Source: a virus. From it: DNA of 64,000 bases. Every line of letters starts with the position of its first letter. The first letter of the stretch is position 1. Both the position numbers and the translations under genes were made by a program. The stretch spans positions 1 to 64,000 of IMG/VR virus record IMGVR_UViG_3300023223_001973. The stretch is one strand, 5' to 3'. This document shows positions 1-64,000 of the stretch, in pieces. The notes beneath the pieces were generated by a model that saw nothing but the letters and a program-made list of their open reading frames with translations, had not been told where the DNA came from and ran no database searches.

Positions 1-105
1 GAGTTGAATAGGGAGTCTCCTGCGTATGGTGAAGATGCTTTCTTACAACTGCTTGAGAAGTATGGTATTCACGGTAACGCTGTGATGGGTATGTTGACTG
101 GATAG
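1..105 (+). CDS. C-terminal end of an unidentified protein (partial)
   Basis: Frame 1 is open from the window edge to a TAG at 103-105 and encodes the last 34 residues of a protein whose start lies outside the window. The peptide ends in LTG. Nothing in it identifies a family. It is 8 bp upstream of the next start, so it is probably in the same transcription unit. Confidence 0.6.
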   Translation, partial: ELNRESPAYGEDAFLQLLEKYGIHGNAVMGMLTG

Positions 106-113
106 GAGACGCT

Positions 114-896
114 GTGACCCCTGTGCATGAGCGTTGGAAGAATACAGGCCTTGTTGACAAGTATGTCGTCTCTAAGAAGGACGGCTCACCTGTCGCAGAG
201 GATGCTGAGTACTTCGTTCTCCGACTGGATGAGGCTTGCAAGGACCATAGGCATGTGATTGCGTGCCGTGCTGCGGCCTTCCTGTATGCTTCTATGATCC
301 GACAGCATCTTCCCTTGCTGTCCTCTGATATCATCCAGAAGATCAAGGTTCTGACTAAGGAACATTCAGAGGTTAACTGGTCCTCTATCTCGCCTGCAGA
401 GGTCTACCTTGAAACTGGACGACCCTCCAGTATGACCCATGAGGAATGGCTGATTACCATTGTGAATATCAAGGTTGCTATTGATGCTATCCGACAGGTG
501 CAGATTGATCTTCTGTCTGGCTTTCGTGAGTTTGTTGAGAAGAAGTTGGAGCTGGTCAAGTCTAAGGGCGACCCGCCAAGTGCTCTTGCTGTTGAAGGGT
601 TGCTCAATGACATGATTCAAGAGGTGGATGACACTGGCGCAACCTTAGGCCTCTGCATCTCTGTTCATGGCAAAGCTCCAGAGAAGGACCCTCTGACTGA
701 TATCTTCGAGACTGAGGATAAGCTCATTGCGGCCATAGGGCCTGTTAACCTCATTGGACATCTTCAATCTCATTGTTTGGCAACTGCTGATCATCCCACT
801 GAAGAGACCAAAGCTGAGACTGAGAAGTGGGAACGGACTGCCAAGATGTTGTATGAGGTTCACAACCAGTTGAAGGAGATCTGGGACCCTAGCTGA
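114..896 (+). CDS. Hypothetical phage protein with N-terminal YFVLRLD-type motif
   Basis: A 260-residue protein with a GTG start preceded by a TAGGAG ribosome site at 104-109. Residues about 15-75 follow a pattern I recognise from many phage hypothetical proteins: a K/Y-V-V-x-K-x-D-G start, then EYFVLRLD, then an Ala/Leu-rich helix. Its role is unknown. The rest is predicted mostly helical with no catalytic motif. Its TGA stop (894-896) forms part of the promoter that drives the next operon. It is not itself downstream of any visible promoter in the window. Confidence 0.75.
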   Translation: MTPVHERWKNTGLVDKYVVSKKDGSPVAEDAEYFVLRLDEACKDHRHVIACRAAAFLYASMIRQHLPLLSSDIIQKIKVLTKEHSEVNWSSISPAEVYLETGRPSSMTHEEWLITIVNIKVAIDAIRQVQIDLLSGFREFVEKKLELVKSKGDPPSALAVEGLLNDMIQEVDDTGATLGLCISVHGKAPEKDPLTDIFETEDKLIAAIGPVNLIGHLQSHCLATADHPTEETKAETEKWERTAKMLYEVHNQLKEIWDPS

Positions 897-918
897 ACCT
901 AACACTCTCTTCTACGTA
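894..918 (+). promoter_or_regulatory. ECF-type promoter Pa (TGAAC-N16-CGTA)
   Basis: TGAAC at 894-898, a 16-nt spacer, CGTA at 915-918. It matches the recurring phage element of this window exactly. The stop codon of the upstream gene is the first triplet of the -35 box. The expected transcript starts near 925, at the foot of a hairpin, and would carry the 84-residue protein, the RAMP-like protein and the pentamer array. Confidence 0.75.
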
Positions 919-921
919 CTA

Positions 922-944
922 TTGTCTAGTAGGCCTTTAGACAA
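922..944 (+). promoter_or_regulatory. 5' leader hairpin next to the ribosome site
   Basis: TTGTCTA at 922-928 pairs with TAGACAA at 938-944, and the AAAGGAG ribosome site follows immediately. It would sit at the extreme 5' end of the Pa transcript. The stem core GTCTA/TAGAC recurs in the hairpin before the next gene (1205-1226), so the two may be recognised by the same factor or protect mRNA ends. The function is inferred. Confidence 0.5.
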
Positions 945-955
945 AGGAGAGAGTC

Positions 956-1210
956 ATGGCATCAGTAAGAACCCAGGTTGCGGAAGCCGTTGCGGAGCGC
1001 ACATCGGACAACGGGAACTTCGAAGAGTACCGTTGCAAGTTCGATTGGGAGATCACGGACCAGCGTCTCCTGGCTCGTTTTATCGCGAAGGTGGAAGCTC
1101 ACGAACTGGAACCAAATCAGGTTCGTTGGTATGTGAAGCGCCTGAACTTCCGTAACGTCTTTATCCCAGACTCCGTTATTGACATGCTCCGCTCCGGCGT
1201 ATATGTCTAG
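956..1210 (+). CDS. Small hypothetical protein, first gene of the RAMP operon
   Basis: An 84-residue soluble protein of mixed charge, translated from an ATG with a strong AAAGGAG site. I do not recognise the family and see no metal-binding or catalytic motif. It lies 29 bp before the RAMP-like gene and shares its promoter, so a partner or regulator of that protein is possible. That link rests on position only. Confidence 0.7.
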   Translation: MASVRTQVAEAVAERTSDNGNFEEYRCKFDWEITDQRLLARFIAKVEAHELEPNQVRWYVKRLNFRNVFIPDSVIDMLRSGVYV

Positions 1211-1226
1211 GCAATGCTGCCTAGAC
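1205..1226 (+). promoter_or_regulatory. Perfect 9-bp hairpin between the two operon genes
   Basis: GTCTAGGCA, a 4-nt loop (ATGC), then TGCCTAGAC. The TAG stop of the upstream gene lies in the stem, and the ribosome site of the RAMP-like gene (AAGGAG, 1227-1232) starts right after it. There is no U-run, so it is unlikely to be a simple terminator. It resembles the hairpin at 922-944. RAMP-family proteins include hairpin-binding endonucleases (Cas6), so autoregulation is conceivable but untested. Confidence 0.55.
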
Positions 1227-1239
1227 AAGGAGTTGGGTC

Positions 1240-1992
1240 ATGACGTATACACAGCGGGACCTCGATAAGCTTATGTCTAAGCGTCGGGGTCGGGCAATCG
1301 TCAAGTGTCGTGCTGTCCGCAAGATTGCGGGTGGCCAGCCTGCCGGTGACAAGGCTCTTGCAGCCTTCGTCAAGTATCACCTCGACCTGGATCCGGAAAG
1401 CAACGAAGGTAAGTCCGCTATCGCTCGGATCAAGAACGAGGAGATTGGGGAGAGGGATACCGGTACTCCCGAAGGCGAGCTGGACAACAAGGAAGTGTAT
1501 CAGGTCAACGTCATTCGACGGAATATGAATGGTCCCTTCCTCCTGGAACACCAGATCAAGGCCATGCTGAAGCAGTCTGCCAGCCGCCTTGGCTACTTTG
1601 TCAAGAAGCGTGGCTCCAAGGGTGACATGGCTGAGCTGGGCACAGTCCGCGCTCATGGAACCAGTCTTCAGTTTGCTCTCCGTCCTTGGGAAATTCACTT
1701 GCGCAAGAACGGGCAAAGTGCTCCCACCTCATACGACCAGATCACCGGTTGTGTGAGCACCACTCAGGGCAAGAAGTCCATCATGCACCATACCGAAGTG
1801 GCGGATGAGGGCTCCGAGTTTGCCTTCGAGTTCGACTGGATTCCTGACAAGCTGGGCAAGAATGCCATGCTGGAGATCATTGCTGCTGCCACGCAGATCG
1901 GCATTGGTTCCTGTCAGAGCTTGGGCTACGGGAAGTTCGAGGTCGTGGAGCTGGATATTGACATGCCTGTTAAGGTTAAGAAGGAGGCATAA
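1240..1992 (+). CDS. RAMP/Cas7-like RNA-binding protein (putative)
   Basis: A 250-residue protein. Residues about 221-234 (GIGSCQSLGYGKFE) match the glycine-rich loop near the C-terminus of RAMP-fold CRISPR proteins (Cas5/Cas6/Cas7), typically G-h-G-S-x-x-S-x-G-x-G-x-F. The segment before it alternates strand and helix as in a ferredoxin-like RRM fold, and a GPFLLEHQIKAML stretch in the middle is reminiscent of the Cas7 helix after the first strand. No cas genes or standard CRISPR repeats are near. The gene is followed directly by a 5-nt periodic non-coding array whose first anchor overlaps its last codons, which suggests the array RNA or DNA is its ligand. The motif is seen; the fold and function are inferred. 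A different RRM-like nucleic-acid-binding protein is the main alternative. Confidence 0.55.
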   Translation: MTYTQRDLDKLMSKRRGRAIVKCRAVRKIAGGQPAGDKALAAFVKYHLDLDPESNEGKSAIARIKNEEIGERDTGTPEGELDNKEVYQVNVIRRNMNGPFLLEHQIKAMLKQSASRLGYFVKKRGSKGDMAELGTVRAHGTSLQFALRPWEIHLRKNGQSAPTSYDQITGCVSTTQGKKSIMHHTEVADEGSEFAFEFDWIPDKLGKNAMLEIIAAATQIGIGSCQSLGYGKFEVVELDIDMPVKVKKEA

Positions 1993-2630
1993 CTCGACCT
2001 TACGAAGCACAGCGGCCATGCATCATTCCACCGCGCGAGACGAAGCGGCATTGCGTCACAAGACTTGACATATCATGACGAAGAGGCAAAGCAACATGAT
2101 GCATGGCGTAACTAAGCGGCATGACAGGATGTAACTTAACCCAACGTAGAGGCTTAACCAGTCCAAGCTGGTCGGTACTGAACTAAGCGGCTATACAATG
2201 CACGTCTTTACGAAGCGGCGGGACCAGATAAGTCGTGACACTACCCGACGGAGTGGCAGAGCCTTACTCGACATTACTTTACGGAGTGGCAATGCAAGGC
2301 TGAGCAGTGCCGAGCGGCAGGACATAGCTCTACGCTACCACACGCAGAGGCACTACTGAATCATGCCTGACATTGCTTAACAAAGCGGCAGGACGCTACT
2401 CCACACGACGAAGTGGCATGACGCGACTCCACAGGACATGGCGGCTCGACAAGACCGAGCACTATAAGGCTGAACTGGACGAAACAGAGTGGCCAAGCCT
2501 GATGAATCTGTGCGACACAAAGCGAAGTGGCAAGACGGGATGGTACGCCACCTAACTGAACGCAGCGGCAAGTCAAAACAGGACGATACATTGCTGAGAG
2601 GCGAGACAAAACGGGACATTACGCCGCGGC
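1986..2630 (+). repeat. Non-coding array of 20 degenerate GGC anchors with strict 5-nt periodicity
   Basis: Twenty anchors with consensus ACGAAGYGGCA occur in direct orientation. The distances between successive GGCs are 28, 33, 38, 33, 33, 38, 28, 38, 33, 28, 33, 38, 28, 28, 48, 38, 38, 33 and 28, all equal to 3 modulo 5. Starting at each GGC, the sequence divides into 5-9 pentamers of form N-R-C-N-N (most often N-A-C-N-N), and a trinucleotide (AGN in 17 of 19 cases) precedes the next GGC. By my count 109 of 117 pentamers have C at position 3 and the other 8 have T, and none has C at position 2. The region has no convincing ORF. It begins in the last codons of the RAMP-like gene and ends at promoter Pb. 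Transcript, protein-binding DNA or origin are all possible. Confidence 0.85.
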
Positions 2631-2635
2631 ATAGC

Positions 2636-2660
2636 TGAACCTAAAGACCTCCTCTACGTA
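2636..2660 (+). promoter_or_regulatory. ECF-type promoter Pb (TGAAC-N16-CGTA)
   Basis: TGAAC at 2636-2640, a 16-nt spacer, CGTA at 2657-2660, just past the last array unit and 21 bp before the ATG at 2681. Same architecture as the other phage promoters here. It separates the array from the downstream small genes. Confidence 0.75.
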
Positions 2661-2680
2661 TTGTAAGTGAGGAGATTATT

Positions 2681-3037
2681 ATGAGTAAGGTTGCTGACAA
2701 ACTCCGGGTTATCAAGATCTATAATGATCATGGGATCTCTGAGCCTGGCGGTGTTTACATCTCCCGTAGATCACGAGGTCCCTGGAAACCACCTGCTTGG
2801 ATAGTTCACATTCAAGGTAAGAGCTTCAAGACTGCTGGTCGTGAGGATAATGGTGGTAGGGCCTTTCGTATTGAGGGCCGTGGAGATGTGAAGGACTGTC
2901 TCGCGAGAGCTATTGATTGGTGTCAGCAGAACCTTGGGACGTATTACTTTGTGAAGTCACCTTTCGGTGGCGGAAACATGGTTCAGGAGTCCTTCCTCAA
3001 GAAGGCCATCAAGAAAGCTGATGATGTGCTTGCCTGA
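2681..3037 (+). CDS. Hypothetical protein, 118 aa
   Basis: ATG start with a GAGGAG site, first gene after promoter Pb. It is basic, with a Gly/Arg-rich middle (GGVYISRRSRG and DNGGRAF) and a helical C-terminus. The aromatic-rich pattern could suit nucleic-acid binding, but I do not recognise a family. Its end overlaps a short ORF at 3021. Confidence 0.7.
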   Translation: MSKVADKLRVIKIYNDHGISEPGGVYISRRSRGPWKPPAWIVHIQGKSFKTAGREDNGGRAFRIEGRGDVKDCLARAIDWCQQNLGTYYFVKSPFGGGNMVQESFLKKAIKKADDVLA

Positions 3038-3263
3038 TGACCTTCCAACTCTGGCCCTTCCTCAGTGGGAACTGGAGATGCTTGAATTTCAGAAGAAGCT
3101 GAAAAAGGAAATGGATGCTTATTTCCGCTCTAAAATGATAGTTCCTGCTAAATACTTTGGAGGCCCTTATGAAAGTAGTCGATCTGTTAGAACTGATCAA
3201 GGACGTGGACCTGGAGGCAGAGGTCCCGAGCGAGATCATCGACAAACTGACCCAGGTACCTGA
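3021..3263 (+). CDS. Small hypothetical protein overlapping both neighbours
   Basis: An 80-residue ORF starting at ATG 3021 (or 3024), inside the end of the previous gene. Residues about 5-55 look like a genuine helical protein ([21 protein letters not shown]). The C-terminal 30 residues are Gly/Arg-rich and overlap the start of the next gene in another frame, so the protein may be real over its first two-thirds only. No family recognised and the start is uncertain. Confidence 0.45.
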
Positions 3264-3672
3264 TGGCTCACCGCCTCGCCCTGTCCGTGGTAAGCTTCCC
3301 AACCGTCGCAATGGAATAACCCAGAAGGTATCTGTTGCTCAGCAGACAGTCTATCTCCGATCTGGACTGTATGAAGATGGTTCTCTGGGTGAGATATTCA
3401 TTGACATGTCCAGACAGGGTGCTGGTTATCGTTCCATTATGGGCTGCTTTGCTATCGCGGTAAGTCTTGGTTTGCAGCATGGTGTACCGCTTGAACGCTT
3501 TGTTAATGCTTTTGTATGGACAAGATTCGATCCGCAAGGCCAAGTTGCTGGCCATCCTTCTATAAAACACTGTACGTCAGTGGTGGACTATATCTTTAGA
3601 GACTTGGCTTATCACCATCTTGGTGATGAGGATATGGCTAAGTATGATCCTAAGGAGCACTCTTACCTATAA
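3169..3672 (+). CDS. Stand-alone RNR C-terminal (TSCPD/NrdJ-tail-like) domain protein
   Basis: A 167-residue protein; ATG 3169 is chosen because GGAGG lies 5 nt upstream. The central part ([19 protein letters not shown], then the [15 protein letters not shown] and [11 protein letters not shown] regions, then [16 protein letters not shown]) closely follows the C-terminal region of B12-dependent class II ribonucleotide reductases (NrdJ). There it is a domain fused to the catalytic barrel. The catalytic part is absent from this window. It could be a piece of a split reductase, a regulator of the host enzyme, or the free TSCPD-type domain family. Its neighbour is a Cys-rich protein. Confidence 0.75.
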
Positions 3673-3848
3673 TGTCACGTAACCGACTTGATCCCAGAGT
3701 CTACAGAGGTAAACGTACTACCGGTGAGGACTCATGCCGGGCATGCTCTGGTTCAGGTATCCAGCATCACGATCGGGCAGTCTGTCGCGTATGTAAAGGT
3801 AGTGGAAAGGCACAAGATGACAGACAAGGAAGAAGTAAAGGTCACTGA
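3672..3848 (+). CDS. Small zinc-finger protein with two CxxCxGxG-like motifs
   Basis: A 58-residue ORF starting at an ATG that overlaps the upstream TAA by one base (TAATG). It carries CRACSGSG and CRVCKGSGK, the paired pattern of DnaJ-type zinc-binding modules. It is basic outside the motifs. A protein or redox partner of the preceding RNR-like domain is possible from position, but unproven. Confidence 0.6.
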   Translation: MSRNRLDPRVYRGKRTTGEDSCRACSGSGIQHHDRAVCRVCKGSGKAQDDRQGRSKGH

Positions 3849-3999
3849 TAAGCAGTTCTGCGATCCCAAGGGCACTGCTTTTAATAGGGAGGCAGGCCAC
3901 TTGCATGAACTGTGTGGAACTCCGATGAAACCTCTGTTCATGGGTAATGCTCTGTATGGACACCGGTGTCCCAAGTGTAATGTTGAGGTTGAGGCATGA
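3817..3999 (+). CDS. Small zinc-ribbon-like protein
   Basis: A 60-residue ORF. ATG 3817 is preferred over the longer open frame because a GGAAAGG site precedes it and the Cys residues all lie after it. Four Cys (FCDP, ELCG and CPKC) could hold one zinc. It overlaps the previous gene by 32 bp and the next by 4 bp (ATGA). Function unknown. Confidence 0.55.
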   Translation: MTDKEEVKVTDKQFCDPKGTAFNREAGHLHELCGTPMKPLFMGNALYGHRCPKCNVEVEA

Positions 4000-4181
4000 T
4001 TAAGAAATCCCCACGTAATTCATATAAGAAGCGTGTACAAGACTTATTTCCTGAGTCAAAGGCCTGGAAGGTGGGAAGGAAGAAGTGGAGGATTCTTACC
4101 TCTCAGGGTCATGTCATTGGTGAACACATTTCTCCTGGTAAGGCTTGGGAGAACGCGGCTAAGCTATTTAAGTTGACATAA
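3996..4181 (+). CDS. Small basic protein, 61 aa
   Basis: It starts at an ATG overlapping the upstream TGA. The first 30 residues are strongly basic (KKSPRNSYKKR), followed by a short WRILTSQG strand and a C-terminal helix. A nucleic-acid-binding role fits the charge but no family is recognised. Confidence 0.55.
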   Translation: MIKKSPRNSYKKRVQDLFPESKAWKVGRKKWRILTSQGHVIGEHISPGKAWENAAKLFKLT

Positions 4182-4186
4182 CTTAT

Positions 4187-4199
4187 TGCTCTTTGACAA
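4187..4199 (+). promoter_or_regulatory. boxA-like element
   Basis: TGCTCTTTGACAA differs at one position from the bacterial rRNA antitermination boxA (TGCTCTTTAACAA). It lies 41 bp before the gene at 4241. A near-identical copy lies directly before the tmRNA (4705-4717). It could recruit NusB/S10-type antitermination factors; the TTGACA inside it could alternatively be read as a -35 box. Confidence 0.45.
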
Positions 4200-4240
4200 T
4201 TTAGTCAACCCTAACCTGCCTTGAAAGGGGGTGATGTGCA

Positions 4241-4513
4241 ATGGCAGACAAACGTTTGGCGAAGCCCGGCGACGTGGTTGTATACCACGATCCAAAGGGT
4301 GTGCCGCATAACGCTCTGGTAACCATAGCGTGGACTGAGACCTGCATCAACCTGGTGCTTGTATCGGATGATGAGGATAAGCAGGATACGTATGGTCGTC
4401 AGATTGAGCGGCAAACTTCGATGGCTCACGTTGATGAGTCAACGGTGCATGGATTCTACTGGCGTTGGCCCGATGAGGAACCCAACCCATACGTGCCGCC
4501 GAAGTCGAAGTAG
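4241..4513 (+). CDS. Hypothetical phage protein, 90 aa
   Basis: ATG start after an AAAGGGGGTG ribosome site. The N-terminal part (KPGDVVVYHDPKGVPHNALV) looks like a small beta-barrel (KOW/SH3-like) and the end is Pro-rich. I recognise this only as a conserved-looking phage small protein. It is the last gene before the RNA cluster. Confidence 0.65.
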   Translation: MADKRLAKPGDVVVYHDPKGVPHNALVTIAWTETCINLVLVSDDEDKQDTYGRQIERQTSMAHVDESTVHGFYWRWPDEEPNPYVPPKSK

Positions 4514-4597
4514 CCAGCAAGCGGCTTGGAACCTTAACGGAACCTGTTAGCCCGCAATCTGCCATAAGGGTTGACTGAGAGTTTAGAGTGGCTGCTG

Positions 4598-4616
4598 ACG
4601 GACCTGATCAGTCCGT
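4598..4616 (+). promoter_or_regulatory. Near-perfect palindrome upstream of the tmRNA promoter
   Basis: ACGGA at one end and TCCGT at the other surround a CTGATCAG palindromic core. It ends 11 bp upstream of a TATAAT hexamer, so it sits over the -35 region and is placed like an operator. No matching regulator can be assigned. Confidence 0.4.
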
Positions 4617-4633
4617 GCAACTGGCTGTATAAT
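4605..4633 (+). promoter_or_regulatory. Candidate sigma70-type promoter for the RNA cluster
   Basis: A perfect TATAAT lies at 4628-4633, 88 bp before the tmRNA. The -35 position carries only a weak match (TGATCA at 4605-4610). The contrast with the ECF-like promoters suggests host RNA polymerase transcribes the tmRNA and tRNA early. The spacing is reasonable and the -35 is poor. Confidence 0.4.
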
Positions 4634-4704
4634 TCGAGTGGGGGAAGCGCCCACAGGGTTGCTCCAATCGTGGAGATATTGAGCACACGGTCCAGCCAGC
4701 CACT

Positions 4705-4717
4705 TGTTCTTTGACAA
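4705..4717 (+). promoter_or_regulatory. boxA-like element before the tmRNA
   Basis: TGTTCTTTGACAA, two differences from the rrn boxA consensus and one from the copy at 4187. It ends 3 bp before the mature tmRNA 5' end. Leader boxA sequences are normal in rRNA operons, so a stable-RNA antitermination role is plausible. Confidence 0.4.
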
Positions 4718-4720
4718 TAT

Positions 4721-5070
4721 GGGGGTGAATTGGATTCGACTGGCTGTATGAGCTATCGTGCTGCGTGTCGTGGTTGGTCGGTTGGCCACGTTAAAAGCCG
4801 TCCAAAAGCTTATCTGCGGAATATACCGCACGTCTGCGCTTGGTCTCCGGACCACGTGCCGTCGCTGCCTGAGCGATGTACCCAAGAAGGCACTTCGTCA
4901 AGGTGTCCCGCTGAAGACGGTTTTAGTTGGTGGGAGGACAGGTGGGGAAAGACCCACTGCCGAACCTGCGTCACGAGGGCCGGGCAATAAACGGAAACAG
5001 TGACTATGCATGTAGACGCCGGTAGTTTGGCAGTTCCAGCACGTGGGTTCGACTCCCACCACCTCCACCA
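4721..5070 (+). ncRNA. ssrA: Phage-encoded tmRNA (one-piece)
   Basis: Transfer-messenger RNA rescues stalled ribosomes by adding a degradation tag. The 5' end GGGGGTG (4721-4727) pairs with CACCTCC (5060-5066), including the G·U at pair 3 that marks alanine acceptors. The 5' segment GGATTCGAC matches bacterial tmRNAs, the T arm is at 5043-5059 (GTGGG, TTCGACT, CCCAC), and the 3' ACCA is encoded. Near the 3' part, GACTATGCATGTAGACGCC resembles the E. coli segment before the T arm. A tag ORF starts most plausibly at GCA 4828 and runs to TGA 4870-4872, giving ARLRLVSGPRAVAA, whose AVAA end fits known proteolysis tags. The resume codon is inferred from the ATATACC sequence before GCA and could differ. 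Confidence 0.93.
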
Positions 5071-5175
5071 AATTAAGTCCCTGCTGCGGAGCGTCTTAAG
5101 TGGCGCATGGGAGAGCTCCTCGTGCACAGAGGAGAGGCAACCGGAAGATGGGTATCCGGCCAGTGGGGAATCTAT

Positions 5176-5250
5176 TGACCTGTAGCTCAATGGTAGAGCG
5201 CCTGGCTGTTAACCAGGAAGTTGGAGGTTCGAGCCCTCCCGGGTCAGCCA
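5176..5250 (+). tRNA. tRNA-Asn (GTT)
   Basis: Complete cloverleaf: acceptor TGACCTG (5176-5182) pairs with CGGGTCA (5240-5246), D arm GCTC/GAGC, anticodon stem CCTGG/CCAGG with anticodon GTT in the loop CTGTTAA, T loop TTCGAGC, and an encoded GCCA end. It lies 105 bp after the tmRNA and is probably on the same transcript. It is the only tRNA I find in the window. Confidence 0.95.
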
Positions 5251-5260
5251 AAGGAACGAC

Positions 5261-5521
5261 ATGGACACCATGAAGAAGGGGAACATGCAGGACCAGGCTA
5301 TGGGAACCTGGTTTGTGGATTCCACTGGTACTGTCTTTCTGAAGTGTCCCTTGTGTGGTAGGGTTGGTAGTCTTCGATCTCCTGGGGATAAGGAGGGTCA
5401 TGAGATTGACTCTTACGGTGTAGTCTCTCCTTCTTTAATATGTCCTCGTAAGGGTTGTCCATTTCATACTGAGATTCAGCTTGAGGATTGGAAAGATGAA
5501 GCGCACAAGCCGTTGTCCTGA
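5261..5521 (+). CDS. Small zinc-ribbon protein
   Basis: An 86-residue protein starting at ATG 5261 (a second ATG is at 5270) after an AAAGGAAC site. CPLCG near residue 30 and CPRKGC near residue 62 form a likely four-Cys zinc ribbon. Such small ribbons are frequent in phage accessory regions. No specific role can be assigned. It overlaps the next gene by 26 bp. Confidence 0.6.
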   Translation: MDTMKKGNMQDQAMGTWFVDSTGTVFLKCPLCGRVGSLRSPGDKEGHEIDSYGVVSPSLICPRKGCPFHTEIQLEDWKDEAHKPLS

Positions 5522-5726
5522 GATTAATGAGCGTAGGCTTCGAGCTCGCTTGGAAGGTGAGATTAATCAGGCTTGCAAGGAAGGTCTTATTACTGATGGT
5601 AAGATATTTAATGTTGACTGCTCTCACCCTCATGGCGACAGTGCTCACTTTGCTCTCAAGCCTTCTAAGGGTGGTGAAACTTTACCCGCGGCTATGCGTC
5701 TCTTCGAGGCTGGGTCAAGAGAGTGA
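5496..5726 (+). CDS. Hypothetical protein, 76 aa
   Basis: It starts at ATG 5496 inside the end of the previous gene. The longer open frame begins at 5481. A basic helical first half is followed by a CSHPHGDSAHF segment with several His residues. No family recognised. It ends 3 bp before the GTG of the next gene. Confidence 0.5.
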   Translation: MKRTSRCPEINERRLRARLEGEINQACKEGLITDGKIFNVDCSHPHGDSAHFALKPSKGGETLPAAMRLFEAGSRE

Positions 5727-5729
5727 GAC

Positions 5730-6326
5730 GTGGTTACTAGCTCCCTAAGTGAGGTTGGGTTTGCTATAGGGAATGGAGAGACAAGGAATGGCGTCGATCT
5801 CGGACATATCTCTCAGTATGGTGTTATCTACGGCTGTAATGCGCTATATCGCGACTTCTCTCCTGACATCCTAGTCTCTGTTGATCGTCTTATGATTGGC
5901 GAGATCATGGAGTCTGATTACTCGGGCCGCATGATCTATCGATCTCGTGAGGAGAAAGGTTGGTTGCACTCTACCTGGGAAGATAGGTCATATATTGATA
6001 AAGGGTGGTCAGCAGGCCCGACTGCTGTATGGTTGATGTGTAAGCGACATGTGAACATTAGGCGTATATTCCTAGTAGGATTTGATTTGGATAGTACACC
6101 CGGATCAGGTGGGAAAGATCATCAGAACAACATCTACAAAGGAACCGCCAATTATCGTACGGCTGATGATCCTAATGCTCCTTCAAGGAACTGGGAGAAG
6201 CAGCTCTTGCAGGTGTTTAAGGAGTTTGGGCATATCCAGTTTGTAAGGGTTGGTGGGGAGGATCCACCAATACCCTGGCGACAGTTCTCTAACGTGTATC
6301 AAAACGACCTTGATATCTTGCCTTAG
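5730..6326 (+). CDS. Rossmann-like protein of the glycan locus (DUF115/MAF-like)
   Basis: A 198-residue protein with a GTG start. The N-terminal FAIGNGETRNGVDL, GCNALYRDF and VSVDRLM segments match a family I know from phages and from flagellin or surface-glycosylation loci (DUF115/MptE-like Rossmann fold). The central WSAGPTAVWLM and FLVGFDLD segments fit a nucleotide-sugar-type fold. It opens a run of glycosyltransferase genes, which supports a sugar-related role. Specific activity unknown. Confidence 0.55.
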   Translation: MVTSSLSEVGFAIGNGETRNGVDLGHISQYGVIYGCNALYRDFSPDILVSVDRLMIGEIMESDYSGRMIYRSREEKGWLHSTWEDRSYIDKGWSAGPTAVWLMCKRHVNIRRIFLVGFDLDSTPGSGGKDHQNNIYKGTANYRTADDPNAPSRNWEKQLLQVFKEFGHIQFVRVGGEDPPIPWRQFSNVYQNDLDILP

Positions 6327-6333
6327 GGGGTGT

Positions 6334-7200
6334 ATTATTATCGTTCAGGTGCCTACCGGGATTGGAGACTTCTCTTGGGTCTATAGCAAACTTGCTTCTC
6401 TTGAGATTCCAGTGACAATAGAGGTCTGTGCCGGAGGACCTGCTCGCCTTCAACCTATAGCTGAGCTGCTTCCTCGCATTGAGAGGATGTATACTGGAAA
6501 TATAGGTTATGGTGAGCTAGCTGTGAAGCAGCTGCCTGCCGAGACAACTCGTGCTCAGTTGATGGCCTGGCCCGCAGGTGCACCTATTCCACTCTCATGC
6601 AATACCCACCTGGAGAATGGTAATCGTGTGGAGACCTGGCTCCCAGATATTCCTACCTATCACCATTACCCTGTTCTAGTCTCTCAGCAGGACATTGACC
6701 AGGCCAAGGCTCTTGTTCCCTTCAAGGACTATGTCTGTATCTATGCCTCAAGTAAGGCTACTTGTGCTACCTGGACGGGGTGGATGGGTCCTCAGTGGGT
6801 CGAGTTTATGAATCTATTCCGGGATAAGATAGCACCTATGAGCTTTGTTCTGATTGGTGCACAATGGGATGTGGATCTTGGAGTAGAGGTTCAACAGTGT
6901 GCTGCTGTTGCTCAGATACCCTTTGTTAATCTAGTGAACCTAACCAGGTTGGGTACTGCCTTAAAGATTATCAAGAACTCTCATTATATGGTGTCATTCC
7001 CGTCTGGGATGGGCATTATGTCTCATGTTATTCGTCAGCCCTGCACAATGTTCTATCCTTCTCCTCTTGTCAAGATGCTTCGTACTTTTGTATCTCCAGA
7101 GTCAGCTGCTCTGAATAGGTTTCATGAGACTATTTTCTGCCCACCTGCAGAGCTTATACAATGGCTGCTTGATGTTTATAAGATTAAGGAGCATCTATGA
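6334..7200 (+). CDS. GT9-like glycosyltransferase (probable ATT start)
   Basis: About 288 residues. The protein naturally begins with a beta strand (IIIVQVPTGIGDFSWVYSKL) typical of glycosyltransferase family 9 / heptosyltransferase-like proteins. The C-terminal half has HYMVSFPSGMGIMSHV, the usual nucleotide-sugar-binding region. No ATG, GTG or TTG sits at the right place: the only upstream in-frame ATG (6250) lies deep in the previous gene. AGGGGG at 6325-6330 is followed by ATT ATT ATC, so ATT at 6334 or 6337 is the likely start. TTG at 6310 and GTG at 6349 are less likely alternatives. Confidence 0.6.
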   Translation: MIIVQVPTGIGDFSWVYSKLASLEIPVTIEVCAGGPARLQPIAELLPRIERMYTGNIGYGELAVKQLPAETTRAQLMAWPAGAPIPLSCNTHLENGNRVETWLPDIPTYHHYPVLVSQQDIDQAKALVPFKDYVCIYASSKATCATWTGWMGPQWVEFMNLFRDKIAPMSFVLIGAQWDVDLGVEVQQCAAVAQIPFVNLVNLTRLGTALKIIKNSHYMVSFPSGMGIMSHVIRQPCTMFYPSPLVKMLRTFVSPESAALNRFHETIFCPPAELIQWLLDVYKIKEHL

Positions 7201-8051
7201 GGCCTGACTGCGTGAAGGTAGGCTATGGTGATCCACAGCATGGAATTGCTCTTTCTGTAGTGGTCCTATTTTGTGACTTTGATGATGAACAGACGAGGGC
7301 CTCGGCAACTGCTTGCCTACTGTCTGTTCGCGAGACTGCCCCCGTGGATTGTGAGATCATCTGTGTACTGAATAACGTCTCGACTGAGCTTCTTGCCTTC
7401 GTGGAACATGCTGCTGATCGTGATGGTCGCATTGTATTGATTAATCTTAGTGTAAACTTGGGCGTGGTGGCTAAGAATCTGGGTTATGAGATTGCCCAAG
7501 GTAAGCTCATCTTCTCCATCGATGGTGACGTTCTAGTTAGGGATAGGAAGGCCTTTACTGATTGTGTTACCTTTATGGAGAGCCGTAGACATATTCATAC
7601 AGCTCTGATAGGTCCATGTGGTGGTATCTTGGACAAGGAACGATGGACTGATGAAGACTGGCCTATTGCTAAGTGGGAAGAGGGCTCTAATGCCTTTGGG
7701 TATGATGATCCTATCGACTTTGGTGGTGAGGTTGCTGATCTTCATGGCATGAAGGTAGATGCCATACCCAGCTTGTTCTGGTGCTTTCGCAAGGAGGTCA
7801 TGGAGGAGGTAGGATCTCTGGACTGGAGGTTTGGTCCCTTTGTAGGATCTGACTCTGATTTTTGCTTTCGTGTTAAGGAGGCAGGATACGATATATGCCT
7901 TGTGAGAGTTCCTATTACCCATTATGGAGGTGGTGCGAGTACGCACAAGGCCTTCAAGAAGGACATTGATTTCCTAAGGGGAAGTCATATCAAGCTGCTC
8001 TACGATCTGTGGTATGAGAAGTTTGATGTGATAAGTGAGGGAGGCAAATGA
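7197..8051 (+). CDS. Family 2 (GT-A) glycosyltransferase
   Basis: A 284-residue protein starting at an ATG that overlaps the upstream TGA. It shows the GT2 order: an N-terminal SVVVLFCDF strand, an NNVS loop, NLGVVAKNLGYEIAQG, an SIDGDVLV metal-binding DXD-type motif, then FRKEVMEEVGSLDW and a GSDSDFCFRVKEAGYD acceptor-site region. It transfers a sugar from a nucleotide donor; the substrate is unknown. The signature is strong. Confidence 0.88.
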   Translation: MRPDCVKVGYGDPQHGIALSVVVLFCDFDDEQTRASATACLLSVRETAPVDCEIICVLNNVSTELLAFVEHAADRDGRIVLINLSVNLGVVAKNLGYEIAQGKLIFSIDGDVLVRDRKAFTDCVTFMESRRHIHTALIGPCGGILDKERWTDEDWPIAKWEEGSNAFGYDDPIDFGGEVADLHGMKVDAIPSLFWCFRKEVMEEVGSLDWRFGPFVGSDSDFCFRVKEAGYDICLVRVPITHYGGGASTHKAFKKDIDFLRGSHIKLLYDLWYEKFDVISEGGK

Positions 8052-8052
8052 T

Positions 8053-8385
8053 ATGAGTTTACTAGCAGTTCAACGTTTGACTGGTCGGGGCGAGATTCCG
8101 ATTGAGTTAGACTTTATGACTATTCCTGAGGCTCTTAAGGATGCTAAGGATTCGGATAGAATTGTAGTTGATGCCCGTACTATGCGGATGTTGTTTGGGT
8201 TTTGTGAGGATTGGGGGCCTCTTTCCAAGGAGAAGTGTGCTGCTCAGTATAAGAGGTTTGTAACAGCTGAGTTCTTGGATCGATGTATAAACTGTATGGA
8301 GGCAGTGGTGCAAGATGAGGCAACGAAGGAGCAAGTTCAATACTTCCTGGATCGGTTGAAAGGAGTAATGAAGGAAGAGTTGTGA
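8053..8385 (+). CDS. Hypothetical protein, 110 aa
   Basis: ATG 8053 is preferred because GGGAGG lies 8 bp upstream; the open frame extends back to a GTG at 8035. It is predicted mostly helical, with an EALKDAKDSDRIVVDARTMRMLFGF segment. No recognised domain. It follows the GT2 gene by 1 bp. Confidence 0.6.
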   Translation: MSLLAVQRLTGRGEIPIELDFMTIPEALKDAKDSDRIVVDARTMRMLFGFCEDWGPLSKEKCAAQYKRFVTAEFLDRCINCMEAVVQDEATKEQVQYFLDRLKGVMKEEL

Positions 8386-8412
8386 GTCCGGTACCAAATT
8401 ATAGCTATCATT

Positions 8413-8437
8413 GTAACGGAATCTGATCTTGAGGGTA
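8413..8437 (+). promoter_or_regulatory. Possible degenerate ECF-type promoter
   Basis: GTAAC at 8413-8417, a 16-nt spacer and GGTA at 8434-8437: one mismatch in each half of TGAAC-N16-CGTA. It is in the only sizeable gap before the radical SAM gene. Given two mismatches this could be chance. Confidence 0.25.
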
Positions 8438-8449
8438 CTGCTATATACA

Positions 8450-8497
8450 ATGAATCTATCTCACATTGGGACCTTTAACCCCAAGGGTGACTCATGA
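8450..8497 (+). CDS. Possible 15-residue leader peptide
   Basis: ATG 8450 opens a 15-codon frame (MNLSHIGTFNPKGDS) whose TGA overlaps the ATG of the radical SAM gene as ATGA. Such coupling is the same as between real genes here. A GAGGG is about 14 bp upstream, farther than ideal. It could be a translational-coupling leader or chance. Confidence 0.3.
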   Translation: MNLSHIGTFNPKGDS

Positions 8498-9927
8498 AAG
8501 TTCTATTTGTCGCTAAAGAGTTGAGGATGGACCCCCTCGGCATCATGTATCTCAGTGCCCAGCTCAAGCATGAAGGGCATGAGGTTGAGCTTGCCCGGAT
8601 GGATGACAAGAAGGCGTCGGGTCATGATGTGGTCAAGAGGTTCCAGCCCGACGTGCTAGCATATTCCATGTGCTCTGGTCTAGAGTGCTTCTATGAACAG
8701 TGGGATAAGGAGTTTCGTAAGCTGATCAACCATAGGGTTCGGAGCATGTGGGGTGGACCCGCGGTCACCTTTGATGTTGCCTTGAGGGCTCGTCTAAGTC
8801 AGGGCCCTGACAATATGGCCTTTGGTGGTGAGTGCGAGAAGTCATTTGCTGAATACTTGCGGACCTGGGAGGAGCCCAAGCCCAGTATCGTGGATCTTGA
8901 TGAGGTTCTCCCTCCTGATAGGGCTATCGCATATCAATTCGAGAGCCTGAGGAATAACCCCATCAAGAATGTTCTTACCCGCCGTGGTTGTCACTATGGC
9001 TGTTCCTACTGCTTCAATCGGGACTGGAACAAGATGTTCCGGAAGCAGCTCCCCAAGGGCATCTATCGGTACCACTCACCCGAACGCGTGGTTGAGGAGT
9101 GCCGGCAGGTCATGAAGGACTGGCCTGTGGAGATGTTCAACTTCGTGGATGACAACTATGCCTCATCTGAGGAATGGTTAGAGGAGTTTGCTCCTATCTA
9201 CAAGAAGGAGATAGGACTCCCCTTCTTCTGCTCCGTCCGTCCGGAGGATGCCCAGAAGAATGGTCCCATCATTCCTCTGATTAAGGCTGCTGGTGGCTGG
9301 ATCGTGAACATGGCCATTGAGTCCGCCAACAAGGAGAACCGGAAGCGTGTTCTCATCCGTGGTGGTAAGGGCCTCCAGCCTGTGATTGACACCATCAACG
9401 AAGTCCACAAGCACGGCATGGTCACTCGCCTGCAAAACATTGTTGGCCTGCCGGTAGAGGACCCGCTTGCTGACGCTTATGAGACTCTGGATTTCAACAT
9501 CATGGCCAAGCCTACCTCTTCATGGGCCGCTCTTCTTCAGCCTTATCGTGGGACCAAGGTCAACGAGATCGCTGAAGCAGGTGGCTTCCTGGCTGAGGAT
9601 CATGTTACCGATGAGGAGTTCTTCGGAAGGTCTGCGCTTAAGATTCGGGATAAGAGGAAGGTCGAGAGACTGCATAAGTTGTGGCCTCTGCTCACCTGCT
9701 ATCCCATCTTCCGGAAGATTGCACCTCTTCTGATCCGTATACCGCTGCCCTTCAGCTGGTTCACGTGGTTCTTCAAGTATACGAAGAAGCACTTCGCTGA
9801 ACGGGATCTGTGGGTTGTATGTCGTAAGAAGTCAGCTCGGGATGCCAACCTGCCCTTCCCTGTCAATTCTGCTCCGAATAAGAAAAAGATAGATGCTGAG
9901 GCACTTGAGACAGCATTGGATTGTTGA
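8494..9927 (+). CDS. B12-binding-type radical SAM enzyme
   Basis: A 477-residue protein. Residues 1-120 resemble a cobalamin-binding Rossmann domain (MKVLFVAKEL, then GIMYLSAQLKHEGHEVEL). The radical SAM barrel follows, with the cluster motif C166-x3-C170-x2-C173 in RGCHYGCSYCF. Enzymes of this layout methylate unactivated carbons or remodel natural products, sugars and nucleic acids. The C-terminal 80 residues contain an aromatic-rich helix (FSWFTWFFKY) that may contact membrane. Next to methyltransferases, sulfotransferase-like and glycosyltransferase genes, a glycan-modifying role is likely but inferred. Its TGA stop forms a TGAAC. Confidence 0.85.
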   Translation: MKVLFVAKELRMDPLGIMYLSAQLKHEGHEVELARMDDKKASGHDVVKRFQPDVLAYSMCSGLECFYEQWDKEFRKLINHRVRSMWGGPAVTFDVALRARLSQGPDNMAFGGECEKSFAEYLRTWEEPKPSIVDLDEVLPPDRAIAYQFESLRNNPIKNVLTRRGCHYGCSYCFNRDWNKMFRKQLPKGIYRYHSPERVVEECRQVMKDWPVEMFNFVDDNYASSEEWLEEFAPIYKKEIGLPFFCSVRPEDAQKNGPIIPLIKAAGGWIVNMAIESANKENRKRVLIRGGKGLQPVIDTINEVHKHGMVTRLQNIVGLPVEDPLADAYETLDFNIMAKPTSSWAALLQPYRGTKVNEIAEAGGFLAEDHVTDEEFFGRSALKIRDKRKVERLHKLWPLLTCYPIFRKIAPLLIRIPLPFSWFTWFFKYTKKHFAERDLWVVCRKKSARDANLPFPVNSAPNKKKIDAEALETALDC

Positions 9928-9954
9928 ACATTCTAGCTGGGACGTATTGGTTGT

Positions 9955-10725
9955 ATGAACTGTTATATGACCAAGGTTCCTTGGGTCTCCCACCCTGGCG
10001 ATGATCTCTCGATTCTAGGTGAGAAGGATGGTCTTACTGTCCTTCGGTGTTCCTTCTGTGGTCTAATCCAAGTTGACCATACGGACAAGGAAGCCTACCT
10101 AGACTCCTACCGCACTGCAGATGGTTACTTTACACGACGTGTAATGATAGGCCATGAGTCATATGCGGCTCGCCTTGCGCATGATGTGAGGGTGTCTGAG
10201 ATCCGAGTACGAAATCTCTTGTGGAGACTTCGCGCGCGGTCAAGGAGTAAGATATCCTTACTAGACATAGGGTGTGGGAATGGTGGCTTCATTAAGGCTG
10301 CTATCTCTCATGACTTCGATTGTCTCGGCGTTGATCTGTCACCTTATTTCACTAAGTGTAATGTGGAAGGCATTACTGGTGCCTCCTTTATGTGTCGTGA
10401 TCTGATTGCTCAGGGTAATGAGGGTCTGGGTCCTTTTGATGTGATTACGTTCCACGATAGCTTTGAACACTTTCTTGACCCTGTCGCCTATGTTGAGGCC
10501 CTAAGACCATTGCACAGTCCTGGGGGTCTGATAGTTGTTGAGATGCCTGATACTTCCTGCAATGAGTATGCTGAAGAGGGCATGAACTGGCGACACATGA
10601 AGCCCAAGGAACATCCGTTTCTGTATCGTGAGCAGATTATTGCTGATATGTTCAGGGATCTGGGTGTGGCTCTTGTCGATGTTGTCTATCCCATCCCTGG
10701 AAGGATGATTTTGTATCTGGGTTAG
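9955..10725 (+). CDS. SAM-dependent methyltransferase
   Basis: A 256-residue class I methyltransferase. An N-terminal Cys pair (RCSFCGL) suggests a small zinc-binding head, as in some sugar C-methyltransferases. The Rossmann motif I is LLDIGCGNGGF, and the post-motif FDVITFHDSFEHFLDPVAY is typical of the methyltransf_23 group. A C-terminal RMILYLG strand completes the fold. The ATG lies 9 nt after a CGTA, so the mRNA may be leaderless if that site is a promoter. Substrate unknown, probably a sugar given the neighbours. Confidence 0.85.
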   Translation: MNCYMTKVPWVSHPGDDLSILGEKDGLTVLRCSFCGLIQVDHTDKEAYLDSYRTADGYFTRRVMIGHESYAARLAHDVRVSEIRVRNLLWRLRARSRSKISLLDIGCGNGGFIKAAISHDFDCLGVDLSPYFTKCNVEGITGASFMCRDLIAQGNEGLGPFDVITFHDSFEHFLDPVAYVEALRPLHSPGGLIVVEMPDTSCNEYAEEGMNWRHMKPKEHPFLYREQIIADMFRDLGVALVDVVYPIPGRMILYLG

Positions 10726-10727
10726 TA

Positions 10728-11384
10728 ATGGAGAAAACTCAGCTTACCCCCCACGAGTTCCAGGCGCTTTATGAGAATGTAAAGTGTCCCGGCGATCCTT
10801 CTCGGTTCAATCATTACGTCCAGTCTGCCTGGATTAAGTTCCAGATCGCTAGACTACTTCAACCTTCTAATATTGTGGAGTTAGGGGTCCGTGCTGGATA
10901 CTCAGCTTGGTCTCTGCATCATGGTTGGCCTATAGCCAACATTATAGCCTATGACAGCTATCAATCTGGCTATCAGGGAACTCAGGGACATGAGCTTGAG
11001 CTACAAGTTCATGCTGAAGAACTGCTTGAGAGGTTAGGAATAGAGCTTAGGATTGAGGATACGCAGAAGCTGAAGTCTATTCCATCTGCTGCTCTGTATC
11101 ATGTTGACGCAGACCATACTTATGAAGGTTGCTATAAGGACATTAAGCTATGCATGAACTCAAATGACGAAGCTGTGATAGTGGTTCATGACAGTAATGC
11201 TGATGCAGTTCATAGCGCAATAAAGGATGTAGTTACTTCAGCTAATCCTAGATGGTTCTGGGATAATATATCAAGTCATTGGGGTGATGCCGTCATCAGT
11301 AGGCGTCTTGAACCCTGGGTAGATAAGGTTAAACCGTTCCCTCCTAAGTTAGTGAAGTCTGACCCTGGCTGGCCCGATGAGTAG
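10728..11384 (+). CDS. Class I methyltransferase (Methyltransf_24-like)
   Basis: A 218-residue protein. Motif I is NIVELGVRAGYSAW, and ALYHVDADHTYEGCYKDIKL is the hallmark of the methyltransferase-24 family often found in glycan and natural-product loci. A VIVVHDSNAD strand follows. It begins 2 bp after the previous methyltransferase and overlaps the next gene by 8 bp. Substrate unknown. Confidence 0.8.
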   Translation: MEKTQLTPHEFQALYENVKCPGDPSRFNHYVQSAWIKFQIARLLQPSNIVELGVRAGYSAWSLHHGWPIANIIAYDSYQSGYQGTQGHELELQVHAEELLERLGIELRIEDTQKLKSIPSAALYHVDADHTYEGCYKDIKLCMNSNDEAVIVVHDSNADAVHSAIKDVVTSANPRWFWDNISSHWGDAVISRRLEPWVDKVKPFPPKLVKSDPGWPDE

Positions 11385-12105
11385 GCTCATTTACTTTGAG
11401 TCCTTCCCACACACTGGGTCCTGGTTCTTGATCAACTTTATCATGTCCCATCCTGAAGTGGGTGGGTTCCTCCCTGCATACCAGCTACCACTCGCCCTAA
11501 TGGGTGTAGATAACCCTCGCAAGGTGCTTGGAGGTCCTAATGATAAACCTCCGATCACTGAACATATGGGGACTGAACATTCTGTAACCTTGGTTCATTC
11601 CCACTGTCAAGGGGCTGATAGCTGTGCTTGGACCTTCCTTAACCTGCATCATGGTGTTCTGGTCTCACTTCGCGACCCATTAATGATCCTTGTTAGCTGG
11701 AAGCAGTCTGTACCCAACTTCAACCAAGGTCAGGTGGCAAGGTACTGGAGACGGTATTGTGCCTGGTACCCTCATCTTGGGAACCTTTGTGATGTAATCT
11801 ACTTTCCTATTGACTGGCTTGCTGGTGAATCTGTTGATACGAGATCATGGTACCTTATCCAGGTGTTGGACTGCTTCGATCTAGAAACTCATACCAACAT
11901 CATACATGAGACTGCTTCCTCTTGGGAGAGGGTGGGAGGTACTGGTGAGGGTTATCGTGCTGAGGCTCAGAAGGCGTATGATGATAGAGATGTGGAGTTC
12001 TTCGAGCGTACTATTCCTGAGGGGTTTAAGGTTCTGCGTGAATCAGAGGATCTTATGAGGCCCTTCCTCGAGCAGTGGTATAAGGACCTGTTATGGTGGT
12101 CATGA
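11377..12105 (+). CDS. Sulfotransferase-like protein 1
   Basis: A 242-residue protein. FPHTGSWFLINF at residues 10-21 fits the PAPS 5'-phosphosulfate-binding loop of sulfotransferases, and SLRDPLMILVSW fits the 3'-phosphate motif (RDP...S). Such enzymes move sulfate from PAPS to hydroxyls of sugars or lipids. The sequence is divergent, so activity is a prediction. The next gene is a second protein of the same type. Overlaps both neighbours. Confidence 0.6.
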   Translation: MSRLIYFESFPHTGSWFLINFIMSHPEVGGFLPAYQLPLALMGVDNPRKVLGGPNDKPPITEHMGTEHSVTLVHSHCQGADSCAWTFLNLHHGVLVSLRDPLMILVSWKQSVPNFNQGQVARYWRRYCAWYPHLGNLCDVIYFPIDWLAGESVDTRSWYLIQVLDCFDLETHTNIIHETASSWERVGGTGEGYRAEAQKAYDDRDVEFFERTIPEGFKVLRESEDLMRPFLEQWYKDLLWWS

Positions 12106-12812
12106 ATGATTCTTCTGTCATATTGGTTTGTACCTCTGGTAGGAGTGGTTCTCTCTATTTGAATGAAGTCTTTAAGCATCATAAGACCGGTGAGCAGGTT
12201 GTTCTCCATGAAGAGGGTGGTCGCCCTCCTTGGCGTGAAGATTTACCTGGACTTGCTGAGTCTGGCAAGGGTCTAATTCTGACTGGTCGCAATGCTATTG
12301 CTAGTTTAGGAGTGGAGTTGGCCCCTTATACACCTAAAGTTCTACACTTAGTGAGGAATGTACATGATGTCTGTATGAGCTGGTATGAGAGGATTCCTCA
12401 AGATCATTATAATCCTGAGCATGTTGCAGGGTTTTGGCCGTATGGTAACTCTTTTTCTCATTTAGATCGTAGGTGGTCTGAGTATCAGACCTATATATGG
12501 CATTGGTTCAGTACTTACTATGCTGGATTAAGTCTGTATCCTGTGCATACAACTCGTCAGTTGTATTTCCCTGATCTAAATGATGTTGATGCTATGAATG
12601 CTATATTGGATTGGTTAGGTATGATGGAGTTGTGTAATTCTAAGTCTTTAGAGCAGTGCCTTGGTGCTAAGAATTCTAGGATTAAGCATCGGTCTGGATC
12701 TCATATTGATACTGAACATGAGATGCACGAATGGCTTGATACTATGAGTGACCGTTCTAAAGAAAAAGTAAGAACAGTGGCTCGGAGTTTGGGAGAGGGG
12801 TACTCAATATGA
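12102..12812 (+). CDS. Sulfotransferase-like protein 2
   Basis: ATG 12102 is chosen for its ATGA overlap with the upstream stop; an in-frame ATG at 12093 adds three residues. CTSGRSGSLYLNEVF (residues 10-24) is a good PAPS-loop motif (SGRSGS), and HLVRNVHDVCMSW is the matching RN...S motif. A stretch of AT-richer codons around 12.4-12.7 kb differs from the preceding genes. Its substrate is unknown. With the previous gene it forms a tandem pair. Confidence 0.65.
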   Translation: MNDSSVILVCTSGRSGSLYLNEVFKHHKTGEQVVLHEEGGRPPWREDLPGLAESGKGLILTGRNAIASLGVELAPYTPKVLHLVRNVHDVCMSWYERIPQDHYNPEHVAGFWPYGNSFSHLDRRWSEYQTYIWHWFSTYYAGLSLYPVHTTRQLYFPDLNDVDAMNAILDWLGMMELCNSKSLEQCLGAKNSRIKHRSGSHIDTEHEMHEWLDTMSDRSKEKVRTVARSLGEGYSI

Positions 12813-13999
12813 AGGTCTTGATGTCCTGTCGACAGCACCCCAAGCACCTGTGTGGTGGTCTATCCATTGCTTCCTGGAATACAGCTAAGGCTGCTCGTGA
12901 TGCTGGTCATGATGTGACCTTCCTTACCGCTGAACATCCTAGTCAACCTGATCTTGCCGAAACAGAAGAGGATGGTATTAAGGTTTCCTGGGTGCAAGGT
13001 ATGTTCCATGACTCCACCGGTTATCCTGATCTATATAAGTGCCTACGTGCCCATAAGGAATGGGTCATGGGGTTCGACATTCTGCATAGCCAGTCATCTG
13101 CACTGACTCCTTGCCTAGAGTGGGGCAAGCCCATCATCTTCCAAGACCATGGAACAATGCTAGCTGCCATGCAGGATGATATGAACATGCATGCCTTTGG
13201 CATGGAGAAGAAGTTTGGCATTGCACTTGGTACCTCCTGGAAGACCGATGTAGCCTACAACAAGATGTATGACGAGTTTACCCTCTGTATTGAGGGTCAG
13301 CGTGAGATGGATTATCTTCGTAAGTTCACTCAGGTGTGGGCTACATCTGCTATCTCTGCTGAGGATCTAGTAACTCGGTACTTTCTATGTAATGTAAGGT
13401 TGTTCTATCACTCCATCTATGATCTTGTGTATCCAGGTCCTCGTGAGGCTGCTTCCACACCTGTGGTAGGGTTCTTCGCACTGGAGTTGGATGCTCCTCA
13501 GAAGTATGCCAAGCTAGGTCTCAGTCAGCTGTTGCCCATTAAGGACCAGATCTCTATCAAGTTGGTCGGGAATGGACCTGTGACAGTGGCCTGGGCGAAG
13601 GAACACTTCCCTCGTGTAGAGTATACGGGATACCTTCAAGAGTCTGATGCCTTCCAAGCTCTATGTTCAGTGGATGTCCTGTTTGAGTGCTCATGCCACC
13701 ATCGTGGTCTGAACCTTGCAGGGATTACTGCAATGGGCTTGGGTATCCCTGTTATAGCCTACCCAACTGGTGGTCACCCTGATATGATTGGAGAGGAAGC
13801 TCTATATAATATATATGGACCTGGTGGGGCACTGGTTGATCCGTTTGATGATCAGATGGCGTGCGAGGCAGTCAGGAATATTACTATTAACAGGTCTGTT
13901 CGTAGTGTGAAGGCCCGCTTACAGTTTGAGAGCAAGTTCCTTCCAAAGATCGTATCCAAGCGATTGGATGAACTGTATGCAGAGATTCTTTCCGGGTAA
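12809..13999 (+). CDS. GT4-type (GT-B) glycosyltransferase
   Basis: A 396-residue protein starting at an ATG overlapping the upstream TGA. N-terminal GGLSIASWNTAKAARDAGHDVTFLT is the GT-B acceptor-domain start. The C-terminal half has the donor-domain pattern KLVGNGP, VEYTGYL, a FECSCHHRGLNLAGITAMGLGIPVIA stretch and PTGGHPDMI with the glutamate-bearing loop. It likely adds one sugar of the glycan made by this locus. Confidence 0.85.
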   Translation: MKVLMSCRQHPKHLCGGLSIASWNTAKAARDAGHDVTFLTAEHPSQPDLAETEEDGIKVSWVQGMFHDSTGYPDLYKCLRAHKEWVMGFDILHSQSSALTPCLEWGKPIIFQDHGTMLAAMQDDMNMHAFGMEKKFGIALGTSWKTDVAYNKMYDEFTLCIEGQREMDYLRKFTQVWATSAISAEDLVTRYFLCNVRLFYHSIYDLVYPGPREAASTPVVGFFALELDAPQKYAKLGLSQLLPIKDQISIKLVGNGPVTVAWAKEHFPRVEYTGYLQESDAFQALCSVDVLFECSCHHRGLNLAGITAMGLGIPVIAYPTGGHPDMIGEEALYNIYGPGGALVDPFDDQMACEAVRNITINRSVRSVKARLQFESKFLPKIVSKRLDELYAEILSG

Positions 14000-15008
14000 C
14001 CCCACAGGAAACCCCGTTCCAATCCACAAGATTAAGGGCTTTCCTCCTGAGGCATGGGACCCTTTCAAGTATAATGAGCTTGCTTTTGTGAAGGGTCCTG
14101 TTAGGGTGCTTCCCTATCAGAAGATGGTCTTGAATCCTGAGAAGAGAGCCCGCAAGGCCATAATGCTCAAGTACTGGGGTGCTGTTGGGGACTTTTACTA
14201 CTTCCTGACCTTTGCAAACTACGTACTGAAGAAGTATTCTACCCGCAAGATTGTCCTAGCTGCTGATACCTACAGCCGGTATCAAGGCCATCCCATAGTG
14301 GAGCTATGTCAGCACAATGGTTTGATTGATGAGCTGTGGCTTCATCGGAGGAAGACGGGTGGCCCTAATACCTTCCCTTCCGAGTTCTATGCTCAGGCTG
14401 AACTTGATTCTCCTAATGTCATGTTATTCCATGTTGGAATTTACTATCCTCAGTGCCTTGTAGGTCCTGGTGTAAAAGAGTGGCCTCTGCGTCAGATGCG
14501 TCAAGCTTGTGAGAAGGAGCGTTTCCTAATCCATATTCTCTCCGAGAAAGAGCTTAGAAGGATGTATCCTCAGTTACCAGAGAAGTATGTGACATTCCAT
14601 CCTAGGACCTTTGGTAAGAATTATAAGAACGAAGTTCCCATGACGGCTATTAATGCTGTGGCCCATCTTCAAATCCCTATTGTTGTGCTCCAGTTTCAGG
14701 GTGAGAACCATGCCAAGCTGTTTGAAGAGATTCCTAATGTACATGTCTTCCATATAAATGATACTCCTACCTCTATCTGGGTGCAGTATTACGCCCAGTT
14801 TCATGTTGGCCTTGAGAGTAGCCCGCTTCTAGCTGCGGTTATTCATAAGGTCCATGCCTACTATTTCCCCTTCTCTGGCATCTCTATGTTCAAGCGTGAT
14901 CTTGGCATTGAGCCCTATTGTCATGAGTTGGATTGGGATGCCACGGCTGAAGATCTCCACAAGACCTTCAAGACTGCTCTTAAACGTAGGATTATCCCAC
15001 GCGTATAG
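13968..15008 (+). CDS. GT9-like glycosyltransferase
   Basis: Start taken as ATG 13968 (13977 equally possible), overlapping the previous gene by about 30 bp; the frame is open further back. Residues about 50-85 carry AIMLKYWGAVGDFYYFLTFA, the G-x-x-GD pattern at the start of heptosyltransferase-like (GT9) enzymes, and the C-terminal half has a VTFHPRTFGKNY segment and FHVGLESSPLLAAVIHKV in the donor domain. Function inferred from fold and context. Confidence 0.6.
   Translation: MNCMQRFFPGNPTGNPVPIHKIKGFPPEAWDPFKYNELAFVKGPVRVLPYQKMVLNPEKRARKAIMLKYWGAVGDFYYFLTFANYVLKKYSTRKIVLAADTYSRYQGHPIVELCQHNGLIDELWLHRRKTGGPNTFPSEFYAQAELDSPNVMLFHVGIYYPQCLVGPGVKEWPLRQMRQACEKERFLIHILSEKELRRMYPQLPEKYVTFHPRTFGKNYKNEVPMTAINAVAHLQIPIVVLQFQGENHAKLFEEIPNVHVFHINDTPTSIWVQYYAQFHVGLESSPLLAAVIHKVHAYYFPFSGISMFKRDLGIEPYCHELDWDATAEDLHKTFKTALKRRIIPRV
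14981..15005 (+). promoter_or_regulatory. ECF-type promoter variant (TAAAC-N16-CGTA)
   Basis: TAAAC at 14981-14985, a 16-nt spacer and CGTA at 15002-15005, one mismatch from consensus. It lies at the very end of the glycosyltransferase gene and 23 bp before the ATG at 15028. Spacing to the gene is like the other promoters. Confidence 0.5.
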
Positions 15009-15027
15009 TAGTCAAAGGAGGAATGAA

Positions 15028-15234
15028 ATGGCTCCTGAGTTGAAGGAAGAGACCTTTAATACTGGTGATGTTGTACGAGTCCGTGAAGGGGCTGTTCATA
15101 TCAAACCTCAGTTCCATAGTACTGAGGGTACTGTGATAAGATGGACCCATGATCACTGGTATATTGTGAATATAGCTTACTCAGTAACACTGTTACGAGC
15201 AAGCGAATTACAACTTGTACGTAGAGCAGGCTGA
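15028..15234 (+). CDS. Small SH3/KOW-like protein
   Basis: A 68-residue ORF with an AAAGGAGG site before the ATG. FNTGDVVRVREGAVH, GTVIRWTHDHWYIV and ASELQLV form the strand pattern of a small SH3-like barrel, similar in plan to the pair at 32.7-33.1 kb. Its TGA is part of the next promoter. Role unknown. Confidence 0.6.
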   Translation: MAPELKEETFNTGDVVRVREGAVHIKPQFHSTEGTVIRWTHDHWYIVNIAYSVTLLRASELQLVRRAG

Positions 15235-15256
15235 ACCTTAGCCTCTGCCTTACGTA
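15232..15256 (+). promoter_or_regulatory. ECF-type promoter Pc (TGAAC-N16-CGTA)
   Basis: Exact match: TGAAC 15232-15236 and CGTA 15253-15256. The TGA is the stop codon of the upstream ORF. The expected start is about 15 bp before the AAGGAGG site of the ligase gene. Confidence 0.75.
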
Positions 15257-15278
15257 TAGGTAGTAAGGAGGACATACA

Positions 15279-16565
15279 ATGGCTGTTCAAAGACGACTTG
15301 CTGAACTCAAGAACGAATGCGAGAAGCTTGGTCTGAGCGTTACCCCGGTTGGCAAGCGTGAAGCCAAGAAGGACTTCGTCAAGGCTCTTCAGCTGCACAA
15401 TCTGAAGGTCCGTTATAAGGAAGATGCCTTTATTCCCTCCAGCTTGGCTTTTATGCTGAGTATGGAATCCCCTATGCTCTGCTTCCGCCTGCCCAATATG
15501 CCTGAGGACTTCCAGGAGTCAGTCTGGGACGACCCCAACTGGATCGCTGAGGAGAAGATCAATGGCTGCCGGATGCTGGTGATCTACAACGAGCAGGAAG
15601 GGATCAAGTTTTACTCCCGTAACCTGTCTCTCATCGACTACCTGCCAGTTGAGTATACAAACATCTGGCTAAAGAACTTTGATATCAACTCCCTGAAGGC
15701 ACTGGGTATCAGCTCCTTCATCCTCGATACAGAGGTCCTCTGCCCGGTCGCCAAGGTGGATACGACCAAGAAGGCCATGGGCGGTGGGAGTGGGGTGGTA
15801 ACCGAGACGAACTTGCAGGCCACTACGGCTCTGATGGCTCTCAACGATGCAGATAGCCTGCGGATACAGCAGGAGAACGACATCCACCTTGAGTTCCACG
15901 CCTTCCACCTCCTGGAGCTCAATGGGAACTCGTTCGAGGCCCTTCCCTATCACCAGATGGACCAGATCCTGCAGGAGACGATTACCCGCTTGCAGTCTGT
16001 GGACCTCAATGTCCGGTCGATCACCAAGTTCATCGAGGGTAAGAAGACCTTCTTCGAGAAGATCGTGGCAGCCGGCGGTGAGGGAGTGGTGCTCAAGAGT
16101 CTGAACTCTACCTACCACGCCAAAGAGTCCCGCTATCACAAGGAGTGGATCAAGGCCAAGCGGACCGTGTCCTTCTCGGCCGCTGATGGTGGCCTGGGTG
16201 ACACGATTGATGGATGGATTATGGGTTCCATGCCTGGTAACAAGGGCACTGCCTTCGAGAAGCTGGTCGGGTGCCTGCAGGTTGGCGTCTGGCTGACTAA
16301 GGCTGATGGGTCTCAGGTGATCCATCATATCGCCAACGTACCCAACCTGACCCTGGCCTTCCGTCAAGAGAATACGGTGATTGGCGAGGACGGGGTGCCC
16401 GCCATCAATCCTTCCTTCCACAACAAGGTTGTGGAGATTGATGGTCAGTGGATCTCTGCCAGGGCTCGCCGTCTGGTCCATCCTCGGCTCATCCGCTTTC
16501 GTGAAGACCGGTCTCCTGAGACCTGCGTCCTCACTGAGGAAGAGCTGACTAAGATGATCATCTAG
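15279..16565 (+). CDS. ATP-dependent DNA ligase
   Basis: A 428-residue protein that seals nicks in duplex DNA. Nucleotidyltransferase motifs are clear: motif I EEKINGCR with the adenylated Lys at 93, motif III FILDTEV (Glu 152), motif IV GGEGVVLK (Glu 268) and motif V EWIKAKR (289-295). Asn replaces the usual Asp in KxDG. The first 45 residues look like a SAP-type DNA-binding helix pair (RRLAELKNECEKLGL). The C-terminal 130 residues would be the OB domain. Own ECF-type promoter and strong ribosome site. An RNA ligase is less likely given the length and SAP-like start. Confidence 0.85.
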   Translation: MAVQRRLAELKNECEKLGLSVTPVGKREAKKDFVKALQLHNLKVRYKEDAFIPSSLAFMLSMESPMLCFRLPNMPEDFQESVWDDPNWIAEEKINGCRMLVIYNEQEGIKFYSRNLSLIDYLPVEYTNIWLKNFDINSLKALGISSFILDTEVLCPVAKVDTTKKAMGGGSGVVTETNLQATTALMALNDADSLRIQQENDIHLEFHAFHLLELNGNSFEALPYHQMDQILQETITRLQSVDLNVRSITKFIEGKKTFFEKIVAAGGEGVVLKSLNSTYHAKESRYHKEWIKAKRTVSFSAADGGLGDTIDGWIMGSMPGNKGTAFEKLVGCLQVGVWLTKADGSQVIHHIANVPNLTLAFRQENTVIGEDGVPAINPSFHNKVVEIDGQWISARARRLVHPRLIRFREDRSPETCVLTEEELTKMII

Positions 16566-16574
16566 GAGGTTGAC

Positions 16575-16949
16575 ATGGATGATATGACCTGGACTCAGGT
16601 AAAGTACTCTTTCTATAATCGTCAAGATGACTATCAAGAGCATGGAGACTTGCTAGTTCAGGGGTCTCCGGAAGATCCTGAGACTATTAAGCGTTTGGTA
16701 AAGCAGCTTCAATACTGTCTTAAAAAGTGGTACTGGAGAGATAAGGGGCTTAGTGGGAGCCTGGCTATAGTAGAAGTAAATGAATTGATACGAACGGATG
16801 TACAAGCGCAGGATTTGATACAGGCTATAACTCAAGCTCATAATAATCATGTTTCTGAGTGGCGAACTAAAGCAGATAAAAAGAGGGCAGATGAGGTGGA
16901 AGCACGGGAGCGTAGTGAGCTGGCCCGTCTGAAAGATAAGTATTCCTGA
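16575..16949 (+). CDS. Hypothetical protein, 124 aa
   Basis: ATG 9 bp after the ligase stop, with GGAGG upstream. Highly charged, with a helical C-terminal half (KADKKRADEVEARERSELARL). No recognised domain. Probably co-transcribed with the ligase. Confidence 0.6.
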   Translation: MDDMTWTQVKYSFYNRQDDYQEHGDLLVQGSPEDPETIKRLVKQLQYCLKKWYWRDKGLSGSLAIVEVNELIRTDVQAQDLIQAITQAHNNHVSEWRTKADKKRADEVEARERSELARLKDKYS

Positions 16950-16993
16950 TTGAGTCTGGCCGCCTTCTGGCAGGTATCATGTAAAGGTGATTT

Positions 16994-17356
16994 ATGGGTT
17001 TATTAAGTCCACTCAATCTTATGCGACGCGAGATGGGTATGCTTCGGCGAGCCATCCGAGATAATCGGTGGGAGCTGAAGATGCTTGTTAGTGATAAGCG
17101 CGGCTACCATGAAGACCTTCTTAAATTTATGTCTCACGGCGTAGGAACTGAAGCGGCTATAGATTTCTCTCGGCACCAGATGGAGAGTACGACTGCTGAG
17201 ATAGCTGAGTGTACGCGCTTCAATTACGAAACCTTGCAGAAACTCAGGAAGCTGGAGAAGGAGGTCTGGTTACTGGTTGCCAAGCTTCCCATCTGGCAGC
17301 CTGATTATGAGAACAACCTTTATAAATGGACACCTCCTGATCGGAAACCTACCTAG
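16994..17356 (+). CDS. Hypothetical coiled-coil protein, 120 aa
   Basis: Predicted almost wholly helical with heptad-like spacing through residues 10-90 and a Pro-rich end. An AAAGG site lies 10 bp before the ATG. Its TAG overlaps the GTG of the next gene. Function unknown. Confidence 0.55.
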   Translation: MGLLSPLNLMRREMGMLRRAIRDNRWELKMLVSDKRGYHEDLLKFMSHGVGTEAAIDFSRHQMESTTAEIAECTRFNYETLQKLRKLEKEVWLLVAKLPIWQPDYENNLYKWTPPDRKPT

Positions 17357-18210
17357 TGCTTTGCTTCCACCACAATGATCATGATGGGCGATGTTCCGCC
17401 TCCATCGTTAGCCGTTGGAACAAACGGCGGGAACAGCCTAATGAACTTCGCTTTATCGAGATGGACTATAAGCTTCCTGTCCCTGTTGGTGAGATCATGG
17501 ATGGGGAGACAGTCTTCGTAGTTGACTTCTCCTTTGAACCAGATGACATGAAGCAGGTGCGCCAGAAGGCTGGTAATGTTATCTGGATTGATCATCACAA
17601 GACTGCTGAAGAGTATGGCTATGATGATCTGGATGGTCTACGCGACTTCTCCGACAAGGGGCCTTCAGGATGTGAGCTGTGTTGGATGCATCTGTTCCCT
17701 GATGAACCTATGCCTGACATAGTAAGGCTGATAGGGGACTATGATGCTTGGCGTCTGAAGATGGAGCCAGAGTGTTACCACGCCTTCGAAGGTATGAAGA
17801 TGGAGGACACTGAGCCCGAATCTGCAACATGGGCCGAGATGCTTGATGGTGGTGGAGATCTGGATAAGATCCTCACTCAAGGGCAGTCCGCCATCAAGTA
17901 CCGTGATAACTACTGTACTGGTATATCTGATTCTCATGGTTATGAGACCGAGATTGATGGGGAGCAGGCCTATGCCATGAACATGTATGGCTTTGGGTCC
18001 AACTGCTTCGGGAGTAAGATGGAAGAGTATTCTGTCTGCATTTGCTACATCCATGACGGTCAGCAATATACGTGTTCTGTCTACTCAGAGACAGTGGACG
18101 TATCAAAGATAGCTAAGAATCACGGTGGTGGTGGACATAAGGGTGCCGCAGGCTTTGTCTGTGATGAACTACCCTTCAAAAAGACGACTGAAGCAGGGTC
18201 TGAATCATGA
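17356..18210 (+). CDS. DHH/DHHA1-family phosphoesterase
   Basis: A 284-residue protein with a GTG start. N-terminal HHNDHDGRCSA, VVDFSF and the name motif IDHHK (DHH at 79-81) are the metal-binding sites of DHH phosphoesterases. GGGGHKGAAGF at about 257-267 is the DHHA1 substrate-binding motif. This combination is found in nanoRNases and pApases (NrnA), cyclic-dinucleotide phosphodiesterases and RecJ-related enzymes; the length fits NrnA-like proteins. Possible roles are recycling short oligonucleotides or degrading a host second messenger used in anti-phage signalling. The family is clear, the substrate is not. Confidence 0.85.
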   Translation: MLCFHHNDHDGRCSASIVSRWNKRREQPNELRFIEMDYKLPVPVGEIMDGETVFVVDFSFEPDDMKQVRQKAGNVIWIDHHKTAEEYGYDDLDGLRDFSDKGPSGCELCWMHLFPDEPMPDIVRLIGDYDAWRLKMEPECYHAFEGMKMEDTEPESATWAEMLDGGGDLDKILTQGQSAIKYRDNYCTGISDSHGYETEIDGEQAYAMNMYGFGSNCFGSKMEEYSVCICYIHDGQQYTCSVYSETVDVSKIAKNHGGGGHKGAAGFVCDELPFKKTTEAGSES

Positions 18211-18239
18211 GGTATCATATTCTGTGAACCTATGACAAC

Positions 18240-18264
18240 TGAACAACGTGCTCCCCCGCACGTA
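18240..18264 (+). promoter_or_regulatory. ECF-type promoter of the first sigma gene
   Basis: TGAAC 18240-18244, 16-nt spacer, CGTA 18261-18264, 38 bp before the sigma ATG. A second TGAAC at 18225-18229 precedes a CGTG (18247-18250) by 17 nt, suggesting overlapping tandem promoters. Together these would allow a phage sigma factor to control its own or its sister gene. Confidence 0.7.
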
Positions 18265-18301
18265 TGTTCTATGGACTTCTAGCCTGAAAGGATCAGTTAT
18301 T

Positions 18302-18910
18302 ATGAAGGACGAGATAGTCTCCCTAGAGGAGGCATATGAGATAGCCGCACAGCTTTGTCCCTCCATCATGAAGAAGTTGGAAATACCTTCCAACAAGATA
18401 TCCGAAGAAGATGTCATAGGACAGTTTATTACGAACTTTATTGAGAAGGGTTTTCTCAATAAGTTCAACCCCCGCGTTACTTCCTTCCGGTATTATGTCT
18501 ACATGGGCGTACGCAACGCCGCAGTCTCCATGATCCGACATCTCAAGTATGAGGTCACTTCACTGGATGCGATTACCCGTCCAGACCCTGATGGCAAGGT
18601 CTTGGACATTCCTGCACCAGAGCCTGTTCAAGAGATGATCATGAAAGGTCTGCTTGAGGAGGTTTGGGACTTCTCTTTCGGGTACGGCAAGATTGCCAAG
18701 TTGTATGGAGCTGAGGAAGACCTGATTGCCGAGTTACCATCCACTGCCCGCTCTGTTCTACAGATGCTGTTCATGAAATACAGCAAGGACGAAGTTGCCG
18801 CCTTCTTTGGGGTTACTGTCTCGACCATCAATAACGTGATCAGTAGCGTCAGAGATCAGGTTAAGGCGCGAAAGATAACACCGCAGGATTGCCTGTTATC
18901 TGCCTTTTGA
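18302..18910 (+). CDS. ECF-like RNA polymerase sigma factor 1
   Basis: A 202-residue protein. Residues about 34-82 (SEEDVIGQFITNF, FNPRVTSFRYYVYMGVRNAAVSMIRH) match region 2 of ECF sigma factors, where the F-x-P-x-x-x-S-F-x-x-Y/W motif and following helix bind the -10 element and core polymerase. Residues about 145-190 (LPSTARSVLQMLF, then a helix-turn-helix DEVAAFFGVTVSTINNV) fit region 4, which reads the -35 box. It is paralogous to the sigma at 19343. The TGAAC/CGTA promoters around it are the ECF type, so they are the obvious targets. No anti-sigma factor is recognised. ATG 18302 is chosen over the open frame back to 18248, which runs through the promoter. Confidence 0.85.
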   Translation: MKDEIVSLEEAYEIAAQLCPSIMKKLEIPSNKISEEDVIGQFITNFIEKGFLNKFNPRVTSFRYYVYMGVRNAAVSMIRHLKYEVTSLDAITRPDPDGKVLDIPAPEPVQEMIMKGLLEEVWDFSFGYGKIAKLYGAEEDLIAELPSTARSVLQMLFMKYSKDEVAAFFGVTVSTINNVISSVRDQVKARKITPQDCLLSAF

Positions 18911-18932
18911 ACCTAAGCCCTTCCTTAACGTA
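18908..18932 (+). promoter_or_regulatory. ECF-type promoter Pd (TGAAC-N16-CGTA)
   Basis: Exact match, TGAAC 18908-18912 and CGTA 18929-18932. The TGA is the stop codon of sigma factor 1. It reads into the 105-residue gene and then sigma factor 2, a potential feed-forward circuit. Confidence 0.75.
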
Positions 18933-18965
18933 CTTTAATAGGATCACTTAAAGGAGGGCACTATT

Positions 18966-19283
18966 GTGGCTTTACTCTGGACGGTCATGAAGCGGAAGAA
19001 GGATGGTGAGTTTACTGAGGAACCTGAGGTAGCTCAGAAAGTTCAGATCATCACTTCCGATGGTACCCTTGTGCTGCGTGACTCTTCAGGTCAGATTGAG
19101 TCTTATGAGTTCCTGGCCGAGACCTTCGAGTTCTTCGAGGATGGCATTCGTATTCACGGTATTGAGATAGACCGGGATGGGGATGAGATAACTTCTGAGC
19201 AGACTCTCGACTGCGTTCCGGAAGGAATGACCATTGATGTTGAGGACTACAGCCCACTTCTTCCAACTCCTGATCATGGCTGA
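18966..19283 (+). CDS. Small acidic protein between the two sigma genes
   Basis: A 105-residue protein with a GTG start and an AAAGGAGGG site. Rich in Glu/Asp with beta-strand pattern (VQIITSDGTLVLRDSSG, then IRIHGIEIDRDGDEI). Position between two sigma factors makes a regulator such as an anti-sigma or sigma appropriator worth considering, but no known family is recognised. Confidence 0.6.
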   Translation: MALLWTVMKRKKDGEFTEEPEVAQKVQIITSDGTLVLRDSSGQIESYEFLAETFEFFEDGIRIHGIEIDRDGDEITSEQTLDCVPEGMTIDVEDYSPLLPTPDHG

Positions 19284-19312
19284 TGTGATCCGGTCACTCC
19301 CTGCCAGTTACT

Positions 19313-19333
19313 GATAATAGAGCCTCTATTATC
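19313..19333 (+). promoter_or_regulatory. Perfect inverted repeat abutting the ribosome site of sigma 2
   Basis: GATAATAGAG and CTCTATTATC, 10-bp arms with a single base between them, immediately followed by CGGAG and the ATG at 19343. As DNA it is an operator-like dyad. As RNA the innermost pairs cannot close, but an 8-9 bp hairpin remains and could limit access to the ribosome site. It suggests tight control of the second sigma factor. Confidence 0.6.
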
Positions 19334-19342
19334 GGAGCTGTC

Positions 19343-20029
19343 ATGCCAGAAGCTGTCCAAACTACTTCTACAGGTGAAGAAGAGATTATTAAGGCATATA
19401 ACCTCGCTCAGAAGTTCGCTCCTGGGATAATTAAGAAGTTCAATCTTCAGGGTCAGATTGATCCAGAGGACATTGTTGGCCTCTTCATTACCAACTTCAT
19501 CGACAAGGGCTTCTTAGACAAGTTCAACCCCAAGGTTATGTCCTTTGATCGGTATGTCTGGCAGGGTCTTCGCAACTCAGCTATTCAGGCTGTTCGTAGG
19601 AAGAAGGAGCGCACCTCTATTCAGGCCATGGGTGGTGAGGAAGGTGACCTTGGAGACATTCTTCCTGCTGAAGCACCCAAGAGCCGGGAGTTCGTGGAGG
19701 AACTGATTGACGACATTGAGGACTTCAAGTTTGGTTATGGGAAGACTGCCATACTCATGAGTGAGCCGACGGACCCTTCTGATAAACCTGAGGTTATTGC
19801 TGAACTTCCTTCCTCGGCACGTTCCATTATGAAGATGCTCTCTATGGGCTACAAGCCCTTTGAGATAGCTCAGAAGTTTGGCGTCTCTCCGGGTACCATA
19901 TCTGGTGCTATGAAGAGGATTAAGACCGAGCTCAAGGCAGTCTATCCTGAACGCTTTGTCGAAGCTATTCTTCACATACCTGAAGGTATGACCCTGTTCG
20001 ACTCTACCTTAAAACATTTCCTTGGGTAA
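19343..20029 (+). CDS. ECF-like RNA polymerase sigma factor 2
   Basis: A 228-residue paralogue of sigma 1: the segments DPEDIVGLFITNFIDKGFL, DKFNPKVMSFDRYVWQGL and RNSAIQAVRRKKE align directly to region 2 of its sister, and LPSSARSIMKML with FEIAQKFGVSPGTISGAMKRI to region 4. The linker is about 15 residues longer and the C-terminus carries an additional 25-residue tail. Divergence in the region 2 and 4 helices suggests the two factors may read different promoters or act at different times. Transcribed from Pd, with an inverted repeat at its ribosome site. Confidence 0.85.
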   Translation: MPEAVQTTSTGEEEIIKAYNLAQKFAPGIIKKFNLQGQIDPEDIVGLFITNFIDKGFLDKFNPKVMSFDRYVWQGLRNSAIQAVRRKKERTSIQAMGGEEGDLGDILPAEAPKSREFVEELIDDIEDFKFGYGKTAILMSEPTDPSDKPEVIAELPSSARSIMKMLSMGYKPFEIAQKFGVSPGTISGAMKRIKTELKAVYPERFVEAILHIPEGMTLFDSTLKHFLG

Positions 20030-20060
20030 CACTTCTGCGTATAACATTCGGGAGGTTACC

Positions 20061-20420
20061 ATGTTTAGGGTTCCAGCTCTCAAAGAGCTTGAAGGGGTTG
20101 ATGCTGAGCCTCTTGGTAAGAAGATCTGGAAGTATGAGCGGTTTGTACACAAGCAGCGTATCCTTATAGTAAATACCAACCTCTCTGATCCTTCTGAGAA
20201 GATCTTTATGATAGAGTACCAGATTGGGCCTGAGGTTCTCAACTCCATTATTGAAGGCGTATCTACTATAGAAGAGGCGCTCAAGAAGTATGCCAAGACC
20301 ATGCATAGTAGCCTGATTGAGATGAAGAAGAAGATTGATACGCAGCGGTTTAGAGCAAATAGCGCACCTCCACCTGGGTTTGATATTCAGGGTCCTGATC
20401 GCGGTATAATAACCCCTTGA
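20061..20420 (+). CDS. Hypothetical protein, 119 aa
   Basis: ATG 20061 follows GGGAGG; the frame is open back to 20022. Mixed alpha/beta first half (FVHKQRILIVNTNLSDP, IFMIEYQIGPEVL), helical middle, and a Pro-rich C-terminus. No family recognised. It lies between sigma 2 and the ubiquitin-like cassette, and its TGA is part of the promoter of that cassette. Confidence 0.6.
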   Translation: MFRVPALKELEGVDAEPLGKKIWKYERFVHKQRILIVNTNLSDPSEKIFMIEYQIGPEVLNSIIEGVSTIEEALKKYAKTMHSSLIEMKKKIDTQRFRANSAPPPGFDIQGPDRGIITP

Positions 20421-20442
20421 ACCTAAGCTCATGCCATGCGTA
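20418..20442 (+). promoter_or_regulatory. ECF-type promoter Pe of the ubiquitin-like cassette
   Basis: Exact TGAAC (20418-20422), N16, CGTA (20439-20442); TGA is the upstream stop codon. The AAAGGAGG site of the JAMM gene follows 12 bp later. Confidence 0.75.
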
Positions 20443-20467
20443 CCTTCCTTAGAAAAGGAGGTGCCGA

Positions 20468-20980
20468 ATGGGCATGACGTTTACGGAACCAACCGTAGTC
20501 ATCAACTACAAGCCTTATGCTAAGATGATGCACTACATTCGCTGGGCCAAGGGTGAAATCTCTGGCTTCGGTGAAGCAGAGTTCAGGGACAACCACGTCG
20601 TAGTGGTTAAGTCCGTTTTCATCCTTCCTCAAGAGTGTTCAGCTGCATACACTGAGCTGACCGAAGAGGGTCTCACCGACTTTCTGTACCACTGTGCTAA
20701 AAAGGGTAAGGACCCCTCTAGCTTTCGGTTCTGGTGGCACTCACACGTGAACTTCAGCGTGTTCTTCTCCACGATTGACACTGACAACATCGCAAGGTTG
20801 GCCTCTGTTGCACCTTGGGTGTCGCTCTGTGCCAACAAGAGGGGGCACATGGTTGCCCGTTATGATGATGGTGGGAAGTCTACCCCCATGGGCATCTTCG
20901 TAAACCCTACTTCTGGCTCGCACCTAATGCGCATCTGCAGAAAGCAGATAAAGCGGATGGTCGGGCCAGTGAAGTCATAG
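20468..20980 (+). CDS. JAMM/MPN metalloprotease (deubiquitinase-like)
   Basis: A 170-residue protein with an intact JAMM zinc site: Glu30 in KGEISGFGE and H91-S-H93-x7-S101-x2-D104 in the segment beginning HSHVNF. Members cleave isopeptide bonds or trim ubiquitin-like proteins after a Gly-Gly. It is followed by an E1-like gene and, two genes on, by a ubiquitin-like protein with GG plus three residues at its C-terminus, a natural substrate for trimming. Compare BilC and Cap3 in bacterial ubiquitin-like systems. Phage tail JAMM proteins (lambda K type) are an alternative, but there are no tail genes here. Confidence 0.88.
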   Translation: MGMTFTEPTVVINYKPYAKMMHYIRWAKGEISGFGEAEFRDNHVVVVKSVFILPQECSAAYTELTEEGLTDFLYHCAKKGKDPSSFRFWWHSHVNFSVFFSTIDTDNIARLASVAPWVSLCANKRGHMVARYDDGGKSTPMGIFVNPTSGSHLMRICRKQIKRMVGPVKS

Positions 20981-21022
20981 CTCCAGAGTCACTTTGGGAT
21001 CTTTACGGTGAAGGAGAGGACG

Positions 21023-21823
21023 ATGAATCAAGCTGACTATAGCCGTCAGTCTGACCTTGTGAACATGGCTGTCTTGCAGGGCCTCCGTGCCACGGTTATC
21101 GGTGCTGGAGCTGTGGGCTCTTACTCTGCACTGGCGTTGGCCAAGATGGGGTTGGGCACCATTGAAGTCTATGATGACGACGTTGTGGCCCCGCACAACC
21201 TGCCAAACCAGTTCTTCCGCAACTCTGACACGGGCAAGCTGAAGGTGGATGCCCTTGCAGAAATTCTGGCTGACTTCACGGATGCTACGGTAGAGCCCCA
21301 TGCTGATCTATACAACGATCAGGAGTTGTATCCTGTGGTGATCGTGGCTGTTGACTCTATGGCTGCTCGCCGGGTGGTCTGGGAGCAGTTCAAGGGTTCC
21401 AATGCTCAGGTCTACATTGAGGCCCGCATGGGCGGTCAGCTCGGTGCTGTTTATACCATCCGCAAGGCTCAAGGTGTCTTGTCTGAGGAAGACAAGCTCT
21501 GGTATGAGCAGTATCTGTATGATGACAGTGAAGCCGACCCTGTGCGGTGTACCGAGAAGTCCATCATTTACAACGTGCAGATGATATCTTCTCTGATCTG
21601 CCGTGCTCTCCGTGCTGTGATCATGCGCGAGGAAGGGTACCCGAAGGAGTTTGTCTTCGACATGCACCACATGCAGACGTACTCGCAGGAGACCCTTGTT
21701 GAGGAAGAGCTGGTAGAGATTGAGGCTGACGTTGAGGACATCTTCGATGAAGATGAGGACGAGAATGACCTGGATGATGAGTTCGGTGAAGAGGACGAGA
21801 TTGAGTATGAGGTCATTACCTGA
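21023..21823 (+). CDS. E1-like (ThiF-family) ubiquitin-activating enzyme
   Basis: ATG 21023 is chosen for its AAGGAGAGG site. 266 residues. ATP-binding loop GAGAVGS (27-33), acidic VYDDDVV (49-55), then HNLPNQFFR with the conserved Arg 66 and GKLKVDAL with Lys 74 are E1 superfamily features. Cys176 in RCTEKSIIY is a plausible catalytic Cys. It would adenylate the C-terminal glycine of the Ubl encoded downstream. The last 40 residues are extremely acidic (Glu/Asp), an unusual tail that may dock the Lys-rich Ubl. Confidence 0.88.
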   Translation: MNQADYSRQSDLVNMAVLQGLRATVIGAGAVGSYSALALAKMGLGTIEVYDDDVVAPHNLPNQFFRNSDTGKLKVDALAEILADFTDATVEPHADLYNDQELYPVVIVAVDSMAARRVVWEQFKGSNAQVYIEARMGGQLGAVYTIRKAQGVLSEEDKLWYEQYLYDDSEADPVRCTEKSIIYNVQMISSLICRALRAVIMREEGYPKEFVFDMHHMQTYSQETLVEEELVEIEADVEDIFDEDEDENDLDDEFGEEDEIEYEVIT

Positions 21824-21845
21824 ACCTCCTATCTCCTTATGCGTA
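21821..21845 (+). promoter_or_regulatory. ECF-type promoter Pf (TGAAC-N16-CGTA)
   Basis: Exact match, TGAAC 21821-21825 and CGTA 21842-21845, with TGA the stop codon of the E1 gene. It drives the JAMM-like gene with the nested Ubl. Confidence 0.75.
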
Positions 21846-21863
21846 TAAGTAGTAGGAGAGGTT

Positions 21864-23141
21864 ATGGCAAGACGCAGTAATCCACATGAAGCCTTTCAAA
21901 ACTTCCTGAATGAGCAGGAGAGGGCTCGCTTGCGTCTTAACGATACTCCGGAAGCTGTTGAGGAAGATCAGCTCATAGAGATGGAAGACATGGACTCTGC
22001 TGTCACTGGAGGTACTTCGTCAACGACGATCCGGGTAGAGATCAATGATGGTACGGATGCTACCTTCTCGATGCGAGAGGTTACTCCTACGCCCGCAACG
22101 CGCCCTACTCAGGCTGAGGCCCGGAGAGCTCGACGCCGCCGCCTTATTGGTAGTAATCCTCCTACCCCTCGTAGGCGACGCCGCCGCCCTCGTCCCGTTG
22201 CAGACCCGACTGAGAATGAGGGGAAGGGTAGGTCGAAGCATAAGATCTTTCTGGACCCGTACAAGGACCTTTTGCCACGCGAGTTAAAGCGTAAGGGTAA
22301 GAAGTTCTTCAAGACTATTCTGTTCTCCTCTAAGCTATGGGAACGGGTAGAGTGGTACTGGCGCTACATGGCCGGTAAATCCTATCAGGGTAAGAAGTCC
22401 CGGGATACATCGGTACAGCCCTGGGTTGCCATGTTGGGTGAGAAGGATGGGGTGGTCTCTCGCTTTGTCAAGGCGGACACTGGTAGCCAAGGTCAGCATG
22501 GTGGCTGCTGGAACATGCCCGATCTGACGATTGATGAAATGACGTATGCCGCTGTAAAGCTGGCAGAACGTGGTTACTCTCTGGTTGGAGTGATTCGGGT
22601 AGGCCGGTTTGAGTTGGATGAAGCGGTAGGACTTCGCGGCCCGGCACTTCAAGAGTTTGCACAACAGGGAGCCAACTTCTTCATGCTCTCGGTAGGCATT
22701 GAGGGAGCATGCGTTGAATGTTGGGACCTTGCCAAGCGTACTATAGTTGAGCACAACTATCGTGTTTTAGCCCCGGGTGAGAAGCCCACAGAAGAGGAGA
22801 AGCGTCATGGCCAAGGAACTGAAGAAGGCAAAGAAGTCGAAGAAGGTCAAGAAGAAGTCGAGCGGCAGCTCGGAGCTGGTGCAGTCGGGAGGCATCCGAG
22901 TGATGCTGGTCAAGCTGGCGGAGCCGATGAAGGTGGCGAACCTGCAGAGGGCGTGCTCCCTCAGGGAGTTCCTGGATCGTCGGAACATGCAGCTGAGCCC
23001 GAGCATCCGGGTGAACCGGAAGGTCCGGAGCGGGGACTATGTGCTTCAGGACAACGACATCGTGACTCAGATCACCAAGGTCAGCGGCGGGAACGTGAGC
23101 TGACCGATGCGGAAAGGGCGCTGTGGGGCATCATGGAGTAG
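21864..23141 (+). CDS. Degenerate JAMM-like protein with basic linker; C-terminus overlaps the Ubl gene
   Basis: A 425-residue frame. Residues 1-125 are disordered and contain a strongly basic run (ARRARRRR and PRRRRRRPRP). Residues about 185-300 follow the JAMM fold plan (VAMLGEKDGVV, RGYSLVGVIRVGRFELDE, FAQQGANFFMLSVG, CWDLA) but RVGRF stands where H-x-H-P should be, so it should be catalytically dead. From about residue 314 the frame runs through the whole Ubl gene in another frame with low-complexity Glu/Gly-rich sequence, then ends in a normal-looking LTDAERALWGIME after the Ubl stop. It may be an adaptor or scaffold, or an E2-like partner. Assignment to JAMM is by pattern. Confidence 0.6.
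   Translation: MARRSNPHEAFQNFLNEQERARLRLNDTPEAVEEDQLIEMEDMDSAVTGGTSSTTIRVEINDGTDATFSMREVTPTPATRPTQAEARRARRRRLIGSNPPTPRRRRRRPRPVADPTENEGKGRSKHKIFLDPYKDLLPRELKRKGKKFFKTILFSSKLWERVEWYWRYMAGKSYQGKKSRDTSVQPWVAMLGEKDGVVSRFVKADTGSQGQHGGCWNMPDLTIDEMTYAAVKLAERGYSLVGVIRVGRFELDEAVGLRGPALQEFAQQGANFFMLSVGIEGACVECWDLAKRTIVEHNYRVLAPGEKPTEEEKRHGQGTEEGKEVEEGQEEVERQLGAGAVGRHPSDAGQAGGADEGGEPAEGVLPQGVPGSSEHAAEPEHPGEPEGPERGLCASGQRHRDSDHQGQRRERELTDAERALWGIME
22807..23103 (+). CDS. Ubiquitin-like beta-grasp protein with C-terminal GG
   Basis: 98 residues from ATG 22807, with GAGGAG 7 bp upstream. Residues 1-20 are almost all Lys/Ala/Ser. From residue 28 the pattern is ThiS/MoaD/ubiquitin-like: IRVMLVKL, a helix around SLREFLDRRN, SIRVNRKVR, then YVLQDNDIVTQITKVSGG. 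Gly94-Gly95 is followed by NVS, so maturation by a protease such as the upstream JAMM enzyme would expose the GG for E1 activation. The sequence is GC-richer than its surroundings and is fully nested inside the preceding ORF. Confidence 0.8.
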   Translation: MAKELKKAKKSKKVKKKSSGSSELVQSGGIRVMLVKLAEPMKVANLQRACSLREFLDRRNMQLSPSIRVNRKVRSGDYVLQDNDIVTQITKVSGGNVS

Positions 23142-23170
23142 GATATCCATGGTGTCCCCTCCTTTCCTTT

Positions 23171-23195
23171 TGAACCTCTTGCCTTCCCTTGCGTA
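23171..23195 (+). promoter_or_regulatory. ECF-type promoter Pg (TGAAC-N16-CGTATTATAAG)
   Basis: TGAAC 23171-23175, 16-nt spacer, CGTA 23192-23195. The next ATG is only 9 nt after the -10 box and no ribosome site fits between, which predicts a leaderless or nearly leaderless mRNA. Unlike most others it does not overlap a stop codon. Confidence 0.75.
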
Positions 23196-23203
23196 TTATA
23201 AGT

Positions 23204-24037
23204 ATGAGCATGCAGACCCTCGCTGACAACCTTTCTAAAGAGGAACTGAGCTTCCTGTTCAGACGCAAGTCTGTCAAGGATATGGCACGTATCCTCGGTC
23301 TTACCACTTCCAATACCTATGCTCTCATGCGTGAGAGAAAGTTCCAGACTGGCAAGGAGTTTCTGAAGACTCATCAGAATGATGAGCTGGCTAAAGAAGT
23401 TGCTTGTCATGTCTCTTTTAAGGCCATGGCTAAGTATTACGCCTGTTCTGCGGCTTTTGTTAAGGCTCTTGTGAGGGATGTATATGATCCTTACCCTTCT
23501 GAGAAGGTCTTTCATGAGCCTTCACATGTCCAAGATGTATGGAATCGTACAGGTTCAGTGGCCCTTACTGGTGTGTTGTTGGATGTGACACCTTCGGTAC
23601 TCCGGGCCTTCATCAAGCAGAACAAGCTGGTCAAGCCCGATGCCCCGGACTATAATACTGACCTGTCTCATCAGTTTGGACGTCAAGCCGAACGTGATTA
23701 CCGAGAGTTTCGCAATCTGCCTATTGAAGCTGACCGGACGTATCATGATCCGAACCATCCTTACGATATTGATGATCAAGAATACGGGAAGGTGAATGTC
23801 AAGGCATCGAAGGTTGCCCGGTACAAGCAGAAGTCCTTGTTGGATAAGGAATACTGGAAGTTTGACCTTACTGGCGCACCTGCATGCAACAACTTCGCTC
23901 TCATGTTCTATCGGAAAGGCAAGCTCATCGAGATTGTGATGCTTCCTTCCTCAGCGGCATCCGCTATGAAGACCACGACTCTCATTGTGAATTACAAGAA
24001 CAGGGAAATCATACGCCTCTTTGGCCGTATCCTTTAA
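23204..24037 (+). CDS. Helix-turn-helix protein
   Basis: 277 residues from ATG 23204 (ATG 23210 also possible). Residues about 10-50 contain a helix-turn-helix-like segment (SVKDMARILGLTTSNTYALM), and VSFKAMAKYYACSAAFVKALV and ALTGVLLDVTPSVLRAFI look like further copies of the same unit, so it may carry three tandem HTHs. The C-terminal 100 residues are mixed alpha/beta. A DNA-binding or regulatory role is likely; target unknown. The start is probably leaderless. Confidence 0.6.
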   Translation: MSMQTLADNLSKEELSFLFRRKSVKDMARILGLTTSNTYALMRERKFQTGKEFLKTHQNDELAKEVACHVSFKAMAKYYACSAAFVKALVRDVYDPYPSEKVFHEPSHVQDVWNRTGSVALTGVLLDVTPSVLRAFIKQNKLVKPDAPDYNTDLSHQFGRQAERDYREFRNLPIEADRTYHDPNHPYDIDDQEYGKVNVKASKVARYKQKSLLDKEYWKFDLTGAPACNNFALMFYRKGKLIEIVMLPSSAASAMKTTTLIVNYKNREIIRLFGRIL

Positions 24038-24048
24038 GGAGTTTGATA

Positions 24049-24666
24049 ATGCCTGATCCAACTGAAGCTGAGGTACCACTCGCTGCCAAGAAGGCTGAAG
24101 CAGGAGCTAAGAGGGATGTCAATACTCAAGCTGTGACTCGTATGAAGAATCTTGTAGCTGACCTTCGTGCTGAGTTGGCAACCGAACGGGCTCGTAACAA
24201 GACTGCTGCCAAGGAGCTTGTTGACTCTATTCGGAACAAGGTGCGCAAGGAGCTGGAGCTGCTTGGTAGTGCTCGCAACGAGATCCATGATCGTGTTGTC
24301 ATGATGGGCAAGAGCGTAAAAACCTCTATTGTAGAGGCTGAGGATCGGATCATGAAGGTGGTGGAAGGCGAGCTTCAGGCTGCTCGTGATCTGTTGGAAG
24401 AGAATATCATGCAGGACAAGACCGCTATTCATAGGGTCTTGGGCTCTTCCAAGGCTATCCAGTCCTTCAAGGCTAAGATGGATGTTGTGGCCTCTAGGCT
24501 TATTACTATGGAACGCTCGGTTAAGACGCAGAGTGATGAGCAACAGCGGATGAAGGATTCTCTGACTCTGCTGGAGCAGCGCATGGGTGAGCAGGAGCAT
24601 AGATTCTCCGTTGATGAAAGGGGCCACGTACTTATTAAGAAGGACAAACGTAAATCTGGTAGGTAG
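24049..24666 (+). CDS. Coiled-coil protein, 205 aa
   Basis: ATG 24049 after AAGGAG. After an Ala-rich start, residues 30-190 are continuous charged helix with heptad spacing (SSKAIQSFKAKMDVVASRL and neighbours), so a long coiled coil is expected. No enzyme motif. Could be a structural or scaffold partner for replication proteins downstream. Confidence 0.6.
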   Translation: MPDPTEAEVPLAAKKAEAGAKRDVNTQAVTRMKNLVADLRAELATERARNKTAAKELVDSIRNKVRKELELLGSARNEIHDRVVMMGKSVKTSIVEAEDRIMKVVEGELQAARDLLEENIMQDKTAIHRVLGSSKAIQSFKAKMDVVASRLITMERSVKTQSDEQQRMKDSLTLLEQRMGEQEHRFSVDERGHVLIKKDKRKSGR

Positions 24667-24667
24667 T

Positions 24668-25180
24668 ATGAACGTAGTCTTACCTCATTCTCCTTATTTG
24701 CTCATATCCCCGACCGCTGGTGAGCACTTGCACCGGTGTGCCTTAGCTGGCTTTCCAATTATCACAGGTACTGCTCAGGAGATCTCTGAAGAGCTGATTA
24801 GTCTGAAGTTAACGACGTTGGACCATCCGATTGCTGTAGGCGATATCTCCCCATCTGTGGCTGGCTATGACATTGAGGCTCGGCTTTTGAAGGTGTTGGA
24901 GAGTCTGCTGCCTGATGTTCTCTTCTTCTCTACTGTCGACGCTTTCAGCATGACCTTTCTGTCTCGCTTTGCTCAGGTGGTTAAGCAGGTTCCTATCCTG
25001 AAGTCTGTATCAGACTCTAGCCGTCTCTTTAAAGCATTCATGAGAGAGCACCCTCCGGAGATGACACTGGAAGAGGGCGTGAAGAAGGTGATAGAGATAG
25101 CTCCTTCATGCTTTGAGTTCTACATCAACTTTAGGAATTCTAAGGTACCAGCGAAGGCTAAGTTAGTGGAGCTGCTGTGA
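24668..25180 (+). CDS. Hypothetical protein, 170 aa (possible replication accessory)
   Basis: ATG 24668 directly after the previous TAG. Alternating alpha/beta with LLISPTAGEHLHRCALAGFPIITG, LLPDVLFFSTVDAF and a helical end. The pattern recalls a P-loop-less AAA-type subunit, but I cannot assign it. It is followed by other small genes of the replication and repair block. Confidence 0.55.
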   Translation: MNVVLPHSPYLLISPTAGEHLHRCALAGFPIITGTAQEISEELISLKLTTLDHPIAVGDISPSVAGYDIEARLLKVLESLLPDVLFFSTVDAFSMTFLSRFAQVVKQVPILKSVSDSSRLFKAFMREHPPEMTLEEGVKKVIEIAPSCFEFYINFRNSKVPAKAKLVELL

Positions 25181-25815
25181 TAAACATTTACTGTTATGAT
25201 CCGGAGATAGTGGCTCAGGTCTATCCTGAACTCACGGTGGTGAGAGAAGGGGACTATGTTGGTCACGGTCAGTTGTTTATAGGTCGTGGCCAACCCTTTG
25301 GTGAACCTGATGCCTATCAGGTTACCCGGGTCCTAAACCAGCAGACAGAGATCAGCCTTCCCGATCGGTGGAAGGTGGTTGAGAAGGCTCATGAACGGAA
25401 GGGCAAGCGTATCCCTAAGTCTCTTCAGAAGTACGTTGAGCGCATGGACCCTGAAGAATTCATTACCGAGCTACGGTACTTCATGGCCTGTACTAAGTGG
25501 GTGAAGCTCTCCTCTATGGAGGCTAAGATTTATATGCTTTTCGATGCTCTAACCCAGTCCCGTGACAGCTTCATGAAGCAGTACTTTGCTCTGCGTCAGA
25601 CCTATTCATATCAGGAGATCTGGGCTTCGGTGGTTACCTTCTTCCTACGGGTGGTGAACTATGATTCCACAGACACCAACATTTCTGACTTCTACAAGAA
25701 GGTGATAGAGCGATTCAAGAACCAGTCTTCAAAGATTCGGTCAGCTCTTACCTTCTTTAATACCAATGTGTACAATGAAGTTACTGTTGTGATGTTTTTC
25801 TTATCCGTAAGGTAA
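25177..25815 (+). CDS. Hypothetical helical protein, 212 aa
   Basis: Starts with an ATAA-type overlap (GTGATAAAC; GTG 25177). An N-terminal 70 residues of mixed structure precede a strongly helical aromatic-rich part (residues 90-200). No family recognised. Lies in the replication and repair block. Confidence 0.5.
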   Translation: MINIYCYDPEIVAQVYPELTVVREGDYVGHGQLFIGRGQPFGEPDAYQVTRVLNQQTEISLPDRWKVVEKAHERKGKRIPKSLQKYVERMDPEEFITELRYFMACTKWVKLSSMEAKIYMLFDALTQSRDSFMKQYFALRQTYSYQEIWASVVTFFLRVVNYDSTDTNISDFYKKVIERFKNQSSKIRSALTFFNTNVYNEVTVVMFFLSVR

Positions 25816-25817
25816 GT

Positions 25818-26357
25818 ATGGCCACGAGTCACCCACTGTACCTACCGAAGTTCCTTTGTCCTGAGTATGAGTCTCAAACTGTTTACTCTGGAGATTTATT
25901 TGATAGGTGGCAGGCTTGTACAACCTGTCAGTACTCCAGTCCTGAGAGACGCATGCCGACTGGACAACATGATGCCTCTAACCTCATCATAGTGAAGTCC
26001 TCCGATAGCTTCCCTGTAACGCCTCTTAAGATGAATATGTTCAACCAGTTTCTGTTTAGGGAAGGTATCGACCATCATGATTATATGTTGGTAGCCTTAT
26101 ATCACTGTATGATGCATGGTAAGAAGGTGAATCCTGAGATTGAGTCTGGCTGTCTCATGTGGCTGAATGTTTTCTTCCAACGGCTGAAGAACATTGATAC
26201 CATTATTGTGTCGGGGAATGAGGTAGCTCGTTTGCTCTTTCGGAAGGAGATAGAAGCCTATATGAGAGGGACTGCTCCTGTCCAGGTCACTTACAAGGAA
26301 AGGGTATTGAACCTCACGTTACGCCCATCGTATCTTAGGAAGACGAAGGAGTTCTAA
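25818..26357 (+). CDS. Uracil-DNA glycosylase-like protein (family 4/5 pattern)
   Basis: A 179-residue protein. ACTTCQYSSPERRMPTG and NLIIVKSSDSFP correspond loosely to the Cys-containing start and the active-site strand of Fe-S uracil-DNA glycosylases. IDTIIVSGNEVARLLF matches the later strand and helix (normally v-x-l-G-x-x-A). Four Cys (residues 14, 34, 37 and about 112) could hold a cluster. It is immediately followed by an endonuclease IV gene, the next enzyme of base excision repair, which supports the call. The catalytic motif is weak. Confidence 0.45.
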   Translation: MATSHPLYLPKFLCPEYESQTVYSGDLFDRWQACTTCQYSSPERRMPTGQHDASNLIIVKSSDSFPVTPLKMNMFNQFLFREGIDHHDYMLVALYHCMMHGKKVNPEIESGCLMWLNVFFQRLKNIDTIIVSGNEVARLLFRKEIEAYMRGTAPVQVTYKERVLNLTLRPSYLRKTKEF

Positions 26358-26358
26358 G

Positions 26359-27207
26359 ATGGGCATAATGAATCTAGGTTGTCATGCAAGCGCAGCTCTC
26401 AAGGCGACCCAGATAGATGAGATGAAGAAGTATACCAACCTGTTCCAGGTGTTCTTGCAGGCTCCTCAACGCCTGATCCTGGACAAGGATCTGTTGCGAG
26501 ATGCTGCCTACCGATTACGCGATCAACACTCTGACTGCCACTTTGTTATCCATGCCCCCTTTTGGTACAATACCCAGGCTCCTAGCCGATTTCATAAGCT
26601 GACTCTTAAGTCGATTCGCCAGTACCTGGAGGTCTGTGAGGAGTTTGCCTTCTCTCACTATGTCATTCACACTGGCTCTCGAAAGGTGACTGACAAGGAG
26701 ACTGGAGAGGTCACCATTTATGACTTGCAGGAGTCGGTAGAGTTTATGACAAATGCCTTACTCAGTGTAGCCGCTAGTATTGAGGGTACCAGCGTGAAGC
26801 TTTGTCTGGAGAACACACCAAACGTAGGCACTAAAGGAGTGGGTGCTAACCAACTCCTCCATGTAGTTGAGCGTTTTAGGAATAAAGGGCTTAACAACAT
26901 CGGATTGTGCTTTGACACTGAACATGCGTATGCTCATGGTACAGAAGTTACGCACTTTGACAGGTATATCGAGTTCGCGGAAGTCATTCATTTGAACTCT
27001 GTACCGGAGAAGGTTGAGTTTGGGAAAGGGTTGGACCGACACTCTAAGACTCCAATGAGTGAGTCTGTCGGTATTGAGCCTGCATCGCTTGTGCGGTGGG
27101 CTCATCGGTACGCGGACACCATCAAGATCCTTGAGATGAATCAAGGACCGGCAACTGAGACTTTTGAATGGTTGTCTACCAACGATGTCTTGCGTATCAT
27201 TGGTTAG
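26359..27207 (+). CDS. AP endonuclease family 2 (endonuclease IV, Nfo-like)
   Basis: A 282-residue TIM-barrel nuclease. Metal-site motifs are visible in order: HAPFWYN (His of the N-terminal half), VIHTGS, LENTP, CFDTEHAYAHG, and IHLNSVPEKVEFGKGLDRH. Endonuclease IV cuts DNA 5' to abasic sites. Length fits the family. It may act with the preceding glycosylase-like protein to repair phage DNA or to attack modified host DNA. Confidence 0.88.
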   Translation: MGIMNLGCHASAALKATQIDEMKKYTNLFQVFLQAPQRLILDKDLLRDAAYRLRDQHSDCHFVIHAPFWYNTQAPSRFHKLTLKSIRQYLEVCEEFAFSHYVIHTGSRKVTDKETGEVTIYDLQESVEFMTNALLSVAASIEGTSVKLCLENTPNVGTKGVGANQLLHVVERFRNKGLNNIGLCFDTEHAYAHGTEVTHFDRYIEFAEVIHLNSVPEKVEFGKGLDRHSKTPMSESVGIEPASLVRWAHRYADTIKILEMNQGPATETFEWLSTNDVLRIIG

Positions 27208-27211
27208 TGAT

Positions 27212-27229
27212 GGGTGCTAAATCGCACCC
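27212..27229 (+). promoter_or_regulatory. Hairpin before the HU-like gene
   Basis: GGGTGC and GCACCC enclose a 6-nt loop (TAAATC), 19 bp before the HU-like ATG. There is no U-tract. It could be an attenuator, mRNA stabiliser or weak terminator. Confidence 0.4.
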
Positions 27230-27247
27230 CGGAAAAGGAGGGTTGTT

Positions 27248-27610
27248 ATGAACGTCCCTGCGGCCGCGCCTGTGCCGGCCACTCCTGCTGCCCCTGCTCC
27301 TACGGCAGCCCCTGTTGCCGGAGCTAAGCCCGGCAAGGTCGTCATTCCGAAGAAGGATTTTCTGGATGGCATCGTGCGCGCTTCGCTCATGAAGGCCCTG
27401 GAAGGTGGACCGAATGCCAACCTGCGCCTGTCCCGCGATCGCGCTGGCATCTTCTGGGACACGATCAGGAACGCTCTGGTGGCTCGTGCGGAGCAGGGTC
27501 CGTTCTCGATTCGTGGTTATGGCTCGTTCTATATCGTGACGGGCAAGGACCGTGGAGAGGGCAAGAAGCCGAATCGCTATATGCGTTCGCGGCTCAAGCT
27601 CAAGAGCTAA
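27248..27610 (+). CDS. HU/IHF-like DNA-binding protein with Ala/Pro-rich N-terminus
   Basis: 120 residues, GGAGGG ribosome site. Residues 1-28 are Ala/Pro repeats. From residue 33 (KKDFLDGIVRASLMKAL) to RGYGSFYIVTGKDRGEGKKPN the order follows HU/IHF: N-terminal helices, then the beta-arm start G-x-G-S-F and the basic N-P region. It would bend or compact phage DNA. Low GC-skewed codons typical of highly expressed genes are evident (GCC, CTG, CGC). High expression is inferred. Confidence 0.75.
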   Translation: MNVPAAAPVPATPAAPAPTAAPVAGAKPGKVVIPKKDFLDGIVRASLMKALEGGPNANLRLSRDRAGIFWDTIRNALVARAEQGPFSIRGYGSFYIVTGKDRGEGKKPNRYMRSRLKLKS

Positions 27611-27670
27611 TTCTGTTTTCCCCCACTGTTGAGTTGGAGGGAAAGTGGATAGGAACCGAGGAGAGTAGTT

Positions 27671-28819
27671 ATGCCAGAGGCACCTAAGGTGTTTGATCCA
27701 TCATCGTTCTTCGGCGGACAGGCCGGAGCTGCTCCTCCTGCGACTCCCTCCGCGGCCCCAGTTGCTGCACCGGCACCCATTGCCGCTCCTGTAGCACCCA
27801 TACCGCAGACAGCCCCTGCTCCGGCAGCTAATGTAGCTCAACCGGGGTTTGGGGTCCCTGCGGCTCCTACTCCACCAGCTCCTGCGGTTCCGACTCCTGT
27901 AGCGGCCCCGGTGGCTGCTGTTCCTGCTACCCCAGCACCACCTGTTCCCGCAGCCCCAGTGGTACCTGCTGCCCCTGCTCAGGCAGTACCTGCTGCTGTT
28001 GCACCACCCCCGGTTGCGGCGGTACCTGTCGCTGCTGCCCCAGTTGTCGCCCCTGTTCAAGCTGCCCCAGTTGTCGCCCCTGTTCAAGCTGCCCCAGTTG
28101 TCGCTGCCGTACCCGCGGCTGCTGCTGATGCCCCCTCGTTTGCTAAGACCCATGCTATTACCTTTGGTGACAAGCTCTCCCGTTACCCTGTACCACGATT
28201 CCGGGGGATCAAGGGATTCACCAAGCGTATAGGCATCCTGAACGTGACTAAGTGGTATGCTGTTAAGACCCACTATGAGCAGGGGATTGGCTACTACTTC
28301 TGCTTTGGCACCGTCTGTTGTGAGTCTAACGATCCTTCAGTAAGGTACTTGGCTCCTATGGTGGCCTACGACACTGATAAGGATGGAAACATCGTATCCC
28401 CCAACTTCGAGATCCAGTACATGGCTCTCTCGGATCAGTACTATGACCATCTGCAGTTGATACACCGGAATTATCCTCTGGATGAGATAGATATGCTTGC
28501 CATGTGTGCTGATGAGACGTATCAGAAGATGGCTTACCAACCCGCTGGTGCTGCCTCTTGGAAGCAGAACGCTGAGTGGGGTAAGGCTATCGTGGAGAAG
28601 TACCAAGAGTTGGAGCCTAACATCATGCGTTGTCATGCTACTCGTTTGGGTAGAACCCCTGATGAGTGTGTCAAGGCTCTGGCTGCTCGTCGTAGCCGTG
28701 GTTCCAACCAGCCTACTCAGACGCAGCCTACTCCAACAGCCCAGGCTCCTGGTGTTGCTCAGTTTGATATGAACGCGTTCATGAATCAGCCGGGAGGCGA
28801 TGCAGCTAGGGGTCGGTAA
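27671..28819 (+). CDS. Ala/Pro-rich protein with folded domain, possible ssDNA-binding protein
   Basis: 382 residues. Residues about 15-155 are Ala/Pro/Val low complexity, including a 27-nt DNA repeat. Residues 160-330 form a compact domain (FTKRIGILNVTKWYAV, YFCFGTVCCESN, LAPMVAYDTD, YYDHLQLIHRNYP). It is followed by a Gln/Pro-rich tail. Position between HU-like and RuvC/RecA-like genes and the strand pattern suggest a gp32/SSB-like protein, but the OB fold cannot be confirmed by eye. Confidence 0.5.
   Translation: MPEAPKVFDPSSFFGGQAGAAPPATPSAAPVAAPAPIAAPVAPIPQTAPAPAANVAQPGFGVPAAPTPPAPAVPTPVAAPVAAVPATPAPPVPAAPVVPAAPAQAVPAAVAPPPVAAVPVAAAPVVAPVQAAPVVAPVQAAPVVAAVPAAAADAPSFAKTHAITFGDKLSRYPVPRFRGIKGFTKRIGILNVTKWYAVKTHYEQGIGYYFCFGTVCCESNDPSVRYLAPMVAYDTDKDGNIVSPNFEIQYMALSDQYYDHLQLIHRNYPLDEIDMLAMCADETYQKMAYQPAGAASWKQNAEWGKAIVEKYQELEPNIMRCHATRLGRTPDECVKALAARRSRGSNQPTQTQPTPTAQAPGVAQFDMNAFMNQPGGDAARGR
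28034..28105 (+). repeat. 27-nt tandem repeat in the Ala/Pro-rich coding region
   Basis: Two identical 27-bp units (28034-28060 and 28061-28087) and a partial third encode the 9-residue repeat AAPVVAPVQ. It is in frame, so length changes would only stretch the linker. Confidence 0.85.
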
Positions 28820-29484
28820 TGACTTCGATTGTCGCCCTCGATGCCTCTTATCGTGGCTGTGGAATAGCTTCCTTTAGGTTTCCTGACTACCATAGCCATC
28901 AGGCTGCTCAAGATTCTGACCTGAAGCCTATCCTCGTTCTTGGTGTTATATCCTGCTCTGAAGATGCAAGTATGAAGGGTTTTCACACCCTTGTTCCCGC
29001 TGTTGGTGAGATCGTGGTTCCTCTTAGAAAACTGTTTCATCGGGTAGGAGGGAATGGCCAGGTAATCATGGAGATGCCCCCACCTAGGGGACGCATGGCC
29101 CCTGCTCTGTGGGCTCTTGATACCGCGATAGCAAGGGCTGCTGATGACTTTGGGCTATCTGTTACCGGGTGCTCTCCTATCTTGGTCAAGTCTGTTCTTG
29201 GGTCAAAGAAGGCTAAGAAGGAAGAGTCCTGTAAGCTGGTGAAGGAGCAGGTTGGCTTTTTTGACGAGACCTATGAGATGATGCAGTTCTCATTGGGTGG
29301 TGAGCTTACTCATCCTACAATGCTTGATGAGATGACCCTCCCCCTTACACTGGATGATAATAATATCGCTGATGCTCTGATCATAGGTCTGACGTATATA
29401 GCTATGTTGGGTAAGTATGGTAGGTATCTTCCGCCACCCATTGCCAACAATAAGAAGGCTTATACCTTCCGTAAGGTGTTCTAA
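28819..29484 (+). CDS. RuvC-like Holliday junction resolvase (RNase H fold)
   Basis: 221 residues. IVALDASYRGCGIAS carries the first catalytic Asp of RuvC-type nucleases, VIMEMPPP the Glu on strand 4, and DDNNIADALIIGLTYI the C-terminal acidic cluster on the last helix. A middle insert (KKAKKEESCKLVKEQ) is basic. It would resolve recombination intermediates before packaging, consistent with the RecA-like gene directly downstream (1-bp overlap). Confidence 0.75.
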   Translation: MTSIVALDASYRGCGIASFRFPDYHSHQAAQDSDLKPILVLGVISCSEDASMKGFHTLVPAVGEIVVPLRKLFHRVGGNGQVIMEMPPPRGRMAPALWALDTAIARAADDFGLSVTGCSPILVKSVLGSKKAKKEESCKLVKEQVGFFDETYEMMQFSLGGELTHPTMLDEMTLPLTLDDNNIADALIIGLTYIAMLGKYGRYLPPPIANNKKAYTFRKVF

Positions 29485-30515
29485 TGGCTCGAAAACCACC
29501 TCCGCGTCCTGGAAGGAAGGCTCCAGCTCAAGAGCTAGCAGATTATCAGAAGGTCCTTGACAAGCATAACAAGAAGTATCCTCCTCAGAAGGCTGAGTGG
29601 GTTCCTTCAGGATCTCTGGTGCTGGACTATGTGTGGGGCATGGGCTTTCCTGTCAACAAGGTCACTGTACTGTCTTCAGCTCCGGCCTTGGGTAAGACGA
29701 CGGTAGCTGTATCTACTGCCCGTGGCATACTTGAGTCTGCTGAAGGTCTCGTACTCTATCTAGATGCAGAGTCTGGATTGGATGAGTCCTTGGTGAATAA
29801 TGTTATTGGTGAGGAGCTTAAGTCTAGGTTTATTATTCATACTCCACCAACCTATGAGGCTGTCGAAGAGATGATTCAGGATTATACTGCTACTACCACC
29901 AGGTTGCTTGCTGTGATTATCGACTCAGTCACGGCTCTTCAGACGGAGAAGGTGTTAAAGGAAGGTGATGCTAGGATTGGGTCCAAGGCTGGTTATGAGG
30001 CTCTGTTCTGTATTAAGATGAAGCTCTGGTCTGCTACCAACAAGTTTGGGGTGATCTATGTTAACCAGCAGAGAGCTAACATCTCGATGACAGGACGTGG
30101 CCCTGCAACCCGCCCTGCTGGTGGCTTTGCTCTCCATCACTACTGTGATATTGAGATGCAGCTGCGGAACATGTTGTTTATCAAGAACAGTCAGAATGAT
30201 AAGCTTGGCGTGTGTGCAAGGGTCTTTACTGATAAGAACAGGATGGTAGGGAATCGGTCTGCTCCTCTCTATATTCGGTATGGAGTGGGTGTTTCTAATG
30301 TTACCACCTTAGAGAGCTTCTTGAAGCACACTGGTAGGGTGACTCAAGGTGGAGCTTACTTTAAGATAAAGATTGAGGAGCTAAACATAGAGAAGAGCGT
30401 ACAAGGTAATGTGGGTCTGAATGCCTTTGTTCAGGAGTACTTTGTGCCCCTGTTGGAGCTGATGAAGAACAGTCCTGAACAGTGTCTCGACTATTACGAG
30501 AAATATAAGCCATGA
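29484..30515 (+). CDS. RecA/UvsX-like recombinase
   Basis: 343 residues. Walker A is SSAPALGKTT (Lys71), unusual for RecA, where a Ser-Gly pair precedes the Lys. Walker B is LLAVIIDSVTAL (Asp147), and VIYVNQQR is the Q-loop strand of RecA/UvsX/Rad51 proteins. GGFALHHYCDIEMQL matches the region after the L2 loop. It performs strand exchange in phage recombination-dependent replication, working with the Rad50/Mre11 genes that follow. The C-terminal 60 residues are divergent. Confidence 0.85.
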   Translation: MARKPPPRPGRKAPAQELADYQKVLDKHNKKYPPQKAEWVPSGSLVLDYVWGMGFPVNKVTVLSSAPALGKTTVAVSTARGILESAEGLVLYLDAESGLDESLVNNVIGEELKSRFIIHTPPTYEAVEEMIQDYTATTTRLLAVIIDSVTALQTEKVLKEGDARIGSKAGYEALFCIKMKLWSATNKFGVIYVNQQRANISMTGRGPATRPAGGFALHHYCDIEMQLRNMLFIKNSQNDKLGVCARVFTDKNRMVGNRSAPLYIRYGVGVSNVTTLESFLKHTGRVTQGGAYFKIKIEELNIEKSVQGNVGLNAFVQEYFVPLLELMKNSPEQCLDYYEKYKP

Positions 30516-31621
30516 AGGTACGTGTACAAAACTATCAGATCATCCAGGATATCGAGTTTGATATCGAGGGGATCACTGTAATCTCTGGCAAGACCAATAA
30601 TGGCAAGAGTGCCTTGTTCCGAGCTATCCGAGCTGCTTGCTTTGGACAGAAGGGGGACAAGTTTGTTCGACATGGTACTTCCAGTACTATGGTGGCCCTT
30701 CAGGCTGATGATAAACTATGTTCCTTTCAGAGGCAGGGCAAGAGCACTATATTCTATCTGGACTCTAAAGACTATCCTAAGACGGGTGGTAATGCTCCTG
30801 AGGAGTACAAGACTGCAATTAATATGCAAGAGATTGAGGTTGGCAAGCTCAAGATGCTTCCCAACTTCTCTAGTCAGTTCGACGGCTTGTTCATTACGGG
30901 ATTATCCCCGGTGGATGCAGCCTCCGCACTGGCCTGCTTGTTTTCTGGCGATAAGTTCCCTCAGTTGTTGAAGCGGATAGTTAAGTTTGTAAGTGAGACG
31001 AAGAAGCAGATCACTCACACTGAGGGTGCTATAGATGCTACGGATAAGAGGGTTAAGCAGCTGATAGAGATACGTGATACTCTCGTTCCTTATCAGCACT
31101 GGATAGATCAACGTCAGGTGATGGAGAGCTTGATGACTCAGTATGATGCTGTTGCTGGTCTAGTTGATAACTTTAATATTGTTGTGGCTAGAGTGGCTGA
31201 GACGGCTACTGCCGTGGCACAGATTATGGAGAGCCATAAGGTTCTCAATGATCTGGACGATGGACTGCTGGAGAGGCATACTGGGTTGAATGCTGCTAGT
31301 GTTAAGTTGGCACAGGCTTATACTCAGGCGATAGAGGTTGAGAATGTTTATCAGGAACGGAAAGAGATCAGTGAGTGCCTGGATCAGCTTAATCATGAGG
31401 ATCTTGAGAGTCGAGATGCTCTTGCGAAGATTATTACGCGTATTACTCTTGTAAGAAGAGAAGCAGGAGAGTATGCTGAGAAGGCTATGTCGGGTAGTGC
31501 CAAATTGGAGCTGATTGAAACACAGCTGAGCATCAAGTTGGAGGCTATTACTGATTGTCCCTACTGTGAGTCTGTTCTGTCGGCAGATGGTCGCTCCAAA
31601 CTGTTGGAAAGGGTTAAGTGA
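30512..31621 (+). CDS. Rad50/SbcC-like ATPase, N-terminal half (split gene)
   Basis: 369 residues. It begins with the ABC/SMC head (VQNYQIIQDIEFDIEG, Walker A SGKTNNGKSAL with Lys32) and a Q-loop region, then a helical coiled-coil from about residue 150, and ends with DCPYCES (348-354), a CxxC resembling half of a Rad50 zinc hook. The signature motif and Walker B are missing; these are found in the gene at 32073. Together they make one Rad50 head, as in T4 gp46. Start overlaps the RecA-like stop. Confidence 0.8.
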   Translation: MKVRVQNYQIIQDIEFDIEGITVISGKTNNGKSALFRAIRAACFGQKGDKFVRHGTSSTMVALQADDKLCSFQRQGKSTIFYLDSKDYPKTGGNAPEEYKTAINMQEIEVGKLKMLPNFSSQFDGLFITGLSPVDAASALACLFSGDKFPQLLKRIVKFVSETKKQITHTEGAIDATDKRVKQLIEIRDTLVPYQHWIDQRQVMESLMTQYDAVAGLVDNFNIVVARVAETATAVAQIMESHKVLNDLDDGLLERHTGLNAASVKLAQAYTQAIEVENVYQERKEISECLDQLNHEDLESRDALAKIITRITLVRREAGEYAEKAMSGSAKLELIETQLSIKLEAITDCPYCESVLSADGRSKLLERVK

Positions 31622-31872
31622 TGCCAGATCCTATTGATGAATACCGTGCTCTTCTTAGTCAGAAGCAGAAGGCTCAGACTGAGTTGGCTACTGCAAGGGC
31701 TCTTCAGAAAGAGAAACAGAAGGAGCTGGACACTCTCTTGGCCCAGGCTAAGGAGAAGTTTGGTGTATCTACTCTTGAAGAGCTGCAAGAGCTGTTGAGG
31801 CAGAGTGAGGCTGCCATATCTCAGACAGTGATTAATGTCCGTGCTTCTGCTCCGGGACTCTTAAATGGATGA
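31621..31872 (+). CDS. Small coiled-coil protein in the split Rad50 locus
   Basis: 83 residues from ATG 31621, which shares its A with the upstream TGA (TGATG). Residues 5-70 are a heptad-patterned helix. It could supply part of the ascending coiled coil between the two Rad50 halves. No other features. Confidence 0.6.
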   Translation: MPDPIDEYRALLSQKQKAQTELATARALQKEKQKELDTLLAQAKEKFGVSTLEELQELLRQSEAAISQTVINVRASAPGLLNG

Positions 31873-32065
31873 TATTACCCTAAAAGTCTTGATTTGGACG
31901 CTCTGCGGTCTTGTGACTGGAATTGGCACTCACTTTATCCTTGGGAAGGAGTATGATGCTGGATGGGAAGCTTGTGCTGCGGGGTTTTTGATGTGGCCAG
32001 CTTTTATTATAGTCTTTATTTATATTGCCCTTTTCCATGGTTTGGGAAGAGCCCGCAAGGATTAG
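31865..32065 (+). CDS. Small membrane protein, two TM segments
   Basis: 66 residues. LKVLIWTLCGLVTGIGTHFI and a second stretch ending in WPAFIIVFIYIALF are hydrophobic segments of about 18-20 residues, separated by a short loop (GKEYDAGWEA). The end is basic (GRARKD). It sits between the Rad50 halves, an odd place for a membrane protein; a membrane anchor for the nuclease or an unrelated insert are both possible. Confidence 0.6.
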   Translation: MDDITLKVLIWTLCGLVTGIGTHFILGKEYDAGWEACAAGFLMWPAFIIVFIYIALFHGLGRARKD

Positions 32066-32072
32066 TATTATA

Positions 32073-32696
32073 ATGGATGATGTGGAAACACTCCGGGCCA
32101 TAGTTAACAAGACTCGCAATGTTGAGGGTGAGATCAAGACCACTCTTGCGGAGATTGTGCAGCTTGAGAAGACTGTTCAGCATGATAGGAATGAGCACCT
32201 CCGACTGACTGAGCTGGCTGCGAATGATCTTCAGGCCTCAGAGATTATTAAGATTCTCTTCGATAAGCTGTCGGAGAAGGGGTTTCATTTCTTGGAGAAC
32301 CTTGGTACTCAGGCTTTGCAGATCGTATTTCCTGATGAGTCTTATTCCTTTAAGATTAATGTAGGCTCACGTGGAGCTGAGCGAACATCAGAGTTCTTCT
32401 TGGTTGACGGAGGTAAGGAAATACCACTGAGTGAGACCGGTGGTGGGGTACAGGTTCTCCTTGCATTTGTCTTCCGGGTCTACTTTATTCTACAGTACAA
32501 GCTGCGTAGGGTTATTGTGATGGATGAGGCTTTTGCCCAGCTGTCACCGCAGTATCTGGAGACCTTGTTACAGTTCTTGCACGACCTTGTCAAGCACTTT
32601 GAGTTTAAGATTCTGTGGATCTCTCACTCACCGTACCTTGAGGGTCGAGTGACCAAGTTCTATCAGATGGTTAAGGGAAGGTTGATGGTACGATGA
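32073..32696 (+). CDS. Rad50/SbcC-like ATPase, C-terminal half (split gene)
   Basis: 207 residues from ATG 32073. A descending coiled-coil (residues 5-60) leads to the C-terminal ABC lobe: signature LSETGGGVQ (119-127), Walker B VIVMDEAFAQLS (Asp151, Glu152) and the H-loop ILWISHSPY (His185). It lacks Walker A, which is in the gene at 30512. Both must combine to form a working ATPase that controls the Mre11 nuclease encoded just downstream. Confidence 0.8.
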   Translation: MDDVETLRAIVNKTRNVEGEIKTTLAEIVQLEKTVQHDRNEHLRLTELAANDLQASEIIKILFDKLSEKGFHFLENLGTQALQIVFPDESYSFKINVGSRGAERTSEFFLVDGGKEIPLSETGGGVQVLLAFVFRVYFILQYKLRRVIVMDEAFAQLSPQYLETLLQFLHDLVKHFEFKILWISHSPYLEGRVTKFYQMVKGRLMVR

Positions 32697-32884
32697 GCGA
32701 AGAGCCAAAAGTTGGGGACCTTGTTGATGTGCCTCTAGAGGCTAGACATATAATGGCTGGCAAGAGGGGTTGTTTAAGGGGCGAGATCACTCAATATGGT
32801 GCCCCTTGGTTTAAGGTTGAGTTTGATGAAGGTGTGGTGGTTGACATGTCAGCTAAACAGATGAAACCCTTTATAGTGAGATGA
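32693..32884 (+). CDS. Small SH3/KOW-like protein A
   Basis: 63 residues, ATGA overlap with the Rad50 half. The pattern VGDLVDVPLEARHIMAGKRG, GEITQYGAPWFKVEF and DMSAKQM is a small five-strand barrel. It is a close paralogue in plan to the next gene. Location between Rad50 and Mre11 genes may be incidental. Confidence 0.55.
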   Translation: MSEEPKVGDLVDVPLEARHIMAGKRGCLRGEITQYGAPWFKVEFDEGVVVDMSAKQMKPFIVR

Positions 32885-32888
32885 TACA

Positions 32889-33077
32889 ATGAGTCCATTC
32901 GGACCTGAGATAGGTGCTAGTATCCTTGTTCATCCCGATTCTGGTCATATGATGGAAGGGGAGAAGGGTGTTATAAGGAAGACCTTTGCTAGGAATGATC
33001 AGCAATGGTATGTTGTGGAGTTTGAAGGTGAAGTTGAGATGCAGATGACTGCCAAACAGTTCAAAGTGATCCTATGA
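32889..33077 (+). CDS. Small SH3/KOW-like protein B
   Basis: 62 residues. It aligns with protein A along the pattern H-x-M-x-G-x-x-G-x-x-R/I, then WYVVEFEGEVEM and MTAKQFK, so the two arose by tandem duplication. Function unknown. Overlaps the Mre11-like start by 4 bp. Confidence 0.55.
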   Translation: MSPFGPEIGASILVHPDSGHMMEGEKGVIRKTFARNDQQWYVVEFEGEVEMQMTAKQFKVIL

Positions 33078-33961
33078 AGCTGCTCTTCTGGACTGATCCT
33101 CATATGTCTTCCATGCGGCTGGCTGTCCGAAAGGACGACTATCCGGAGGCTATCTTTCAGAAGGTGTCTCGGGTAATGGAGTTGGCTGTAAAGGAGAAGG
33201 TGGATCTTATCTTATGTGGTGGTGATCTATACCATACCAAGAGGGTCTCTAAGACCTATGAGAATCGGGTGATTAAGCTTCTGTGCTCGATTGACATTCC
33301 ACAGGCTTGTGTGGTTGGTAACCACGATATCTGGTATGCTGATGCTTCTACTGTGGAGAGATCACCGCTTGGTACGTTCTTTGCTGCACATGCCTTTACT
33401 CCATCTCCTCCAGATCTTGTCATTGAGACAGATGATGCTATGATTATCCTGTTGCCTTACAGTCTTAACCCTACAAACTTTAATATCAACTCACCTAAGA
33501 CGAAGATCATCGCTGGACACTACTTCTTGGAGACGGGATGGGATGATGCTGTTCTACCTCCAGAGCTGACTAAGGTAGCAGACTACATCCTCCTAGGTCA
33601 TGACCATGTGACTTATCCCATAGAACGTAGAGAACGTGCCTTAATCGGACGGCCTGGATCCCTGTCTCGCGGTTCTCGTCATGAGCCAAACTGGCACCGT
33701 CCGGTCCTAGTGGCCATTCTTGATACAGATGCCGCTGAACCGTTAAGGTATGTGGAGATTCCACATGCTCCTGCTGATGAAATATTCAGTCGTGAGCGTA
33801 TAGAAGCAGAGAGAACATTAAAACAAGCACGCATCCTTGATGACCTCACAACATCCGTTTCAATGGGGGAGGATGCGCCTGAGATCCTTGCTTCTATGCA
33901 AATGTCCACTGCAGTCCGTGCCCGTGTAGATCACTGGCTTAGGGAAGGTGGAATCACCTAG
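33074..33961 (+). CDS. Mre11/SbcD-like nuclease (gp47-type)
   Basis: 295 residues with all calcineurin-type metallophosphoesterase motifs in order: FWTDPHM, GGDLYH, VVGNHDIW, IAGHYF, ILLGHDHV. It partners Rad50 to trim DNA ends for recombination. The C-terminal 60 residues (helical, charged) would contact the Rad50 coiled coil. In T4 the same pair is gp46/gp47. Confidence 0.88.
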   Translation: MKLLFWTDPHMSSMRLAVRKDDYPEAIFQKVSRVMELAVKEKVDLILCGGDLYHTKRVSKTYENRVIKLLCSIDIPQACVVGNHDIWYADASTVERSPLGTFFAAHAFTPSPPDLVIETDDAMIILLPYSLNPTNFNINSPKTKIIAGHYFLETGWDDAVLPPELTKVADYILLGHDHVTYPIERRERALIGRPGSLSRGSRHEPNWHRPVLVAILDTDAAEPLRYVEIPHAPADEIFSRERIEAERTLKQARILDDLTTSVSMGEDAPEILASMQMSTAVRARVDHWLREGGIT

Positions 33962-33970
33962 GAGAACTTA

Positions 33971-35305
33971 ATGTCGGAACCAACTGCTGAGACTGAAGTT
34001 GCTGAAACATCCTCTCCTGAGACCGTAACCGAGCCTGTTGACACTGAATCTGTTGATATTGGCAGTCTCATGGATGATGCTGGGGAGATGTCGGACGAAG
34101 CCCTGAGCGAGATGGTGACGTCGGTAAGTGATGACTCTGCCCAGTTCAAGGAGCCTGAAGAACCTCACCTGAAGATTGAAGCCAAGCAGCTCCTCAGTCA
34201 TATGAAGCTGTTTGCATCCCAGCACCGATCTCTTGCGGATGTTCTGGCACGTGCTTGCCTGATGGTTGTTCATGAGGACAGCTTCAGTGCTACAATGTCT
34301 AATGGGACGGTATCCAACTCTGTGGTGGTCCCTATTGTTAACAGAACGGAGGGAGTCCCTGATACTATCATCATTGACTATGAGTCTCTGATGAAGGTGT
34401 CTGCTCTGGCAGGTGAGTTTGTCTACCTTGTCTATGTTGATGATGTATTCTATGTGGACTTCTTTGGCGGACGAATACACATTCCCACCTTTGTGATGAA
34501 GCCAGAGGACATTGTTAATCGAGTGACTCTTGAGGCTGAGCCGGTTGATGGAACGCCTGTGGATGCAGTCCAGATGTTACAGGCTATTAACATTGCCAGG
34601 AACTACTTGGCTGCCAATCAGCTGCCAACCTTGGACTTTGCTTTCATGTTTGAGGATGGGATGCTTCTGTCGAATGGGTTTACTGCCCTTAAGACGACCT
34701 TTGAGTTTCCTGTGGAGTGCACCCTGCGGAAGGCTGATCTCCCATTTCTGACTGCTATGTGTGATATCTCCATCCAGGAGCAGGTTCATGTGTTCTCGGT
34801 GGGCACCAAACTGGTGTTCCGGACATCGAAGGTTCAGATTATACTGCCGAAGTTCACTGAGAAGTTCCCTTCGGGGTATAGCAACCATCTTCAGACGTTC
34901 TTGGATCGTAAGGATAAGTTTACGGTGGACTTTGCTAAGTTCTACCTGCTGTTGAACATGCTATCAAAGGTGTATCGAACCTCTGGAGTAGTCCAGTTTA
35001 AGGCTACGGATGGTATCTTGATCATGAAGTCCAGATCTCTTGATGACAAGGTATCCCACTTGGACTTGGCAGAGGATGGTCCGAAGGAGATGGAAGCTGA
35101 TCTCTCCTTTAGTGTACAGGGTCTGTTAGCTGTGTTGAGGGCTATCAAGGTCTTCAAGCACATGGATCTTGCCATAGTGGGTCAAGCTTTCCAGCTGTCT
35201 AATGAGACTGCTGCCTTGGTGGTATTCGGTACTGGCTCGGATATCAAGTCCAAGGTTTTCAACATGAAGAAGGCAGCCAAACGAGCTGAGTATGCAAAAA
35301 AGTAA
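33971..35305 (+). CDS. Sliding clamp (beta/PCNA-like)
   Basis: 444 residues. After a disordered acidic first 60 residues, the rest has repeated beta-alpha-beta units (HLKIEAKQLLSHMKLFAS, QMLQAINIARNYLA and KFTVDFAKFYLLLNML each lead a unit), as in three-domain DNA clamps of the DnaN type. In T4 the clamp gp45 also activates late transcription, and phage ECF-like sigma factors exist here, so the same link is conceivable. Call is from the repeat architecture and the nearby clamp-loader gene. Confidence 0.65.
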   Translation: MSEPTAETEVAETSSPETVTEPVDTESVDIGSLMDDAGEMSDEALSEMVTSVSDDSAQFKEPEEPHLKIEAKQLLSHMKLFASQHRSLADVLARACLMVVHEDSFSATMSNGTVSNSVVVPIVNRTEGVPDTIIIDYESLMKVSALAGEFVYLVYVDDVFYVDFFGGRIHIPTFVMKPEDIVNRVTLEAEPVDGTPVDAVQMLQAINIARNYLAANQLPTLDFAFMFEDGMLLSNGFTALKTTFEFPVECTLRKADLPFLTAMCDISIQEQVHVFSVGTKLVFRTSKVQIILPKFTEKFPSGYSNHLQTFLDRKDKFTVDFAKFYLLLNMLSKVYRTSGVVQFKATDGILIMKSRSLDDKVSHLDLAEDGPKEMEADLSFSVQGLLAVLRAIKVFKHMDLAIVGQAFQLSNETAALVVFGTGSDIKSKVFNMKKAAKRAEYAKK

Positions 35306-35633
35306 ATCGGACTTACTCGCTCTGATTGAGGTCTTGGTTGGTAAAGGTGTCATTTCAACAACTGATGCCCGTAGGGTCAAAGAGGTATCAGACCTGGTAA
35401 AGCTTCTAGTCGCTCAAGATCTAGTAACTGAAGAAGAGGTCGAAGAACTTACTATCATGTATGGCGATTTCCTAAATCAGTTGTTGGTTTTATACCAACG
35501 AGGCGTACATGATAAAGATCTCTTCAATCGCTTGAAAGAAAAGTTCGGCGTTAAGTTCCCTAAGATCTTCACTCTTTTGGAGCAGATGCATGAGAATCCA
35601 CGACAGGGACACGATACGGCAGACGCTAGTTGA
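35292..35633 (+). CDS. Hypothetical helical protein, 113 aa
   Basis: Starts 14 bp inside the clamp gene and ends 44 bp inside the next gene. Entirely helical pattern (SDLLALIEVLVGKGV, DLVKLLVAQDLV and LFNRLKEKFG). No recognised family. Confidence 0.6.
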   Translation: MQKSKSDLLALIEVLVGKGVISTTDARRVKEVSDLVKLLVAQDLVTEEEVEELTIMYGDFLNQLLVLYQRGVHDKDLFNRLKEKFGVKFPKIFTLLEQMHENPRQGHDTADAS

Positions 35634-38376
35634 CAACGTAAGGCTGCTTAAAGAGCCTGGTTGGTTCTTCTTCGAGGATACCAACCTTGGCAAGCCTGAG
35701 GACTTCGACAAGGCGAAGCTGCGTATCTTGATCCTGTTTCTCTCCGCAGGCGAGACCCGCGCTGTCTCCTCGACTGACATTGTGCTGACCTCGATTGTTC
35801 AACAGCATCTGGGCGATCAAGCCTTTGTGGACGTGTGCTTCTTGCCCACGCAGCACAATGCTGAGGTCTTGGATAAGCTCAACCTTCCTTGGGTCTTCGG
35901 TGGGTTGTCCCATCGCCACATCAACGAATTTGACATGGTGATTGTCTCCAATGCAATCATTGATGAGAAGATCAATATCTTCCCGCTGTTCCTGAAGAGT
36001 GACTTCCCTCTATGGTCCACTGAGCGGTTTGATAAGGAACATCCTCTTGTCATGTTGGGTGGGCATGGTGCTTCTGAGGCTGAGCCTCTCTATGGGGTCT
36101 CTGCGGATGGTAAGAACCGTTGCATTCCCGATTGTACCTATACGGGGTTTGCTGAACGCTTCTTCCCAGATATGCTGAAGACTCTTCTGGCCATGCACAC
36201 CGAGCAAAGCCTGAGGACCCGGGATAAGAAGGAGCTTGCCTTCGATCTGGTTAAGGATTATGAGAATATCTATATCCCCTGGGCCTATGATCACATCCTG
36301 GCGGAAGATAACTGGACGATTAAGGAGATCGTTCGGAACACCAAGCGGGTGCCTAAGCGTGTGAAGTTCGCTAAGGTCCTGCCTGAGGACTGTGAGAACG
36401 TAGCAGGGTTTGAGAACAAGCTCCTGTACAGTCATGGGAACTATGATTCCAATGACATCCAGATCAGCTTTGGGTGCAGTGGTGGCTATGTTTGCAGCTT
36501 CTGCCATGAGGGGAACCTACAAGCTTGGCGCGAGAAGTCTGTGGATAAGATCGTGAAGGAGATGCAGGCTGCTCGTAACAAGTCATTGTCCAGTACTATC
36601 TCCTTCTATAGTTACAACACGAATTACCACACGCAGTACGAAGACATGATGAAGGCTGCGGCATCTATGTACCCGAAGATCTCAGCCATCGCTATGCGTG
36701 CTGATGAGATCGCTGCCCGGCCCGACTACTTCAAAATGAACAAGTACCTGGGTCTCTCCCGGATAACTCTAGGCGTGGAAGGTGTCAGCGCCAGGCTCCG
36801 GGATGGCTACATGACCAAGGCTCTCAGTGAGCAGTCGATCTTTGAGGCTGCTAACGCCTGCTTTATGAACCGGTTTATGCAGGTTAAGCTGTTCTTCATC
36901 CTTGCAGGAGTGGAAGAGCAGCAGGACTGGGAGGAAGGCGTGAAGATGATTAAGACTCTGGTTCGTATGCGTGACGAGTCTGGGGCCAATACACATCTTC
37001 GTGTATCCTTCTCCATTCTGTGCTACTATCCTGACACTTCCATTGCATGGGAGGAACGTAGGGCTGTTAAGCACACCATCGAGAAGGGGCGGATCTCGTA
37101 CTTTATTGAAGAGTGCAAGAAGATGGGTGTAGGAACCCGTTTCTCTTCGCGTGGCATGTCCACTGTCTTCCAGCAGTACAATCTGGATGTTGGTCGTCCT
37201 ATGACGGCCATCTACGACCGTCTCTACAATGAGCAGGGGTTCATCTGGTACCGGAACGTACCGGACAGCATAGTTCATAGGCTTCTTGAGCTCTGTGAGG
37301 AATATGGTCTTCCCGACTATAAGAAGATCCTTGATCAGCGTCCCTATGACTGGATCTTCCCTTCTGACACTATCTTCGTCAAGAGTCGTCAGTTCTTGGT
37401 GAAGGCTGCTAAGAAGCTGAAGAACATGGAGCCTGTGATCTACTGTATGCCCACGCAGTCCAAGAATGAAGCACGTGGCTGTGACTCCTGCGGCCTGTGT
37501 AACACCAAGGAGCTGGTGGCTATTACGTCGGGTAGAGTGTCTCATGGGACGAATGTGCCTGTCGATGAGGTTATCCTGACTCTCGCCAAGAACAAGCCTT
37601 ATCATCGGTATCGGTTTGAGTTCAGGGTTCCTAAGGAGGCTGCGTTCCTGGTTAAGAGACCACTGGCTCATTATCACATTGCTAAGCTCCTGCCTGAGGA
37701 GTTCAAGCCAGAAGTGTACAGTGTGGGGTCTGATGGTGACCCGGGACGCTGGACAATCTGCAATGAGACTCCTTACTCCTTCCACGGTAAGTACTTCTTC
37801 GACCTGTTGACGAAGGTGCCCATGCCAGAGCTTCCCATGGACAGGGATCTGGGACTGCTCAAGCTGAAGGGCATCCATGAGATTCCTCTCAAGTTTGCTC
37901 TCAAGCCCAATGACCTGGTGCTGTCGGTCATGTCAGTAAGGGGAGACTCCAGGCTGTATCAAGGTCTACGGAGTGGCTCTATCAGGTTCCCCTGGATGAA
38001 GAATGACTTCCCGCTGGAGTGGTCTCATGATGCCGGTACAGTTGACTTCAGTCTTGTGAAGGGTGAGATAGATAAGCTGCTTGTGGTGCATCCTATCCGC
38101 TCTAACATGGTGAAGTGGCTGAGCGATCTGACTGGGAAGAATTACATGGGAGCTTATAAGGATAACTTTATAAGCTTGGAGCATGTGACATATATGCGAC
38201 CTGTTCCTGGATTTGGTTGTCGTCTCTGCACGTCAGATGCGTATATTGATCTGACAACTGGCAAACAGGTCTCCTTGTGCCCAGCTCATACCCAGTCCCT
38301 TGTCCTCAAGGCGCTTTCCAAGGGCAAGAAGGCTCCAGTGGTATCACCTGCGAAGGAGCTTATTCTACAGGCCTAA
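35590..38376 (+). CDS. Large radical SAM protein with extra Cys clusters
   Basis: 928 residues. A cobalamin-binding-like domain (residues 40-200) is followed by the radical SAM cluster FGCSGGYVCSFCHEG with C296-x5-C302-x2-C305, wider than the usual CX3CX2C. After the barrel come RGCDSCGLC (about residue 638), a region around RYRFEFRVPKEAAFLVKRPL resembling the RNA-binding-like DUF2344 domain linked to radical SAM proteins, and a C-terminal zinc-like site (GCRLCTSD and LCPAH). Such proteins often methylthiolate or methylate RNA or protein. The function here is unknown. ATG 35590 overlaps the previous gene. Confidence 0.75.
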   Translation: MRIHDRDTIRQTLVDNVRLLKEPGWFFFEDTNLGKPEDFDKAKLRILILFLSAGETRAVSSTDIVLTSIVQQHLGDQAFVDVCFLPTQHNAEVLDKLNLPWVFGGLSHRHINEFDMVIVSNAIIDEKINIFPLFLKSDFPLWSTERFDKEHPLVMLGGHGASEAEPLYGVSADGKNRCIPDCTYTGFAERFFPDMLKTLLAMHTEQSLRTRDKKELAFDLVKDYENIYIPWAYDHILAEDNWTIKEIVRNTKRVPKRVKFAKVLPEDCENVAGFENKLLYSHGNYDSNDIQISFGCSGGYVCSFCHEGNLQAWREKSVDKIVKEMQAARNKSLSSTISFYSYNTNYHTQYEDMMKAAASMYPKISAIAMRADEIAARPDYFKMNKYLGLSRITLGVEGVSARLRDGYMTKALSEQSIFEAANACFMNRFMQVKLFFILAGVEEQQDWEEGVKMIKTLVRMRDESGANTHLRVSFSILCYYPDTSIAWEERRAVKHTIEKGRISYFIEECKKMGVGTRFSSRGMSTVFQQYNLDVGRPMTAIYDRLYNEQGFIWYRNVPDSIVHRLLELCEEYGLPDYKKILDQRPYDWIFPSDTIFVKSRQFLVKAAKKLKNMEPVIYCMPTQSKNEARGCDSCGLCNTKELVAITSGRVSHGTNVPVDEVILTLAKNKPYHRYRFEFRVPKEAAFLVKRPLAHYHIAKLLPEEFKPEVYSVGSDGDPGRWTICNETPYSFHGKYFFDLLTKVPMPELPMDRDLGLLKLKGIHEIPLKFALKPNDLVLSVMSVRGDSRLYQGLRSGSIRFPWMKNDFPLEWSHDAGTVDFSLVKGEIDKLLVVHPIRSNMVKWLSDLTGKNYMGAYKDNFISLEHVTYMRPVPGFGCRLCTSDAYIDLTTGKQVSLCPAHTQSLVLKALSKGKKAPVVSPAKELILQA

Positions 38377-38392
38377 GTTATGAGGCCGCAGA

Positions 38393-39088
38393 GTGATAGG
38401 TCACGTTCAAGATCGTAGTCATTTTACACTGGATGACCGGTGGTCTCTCCATTTGAATAGAATGGGGATCACGAAGACTGGAATCTTCCGGGCTATTCCT
38501 CCTAAGAATAGTGATGGGGACTCCTTCTATGGGCAGCTCCTTCAGGAAGTACCTGAAGGGTATCTCATACCTGCTGTAGCCCACGTCTCCTACCTTGGAT
38601 TCCACTTCTGCCCTCTGGGTCTTCTCTTCAGAAATGTAGCAGATAAGGACTTCAAGATAGCATCCCGGTATAAGACCCGGGTGGCCTTCTATGTCTCCCA
38701 ACGGTTTGAAGAGAATCTTAGTCAGTTCTGGTACGGTCGCCCTATCGTCCTGCTTGAGGGCCTGCTTGATGTGGAGGCCTTCGCCTACCTGACCGATTAT
38801 CCCTTCATTATGGGCTATCTGACATCACGAGTTAATGATGCTACAGCTGCCTTTATCTCAACTCTGACTGATAAGGTGCTTCTGGTGCCAGATAATGACA
38901 GTGCTGGTCGTAGGAGTGTCTCCAAGTCTAAGGTATCCTTGAAGGCTTTTAACGTACAGTCCACGGTTCTGTCAACTCAGGCTAAGGATTTTGGTAATGT
39001 GTTGGAGAATCCAGACCAGGACGTATTAGCAGCAAAGGCAATTCTGTCTTGTTACGGTCAAGGAACCCAACTAGGAGGCACTGGATGA
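38393..39088 (+). CDS. TOPRIM-domain primase-like protein
   Basis: 231 residues, GTG start with a GAGG site. The TOPRIM core is visible: IVLLEGLLDVEAFAYL (catalytic Glu), then VLLVPDNDSAGRRS (Asp-x-Asp). The N-terminal 100 residues (RAIPPKNSDGDSFYG and YLGFHFCPLG) may form the RNA-polymerase basic domain of DnaG-type primases, but the zinc-binding domain is absent. Probable short primase or a DnaG fragment that works with the phage replisome. Confidence 0.7.
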   Translation: MIGHVQDRSHFTLDDRWSLHLNRMGITKTGIFRAIPPKNSDGDSFYGQLLQEVPEGYLIPAVAHVSYLGFHFCPLGLLFRNVADKDFKIASRYKTRVAFYVSQRFEENLSQFWYGRPIVLLEGLLDVEAFAYLTDYPFIMGYLTSRVNDATAAFISTLTDKVLLVPDNDSAGRRSVSKSKVSLKAFNVQSTVLSTQAKDFGNVLENPDQDVLAAKAILSCYGQGTQLGGTG

Positions 39089-40086
39089 TCTCTTCCATAG
39101 AACGGAATACTATTCTACAAGAGGCTGATCTTGAGCATAATGGACTGAGTCTGCTGGATAGTAATGCTTTGACTGTGGAGGTTCGGCAGGCTCCCGCCGA
39201 AGGTCGGAGACAGCCCCGCCGTGTGATTATGGTGCGTGATGCTGATGGTGAGTTACCGGCCACTACACGATTTAAGAGCAATATGCTGGCCATAACAGGA
39301 ATGACAGGTCGGCTCTTCAAGGAATTGCCTCTGGACCAGCTTAATCGTGATATTACGCATCAGTTACTTACACGGGCTCATAACATTGGTTATGTCAAGG
39401 CTTCTATTGAGGATGAGATGGCTGCTGTTAGCATCTTCCCGATAGCGGATCGTGGGTATGTTCCTTATGGAACCATGATACCTGAGGGTGATTTGTCTTC
39501 CTTCACGGGGTCACCCCTCTTTGAGGACTCTGTCTCATTTATGACTATGGATAGAACTCTCGATCTAGGTGGGTCGCCCATCTTTATCGGTGTTCATGCC
39601 CGTGCCTCAAGTAATGGTATGGCTAAGACCAAGGTGCATCTTGGGTTTTATAGGACCCAATGCACCAACAGTGCCATCGATATAGGATTTGGTGGCTTTG
39701 ATTTAAGGGAGCTTGATGCGTCCCTCTTCAGAAGTGCCCTTGGAGAGATGCAGGGTAGGCTTAATGAGTATACCCAATCTGTGGAGTCCTTCATAGAAGG
39801 AGCTCAGCGTCTATCTATCTCAGATCAGGTCTTTAGGCAGAATGCCTTGGGCCAGCTGGCCATTCCAACCAAGATGAAGGATCTGGTAGAGTTATCTGCT
39901 AGTACCCCGGATGTGGTAAGTGAGTTGCTTGAGCGGGCAGGTGTGGAGCATGTTCACAACCTGTGGGAGGCCTTTAATGTTCTTACTCATCTGAGTTCCT
40001 TGGCTCCTACGGTGTCTCAGAGAACGACTTATGCTGCTACATCACTGACCTGGGCTAAGAACCTGATGGGCATAGCTAGGAACTGA
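39085..40086 (+). CDS. DUF932-like hypothetical protein
   Basis: 333 residues from ATG 39085 (TGATG-type overlap). The middle has GGSPIFIGVHAR, FYRTQCTNSAIDIGFGGFDL and a helical segment, in the order of DUF932 phage/plasmid proteins (where a conserved C-x-N follows a strand). That family has no known activity. Call is tentative. Confidence 0.5.
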   Translation: MISSIERNTILQEADLEHNGLSLLDSNALTVEVRQAPAEGRRQPRRVIMVRDADGELPATTRFKSNMLAITGMTGRLFKELPLDQLNRDITHQLLTRAHNIGYVKASIEDEMAAVSIFPIADRGYVPYGTMIPEGDLSSFTGSPLFEDSVSFMTMDRTLDLGGSPIFIGVHARASSNGMAKTKVHLGFYRTQCTNSAIDIGFGGFDLRELDASLFRSALGEMQGRLNEYTQSVESFIEGAQRLSISDQVFRQNALGQLAIPTKMKDLVELSASTPDVVSELLERAGVEHVHNLWEAFNVLTHLSSLAPTVSQRTTYAATSLTWAKNLMGIARN

Positions 40087-40126
40087 GCTCTACCCTGTCA
40101 TAACATTTATTCATGGAGTACCTTCC

Positions 40127-40240
40127 ATGCGTATTATGGTTTTAGATGAGGATGTGGTGACAGAATTGGAAGGAACCTCCCACTGTGCTGACTATCGATT
40201 ACCGACCCAGAAGGTTCTCAGAGATAGTCGGTCAACGTGA
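40127..40240 (+). CDS. Possible 37-residue ORF before the clamp loader
   Basis: ATG 40127 with GGAG 9 bp upstream opens a 37-codon frame that overlaps the GTG start of the next gene. Start MRIMVLDEDVVTELEG is acidic. The ribosome site is good, but the size and overlap leave doubt. Confidence 0.35.
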   Translation: MRIMVLDEDVVTELEGTSHCADYRLPTQKVLRDSRST

Positions 40241-41255
40241 ACCAATCTCAGTTATGAGAGCTGTGGCTGACCAGCCTGATACAGCTCCCCGTGTCTATCT
40301 TTTCCAAGGAGGGCGTGGTCTAGGGAAGACTACGCTTTCTCGCGTGTTTTCTCGCGTTCTGTTGTGTGCTAACCCTGCTGGTGGTGATGCTTGTTTAGTC
40401 TGTGAGGCCTGCGTAGGATTCACTGATATTGGAACTCACTATCAGGAGTATGATGCAACCCAGGTTGGTAATGTTAAGTTTATGAGGGACCTGAGTGACC
40501 ATCTTCGATTTACTGCTGTGGAAGGGTTTCGTGTTGTAGTTCTGGACGAGATTCAGTCAGCTTCCATTCAAGCTATGTCTGCTCTTCTCAAGTTGCTAGA
40601 GGAAGGACCTAAGAATACCTTCTTCCTCTTGTGTACCACCGACCCTGATAAGCTGCTTCAAACCATTCGCTCCCGATCTGTGGAGCTGAGTTTCTCACCT
40701 GTATCTGATACTGAGGTTCGTTCTCTCCTGGTAAGGATCGCTCAGGGTGAGAAGATGGATCTGCCTCAAGCTGTCCTTGATAGCATTGTCTCATTCTCCT
40801 TTGGGTATGCGCGGGAAGCTGTAATGCGACTCGATGTGTACCTGAAGGTGCAAGACCCGGATAAGTTCTTAGGAATGATGTATATTCCTGAGAAGGATAT
40901 TATTCAGATGTTTCTGGCTTTCAAGAGGGGTGATCAGGCAATATTTGAAGAATCTCTGAGCCGTCTTTCTGCTTATCCGATGGCTCATCTACGGAAGAGC
41001 TTTGAGGTATTTACCTTGAATGCAATGAAGGCTCTGGTGGACAATAAGGAGGCAAGTGTTGCCTATGTCCCTATTGTTGAGGCCTATGGAATACAGCTCT
41101 ATCAGGTATTGACTGTTCTGTCTCAAGGATGGGTGGTCAACTGTTTCCAGAGTGATACTATGTTTCAAGCCTTTACTTGGTTCCTATATAGCCAATTCTC
41201 TAAGGAGCAGACTGCCTCTGCTTCTAAGGAAGATGATCGGTTCAAAAAGGGTTAA
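40185..41255 (+). CDS. DNA polymerase III gamma/tau-like clamp loader subunit
   Basis: 356 residues, GTG start with GGAAGGAA upstream. It begins in the DnaX way (LTIDYRPRRFSEIVGQ), with Walker A GGRGLGKTTLSR (Lys48), a four-Cys zinc module (CANPAGGDACLVCEAC), Walker B VVLDEIQSAS and the sensor/SRC segment TTDPDKLLQTIRSRSVEL. It opens the sliding clamp encoded upstream. Unlike T4 gp44, it has the bacterial-type zinc finger. Confidence 0.88.
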   Translation: MLTIDYRPRRFSEIVGQREPISVMRAVADQPDTAPRVYLFQGGRGLGKTTLSRVFSRVLLCANPAGGDACLVCEACVGFTDIGTHYQEYDATQVGNVKFMRDLSDHLRFTAVEGFRVVVLDEIQSASIQAMSALLKLLEEGPKNTFFLLCTTDPDKLLQTIRSRSVELSFSPVSDTEVRSLLVRIAQGEKMDLPQAVLDSIVSFSFGYAREAVMRLDVYLKVQDPDKFLGMMYIPEKDIIQMFLAFKRGDQAIFEESLSRLSAYPMAHLRKSFEVFTLNAMKALVDNKEASVAYVPIVEAYGIQLYQVLTVLSQGWVVNCFQSDTMFQAFTWFLYSQFSKEQTASASKEDDRFKKG

Positions 41256-42298
41256 TGTTGAAGGACTTTGCAACTTTGCAGGCTCTTCTGAGAGATGAAG
41301 AGTTTGACGCCAATGTGGTGTTAAAGGACATTGAGGATGTCTTATATGTCAATGCGTCCCGCATGCACCGGAGGTTGGACCGGGATCTCATTCTAGAGCT
41401 GCGCTCTGTTTACTTTGAAGATATCTGGACAATGGATAGACCCGTTGAGGAACCTCTCCGGTTTATACATTCCCATGCTAAGAGAGTAATCTACGCCTCG
41501 ACTCCTCGTCATGTCTCTCTAGATAGTCTTCCACCAGTGTTTGTTGCTACTACTCGGACTGAGAACCCCTGTGATATACTTGCCCCTGTCTTAGGTACGG
41601 CTCTACATCAGAAGATCAAGGATACCTATGAGGAGCTGGTCGGGCCAATTACTTATACGCAGGCAGCTGCTATTGCTGCCACCCAGAGTTATCTAGGTCA
41701 GATGATAGCTGGAGCCATGTTTAAGAGGATGGGTCAAGGTGTGACTGGATACGAACCAACCATTATTGCTGATGAGGATGAAGAGGTCTCCTGTTTGAAC
41801 CTTTCAACACGGGAGAAGGAGGTTCTGATTGGTGTTATTTGTGCTAAGCTAGGTAAGAAGTGGGCACCCCCTGCCTATGTTTTAATGGGTGATACTTTTG
41901 TTCTCGCTCTGTTCTCATTCTTGGGTAGTGCGTTCGCCCCAGAACAGGAGGGCTACTTTCGTAATGTCTTCCTGAGTAGCAGGGTGTACTGTCATCTCAC
42001 CAAGTTATACCGAGAAAGAGGAAAGGAGAGTGCAGAGCGCGCATGTGGCAAGAGATTTGGACTTCGGAGGAGGGACGTCCAGAATAGGTTTGGTCACATA
42101 GTGCGACTGCTAAAACGCTATGACGCTTTCACAGCCACGTACTGTAGGCAGCTCTGGACAGACGCCGTCCATGCTGGAATTGTCAGCCGAGATAGGAAGC
42201 GTCTGCGAGCAGCTAGTGAGAAGTCTCAGCAAGTTTCGGGATCTGAAGGAGAAGCGCGAAGCCCTGATGGAGAACATTCTGGAGAACCCAGCGATTAA
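41255..42298 (+). CDS. Hypothetical protein, 347 aa
   Basis: ATG overlaps the upstream TAA by one base. Mostly helical. The sequence from residue 195 (LSTREKEVLIGVICAKLGKKW) to about 300 is well organised. The last 40 residues are low complexity (SEGEARSPDGEHSGEPSD) and overlap the next gene in another frame. Unknown function; could belong to either replication or packaging. Confidence 0.55.
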   Translation: MLKDFATLQALLRDEEFDANVVLKDIEDVLYVNASRMHRRLDRDLILELRSVYFEDIWTMDRPVEEPLRFIHSHAKRVIYASTPRHVSLDSLPPVFVATTRTENPCDILAPVLGTALHQKIKDTYEELVGPITYTQAAAIAATQSYLGQMIAGAMFKRMGQGVTGYEPTIIADEDEEVSCLNLSTREKEVLIGVICAKLGKKWAPPAYVLMGDTFVLALFSFLGSAFAPEQEGYFRNVFLSSRVYCHLTKLYRERGKESAERACGKRFGLRRRDVQNRFGHIVRLLKRYDAFTATYCRQLWTDAVHAGIVSRDRKRLRAASEKSQQVSGSEGEARSPDGEHSGEPSD

Positions 42299-42572
42299 GG
42301 GGGATCCGGATAGGCCGGGATCGGGAGATCCAGCGCTTCAGTTGGAGGTCTGCATGAAACTACACAGGATGGAGATTGACACTGTGGAGTCTCTCCGGAA
42401 GATGATGGCTCAGTCGGACCTGGAGAAGTTCTTGAGGGCTCAGGGCCTGATGGAATTGGTGGGTGTTATGGGTCAGATGGGTCCTGAGGGTATTGAAAGG
42501 GTTAAGCAGTTTTTGGCAGTATCTGGTAACTCCCCTGAAGTGGAGGGTGTAGGTGAGCGACCTCAGCTTTGA
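42174..42572 (+). CDS. Possible small terminase subunit
   Basis: 132 residues from ATG 42174. A long helix (residues 1-40), a Gly/Pro-rich loop, another helical half. It overlaps the large terminase start by 20 bp. Size, helical build and position match small terminases of T4-like phages, which recognise phage DNA for packaging. Sequence does not confirm it. Confidence 0.45.
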   Translation: MELSAEIGSVCEQLVRSLSKFRDLKEKREALMENILENPAIKGDPDRPGSGDPALQLEVCMKLHRMEIDTVESLRKMMAQSDLEKFLRAQGLMELVGVMGQMGPEGIERVKQFLAVSGNSPEVEGVGERPQL

Positions 42573-44472
42573 ACACTTAGGGCCGGATGAGCAGGATCTT
42601 GTACGCGAGCTCATGCGGCTTCAAGATATAACTACCACTCGCTCGGCTGAGGTGGAGATAATACCTGTAGCCGAGTGGTTGAATAGTGACTATCATGTAG
42701 GTGCTATTAAGGATCACATCTATCCCTTCTGGAAGGAAGAGATAAATGATATATTTGGTGATGGTATTGAGCTTAATTACAATGAGATAATTATCACTGG
42801 GTCCTTGTCTACAGGTAAGAGTTGGGCGGCCCTAGTGGTGTGGCTACGTCTTCTTTATATCTTCTCTCACTTTGATAATCTGCCTCGTCTGCTAGGGTTG
42901 TATCCTGGCTCACGTGTCTTCATGGCTTATCTCTCTGTCTCCATCTCGGAGGCTGAGTTTACTGGGTTTGGTGACTTCCGGAATATGTTAGATGCTACTC
43001 CTTACTTCAGGGATCAGTATAAGCGGAATATGAACAAGAGCTCAGTGTTGGAGTTGCCTAACGGTCTGAATATACTCTCAGGATCTGATGTGCTTCACTT
43101 TATTGGTCAGAACCTGTTCTCTGTGATCTTTGACGAAGCCAACTATGTTCGTAGAGGTGGTGGTAATCCTGGTGATGTTGATAAGGCCTTGACCATCTAC
43201 AAGGCTGCCCGTCTGAGAATTAGAACTCGTATGGCTAACTCTAAATCTATGCTTGCAGGTTTGAACATTCTAATCTCGTCTGTGACACATCAGTCTTCCG
43301 CGACAGAACAGATTATTGCGGACTCAAAGACTACATCTGAGACTAAGGTAATTGCTACCAAGGTGTATGAAGCTCGTCCGGCAGGGACCTATAAGCCTGA
43401 GAAGTTTATGTTCTTCGTGGGTAATGATCTTTACAGTCCGCGAGTGTTAGAGTCTCGGGATGACATGTTGACTCTGCTTCCTGAGACTGAGAGAGTGAAG
43501 ATCCCACCTGGTGAGTTTACCTCTCCACAGGATGTGATGGGCTTTCTTCCTGAGGATATGAGGGATCTTATAGAGCTGGTTCCTGTTGACTTTCTAGTTG
43601 ACTGCCGACGTTACCCTGAACAGGCTCTGATGGACATAATCGGCCACTCTGTGGCCGCTAAGCATAATTTCTTTAGGGATAGGGCCTCTTGGAATGCCTG
43701 TGTAGAGCTGGGTAAGAAGCTGAATATGAGGCACCCGTTCTCACAGGAGTCAGTGACTGTCAGTGTGAAGGGTGATACCCTGCTCTCTGATTACCTTGAC
43801 CTGCCCTATCTCAAGCAGCTTATTGGAGAACAGCCACTCTTCATGGCCCTTGACCAATCTATCTCTGGTGACGCTACGGGTATGGCTGGTGCCTTTCCTC
43901 TCTTTATGCCTGATCTTGAGGAGTATATCATTGTCTTGGCCTTTGCTCTCCGGATTGTTCCTCCGGGCGGTGATGATGAGATCATGATTGAGAAGTGTAG
44001 GAAGCTGATACCTTATCTGAAGGGTAATGGCATCCGAGTACGCTTGGCCACCTATGACCAGTACCAGTCTCGGTCAAGTATCCAGCTGCTGATGGTGCAG
44101 GGGATTAATGCTGAGTTATTCTCCGTTGATGCTAATGATGAGTGTTGGATGGAGGCTGCTAACCGAATATATCAGCGTCGTCTTGCCATGTATGAGTACG
44201 CTCCTTTCCGTACGGAGTGGTTTAAGTTGATACATGATCGAGTGAGGCGTAAGATTGATCATCCCAAGGATGGGTCAAAGGACGTAGCGGATGCAGCAAC
44301 GTCAGCCATTTTCCATGCCTGGATGTCTGTCGCTGAGAGAGAGGCCAGGAAGGGCAGCAATGACAGGATGAATGCAGTGCTCAGTGTTCTAACCAAAATG
44401 GCTAAGCCTGATGAGTCTATGAAGTCCATAACCCAGTCCTTCTTTGGGGATGTTAAACAAATCAGTATTTAG
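42553..44472 (+). CDS. Large terminase subunit (packaging ATPase/nuclease)
   Basis: 639 residues, GTG start. Walker A is TGSLSTGKS (Lys89), Walker B VIFDEANY (Asp194, Glu195), and a coupling region follows near LISSVTHQSS. The nuclease domain has FMALDQSISGDATGMAG and later DGSKDVADA acidic residues of the RNase H-like fold. It pumps and cuts DNA at the portal. Length and order with the portal gene are typical for T4-like phages. Confidence 0.9.
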   Translation: MSDLSFEHLGPDEQDLVRELMRLQDITTTRSAEVEIIPVAEWLNSDYHVGAIKDHIYPFWKEEINDIFGDGIELNYNEIIITGSLSTGKSWAALVVWLRLLYIFSHFDNLPRLLGLYPGSRVFMAYLSVSISEAEFTGFGDFRNMLDATPYFRDQYKRNMNKSSVLELPNGLNILSGSDVLHFIGQNLFSVIFDEANYVRRGGGNPGDVDKALTIYKAARLRIRTRMANSKSMLAGLNILISSVTHQSSATEQIIADSKTTSETKVIATKVYEARPAGTYKPEKFMFFVGNDLYSPRVLESRDDMLTLLPETERVKIPPGEFTSPQDVMGFLPEDMRDLIELVPVDFLVDCRRYPEQALMDIIGHSVAAKHNFFRDRASWNACVELGKKLNMRHPFSQESVTVSVKGDTLLSDYLDLPYLKQLIGEQPLFMALDQSISGDATGMAGAFPLFMPDLEEYIIVLAFALRIVPPGGDDEIMIEKCRKLIPYLKGNGIRVRLATYDQYQSRSSIQLLMVQGINAELFSVDANDECWMEAANRIYQRRLAMYEYAPFRTEWFKLIHDRVRRKIDHPKDGSKDVADAATSAIFHAWMSVAEREARKGSNDRMNAVLSVLTKMAKPDESMKSITQSFFGDVKQISI

Positions 44473-44480
44473 GAGTTCTC

Positions 44481-46292
44481 ATGGCAGATGATTTCAAACT
44501 GTCGTTCAATCCCGCTAACCTTCTTCAGAAGATCTTTAGGCAGCCAGACGTTGTCAGAGCGGATGTTGTAACTGATAGGACTCCTTTGGGTCCTGGTGAT
44601 GAACAGAGGTTAATGCGTTATGGCTTCTCAATGCAGGACCTTGGCTCTTTGGTGGCCAAAGAGACCCTGGTTAACTTTGAGCGTACGGCCCTCTATAGGG
44701 AGATTGATCGAGCTCTCCTATATCCGTTGATGAGTGCCGCTATGGAGCTCTATGCGGATGTGAGTACCAACTTCTCTCAGCTTCATAACTCTACGGTCTG
44801 GGTAACAGGTGAGGGAAAGCATGCTAATGAAGTGACCAAGTTGTTTGAGAGGATTAACGTTGAGGAGCGCATCTTCGACTGGGCCTATAGTACTGGGAGC
44901 TTTGGTGACTTGTTTGCCATAATTCACGCTCATCCTGGGCTTGGCATCCTCAGTGTTGAGGATGATGACCACCCTATTAACATCTCTCGTATTGACTATA
45001 ATGGTCGCCTTGTTGGGTTCTTCGATACACCCTTTGGTCAGGCTAAAGCAGAGAGGGAGTTAAGACCTCCTTGGTCGATGGTTCACTTTCGTCTGCTTGG
45101 TGCTAAGCGCAAGCGGCCTATGTTTAATGATCCTCTGTATTCTGAATTCCGCACCGTCAGCATGATCGATCCTGATACCCGCCATATTACTGCTAGGTAT
45201 GGTTCTTCTCTTCTTGGTAATGGTCTACCGACATACAAGCGTCTGCGCATGGCTGAGGACTCCTTACTCATAGCACGGCTGTCTAAGGGCCCTCTCCACT
45301 ACGTTTATAAGGTGAAGGTGGAAGGTGATAATGCTCAGGCCATCGATGCCATCATGCAGAACTATGAGAACTTGCTTAAGAGGAGTAAGGCCATTGATAC
45401 CCAGCGGGGTGAGGCTGGTGGTCAAGCCAATTATGAGAACGTCTATGCTGCTCTTCCCAACGCTGAAGATGTGTTTCTGCCTGTCTGGGGTGATGCTAAG
45501 AATGATCTTGTTATTGACAAGATGGGTGGCGAGACTGACATCAAGTGGATTAAGGATGTGGACGCTCTGAGGAGTCAGCTGGCTTGTGCTCTACGTGTAC
45601 CGCTTCAGTTGCTTGGTGGCTTTACGAGTGAGCTACCTGGATCTCTAGGTAGGAGTGCTATTGAGACTCTGGATATCCGGTTCGCTAGGTCTGCTCGTAG
45701 GTTACAGCGTGCTGTGATTGAGGGTTTATATCGTATAGCTCAGATTCACTTGTCCTATATGGGTCTATCTCCTGATACTAGGCACTTCGAGATCCATATG
45801 GCTGAAACTTCCACGGCTGAGGAGGAAGAGCTCAAGGATGCCCTGGACAGGGGCGTTGACATCGTGGATCGCATGTATGAGATGACAATTAAGTTTCTGG
45901 GTGAGGAGATTGACAAGAAGGCTCTGTTGAACTATCTTAACCAGAAGATACTGAAGCTTAATGACTTTAATATTAATGACTTTATTGAGCAGAAGCCTAC
46001 CGTATCGAAGGAGGGTCTGCCTCTTGAGACGGCTCCTCCTGATGCAGGTGAGTTGCCAGCAGAGGCTAGGCAGTATGCTAATGCCTTGCTTGATACTATC
46101 TCTGAGCATAAGAATGGTAAGCAGAATGGTGGGCCGATGAAGGGCAAACACCGGGATGGTAGTTCGCAGTCTTCGGATCTTAAGGCCTATACCTATTATC
46201 AGAAGGGTCTATGGGAGAAGAGGTTTAAGGATCGTAAGGTGATGGTTACTGACTCTCGCGAGTCGGAAGGAGGAAGTGATGTCAACTCATGA
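44481..46292 (+). CDS. Portal protein (gp20-like)
   Basis: 603 residues, AGGAG site. A large mixed protein with YPLMSAAMELYADVSTNFSQ, a central DIKWIKDVDALRSQLACALRVPLQLLGG segment and SLGRSAIETLDIRFARSARRLQRAVIEGL, characteristic of portal clip/crown helices. The dodecamer forms the DNA entry vertex. Position between terminase and protease fits the T4 order. Confidence 0.85.
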   Translation: MADDFKLSFNPANLLQKIFRQPDVVRADVVTDRTPLGPGDEQRLMRYGFSMQDLGSLVAKETLVNFERTALYREIDRALLYPLMSAAMELYADVSTNFSQLHNSTVWVTGEGKHANEVTKLFERINVEERIFDWAYSTGSFGDLFAIIHAHPGLGILSVEDDDHPINISRIDYNGRLVGFFDTPFGQAKAERELRPPWSMVHFRLLGAKRKRPMFNDPLYSEFRTVSMIDPDTRHITARYGSSLLGNGLPTYKRLRMAEDSLLIARLSKGPLHYVYKVKVEGDNAQAIDAIMQNYENLLKRSKAIDTQRGEAGGQANYENVYAALPNAEDVFLPVWGDAKNDLVIDKMGGETDIKWIKDVDALRSQLACALRVPLQLLGGFTSELPGSLGRSAIETLDIRFARSARRLQRAVIEGLYRIAQIHLSYMGLSPDTRHFEIHMAETSTAEEEELKDALDRGVDIVDRMYEMTIKFLGEEIDKKALLNYLNQKILKLNDFNINDFIEQKPTVSKEGLPLETAPPDAGELPAEARQYANALLDTISEHKNGKQNGGPMKGKHRDGSSQSSDLKAYTYYQKGLWEKRFKDRKVMVTDSRESEGGSDVNS

Positions 46293-46581
46293 TCAACTGC
46301 GTGAGGCTATGATTAACCGACTTACTGAGAACCAGTCAGGAGGATCAACATCTCCTAATACCCCACCCCCAGTTCCTATCCATGATCAACCTGTTGAGGA
46401 GTCCACTGAGGTACCTTCCGAGTCTAAGATCTTTGAGGGCATGGACCTGACCGAACTCCTTACCAGTCAGCTCAAAGATAGGGTTCCAACCACAGGCATG
46501 TCACCAAGAGTCAGTGATGAGGTTCGTGAAACTGCTATTAAGAACTCTCAGATTGACTTAATCCGGACATTGAACCTGTGA
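46279..46581 (+). CDS. Small head-region protein with targeting-like N-terminus
   Basis: 100 residues from ATG 46279, GGAGG upstream, overlapping the portal end. It starts MSTHDQLREAMINRLTE, a helix ending in L-T-E, similar to the leader peptides at 60-64 kb. Pro-rich middle, acidic end. Possibly an internal head or core protein. Confidence 0.6.
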   Translation: MSTHDQLREAMINRLTENQSGGSTSPNTPPPVPIHDQPVEESTEVPSESKIFEGMDLTELLTSQLKDRVPTTGMSPRVSDEVRETAIKNSQIDLIRTLNL

Positions 46582-46955
46582 ACCCGGAGCTGTTAAACCA
46601 GGTCACTTCTGCAGAGAAGTATTTCGAGAACACTCGGTATCATAGGGAGTTAACTGCTGTTCTTGATGCGTTTAAGCGCGAGGATGAGGCAGAACTGAAG
46701 GTATCCCTTAGCAAGTTACCGACGTACTCCGAGCTACTGAAGACGTTGATTCGGAAGCTTAAAGGTAAGTCGGTGTACAGTACCTTGAAACGCTTGTCTA
46801 CGGGGAATCCAAGGAGTAAGTGGGATGCGTTGAAGGGGCTTACTTCTCTGGCAACTCATGCCTGTATTGAGTGTGAGAGGGGGAGTACTGAGTATCGCTT
46901 GGTTTTAGCTCATCTTTACGAGAAGATTGGTGCTAGTCTGTTTTCTAAGGAGTGA
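46578..46955 (+). CDS. Hypothetical helical protein, 125 aa
   Basis: GTG start overlapping the upstream TGA. All-helical with basic middle (LIRKLKGKSVYSTLKRL). In T4, small core proteins (gp67, gp68) lie at this place between portal and protease; similar role possible from position only. Confidence 0.55.
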   Translation: MNPELLNQVTSAEKYFENTRYHRELTAVLDAFKREDEAELKVSLSKLPTYSELLKTLIRKLKGKSVYSTLKRLSTGNPRSKWDALKGLTSLATHACIECERGSTEYRLVLAHLYEKIGASLFSKE

Positions 46956-46957
46956 AC

Positions 46958-48655
46958 ATGCAGGGTGACTTTCAGTCTTATATGCGTGAACAGGAAAGTA
47001 TTGTTCCTCTTCCTCTGAGGCACCCTGATGGGAATAAGGTCAGGCCAATAGGTCTGGATGAGGCTGAAGGTGATGAACCCCCTGAGGCTGGTAATGATGA
47101 GAAGGAGTTCTTTGGGTCTAAGGGGCCGGACCAGAACTTTTACTTCACCCGTGATGGTGAGGACCTCGTCATTATTGATGCTGAAGGCATCATCGTATTC
47201 TCTGCCGAGCAGCGTGATATTCCCACAGAAGACCTTGTCGATTTCCTGATCTCTGCTGCCCGTGACCTTGAATTGGACGCTGTGGCAATGGAGGTTCTCC
47301 AGCGTTATGATCTGCTTGCTCCTCGCAAGGATGAAGAGCAACCTGATGTTGTTACTCCTCCGCGCAGAGATACGGGTGCTGAGGAACCTGACTTGGGTTC
47401 CCAGGGGCCAACTGAACCTGTTGAAGATCCTCCGATGCCTGAATCTCGTGTGAACGAGATAAAGAAAGAAGATCACCCTTACTACGCTGTGGCTATGGAC
47501 TTTGTTCAGAAGTTCAATGATCTTGGTATCTCCGTTGATGTGCCTGAGGATACTATAGAGTTAGCAGGCCCTGGTGAGGAGTATGATCCTCATGATACTG
47601 AGTATGGTACAGTTCATGAAGAGTCTATAATGCTGTATCGTCCTTCGGATACAGGAAATGTTGCGGATTCTATTAACATCCAGAGTGATGGAATGGTCCA
47701 TAGCTTGGGTGACTTTGGTCAGTTTAATAAGCAGATGTCTGTTGAGGAAGTGGCTGTAATGCTTGACCAGCATCTGGCAAGGCTCAAGGGTCAGTCCACC
47801 ACTGAGCCTGCTATGCCAGAGGGTAAGGTACCTACCCACGCTCAGGATGATGAGAAAACCAAGAAGTCTCTCCTTGAGGAAGGTGAGCCTGTTGCTCCCT
47901 CTGAGGAGACTGATCTTGAGGATGAGGTAAAGCCCACTGAGACTCTCCCGAAGGAGAAGCTGGATGACGTGCCTGCTAAAGGTGCTGAAGCTACTCCGGG
48001 TGCTTCTACTTCGGGAACTGAGCCTGATGCTATTCCTGCAGAAGCCCCTGCTGTTGAGGAGCCTGCTGTTGAGGTTCCTGTTGAGGGGAAGCTTCCCACT
48101 CTTCCTGTTAAGTCGGAAGAGCAGTTGATTAATCAGCTTCGGGAGGAGTTCTTGGAAGAGGGTGATGCCAAGGGTCAGACCCACTATCAAGCTTCGAGGT
48201 CTCAGCAGCAGAACAAGAACTCAGCAGATGCATCGGCTACGTCGGCTTCTAAGTCTGGTGACACTCCTTCCAGTGATGCGATGTCTCAGTCTAAGACGTC
48301 GGCTTCCAAGTCACAGCAGCAGAATGCTAACTCATCCTCCGCTAAGACCTCTTCTGCTATGAATACAGGTGAGTCTGGTGGAACGGCTGCGCATCCGGGT
48401 GGTAAGTCCAAGCAGCAGAATGCTAATGCACCGGCGGCTTCTGACACGGCGGCTTCGAGGACTGGTGATCAACCCCCGAGTGATGCACTGGCTCAGGGTG
48501 GAGTGAGGACTCCAAAGTCTGGTCAGCAGAATACCAACAAGAAGGACGCTCCTGCTACATCTTCTCAGCGTGCTTCCAGTGAGCGTAGGCGTCGTCTGCG
48601 CATGAGGACTGCAGTTGAGCGTAGGAAACGTCGGTTAGCGAGGGAAAGTAAGTAG
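46958..48655 (+). CDS. Large low-complexity head/core protein with QQN repeats
   Basis: 565 residues from ATG 46958 after AAGGAG. Residues 1-160 are acidic with a folded core (FYFTRDGEDLVIIDAEG), then a cleavage-like ESRVNE at 162-167, a second folded part (YYAVAMDFVQKF), a long Glu/Pro-rich linker and a Ser/Gln/Asn-rich tail with four copies of an SKSQQQN-type repeat. The end is strongly basic (RRRRLRMR, then ERRKRRLARE). Likely a protease-processed core or DNA-binding head protein. Confidence 0.55.
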   Translation: MQGDFQSYMREQESIVPLPLRHPDGNKVRPIGLDEAEGDEPPEAGNDEKEFFGSKGPDQNFYFTRDGEDLVIIDAEGIIVFSAEQRDIPTEDLVDFLISAARDLELDAVAMEVLQRYDLLAPRKDEEQPDVVTPPRRDTGAEEPDLGSQGPTEPVEDPPMPESRVNEIKKEDHPYYAVAMDFVQKFNDLGISVDVPEDTIELAGPGEEYDPHDTEYGTVHEESIMLYRPSDTGNVADSINIQSDGMVHSLGDFGQFNKQMSVEEVAVMLDQHLARLKGQSTTEPAMPEGKVPTHAQDDEKTKKSLLEEGEPVAPSEETDLEDEVKPTETLPKEKLDDVPAKGAEATPGASTSGTEPDAIPAEAPAVEEPAVEVPVEGKLPTLPVKSEEQLINQLREEFLEEGDAKGQTHYQASRSQQQNKNSADASATSASKSGDTPSSDAMSQSKTSASKSQQQNANSSSAKTSSAMNTGESGGTAAHPGGKSKQQNANAPAASDTAASRTGDQPPSDALAQGGVRTPKSGQQNTNKKDAPATSSQRASSERRRRLRMRTAVERRKRRLARESK

Positions 48656-48683
48656 GTTCTTTCTGACTCTGTAGGAGAGTAAT

Positions 48684-50285
48684 ATGTTTCTTAATGAACG
48701 GTTCCTGGTCAAGTCTGAACTTCTTGAGATGGAGACCAAGAACCTCCCTCAGGGTGTGCTTCTTCGTGTTACTTACCCCGTATGCAACATTGGGGAGAGG
48801 AACCACAACAACCGGATCTATGAGGTACAACTGTGGGAGCAAGTCCTGGCAGAGAAGGATCTAAAGGAGAAGCTTGCTGCTCGCACGCTCTTCGGTCATG
48901 CTGAGCACCCGGAAACCACAGCATCCAATGTGGAGAAGGTCTCCCATGTCATTACCAAGATGTGGCTGGATGAGGAGATTGGAAAGCTGAAGCAGACCTT
49001 CGAGGTCCTGGACACTCCTTATGGTCGTATTGTAGCCACTCTTCTGAATGCTAACTGTGGCCTGGGTTGCTCGACTCGTGCAGAGGGTGACCTGGAGGAG
49101 AAGGAAGACGACAAGGGCAAGTACCATCGCGTTATCCCTGAATCCTACCGCTATATTACTACAGACTTTACCGCTGATCCTTCTACGATTGGTGTATATC
49201 CCGAGAGTATTGAGAACCATCTGGTTAGTCAGGTTAAGGCTGGTATGGAAGCCAAGAAGATGGATCCAGCCTTTGCGTGTGCTCTGCTGGAGGGGATGAA
49301 GAGTAAGGATGCCAAGGTCCTCCTTGAGTCTATCAAGGAAATGCATGGTGGTGATGCACATTCTAAGCCTGCCTCAGACATGGAATCTCCACCTATGCCA
49401 CCGGCAACCAATCCTGAAGCAGCTCTGGAAGCCATGTATACCTGTCCCAAGTGTGGCAAGGAAGCCATGTATGAGATCACCTCTGAGAAGATCAACTGCG
49501 AGTGTGGCTCCTTCATGAAGAAGAACGAGCAGTATGAGTCTCGCTTGGTCTTCGAGGACTTTGATGCTGCAGTGGCCTGGTTTACTGAGGCATTTGCCAA
49601 GATTGCTGATGAGGAGCTTCAGGATAAGGTCAGGCAGGTTAAGGGTGCTCTGACTGAGAGCAGACCCTCTGCCATTTCCAAGCAGATGCGGTCACTTCGT
49701 GGTCAACTTGCTGAGTCTAAGGCTGAACTCTCGGTCTTGGGTGAGATTGATGAGGAACGAGCCTCTGGTCTGATTGCTGCCATAAAGCAGGTTGCGGAAT
49801 TAGAGGCACTCATGGCTACTGTGGAGTCCAAGTCCCATGAAGATAAGGAAGCTTTCGGAAGGAAGCTCATGAAGTCTCTTAAGGCTTCCATGAAGGAGAG
49901 ACTTGCCACTGAAGCTACAAGCAGGCAGAAGTTAGAGGCTAAGTATAGTACAGTTTCTTCTGAGACTGGAACCTTAAGGGCAAAGATTGAGGAGCTTCAG
50001 GGGCAGGTAGCCACGCAGGCCAAAGCCCATAATCAGGAGCTTATCAAGAAGTACGCTCAGGTTACCGTGGAGAAGACAGGACTGAAGCTTTCGAAGCAGT
50101 TTCAAGCACTTCTTGAAAAGGCATCCTCGGAAACTGAAGTCGATAACATGCTTGATCGAGTCAGGGATGAAATAACTGAAGGGATGATACATTCTGCGAT
50201 CCCTGCCCTGAAGGTTAAGCCTGATGCCTCGGAACCAAAGGATGTGATCTCGGAAAGTATTCACAGTGCTATGGAAGGTATGTAA
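48684..50285 (+). CDS. Prohead protease fused to scaffold
   Basis: 533 residues. N-terminal 150 residues fit the gp21/S21-type serine protease of prohead maturation: GERNHNNRIYE, LFGHAEHPE (His72 catalytic candidate) and CGLGCSTRAEG (Ser130). A Cys4 zinc ribbon (TCPKCGKE and CECGSF) lies near residues 253-275. Residues 330-480 are coiled coil, as expected for a scaffold. In T4 these are two proteins (gp21 and gp22). T4-type proteases cut after [L/I]-x-E, a motif found repeatedly in the genes downstream. Confidence 0.8.
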   Translation: MFLNERFLVKSELLEMETKNLPQGVLLRVTYPVCNIGERNHNNRIYEVQLWEQVLAEKDLKEKLAARTLFGHAEHPETTASNVEKVSHVITKMWLDEEIGKLKQTFEVLDTPYGRIVATLLNANCGLGCSTRAEGDLEEKEDDKGKYHRVIPESYRYITTDFTADPSTIGVYPESIENHLVSQVKAGMEAKKMDPAFACALLEGMKSKDAKVLLESIKEMHGGDAHSKPASDMESPPMPPATNPEAALEAMYTCPKCGKEAMYEITSEKINCECGSFMKKNEQYESRLVFEDFDAAVAWFTEAFAKIADEELQDKVRQVKGALTESRPSAISKQMRSLRGQLAESKAELSVLGEIDEERASGLIAAIKQVAELEALMATVESKSHEDKEAFGRKLMKSLKASMKERLATEATSRQKLEAKYSTVSSETGTLRAKIEELQGQVATQAKAHNQELIKKYAQVTVEKTGLKLSKQFQALLEKASSETEVDNMLDRVRDEITEGMIHSAIPALKVKPDASEPKDVISESIHSAMEGM

Positions 50286-50318
50286 ACTTTAACTTCACTC
50301 TCTAAGGAGACGGGTACC

Positions 50319-51809
50319 ATGAAGAATAATAACGAAGCTATTGCGGCAGCAGTACAGAGTCGCATGGATGAGATGACGAACCGTCGTTCAGCTCTGGTTA
50401 ATAGCTGGGCCAAGTACGTCAACGCCGTGGATACCTACGTCAAGGAGAAGCGGGGTAACTCCCTGTCGGACTGGGAGAAGATGAACATCGCCCAGTGTCT
50501 CGAAAACGCTCTTATTGAGGGTGGGCTTCGCCAGAATGCCCTGTTCGAGACGACCTTCGCCGACAACATCACCTTCCTGGGCATTCAGCTGCCCGTGATT
50601 GCTGCCTTGCTGCCGTCTCTCGTGCTGAACGAGATCGGCATGGTGCAGGCTCTGGATCGCCGGCAGGGTGCGGTGTTCTATCTGGACCTGCAGTATGGTA
50701 CCACGAAGGGTAACGTGGCCTCCGGAACGGACATGATCAACGCCCAGACGGGCCATGATCGGACCACGCAGGGTCGGAGGTTTGCTACGAACCGAATCAA
50801 TCAAGAAGCCCTCGGCACTGGTGACGGATCGACGGCCACCTTCGCCGGGACTCTGGACTTCAAGCCCGTGAGAGTAGATGGTGACGTCACAGTGCTTCCT
50901 GATGGCGCCATTTCGATCACTGATGGTCTTGAGACCTTCACGGACTCCACGGGGAGTGGGACGCTCACTGGCGACCTTGGTGGCACGGGTACCATCACAT
51001 ACGCCACAGGCGTGTTCAGCGTCACCTTTAACACCGCTCCTGTGTTGGCTGCCGTTGTCTCCGCGTCCTACCGCTTCAACATGGATCGGGATACGACCGG
51101 GATCGGTGAGGTCAACGTCTCGATGCGGTCCGAGAATATTACCGCTGAGGACTTCAAGCTGCGGGCAAACTTCTCCCTGGGTGCAGCCATTGACCTGGAG
51201 AAGGCACATGGGCTGAAGTTGGAGTCCGAGCTGGTCAAGTTCCTGGGTGGAGAGATCAAGTTCGAGATTGACCACTTGGGTATCGACGTGATCAGGGAAG
51301 CTGCGGAAGGGGCCAATGCAGCCACGGCGGTGGGTACCTGGACCGCTACCCCGACCGATGGACAGGAATGGCTCTGGAAGAAGTACGAGTTCAACGACCA
51401 GATCGAAAAGGGCTCGAACTTCATCTTCGCCAAGACGTTGCGCGGGATGGCGACCTTCATCCTATGCGGAAACAACGTGGCGCGGGTATGCAAGCAGCTG
51501 ACCCCGCACTTCAAGGCAGCCCCGGGTCTGGACAAGCAGAAGCCCACGGGCCCGATGGTTATCGGCACACTCGACGGCCGCACCGTGGTTCAGGACCCCT
51601 TCCTCCCGATCAACCGGTACTACCTGGGATTCAAGGGTGACAGTTACCTGTTCTCCGGCTTCATATATGCCCCATACATTCCGCTGTTCGCAACCCCCAC
51701 CCTGGTAACCGCTGACACCCTTGCCCAGAAGGGCTTCTTCAGTGCTGCCGGCTTCAAGATGATTAATGAAGGTCTGTACAACTTCGGCGATATCGCAGGC
51801 CTGCTCTAA
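50319..51809 (+). CDS. Major capsid protein (gp23-like)
   Basis: 496 residues, AAGGAG site. HK97-fold signs: N-terminal helical arm, FLGIQLPVIAALLPSLVLNEIGMVQ, long strand region with an Ig-like or E-loop insert rich in Gly/Thr/Val (residues 165-250), then NFIFAKTLRGMATFILCGNNVARV and a C-terminal GFFSAAGFKMINEG segment. Codons are noticeably GC-ended compared with neighbours, fitting the most abundant virion protein. N-terminal processing by the protease is expected. Followed by a strong terminator. Confidence 0.88.
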   Translation: MKNNNEAIAAAVQSRMDEMTNRRSALVNSWAKYVNAVDTYVKEKRGNSLSDWEKMNIAQCLENALIEGGLRQNALFETTFADNITFLGIQLPVIAALLPSLVLNEIGMVQALDRRQGAVFYLDLQYGTTKGNVASGTDMINAQTGHDRTTQGRRFATNRINQEALGTGDGSTATFAGTLDFKPVRVDGDVTVLPDGAISITDGLETFTDSTGSGTLTGDLGGTGTITYATGVFSVTFNTAPVLAAVVSASYRFNMDRDTTGIGEVNVSMRSENITAEDFKLRANFSLGAAIDLEKAHGLKLESELVKFLGGEIKFEIDHLGIDVIREAAEGANAATAVGTWTATPTDGQEWLWKKYEFNDQIEKGSNFIFAKTLRGMATFILCGNNVARVCKQLTPHFKAAPGLDKQKPTGPMVIGTLDGRTVVQDPFLPINRYYLGFKGDSYLFSGFIYAPYIPLFATPTLVTADTLAQKGFFSAAGFKMINEGLYNFGDIAGLL

Positions 51810-51835
51810 ATCACGAAGCATACAAAGTTGCTAAG

Positions 51836-51875
51836 GAAGGGGGAGGACCTAAAATCCTTCCCCTTCTTTCGTTTT
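51836..51875 (+). terminator. Rho-independent terminator after the capsid gene
   Basis: A 12-bp stem (51836-51847 with 51855-51866, one G·U pair) with a 7-nt loop, followed by TTTCGTTTT. It would end the strong capsid transcript and insulate the next unit. Confidence 0.8.
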
Positions 51876-51935
51876 AATTAAGTCACTTGGCTCGTACCTG
51901 GCATTAATTAGGCTTCTTGAGTAGACCACTCCCTC

Positions 51936-51980
51936 CGTATTATATCTTCTACTTCAGACAAGGCATTCCTCGCGTATTAT
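51936..51980 (+). promoter_or_regulatory. Two CGTATTAT elements, candidate late promoters
   Basis: CGTATTAT occurs at 51936-51943 and 51973-51980, both preceded by T-C-C/G. The same octamer is the -10 of promoter Pg. No TGAAC lies 16 nt upstream of either; a TTGAG begins 19 bp before the first. They follow the terminator and precede the gene at 52020, as expected of a promoter. They may use the second sigma factor. Otherwise chance. Confidence 0.35.
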
Positions 51981-52019
51981 CTTGAGATGCATTATCTTTC
52001 CACTTGAAAGGAGGTTGGC

Positions 52020-52463
52020 ATGATCACTGAACGTATGGTTTGTTCTTCTAACATGAAGCTTGGTGCTAACAAGAAGGTCTATGACCTTAAGGCTCATGTT
52101 CCTCAGGAAGTTGAGTTTGCTGATAAGGCTGAGCTGGATGCTCTTAAGGCTGTAATACCCGGGTTTACGGTCGCTCCTATCGCTCCTGCTGGCCCTGGTG
52201 TTGAGAACTTGTCGGCTCCTGCCACTCCTCCTGCACCACCCCCGGTTCCTACAACTATTCCTCCTACTCCTCAGCCTCCTGAAGAGGTAGATGATTCCAA
52301 GGACCCACGTCTTCCCAGTGACACCGGTGGCGAGGTTAAGCTGCTGACTGGGTTGAAGTCGATGAAGAAGGCTGAGCTGATCAAGCTCTGTACAGATAAG
52401 GGGTTGGATTCCAAGGGAACTAAACCTGAACTGGTCGAGAGGCTCGAAGCTTTGCAGCTCTAA
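52020..52463 (+). CDS. SAP-domain protein, 147 aa
   Basis: AAAGGAGG site. Residues 1-50 are a small folded start with Cys near residue 8, followed by a Pro-rich linker (PPAPPPVPTTIPPTPQPP), then a C-terminal SAP-like helix pair (LKSMKKAELIKLCTDKGLD, then KPELVERLEAL) that would bind DNA. Position after the capsid gene suggests a head or neck protein contacting DNA. Confidence 0.7.
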   Translation: MITERMVCSSNMKLGANKKVYDLKAHVPQEVEFADKAELDALKAVIPGFTVAPIAPAGPGVENLSAPATPPAPPPVPTTIPPTPQPPEEVDDSKDPRLPSDTGGEVKLLTGLKSMKKAELIKLCTDKGLDSKGTKPELVERLEALQL

Positions 52464-52478
52464 ATTCCTGGGGTAAAC

Positions 52479-53513
52479 ATGACTCTGCTAGAGATCCAGC
52501 GGTGGCTGGCTCGTGAGTTTGATCCGATTAAGCTAGCTACCCCTGGTGAGACAATTGAGCAGCACGTTCTGAATGCGGTCCGCTATTGGAATAACCATTC
52601 CGCTTATCGTTTCATTCGCATGTATAATGCGACTACGGCACGTGACCCTAATAATCCTAATACCTTCGGTACAAGGATACAGATCTCCTCTCAGTATAAG
52701 CATGTGGCTCAGGTGTTCCCTGCCTCTGATACTGAGTTTGTCTTTAGGTCGCATCCCCTTTGGACTCTCCTTGGATTTACCATAGTTGATAATGTCACTT
52801 CGGATCTTATCCTCCTGGGTGAGACCTATCGGAACTATCGCTACTATATTGGTGAAGATTTCAAGTGGCAGTTCGAGCCTGAATTTGATCCTGCTGTGGG
52901 TGGTTTCCTCTATCTTCATCAGCTGCCTATAGATTCCAACAGAGTTGCAGTAGTGGGTTCAAGAAGGATTGTTCTCTCAACGACTGCTGCTATTCTAACG
53001 GGTAATCGATCTACTTTTACTCAGAGGGCAGGTGATACGATCAAGATTATTGCTGACGGTGTCGTATTTGATGACATTGACATGAATGTAGCCACTGTGT
53101 CCGAAGTAGCAGTCAATATTAATGGTGCCGCAGGCCAGACTATAGCTACTTTGAATGTTAATGGATTCCTGGTTCTTACTTCCCTTGCCCAGGGCTATAA
53201 TGCGACTATGCAGATCCTGGATGGCACTAATAGCAATGGTGGTGAGGCCAATAAGTTGTATGCTGGTATTCCTCAGTTTATTGATGGTATTGGTGATGCT
53301 GACATTGTGGATCAGTATATTCTGGACTTCCTTCTGTATTATTCTAAGGCTCTTCTTCAGCAGGCTGAGGGGCGTCTGCTTCGGAAAGGTGACATCATTG
53401 GTGCTAAGAATGATGGTGATACCATGATGAAGGAAGGTAAGCAAGAGCAGACAGAGCTGGAGAAGAGGTTGTCCTATGAAGGTAGGTGGCTCGCGTTAAC
53501 CCGGAAGGGGTAG
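52479..53513 (+). CDS. Structural protein, probable neck/head completion
   Basis: 344 residues. A helical start (LEIQRWLAREFD), a strand-rich middle with NGAAGQTIATLNVNGF typical of virion beta domains, and a helical end. Located after the major capsid protein, where neck proteins (gp13/14 types) are encoded. No diagnostic motif. Confidence 0.5.
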   Translation: MTLLEIQRWLAREFDPIKLATPGETIEQHVLNAVRYWNNHSAYRFIRMYNATTARDPNNPNTFGTRIQISSQYKHVAQVFPASDTEFVFRSHPLWTLLGFTIVDNVTSDLILLGETYRNYRYYIGEDFKWQFEPEFDPAVGGFLYLHQLPIDSNRVAVVGSRRIVLSTTAAILTGNRSTFTQRAGDTIKIIADGVVFDDIDMNVATVSEVAVNINGAAGQTIATLNVNGFLVLTSLAQGYNATMQILDGTNSNGGEANKLYAGIPQFIDGIGDADIVDQYILDFLLYYSKALLQQAEGRLLRKGDIIGAKNDGDTMMKEGKQEQTELEKRLSYEGRWLALTRKG

Positions 53514-53515
53514 CA

Positions 53516-54313
53516 ATGAGCCGGGAACTGCTAGAAGTCACTCTAGATGCTCTCCTTAAGCAGCAGAGTTCTATTACACAGGCCTTTCCCCAGTTTTATG
53601 ATAGGGTTAAGGCTATTGCTCGTAAGGGCGGAGTGCGACTGAAGGAGTTGAGACCTGATGGTGTATGGCGTTTCTCTTGCCAGTCAGGGACTAAACAAAA
53701 TGTACGGTATGATGTCTTTGTTAGGTTCTCTGGGATCGGTAGGGCTATCGAGCAGGCTGCCTCTGATGCTCAGTATTGGAAGAAGGATAAGTCTGGCCTG
53801 AATGCCACGGCTCTAGCCAATGATGTTATCTACAACTCCGACATCCAAACCTACTGCGAGTGTCCCGCGGATCTATACTGGGCCCACCAGTATACTCGAT
53901 CTAAGTCCACTTTTAATGCCAAGTACACGCTCGACATTACCCAAGCTCCGTCCAGAAACAATGTTGCTCAGAGAGGGGCCTTCTGTAAGCACACCCAGCT
54001 GGTCATCGATGTCCTCCCGATGTACCATAGCTCGGTGGCTAAGTATCTTAAAGACCACTACGCCAAGGAGATGAAGGCTGCTGAGGATGTTAATCGAACT
54101 GCGATTACTGGAAAGGAACCTGAAAAGAAGATCATAGTTCCTGGCGAGGTGAAGCCTAAGCCTGGGAAGAGGATTATTACTCCTACGGAAGAACCTGAAG
54201 AGGAACCCGAGGAGAAGAAACCTAAGGAAGAGCCTGAGAAGGAGCCGGAAGAAGACGAGGAAGAGGAGACTGAGGAAGAGCCTGAAGACGAGGAAGAGGA
54301 GAATAAAAAGTGA
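53516..54313 (+). CDS. SWIM-type zinc-binding protein with acidic tail
   Basis: 265 residues from ATG 53516. CEC near residue 114 and CKH near residue 159 match the SWIM zinc finger (C-x-C, then C-x-H). The last 60 residues are almost all Glu, Pro and Lys. SWIM modules bind DNA or proteins. Similar proteins occur in structural regions of large phages; role unknown. Confidence 0.65.
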   Translation: MSRELLEVTLDALLKQQSSITQAFPQFYDRVKAIARKGGVRLKELRPDGVWRFSCQSGTKQNVRYDVFVRFSGIGRAIEQAASDAQYWKKDKSGLNATALANDVIYNSDIQTYCECPADLYWAHQYTRSKSTFNAKYTLDITQAPSRNNVAQRGAFCKHTQLVIDVLPMYHSSVAKYLKDHYAKEMKAAEDVNRTAITGKEPEKKIIVPGEVKPKPGKRIITPTEEPEEEPEEKKPKEEPEKEPEEDEEEETEEEPEDEEEENKK

Positions 54314-55230
54314 ATGTTCCTGACCTGACCAATCGCATCATTAATGAGACGACGTTTGCTGATGCTATTGCCTTCCTCCCATCCCACCTTCCTGATATGA
54401 AGAAGGCTATTCTGCCTCTGACCAAGGATAAGAAGAAATGGAAGATAGAGATCCTTGAGCAGGACCTTGATACTTATTATGTCAAGTTTGAGGACCGCCT
54501 GGCAGTCTCTGTCAAGAAGAGGTATATGGAGCACTTCATGAGGAACATATTTGGTTCCCGTGCTCCTGTTATCCAGCACATAATGGAGGTTGACCTGTCA
54601 TTATCTCTCTCGGAGGCTGTAGAGGACACTATTAAGGATGAGATGAAGCGTCTGAAGAGGGTGTTGAAGGGTCTGCCTAGGCGTAATCCTTACCGTCAGA
54701 GTGTTGTGAATTTTGCTGCCTTTAAACAGTACTTGGGGCCTAATCTTCAGGATATAACAGGTGCTGAAGTTCTCATCAATCTCAATCAGTATGACCAGGA
54801 TGTTGACAACCTTCTGACAGCTGTGAAGAGGGAGTACAACGATGACTTGGGTCAACTCCAGTTGCTGATTCAGGCCATGGAGCAGTCCCGACCTGTCGGG
54901 CAGTTCCCCATCTTTGACCGGTATACCACATTTATGGGTGCAACACTACGCCGTCCTGACCCAGACGTAGAGTTGGAGTATCAGGTCGGTGTGTTTATGA
55001 CCCAAGTACCGTTTGAGTCTGTCACTGCCAGTGATGATGAGTTCCTTGAAGAGTTAGATGATGCTTTGGTCAAGACTAGTGGGATGAAAGCTTACCCCCG
55101 GGGTAAGAACTTTACTGGTGGGTTCTTCGTGAGTTTAGCTGATGAGATAATGGACGCTGAAGAAGAGGAGGAGCCTGCTGCTCCCCCTGAAGAGGAGGAC
55201 GAAGATGGCGACGGCGAAGAAAGCCCTTGA
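54310..55230 (+). CDS. Hypothetical structural protein, 306 aa
   Basis: GTG start overlapping the upstream TGA. N-terminal MNVPDLTNRIINE could be a short leader ending in I-N-E. Mixed fold, ending in an acidic Glu/Pro tail. It lies in the virion gene block. No family recognised. Confidence 0.5.
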   Translation: MNVPDLTNRIINETTFADAIAFLPSHLPDMKKAILPLTKDKKKWKIEILEQDLDTYYVKFEDRLAVSVKKRYMEHFMRNIFGSRAPVIQHIMEVDLSLSLSEAVEDTIKDEMKRLKRVLKGLPRRNPYRQSVVNFAAFKQYLGPNLQDITGAEVLINLNQYDQDVDNLLTAVKREYNDDLGQLQLLIQAMEQSRPVGQFPIFDRYTTFMGATLRRPDPDVELEYQVGVFMTQVPFESVTASDDEFLEELDDALVKTSGMKAYPRGKNFTGGFFVSLADEIMDAEEEEEPAAPPEEEDEDGDGEESP

Positions 55231-55630
55231 GGTTTATAAGGCTCTTCTCAGGGTCTTTGGTGATTATGCAGACGATGTCCCTGCCACTGGTGTTGATCGT
55301 TATTTTAACATGGCAGTGGAGAAGGGTCAGTCTGTCATTCCTCGGGATGAGAAGGCTCTTCAGATCCTACATTCTATCCTCTGTCAGGGGGATCATACCT
55401 CAGCTTACAGGACCTCAGCCTTGCTGAATATGCGGTTTGCTGACCTTGCTGCTAACTATAGCCCTGTCTATGTGGATGGTGAGCATCAGGGTGAGGCCTA
55501 CTGGAAGAAGGGTGATGATCTCTATGACAGGGTACAGGCGTTGTTGAATTTCGAGGGGCCGAAAGGGTCATGGACTGACGCTGAAGGTAAAAACGTTACG
55601 GTTCAGATCCCTCCCCCTAAGGAGGAGTAA
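55205..55630 (+). CDS. Hypothetical protein, 141 aa
   Basis: Overlaps the end of the previous gene by 26 bp. Helical (ALEVYKALLRVFGDYADD, LLNMRFADLAANY), with a Pro-rich end. Function unknown; virion gene context. Confidence 0.5.
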   Translation: MATAKKALEVYKALLRVFGDYADDVPATGVDRYFNMAVEKGQSVIPRDEKALQILHSILCQGDHTSAYRTSALLNMRFADLAANYSPVYVDGEHQGEAYWKKGDDLYDRVQALLNFEGPKGSWTDAEGKNVTVQIPPPKEE

Positions 55631-55632
55631 GG

Positions 55633-58600
55633 ATGGATGCAGCTACTTCGCTTGAAGGTTTGCTTCAGGGGCTCATGACTGAGCTTGAAACGCAGGATCT
55701 CCACCCTGTTGCTGTTGTAGAGCAGGATGACATGGATCTTCCGCGGGATGCTCTTCCTGATGAGGAAGAGGAGCCTGAAGAGGATGATATTCCTGTTCCT
55801 GAAGAGCCAGAGGAGCTTGCTCCCGAGCTTCCTGAGATCACAGATGCCCTCGCCCAGGAGTTCTACGAGAAGTTAGAGGTACCCGATACCATCGAAGTCT
55901 CTGCTCTTAAGTCGGGCATGGAGGCTGAGCTTGAGCATTGGGAGACCTCTGGTGAGAGCATGGAAGTGGTTGCCCGCATTGCTGTTGATCACTTGCTTGA
56001 GTCTCCTACCTACTATGAAGCTCTGGCTGCTATGATAGCTGACCTTGAGGCTGAGCAGGGCCCGACCGATCCTGAAGAGCCTCTTGAAGAGCCAGAGGAA
56101 CCTGTTGAAGAACCTGAAGAGGAAGAGGAGGAGCCTACTGAGTCTCGTGTTCAAGAGCAGGCTGGTTCTAAGTATGCTATGGGTGAAGTGGGGGAGTGGG
56201 ATGCTATTAGTGTTAACCTGACTTCTGACCGGTTGGAGTTTACTTCTCATGATGAGAGTGAGGGTCCTGAGGGTTATGACTTCACGATGAAAAAGGAAGG
56301 GAACGAGTGGGTGGTTGATAGGGAGGAGACTTCTTATAATGTTCAAGGCAGTCATGTTCTTTGGCTTATAGCTAGTGGGTATAAGGATTGGGATGAGGCA
56401 GGGGAGAAGGCTCCAAAGCGGGATGAGGATGTCCGTATTCCTGATGCTAAGATGTTCGATGCTGTGAAGCAGATGGCAGAGGAAGAGGCAGCCTCTCTTA
56501 CTTTGGGATCTTCTGAGGGACCTGAAGAGGCCCGTATTCGTGAGCAGGCCGAGGGTGAGTCTGAGAATGTGTTAGGGCTCGAATGGAAGTACCCGAAGCC
56601 TGTTGCCCGCGTGGATCAGCTTGTCGCAGAGTATGGTCAGCCTCAGACTGTGGCTGATGATCGGGTAATCTGGACTGAAGGCATTGAACCCTTTAGCGAG
56701 ATTAGGGTTGTTGATGAGGAGATACCTCATGATAAGCCCAAGCCTCATGCTGACTATCTTTATGCCTCCATGCCTTATAATGTTCCTGAGGATAAGGTGG
56801 CTGACGTTGAGAAGATCAGTAAGTCGGTAATGTATGATCCTCTCAAGCAGGTCATTACAGCTCGCTGTGATAACATGGCTGCCAATGTTACAAGCCTGTA
56901 TCTTGCCCAGCAGATAGCTGATGGTGAGATGACTGCTGATGAAGCCTCTGAGCAGTATGGTGACACCATTATGAAGGCTATGGAGGATGAGGCACTGGTT
57001 CAGGACATGAAGGGCAAGCTCAAGCCTATGATGGGTGAACTACCTCCTGAGGATGGTGAGCCTGAAGAACGTATCGTGAATCCCATGATTGGTGCTAATG
57101 AGGCTAAGGGTGCCGTCAAGGGCCTTGCCAAGAAGGCTGGCCGCTCTGTTAAGAAGGCTGAGGAGATCTGGAAGTCCGTCAAGAAGGACTATCTCACGCG
57201 CAACAAGAAGACCGAAGATGAGATGACTGATCGTGACTGGGAGAAGGTTACTGGAGCAGTCAAGCACTCTCTCGGTCTTAAGGCTGGTGAGTCTCGTGTA
57301 AGTGAAGACAAGGGCTGGATTGCGTTTGGGAAGAACCATAATGAGTATGTCCTCCTAAGTGAGGATAGGGAGCAGTTCTGGGCTGGTAATGAGAAGGGCT
57401 GGACCAAGACCTATGAAGAGGCTAAGGTATTCTCCTCTCAAGAGGAGGCTGAGAAGGCTGCTAAGTCACTAGGCCTTGATCCCTATGAGTCTCGCGATAA
57501 GGAGTCCCGTGCTGATGAACTCCAGTCTGGTATGTTTATTGAGGGCCATGAGGGTGATGACATTAAGGAGCCCGACATTCCCAGGGATTTTGATGAGGAA
57601 GAGTTTGAGGCCTGGCAAGAGGCTGGTGGTACCTCTCTAGCTGATCTTTCCTTAGAACAGCAGAAGAAGCTGTTTCAGGAGGAAGATTCTGGGGGACCCC
57701 CCGCTGACGAGACTAAGGGACGCGGATTTGGCTCTTCAGGAGTCTCTCGTGAGGAGGAGATGAAGGCTGAGGGAGCAGTCATGGATGCTGGTATCAAGTA
57801 TGATACCAAGAATTATGACATCGCTAATGGTCGCCTTGAGTTTGCACAGTCTTTACCTGGTCGAGGAGCTTCAGCTGATGTTGTCGCTGTCTGGGACCTG
57901 AAGGCTCATAAGCTTATTGACATGGAGGAAGGTAGAGTTCCTAATGTTACAGCTCCTGAGGCTGACAAGATTAAGGACCTTCGTGAACAGGGTTATATGC
58001 CTTTAGCCAAGGGTCTTACGCAAGAGGATGCTGATAATATGGCCAAGGTGAAGGATGGTGTGGTCTCTCCTGATCCTGAGAACCCTGAGAAGTTTATGGT
58101 CCTGGTTAAGGAATCTCTGTGGGAGGAAACCCCTTCTGAGGAAGGTCCTCCTAAGGAGGATAATGGTCCCCGTATTGAGTTCCGTAGTGAGGCTGAGGAG
58201 GATCTCTGGGATACTGAGCTGCTGGGTCAGATCTCGGATGGGGCTTATGAGAACTATCGTGGATCTCATTATCGGCACTGGGATCAGCTTCCTACAAGGG
58301 TTAACCCTGATCTACGTCGTCCGCGGGTGGTTAACAGTCAGTATAAGAATTACTTCCCATTTCATAAGGACCTGATGGATGCCGTTGGTCCGCGGATGTT
58401 GAAGATTGTCAGGCGGACCATGCCTGAGGCTACTTCGGAGGATCTCCGCAAGATGCTGGTTCATATCAGCAATGCTGTGAGATACCCCGTTCGTGAGGTT
58501 AGAGAATCGATGCGTGAAGGATTGACCACTACTCCTAATGATGTTGCTAAGTCCGGTGGTGGTACCTTTGCCAAGAAGGGTGAGACTGTCCAAGCTGAGA

Positions 58601-59625
58601 GGATCTCTGATGAGTCTGGTGGCACGACATTGATCCTGACCAACCCTGAAGAGGGTACTCGTGAGATCCTCCAGTTTGAGTCTGAGCAGGCTATGTCAGA
58701 TGCTGGCTGGAAGGTAGAGGAGACCAAGATGAATGAGGAAGGCATTATACCTCCTGTGAAGCAAGGTAAGGACGAACCTCATCCTATCAAGGATCCCATT
58801 GCATCCGATGTGGATACCTTGAAGGATAAGGACATGGAGGATGAGCGTGTGAAGCCTGCTGAGATGGACTTTGATGAGCAGGGTAAAATGTATATGGATG
58901 CTGTCCTCAGCACAGAGGGTTTGCCTGGCGCTGGACCGTCCGGTCAGGAAGGTACAACTGAATCTATGGAAGAGGCAGACGTACCTAAAGTAGCACTGCC
59001 TCGCGGGTTCCCAAAGTTGGATCAGGACACTTGGGAGAAGGCTGTTGCCTCGCTGCACAAGCGAGGTACCTTGAAGAAAGGTGATAAATACAATTATGCA
59101 GCTCTTATAGCTGTGTATAGGAATATGGAGGCTAAGGCTGAGAGAGAAACAATGACGCCTACTAAGGAATTCCGGGATCTTCATGGGTTACTCTCTGGTT
59201 TAGGAGGTCCTGTGAATGAGCAGGGTAACTTCGCTGTTGCTCGTCCTGATGATATTGGGACTACTGAGGTTAGGGGAGATACATACTATCAGACCTATGG
59301 TGGACCGGGTGGTAGTGAGCCTCCCATTCCTGAGTGGCTTCCCTCGGCTGTTGTCGAGCAGTTCAAACAAGCTTGGACGGATGAGTTTAAGGCCCAGGCT
59401 GAGGCAGAAGCTGGGGAGGGTGAGGACCTTGACGATGTGATGTTTAACATGTCTCAGACTACTTATGATGACGCCTCTGGGTTCCTTGTTGTGGGACCAA
59501 GTATGTCTGAGGATTTCTCAGGTGTTGATCACTGGACAGTGGGCCCCTTCAAGGCTCAGGTTAAGCTGCCTGGCTCTGAGGAAGAGTCAGCTGTTGAGGT
59601 TTGGGGTGGTATCTCTGGGGTGTAG
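55633..59625 (+). CDS. Giant multidomain protein with repeated ESR[V/I]xE processing-like sites
   Basis: 1330 residues, very acidic. It starts with an amphipathic helix (SLEGLLQGLMTELE). Folded modules are separated by Glu/Pro-rich linkers and by similar hexapeptides: ESRVQE at 170-175, EARIRE at 299-304, ESRVSE at 553-558 and ESRADE at 624-629. These fit the [hydrophobic]-x-E specificity of T4-type prohead proteases. Modules include a GWIAFGKNHNEYVLLSED domain and a KYNYAALIAVYRNME motif seen in phage proteins. It is best read as a polyprotein of internal head proteins. Functions of the modules unknown. Confidence 0.6.
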   Translation: MDAATSLEGLLQGLMTELETQDLHPVAVVEQDDMDLPRDALPDEEEEPEEDDIPVPEEPEELAPELPEITDALAQEFYEKLEVPDTIEVSALKSGMEAELEHWETSGESMEVVARIAVDHLLESPTYYEALAAMIADLEAEQGPTDPEEPLEEPEEPVEEPEEEEEEPTESRVQEQAGSKYAMGEVGEWDAISVNLTSDRLEFTSHDESEGPEGYDFTMKKEGNEWVVDREETSYNVQGSHVLWLIASGYKDWDEAGEKAPKRDEDVRIPDAKMFDAVKQMAEEEAASLTLGSSEGPEEARIREQAEGESENVLGLEWKYPKPVARVDQLVAEYGQPQTVADDRVIWTEGIEPFSEIRVVDEEIPHDKPKPHADYLYASMPYNVPEDKVADVEKISKSVMYDPLKQVITARCDNMAANVTSLYLAQQIADGEMTADEASEQYGDTIMKAMEDEALVQDMKGKLKPMMGELPPEDGEPEERIVNPMIGANEAKGAVKGLAKKAGRSVKKAEEIWKSVKKDYLTRNKKTEDEMTDRDWEKVTGAVKHSLGLKAGESRVSEDKGWIAFGKNHNEYVLLSEDREQFWAGNEKGWTKTYEEAKVFSSQEEAEKAAKSLGLDPYESRDKESRADELQSGMFIEGHEGDDIKEPDIPRDFDEEEFEAWQEAGGTSLADLSLEQQKKLFQEEDSGGPPADETKGRGFGSSGVSREEEMKAEGAVMDAGIKYDTKNYDIANGRLEFAQSLPGRGASADVVAVWDLKAHKLIDMEEGRVPNVTAPEADKIKDLREQGYMPLAKGLTQEDADNMAKVKDGVVSPDPENPEKFMVLVKESLWEETPSEEGPPKEDNGPRIEFRSEAEEDLWDTELLGQISDGAYENYRGSHYRHWDQLPTRVNPDLRRPRVVNSQYKNYFPFHKDLMDAVGPRMLKIVRRTMPEATSEDLRKMLVHISNAVRYPVREVRESMREGLTTTPNDVAKSGGGTFAKKGETVQAERISDESGGTTLILTNPEEGTREILQFESEQAMSDAGWKVEETKMNEEGIIPPVKQGKDEPHPIKDPIASDVDTLKDKDMEDERVKPAEMDFDEQGKMYMDAVLSTEGLPGAGPSGQEGTTESMEEADVPKVALPRGFPKLDQDTWEKAVASLHKRGTLKKGDKYNYAALIAVYRNMEAKAERETMTPTKEFRDLHGLLSGLGGPVNEQGNFAVARPDDIGTTEVRGDTYYQTYGGPGGSEPPIPEWLPSAVVEQFKQAWTDEFKAQAEAEAGEGEDLDDVMFNMSQTTYDDASGFLVVGPSMSEDFSGVDHWTVGPFKAQVKLPGSEEESAVEVWGGISGV

Positions 59626-59627
59626 TT

Positions 59628-60506
59628 ATGGAAGAGTTTGAGCCCCTCTTTAACTTTCTAATGGAAGGAAACGTCGGACCTCTCATTGAGCAGGAACCTG
59701 CCACTGGGATGAAGCAGGACCGTCTTCCACGTGAGGAGGCTCTCAAGCGCTTCGACCTTGTGAAGGCCACTCTTGTTGAGTTGGGGATTGACGCTGATGC
59801 CATAGAACCTGGTGGCTCCATACGACGGGGTAAGGACACTGTTGGTGATCTTGATGTTGGCATCTTCGACTATGACAAGATAAGCAAAGGATTCTACAGC
59901 CGGTTTGTTGAGACTATGAAGGCTAAGGGTCATGAGGTTACGCCTAAGACCTTGGGAGCCTCTCAGACCTCTCTTCTCATTGATGGGTTTCTGGTTGAGC
60001 TGAAGAAGTTCCCTACGGAGTCTTACGGTGCGGCCATGATCTTTATTACGGGTCCTGGCCAGTACAACCTTGACATGAGGGGCTGGGCTAAGGGTAAGGG
60101 CTACAAGCTGAATCGCTATGGTCTCTTTGATGCTGCCTCTGGTAAGATGTATCCCTCCGACAAGGAGGAAGGGATCTACAAGCAGTTGGGCATCCCTTAT
60201 GAGCAACCTAGTGCAAGGCTTAAGTTTAGTCCTCCACGTGAGGAGAGACCTGCAGACCCGAAGCCTGATGAGACTCAGATACCTGAAGAGCTCTGGAACA
60301 AGGTCCCTGATGACGTTAAGGCTAAGCTGAAAGACTTCGATGTTCCTGCCGTTGATGAGAACGGGATTCGACTGGGCAAGGACTTCCTCTGGAACAAGAA
60401 GGTCAGGCAGAGGTACCATATCACATACTCCCAGGCGAAGAGGTCTGGTCAGGAGATGAAACCCAAGTTTGAGCTTCCTGCGGAGTTCAAGCTGGATCGC
60501 TATTAG
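59628..60506 (+). CDS. DNA polymerase X-like nucleotidyltransferase, possibly packaged
   Basis: 292 residues from ATG 59628. Pol-beta superfamily core: PGGSIRRGKDTVGDLDVGIF (Gly-Ser at 63-64, Asp74 and Asp76), FLVELKKFP (Glu124), ITGPGQYNLDMRGWAKGKGYKLNRYGLFD, the nucleotide-binding region of PolX polymerases. The N-terminal helix-hairpin-helix domain is replaced by a leader MEEFEPLFNFLMEGNVGPLIE that ends in L-I-E like the neighbouring packaged-protein leaders. It could repair or add nucleotides early after injection. A C-terminal 90-residue extension is unassigned. Confidence 0.75.
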   Translation: MEEFEPLFNFLMEGNVGPLIEQEPATGMKQDRLPREEALKRFDLVKATLVELGIDADAIEPGGSIRRGKDTVGDLDVGIFDYDKISKGFYSRFVETMKAKGHEVTPKTLGASQTSLLIDGFLVELKKFPTESYGAAMIFITGPGQYNLDMRGWAKGKGYKLNRYGLFDAASGKMYPSDKEEGIYKQLGIPYEQPSARLKFSPPREERPADPKPDETQIPEELWNKVPDDVKAKLKDFDVPAVDENGIRLGKDFLWNKKVRQRYHITYSQAKRSGQEMKPKFELPAEFKLDRY

Positions 60507-60514
60507 GAGAGGTT

Positions 60515-60820
60515 ATGTCCTTTGAAGAGATTTATGAGAAGGTAGAGGAAGCTCGACCTACTCAGGCTGACTATGAGAGATTCCAGCAGGAGTATAAAAC
60601 TTTTCTTGATGGATCTGGCCTAGATGGTGACATCAATAATGTCGCTGATGAGGTATTTTATGAGATATGGCCGGTCTCTGAGGAGGAAGAAGGAAAAGCT
60701 GTAGACTTTCTTCAGAGGCTTGCTTCTAAGTATAAAATGCGGTATAGCCACTATGGTACGAAGGGTGATGGACAGTTTCATAACCATTATGTAGCATGGG
60801 ACTTACAGTGGATGGTTTGA
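60515..60820 (+). CDS. Small protein with packaging-type leader, 101 aa
   Basis: Starts MSFEEIYEKVEE followed by ARPTQ: an amphipathic helix ending in V-E-E. The remaining 89 residues are acidic and helical with an aromatic/His-rich end (HYGTKGDGQFHNHYVAWDL). AGGAGAGG site. The leader is shared with the next six genes. Effector function unknown. Confidence 0.6.
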   Translation: MSFEEIYEKVEEARPTQADYERFQQEYKTFLDGSGLDGDINNVADEVFYEIWPVSEEEEGKAVDFLQRLASKYKMRYSHYGTKGDGQFHNHYVAWDLQWMV

Positions 60821-60832
60821 TAGGAGGTTGTT

Positions 60833-61399
60833 ATGGAGTTTGGTGATATCTTCGAGAAGGTGAACGAGGTTAAGATCAACGAGGGTTGGGAAGCCTACCC
60901 ACTTCCTAAAACTCTAGAAGATCTAATGTATACCCTTAAGGGTATGAAAGTGGGTGAGTATGCTATTACTGATGTGGTGAAGAATAAGGGTGGAGAGGGT
61001 GTTACCATTACTGGTGAATGGGGTCCGGAGAAGGTTGATTTGTACCCTTGGGGTCCTAATGCTCTTGAGCTCAGTCTTTCTGGTGATATTTACGAAGAGG
61101 GTGAGTATCCTGCTTCCCCAGAAAGGGGTCCTAGACTCAACCAGGATGCTAGTCTTTTTCAGGAAATGTTTGACGATATGAGGAACTTTGATGTTATTGA
61201 TCAGACTAACTCTGATGTCTCTGTTGACAATATTGAGCGGCTTGGGTTTGGTGAGTATAAGACTGGTGAGGATGAAGCTGGTGAACCTGAGTATACTATT
61301 CCTGTTGAGGTTCTTCAGAAGAGAATGGAAGAGGCCGACACTGGAGTTACTGAAGAGGCTGTATTAGATTTCATTGATGATCTTTTGACTTCTAGGTAG
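60833..61399 (+). CDS. Protein with packaging-type leader, 188 aa
   Basis: Leader MEFGDIFEKVNE, then VKINE, two successive [V/I]-x-E sites, then a folded part (GEYAITDVVKNKGGEGVTITG) with beta pattern and an acidic helical C-terminus. TAGGAGG site. No enzyme motif recognised. Confidence 0.6.
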   Translation: MEFGDIFEKVNEVKINEGWEAYPLPKTLEDLMYTLKGMKVGEYAITDVVKNKGGEGVTITGEWGPEKVDLYPWGPNALELSLSGDIYEEGEYPASPERGPRLNQDASLFQEMFDDMRNFDVIDQTNSDVSVDNIERLGFGEYKTGEDEAGEPEYTIPVEVLQKRMEEADTGVTEEAVLDFIDDLLTSR

Positions 61400-61407
61400 G
61401 ATCAACT

Positions 61408-61962
61408 GTGTACTTTGATGAAATCTTCGACAAGGTGAATGAAGACTCTAATTACGTCTACACCGCTCAGGTAGACCTTGGCACCAATCGTAAAGGCTAT
61501 CAGCAAATGGGCCCATACACTGTGCCTGAAGGGAAAACCTTTGCTGGTGATAATTATCCATCTGAGCAGGACTATATTGCTGATCTTATAGCAAAGGGTT
61601 ATGATGAGACTGGGCAACTGAGGAATGTTACTGATCCTCGTTATAGTGTTCAATATGAGGCTCAAGTGAATGAGACTAACATGATAGGCTTCGCAGCTGG
61701 CACTCTCCCTCTTAAGGTTACTCAGGAGCAAGAGACAAGGGAGGTATGGACCTGTCCTCATTGTGATAAGGAAATTCAAGAGAAGACTCTCTTCTGCGAG
61801 GACTTGGATTCTAAGGAATACACTCATAGTCCTTGTAAAGGAAAGGTTTCTCTACCACAGACCACGGAGGGTGAGGATGATATTACTCGCTTCCTAAGTG
61901 GCAAGGATAGTCATGGCCAGGGTGAGGATGTATCCTTTTATGCTATGACCCCGAGAGGTTGA
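61408..61962 (+). CDS. Protein with packaging-type leader and zinc ribbon, 184 aa
   Basis: GTG start. Leader MYFDEIFDKVNE. Residues 15-60 are a strand-rich domain beginning YVYTAQVDLGTNRKGYQQMG. A CPHCDKE motif (about residue 115) with Cys at 131 and 142 suggests a zinc ribbon. It could be a host-directed effector delivered with the DNA; inferred from the leader. Confidence 0.55.
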   Translation: MYFDEIFDKVNEDSNYVYTAQVDLGTNRKGYQQMGPYTVPEGKTFAGDNYPSEQDYIADLIAKGYDETGQLRNVTDPRYSVQYEAQVNETNMIGFAAGTLPLKVTQEQETREVWTCPHCDKEIQEKTLFCEDLDSKEYTHSPCKGKVSLPQTTEGEDDITRFLSGKDSHGQGEDVSFYAMTPRG

Positions 61963-61963
61963 T

Positions 61964-62245
61964 GTGTTTGGTGAGCTATATGAAGCAATTTTAGAGAAGC
62001 GTGGAACTGGAAAGAGGGCTCGTGTCCCTGGTATACTAGATGTACCAAGGGGTAGATCTGCCTTTAGTATGGGGATTGGTCATTATGTGAAGTTGGCCAA
62101 GCAGCATGGTAAGTCGAAGATCCTGAGTGCTCTCAAGAACCTGGAGCAGCTGAATAAGATACCGTTTCCTAAGTCTTCAGCTGCTGCGAATAAACTGATT
62201 AACCGGCTTACAGCCTCTTCCAAGTGGAAGAAGCTCAAGAGGTAA
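61964..62245 (+). CDS. Small basic protein with packaging-type leader, 93 aa
   Basis: GTG start after GAGAGG. Leader MFGELYEAILE, then KRGTGKRARVPG. The mature part would be strongly basic (many Lys/Arg) and helical, like DNA-associated internal head proteins. No family recognised. Confidence 0.6.
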   Translation: MFGELYEAILEKRGTGKRARVPGILDVPRGRSAFSMGIGHYVKLAKQHGKSKILSALKNLEQLNKIPFPKSSAAANKLINRLTASSKWKKLKR

Positions 62246-62246
62246 T

Positions 62247-62519
62247 ATGTTTCACGGCCTGTTTGAACGTTTGAGTGAGGATCAAGAGCACGGCCGCGTT
62301 CTCCTCATTAAGATGAATGAAGAGGGTTATGAGTCTCTGATGCCTATGCTACAGCATCTAGAGAATGCTGGCAACGTTGGACACTCTCTATCTGTGGAAA
62401 TGGATGATGACAAGTATGGGTGGGATGGTGACGGTAATGCTAGGATCTTGGGAATTATTGACTTAACTGCTGAAGAGGTCAAAGCGGCTTCTGAAGCTGA
62501 GCCTGTTGAAGGAGAGTAA
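62247..62519 (+). CDS. Small protein with packaging-type leader, 90 aa
   Basis: Leader MFHGLFERLSE, cleavage-like L-S-E, then DQEHGRVLLIKMNEEGYESL. The mature part is acidic with alpha/beta pattern. TAA/ATG junction with the previous gene. Unknown function. Confidence 0.6.
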   Translation: MFHGLFERLSEDQEHGRVLLIKMNEEGYESLMPMLQHLENAGNVGHSLSVEMDDDKYGWDGDGNARILGIIDLTAEEVKAASEAEPVEGE

Positions 62520-62520
62520 G

Positions 62521-63807
62521 ATGTCGGACAAGAATCCTAACCTTGGTTTCCAGGGCTTGCTTGAGTCCATGAATGCTGTGGAGCTCAATGAAGAGACTCT
62601 CCCTGTGGAAGAGGCCCGTATTAATGAAGTCTTAACTTCTGATGAGCGGAAAGCTATTAATGATTGGCTTGAGCCTTATGACGCTCGGTTGATGCCGCAT
62701 GACTCCTCCGCTGAAGATGATGTGATGATCTCAACTAAGCGTCTTGAGAGTCCTGAGCAGTTTTCTAAGCTCCAGAGTGAGGCTGCGAAACGCTGGCCTC
62801 GCTTTGAATGGGATCAGGGTGGAGATTTCTTAGTGGGTAATGTGAAGGAATCCCGCGTTGATGAGGCTGTCCGTCAGCGTCGTAAGTGGTATCCTGATGG
62901 TACTGTTGAGGAAGAGATTGAGTGGGATGAGGACCACCATATGGCTGCTATGGCTGATGGTGCTAAGCTCCCTGAGAGTCTCGTGAAGGAGAACGCTGAG
63001 GAGCTGATCGCCAAGTTCGTCCAGTCCGAGCATAAGAAGGACAAGGATCGTTATACCGTTGAGTATGGTGGTCAAACCTACACTGGCGAGAGTGTTGATG
63101 ATCTCATCGAGCAGCTGACCTCTAAGGGTCCTGACGAGTCCAAGGTGGAGGAGAATGAGGAATATGATCCTAAGCAAACTCGGGGGGCAAATGCCGCTAA
63201 TTGGATTAGGAACCGTTCTCGCGAGACAGGTGGGTGGGTCAATATCCCTTGGGGTGAAGGTGTTCGCTTTGGTTTGACCGATGTTGTTAAGGATCAGGTT
63301 CCTGAGGGGGAGAAGATTGTTGGTGATCCTTCACAAGAGTGGATTCTTAATCAACCAGATGCTGAGTATGGTGATTATATGTATGAGCCTCCTCAGACTT
63401 TAACAGGGATTTATCTTCCTTATTTGGATGATTTTCAGGGAGATCCTTCTTTTGAGGAGATGATGACTGCCTTGAAAAGGGCAAATGAGAGTCAGGTAAT
63501 TGAGCAAGGACCAGGAAGGAGGGGTGGCCCTGGGAGCACTCCTATAGTTCAGGTACCATTTGGTGCTGGTAGTGGCCCTGGAAGGAAAGATGGTCTGTTG
63601 TCGATCTCTGTTGTTAATGACGCTGATCCTCCTGAGTCCTGGCAATGGAACCTGAACATTTTGGTATCTACTGGCGATAGTGTTGAGTTGACGGGCGTGA
63701 CTCCGGATTCGATTGAGACATTGATGATTCAGCTTGGACAGGCTAAGGATGAGCTTGCTAAGCAGCCTCCCTTTAAGGACAAGGACGAGTCTCTCGACTA
63801 TGCTTAA
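62521..63807 (+). CDS. Multidomain protein with several processing-like sites, 428 aa
   Basis: ATG 62521 directly follows the upstream stop. Leader LGFQGLLESMNAVELNE, then EARINE (31-36) and ESRVDE (110-115), each fitting [hydrophobic]-x-E cleavage. Two or three small folded modules follow, e.g. YTVEYGGQTYTGESVDDLIEQL and a final beta-rich part. Related in plan to the 1330-residue protein. Probably a packaged, processed protein; activity unknown. Confidence 0.6.
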   Translation: MSDKNPNLGFQGLLESMNAVELNEETLPVEEARINEVLTSDERKAINDWLEPYDARLMPHDSSAEDDVMISTKRLESPEQFSKLQSEAAKRWPRFEWDQGGDFLVGNVKESRVDEAVRQRRKWYPDGTVEEEIEWDEDHHMAAMADGAKLPESLVKENAEELIAKFVQSEHKKDKDRYTVEYGGQTYTGESVDDLIEQLTSKGPDESKVEENEEYDPKQTRGANAANWIRNRSRETGGWVNIPWGEGVRFGLTDVVKDQVPEGEKIVGDPSQEWILNQPDAEYGDYMYEPPQTLTGIYLPYLDDFQGDPSFEEMMTALKRANESQVIEQGPGRRGGPGSTPIVQVPFGAGSGPGRKDGLLSISVVNDADPPESWQWNLNILVSTGDSVELTGVTPDSIETLMIQLGQAKDELAKQPPFKDKDESLDYA

Positions 63808-64000
63808 AGATCTTCTCGAAAGACTGACTGAGCAGGAGGAGCCTGTACAAGAACATCTCCCCAAGGCTTGGGGTATTCTATACGCCAACCCCAATCCTGA
63901 TGACTCTCGCAAGCAGTGCCTTAACTGTATAATGTGGTCTAGGGACAACCGTTGCAGCATTCATGAGTCTGATGAGGAGACTACAGAGGATCACACCTGT
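63800..64000 (+). CDS. Protein with packaging-type leader (partial at window edge)
   Basis: ATG 63800 overlaps the previous gene. Leader MLKDLLERLTE, then QEEPVQEHLPKAWGI. Cys residues in CLNCIMWSRDNRCSIH suggest a metal or Fe-S site. The frame is open to the window end. Confidence 0.6.
   Translation, partial: MLKDLLERLTEQEEPVQEHLPKAWGILYANPNPDDSRKQCLNCIMWSRDNRCSIHESDEETTEDHTC

Follow-up and report, generated by a model that had tools for sequence, protein, structure and literature searches.

A gene for a ubiquitin-like protein (Ubl) lies entirely within the 3′ end of a longer open reading frame in the 64,000-nt stretch of viral DNA analysed here (the window, positions 1 to 64,000 of the 99,693-base IMG/VR record IMGVR_UViG_3300023223_001973, possibly a fragment). 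We consider it likely that this nesting represents two real, adjacent genes of one operon, the upstream of which would have lost its stop codon near the start of Ubl, so that its frame ran on through the Ubl gene.

The overlap and the two proteins

The Ubl ORF (22807–23103, + strand) runs from ATG to TGA and encodes 98 aa, while the outer ORF (21864–23141, +) runs from ATG to TAG and encodes 425 aa, Ubl being in the +1 frame relative to it. A ribosome-binding site precedes each start codon, namely AGGAG at 21854–21858 (+) for the outer ORF and GAGGAG at 22794–22799 (+), inside the outer coding frame and 7 nt from the ATG, for Ubl. These coordinates confirm a nested +1 gene with its own GAGGAG site, as had been proposed in an earlier note made from the sequence alone. 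That note also described an outer frame open for more than 110 codons and closing after the Ubl stop, which agrees with the 111 residues that the outer frame reads without a stop between the first base of Ubl and its own stop codon at 23139–23141, 38 nt 3′ of the Ubl stop. The outer protein ends in ELTDAERALWGIME, and its last segment past Ubl (23104–23141, +) is G+C-rich and reads TDAERALWGIME followed by TAG. GC content is 59.9% over Ubl and 63.2% over 23104–23141, compared to 52.3% and 45.9% in the flanks (22700–22806 and 23142–23202), so that the overlap is GC-richer than its surroundings, as first noticed, and the G+C-rich block extends past the Ubl stop as far as the outer stop. The other two frames close at 22768 (TAG) and 22778 (TGA), 26–36 nt 5′ of the Ubl ATG and adjoining runs of TTTT, CCCC and GGG, and the Ubl frame is open from 22771 onward. 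The overlap is known from one metagenome contig.

Based on a structure model, fold comparison, family profile and alignment, the nested Ubl is a real gene, with a predicted beta-grasp fold closest to MoaD, ThiS, TtuB and SAMP. In a model based on 20 aligned Ubls (the window Ubl and 19 from phage loci), the protein has a basic N-terminal tail (residues 1–28, net charge +8), a predicted beta-grasp core of strand-strand-helix-strand-strand (residues 28–95, pLDDT about 90) and a GlyGly at 94–95 followed by Asn-Val-Ser. Its nearest structures were Mth1743, MoaD, TtuB, Urm1, SAMP1 and ThiS (Z 7.4–10.0, most over residues 26–95), and residue 95, the second Gly of SGG, falls at the C-terminal end of these carriers, with Asn-Val-Ser left over. 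The window Ubl thus resembles MoaD, ThiS, TtuB, SAMP1 and Urm1 in predicted fold over residues 26–95, in its alignment to Gly95 and in having an E1 partner, but differs from them in its three residues after GlyGly and its basic N-terminal tail. A profile of phage and metagenome-assembled genome (MAG) Ubls built without the window Ubl matched it at E=2.2e-5 (the window row was removed in each round, and the last round comprised 162 ORFs at E<1e-3, the window Ubl among them). Earlier profiles were weak (E=0.011 from five seeds, E about 8 for enlarged versions), and a clear match came only from the wider family profile including the phage contig L102, described below. Together, model and profile uphold the initial identification of this ORF as a Ubl.

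Sequence and profile analysis divide the outer protein into a charged N-terminal part, a single D domain and the 111-aa acidic tail in the overlap (19% Gly, 19% Glu, net charge −16). The D domain (22311–22787, +) displays a GC-x-x-MP...T... motif and is related, by alignment and by a profile built from L102 only, to six tandem paralogs in that contig. For this profile of the six L102 copies, the outer ORF was the best non-self match (E=1.8e-4, 20.8 bits), ahead of a next match at 16.9 bits, and D matches numbered six in the L102 record and one in the window phage. The domain had no match among Pfam, PHROG, NCBIfam and PADLOC models or PDB sequences, so that the label of “adaptor” originally given to the outer protein stays putative. 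A degenerate E2 (HGGCWN) was considered, and profile and motif comparisons gave it no support. By eye, the D domain is suggestive of a catalytically dead JAB; an hhalign comparison with JAB was co-linear over 128 columns at a probability of only 6%, and a larger JAB profile had no match to D. The domain occurs in a cassette variant without an adjacent E2, and a role as JAB partner or substrate adaptor would be our guess.

The operon and its relatives

The window operon has the order JAB-E1-D-Ubl. Its first gene (20468–20980, +) encodes a 170-aa JAB/JAMM metalloprotease-like protein, recognized by alignment and by a phage JAB profile that includes this protein; the JAMM set of residues (E30, H91, H93, S101 and D104) is invariant in a 9-member alignment, and the score against Pfam Prok-JAB is 15.1 bits, under the 25-bit cut-off. 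The second gene (21008–21823, +) encodes a 271-aa E1/ThiF-like adenylating enzyme (Pfam ThiF E=2.6e-21, and E1 alignments) with GxGxxGS and DxD motifs, an acidic C-terminal tail and a cysteine, C181, invariant in two E1 alignments (A1 and A5). No match to an E2 signature (HPH...C(L/W)G) turned up across the 99,693 bases of this possibly incomplete record. With an E1-like enzyme, a JAB with JAMM residues and a predicted beta-grasp Ubl with GlyGly near its C-terminus, this operon is a permuted variant of the Ubl-E2-JAB-E1 cassette seen at many phage E1 loci. From what is known of the family, JAB would cut Ubl behind GlyGly and so remove its last three residues, E1 would adenylate the glycine thus freed, and activated Ubl would then be attached to targets or serve in sulphur transfer. 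Modifiers of the SAMP/TtuB type are conjugated by E1 and Ubl without an E2. Promoter and terminator scans yielded sites no more numerous than in shuffled sequences. Two sigma-factor-like proteins are encoded just upstream of the operon, at 18248–18910 and 19343–20029.

Searches with E1, and then with JAB and E1 alignments, retrieved many viral-contig loci as well as 13 in bacterial genomes. When loci with distinct E1s were tallied (198 with the window included, many of them cut by contig ends), the order was Ubl-E2-JAB-E1 in 61, Ubl-JAB-E1 in 25 and JAB-E1 in 52, with JAB-E1-D-Ubl found in two, the window and L102. Single-protein scans of IMG/VR with Ubl, the outer protein and E1 returned no relatives, and the outer protein had no match in a phage collection and bacterial genomes. 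A 107-kb relative identified by its capsid protein (G001, 54% identical) had no match to E1, Ubl or the outer protein.

L102 (IMGVR_UViG_3300001580_000006) is a 223-kb phage contig. Its E1 (48% identical) and Ubl (38% over 66 aa, E=9e-8) are the closest found to those of the window, and their identical arrangement points to shared operon ancestry. Between E1 and Ubl, where the window has one D gene, L102 has six in tandem (132–184 aa, 5807–8367), a lineage-specific expansion. Between the end of the last copy (8367) and the first base of Ubl (8385) there is a 17-nt gap and hence no nesting, and the frame of this last copy meets several stops at once across Ubl. In the alignment, D homology gives out close to the start of the window Ubl, which, with the L102 D protein stopping before Ubl, places the 111-aa tail of the window protein beyond the normal end of the family. 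A shorter outer protein in related phages, one of two options offered in the earlier note, is thus what L102 displays, while the other was true overprinting, whose suggested link between the stoichiometries of adaptor and modifier gained no evidence. The same note had looked to outer-frame stops over Ubl in close relatives as an argument against overprinting: such stops are present in L102, close relatives were not found, and at 38% (Ubl) and 48% (E1) identity the comparison holds only at that distance. The L102 Ubl ends in SGG plus residue(s) and is without a basic N-terminal tail. Unlike the window, the L102 record also has an E2-like match elsewhere (137178–137540, about 23 kb from the cassette); the window capsid protein had no match in L102.

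Several features of the broader family are also of note. E1s of this type are found in MAG contigs labelled Myxococcales, Cyanobacteria, Paceibacterota and Saccharibacteria (L165–L174), as well as in crAss-like, Flavobacterium and Xanthomonas phages (L002–L007), with a JAB in L003–L007 and an E2-like motif in L002–L006. In L002, no JAB was seen and the Ubl-like protein already ends in GG. The JAB gene appears to be in two pieces in L047, L083, L094 and L005 (2659–3012 and 4007–4951); in the last of these, the second piece starts at the HSH motif, with a minus-strand ORF separating it from the first, a layout that suggests an intron or a different kind of insertion at the codons of the active site. 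In L057, two E2-like genes (680–1180 and 1475–2614) stand close together in one cassette.

Codon usage and the origin of the open frame

Ubl codons in the window rarely end in T (5/98) or A (4/98), for a GC3 of 0.90–0.91. When Ubl residues were held fixed and synonymous codons redrawn, the outer frame was open in 0/20,000 draws at phage-average usage, with a probability of 0.005 at the usage of the capsid gene and of 0.15 at that of Ubl itself. Across 124 distinct related Ubl genes, an outer-type frame was open in 3/7 of those at GC3 ≥0.80 and in 0/117 of the others, which indicates that a read-through frame can continue by chance where the Ubl is G/C-ending. Three of the 124 (L167, L168 and L173, all from bacterial MAG contigs) sit inside a longer same-strand ORF in another frame, as given by mechanical ORF calls. 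Over the other plus-strand predicted genes of the record, 28/20,339 windows of 98 codons were open in that frame, all of them from two genes, and in the major capsid gene (50319–51809, GC3 0.74) the same relative frame stays open for a run of 122 codons.

Other aspects of codon usage count against a simple stop loss and fit selection on the outer frame or a foreign Ubl. T-ending codons are rarer than capsid-gene usage predicts (15.1 expected, P=0.0009), none of the 27 sites at which a possible T would create an outer stop carries one (5.3 expected on the same usage, P=0.0023), and GC3 is 0.26 above that of the JAB gene, a Ubl-minus-E1/JAB difference above 0.2 being seen in 1/122 of the family. 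The extension of the G+C-rich block to the outer stop is a further point against stop loss. A-ending codons are unremarkable under capsid-gene usage (P=0.18), and once a rule of no outer stop is added to this usage, T3 rises to P=0.044 (G3, P=0.012), such that capsid-type usage and an open outer frame together nearly explain the Ubl codons. The L102 Ubl is also G/C-ending though non-nested (GC3 0.73, T3 0.22, next to D genes at GC3 0.32–0.39); an overlap would be expected to deplete T further, as is seen in the nested Ubl, judging from this one comparison. Low T3 as proof of an overlap constraint is weakened by a 98-codon stretch of the capsid gene with 5 T-ending codons and by low-T3, G/C-ending Ubls elsewhere. 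We also rejected codon bias for high expression as a general rule for these Ubls, the mean GC3 difference from E1/JAB being 0.008 (n=122).

True overprinting under selection, in which a functional outer tail would, for example, pair its acidic start with the basic N-terminal tail of Ubl while dual translation couples the amounts of both proteins, appears rather unlikely. It would fit the scarcity of T, in particular at stop-making sites, the outer frame remaining open to a stop beyond Ubl, the opposite charges of the two tails and the absence of the basic one from the L102 Ubl; this charge complementarity, however, arises because AAG runs are read one base out. Both frames are open over the overlap, as in a functional overprinted pair, but the overlap is common to no relative, since in the sole (and distant) D-bearing one the D protein ends before Ubl, open frames are frequent among G/C-ending Ubls, and the single-sequence model of the outer protein, of low confidence and unusable (pLDDT 42), is mostly coil. 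A more specific version, with an acidic, disordered tail overprinted on the codons of the Ubl basic tail to form a complementary, perhaps docked pair in which translation of one frame tunes the other, seems to us quite doubtful. Recent gain of Ubl from a G+C-rich source, landing in the end of the outer gene and bringing an open frame through donor codon usage, is another unlikely origin. Such a donor would account for the Ubl codon usage, including AGC for 7/12 serines and GCG for 3/5 alanines (9% and 7% in the phage), and a comparison with L021, whose Ubl directly follows E1 with a GC3 of 0.85, is also in its favor, yet the closest Ubl and the closest E1 belong to one operon, arranged as in the window.

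An assembly or sequencing error, with a base missing or added near 22760–22778 (TCGTGTTTTAGCCCCGGG) and a true outer stop at TAG 22768 or TGA 22778 as in L102, is improbable: the position of these two stops just ahead of the Ubl ATG, D homology in frame up to about that point and the short D-Ubl gap of L102 are all as expected from it, but it leaves the 111-codon open outer frame unexplained. Least credible is a +1 frameshift fusing the outer protein and Ubl, for while the relative frame and the opening of the Ubl frame from 22771 would allow it, there is no stop at the putative shift site, no slippery site recognized by eye, and Ubl has its own Shine-Dalgarno site and ATG.

We thus favor stop loss, given that L102 shares the gene order yet has a D protein ending before Ubl, and given the open frames in G/C-ending Ubls and in the capsid gene; the relative behind this reading is a single, distant one. 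Under stop loss, the frame of the upstream D gene would cross the Ubl gene to the next stop, Ubl would be made from its own Shine-Dalgarno site, and the outer tail would be a lineage-specific, acidic by-product, probably disordered, which is tolerated and may be under light selection. Consistent with this, Fonseca et al. 2013 (PMC3887535) propose that selection is not required to explain long phase-1 overlaps and that these arise more often when the upstream gene is extended at its 3′ end.

Comparison with known systems and significance

Complete nesting in the +1 frame is also seen in phage lambda, where Rz1 lies wholly inside Rz and the nesting is functional and recurrent, whereas that of the window is found in no relative. 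Bacterial operons with Ub-like, E2, JAB and E1 genes were predicted by Iyer, Burroughs and Aravind 2006 (PMC1779556, class 6 of the table), with JAB proposed to free the Ub-like C-terminus; the window has the same enzyme set, without a recognizable E2 and with a D domain in addition. For phages, that paper describes Ubl-JAB pairs in tail genes of lambda/T1-like phages. A search of open-licence PMC literature found no paper plainly devoted to phage ubiquitin-like cassettes.

If both frames are made into protein, the window would hold a complete gene for a cellular-type modifier nested in a gene of its own pathway, and provide a clear case of the birth of a long same-strand overlap by stop loss beside a G/C-ending gene. 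The wider context may matter more, namely that many phage contigs, those of crAss-like and Flavobacterium phages among them, carry Ubl/E2/JAB/E1 cassettes.
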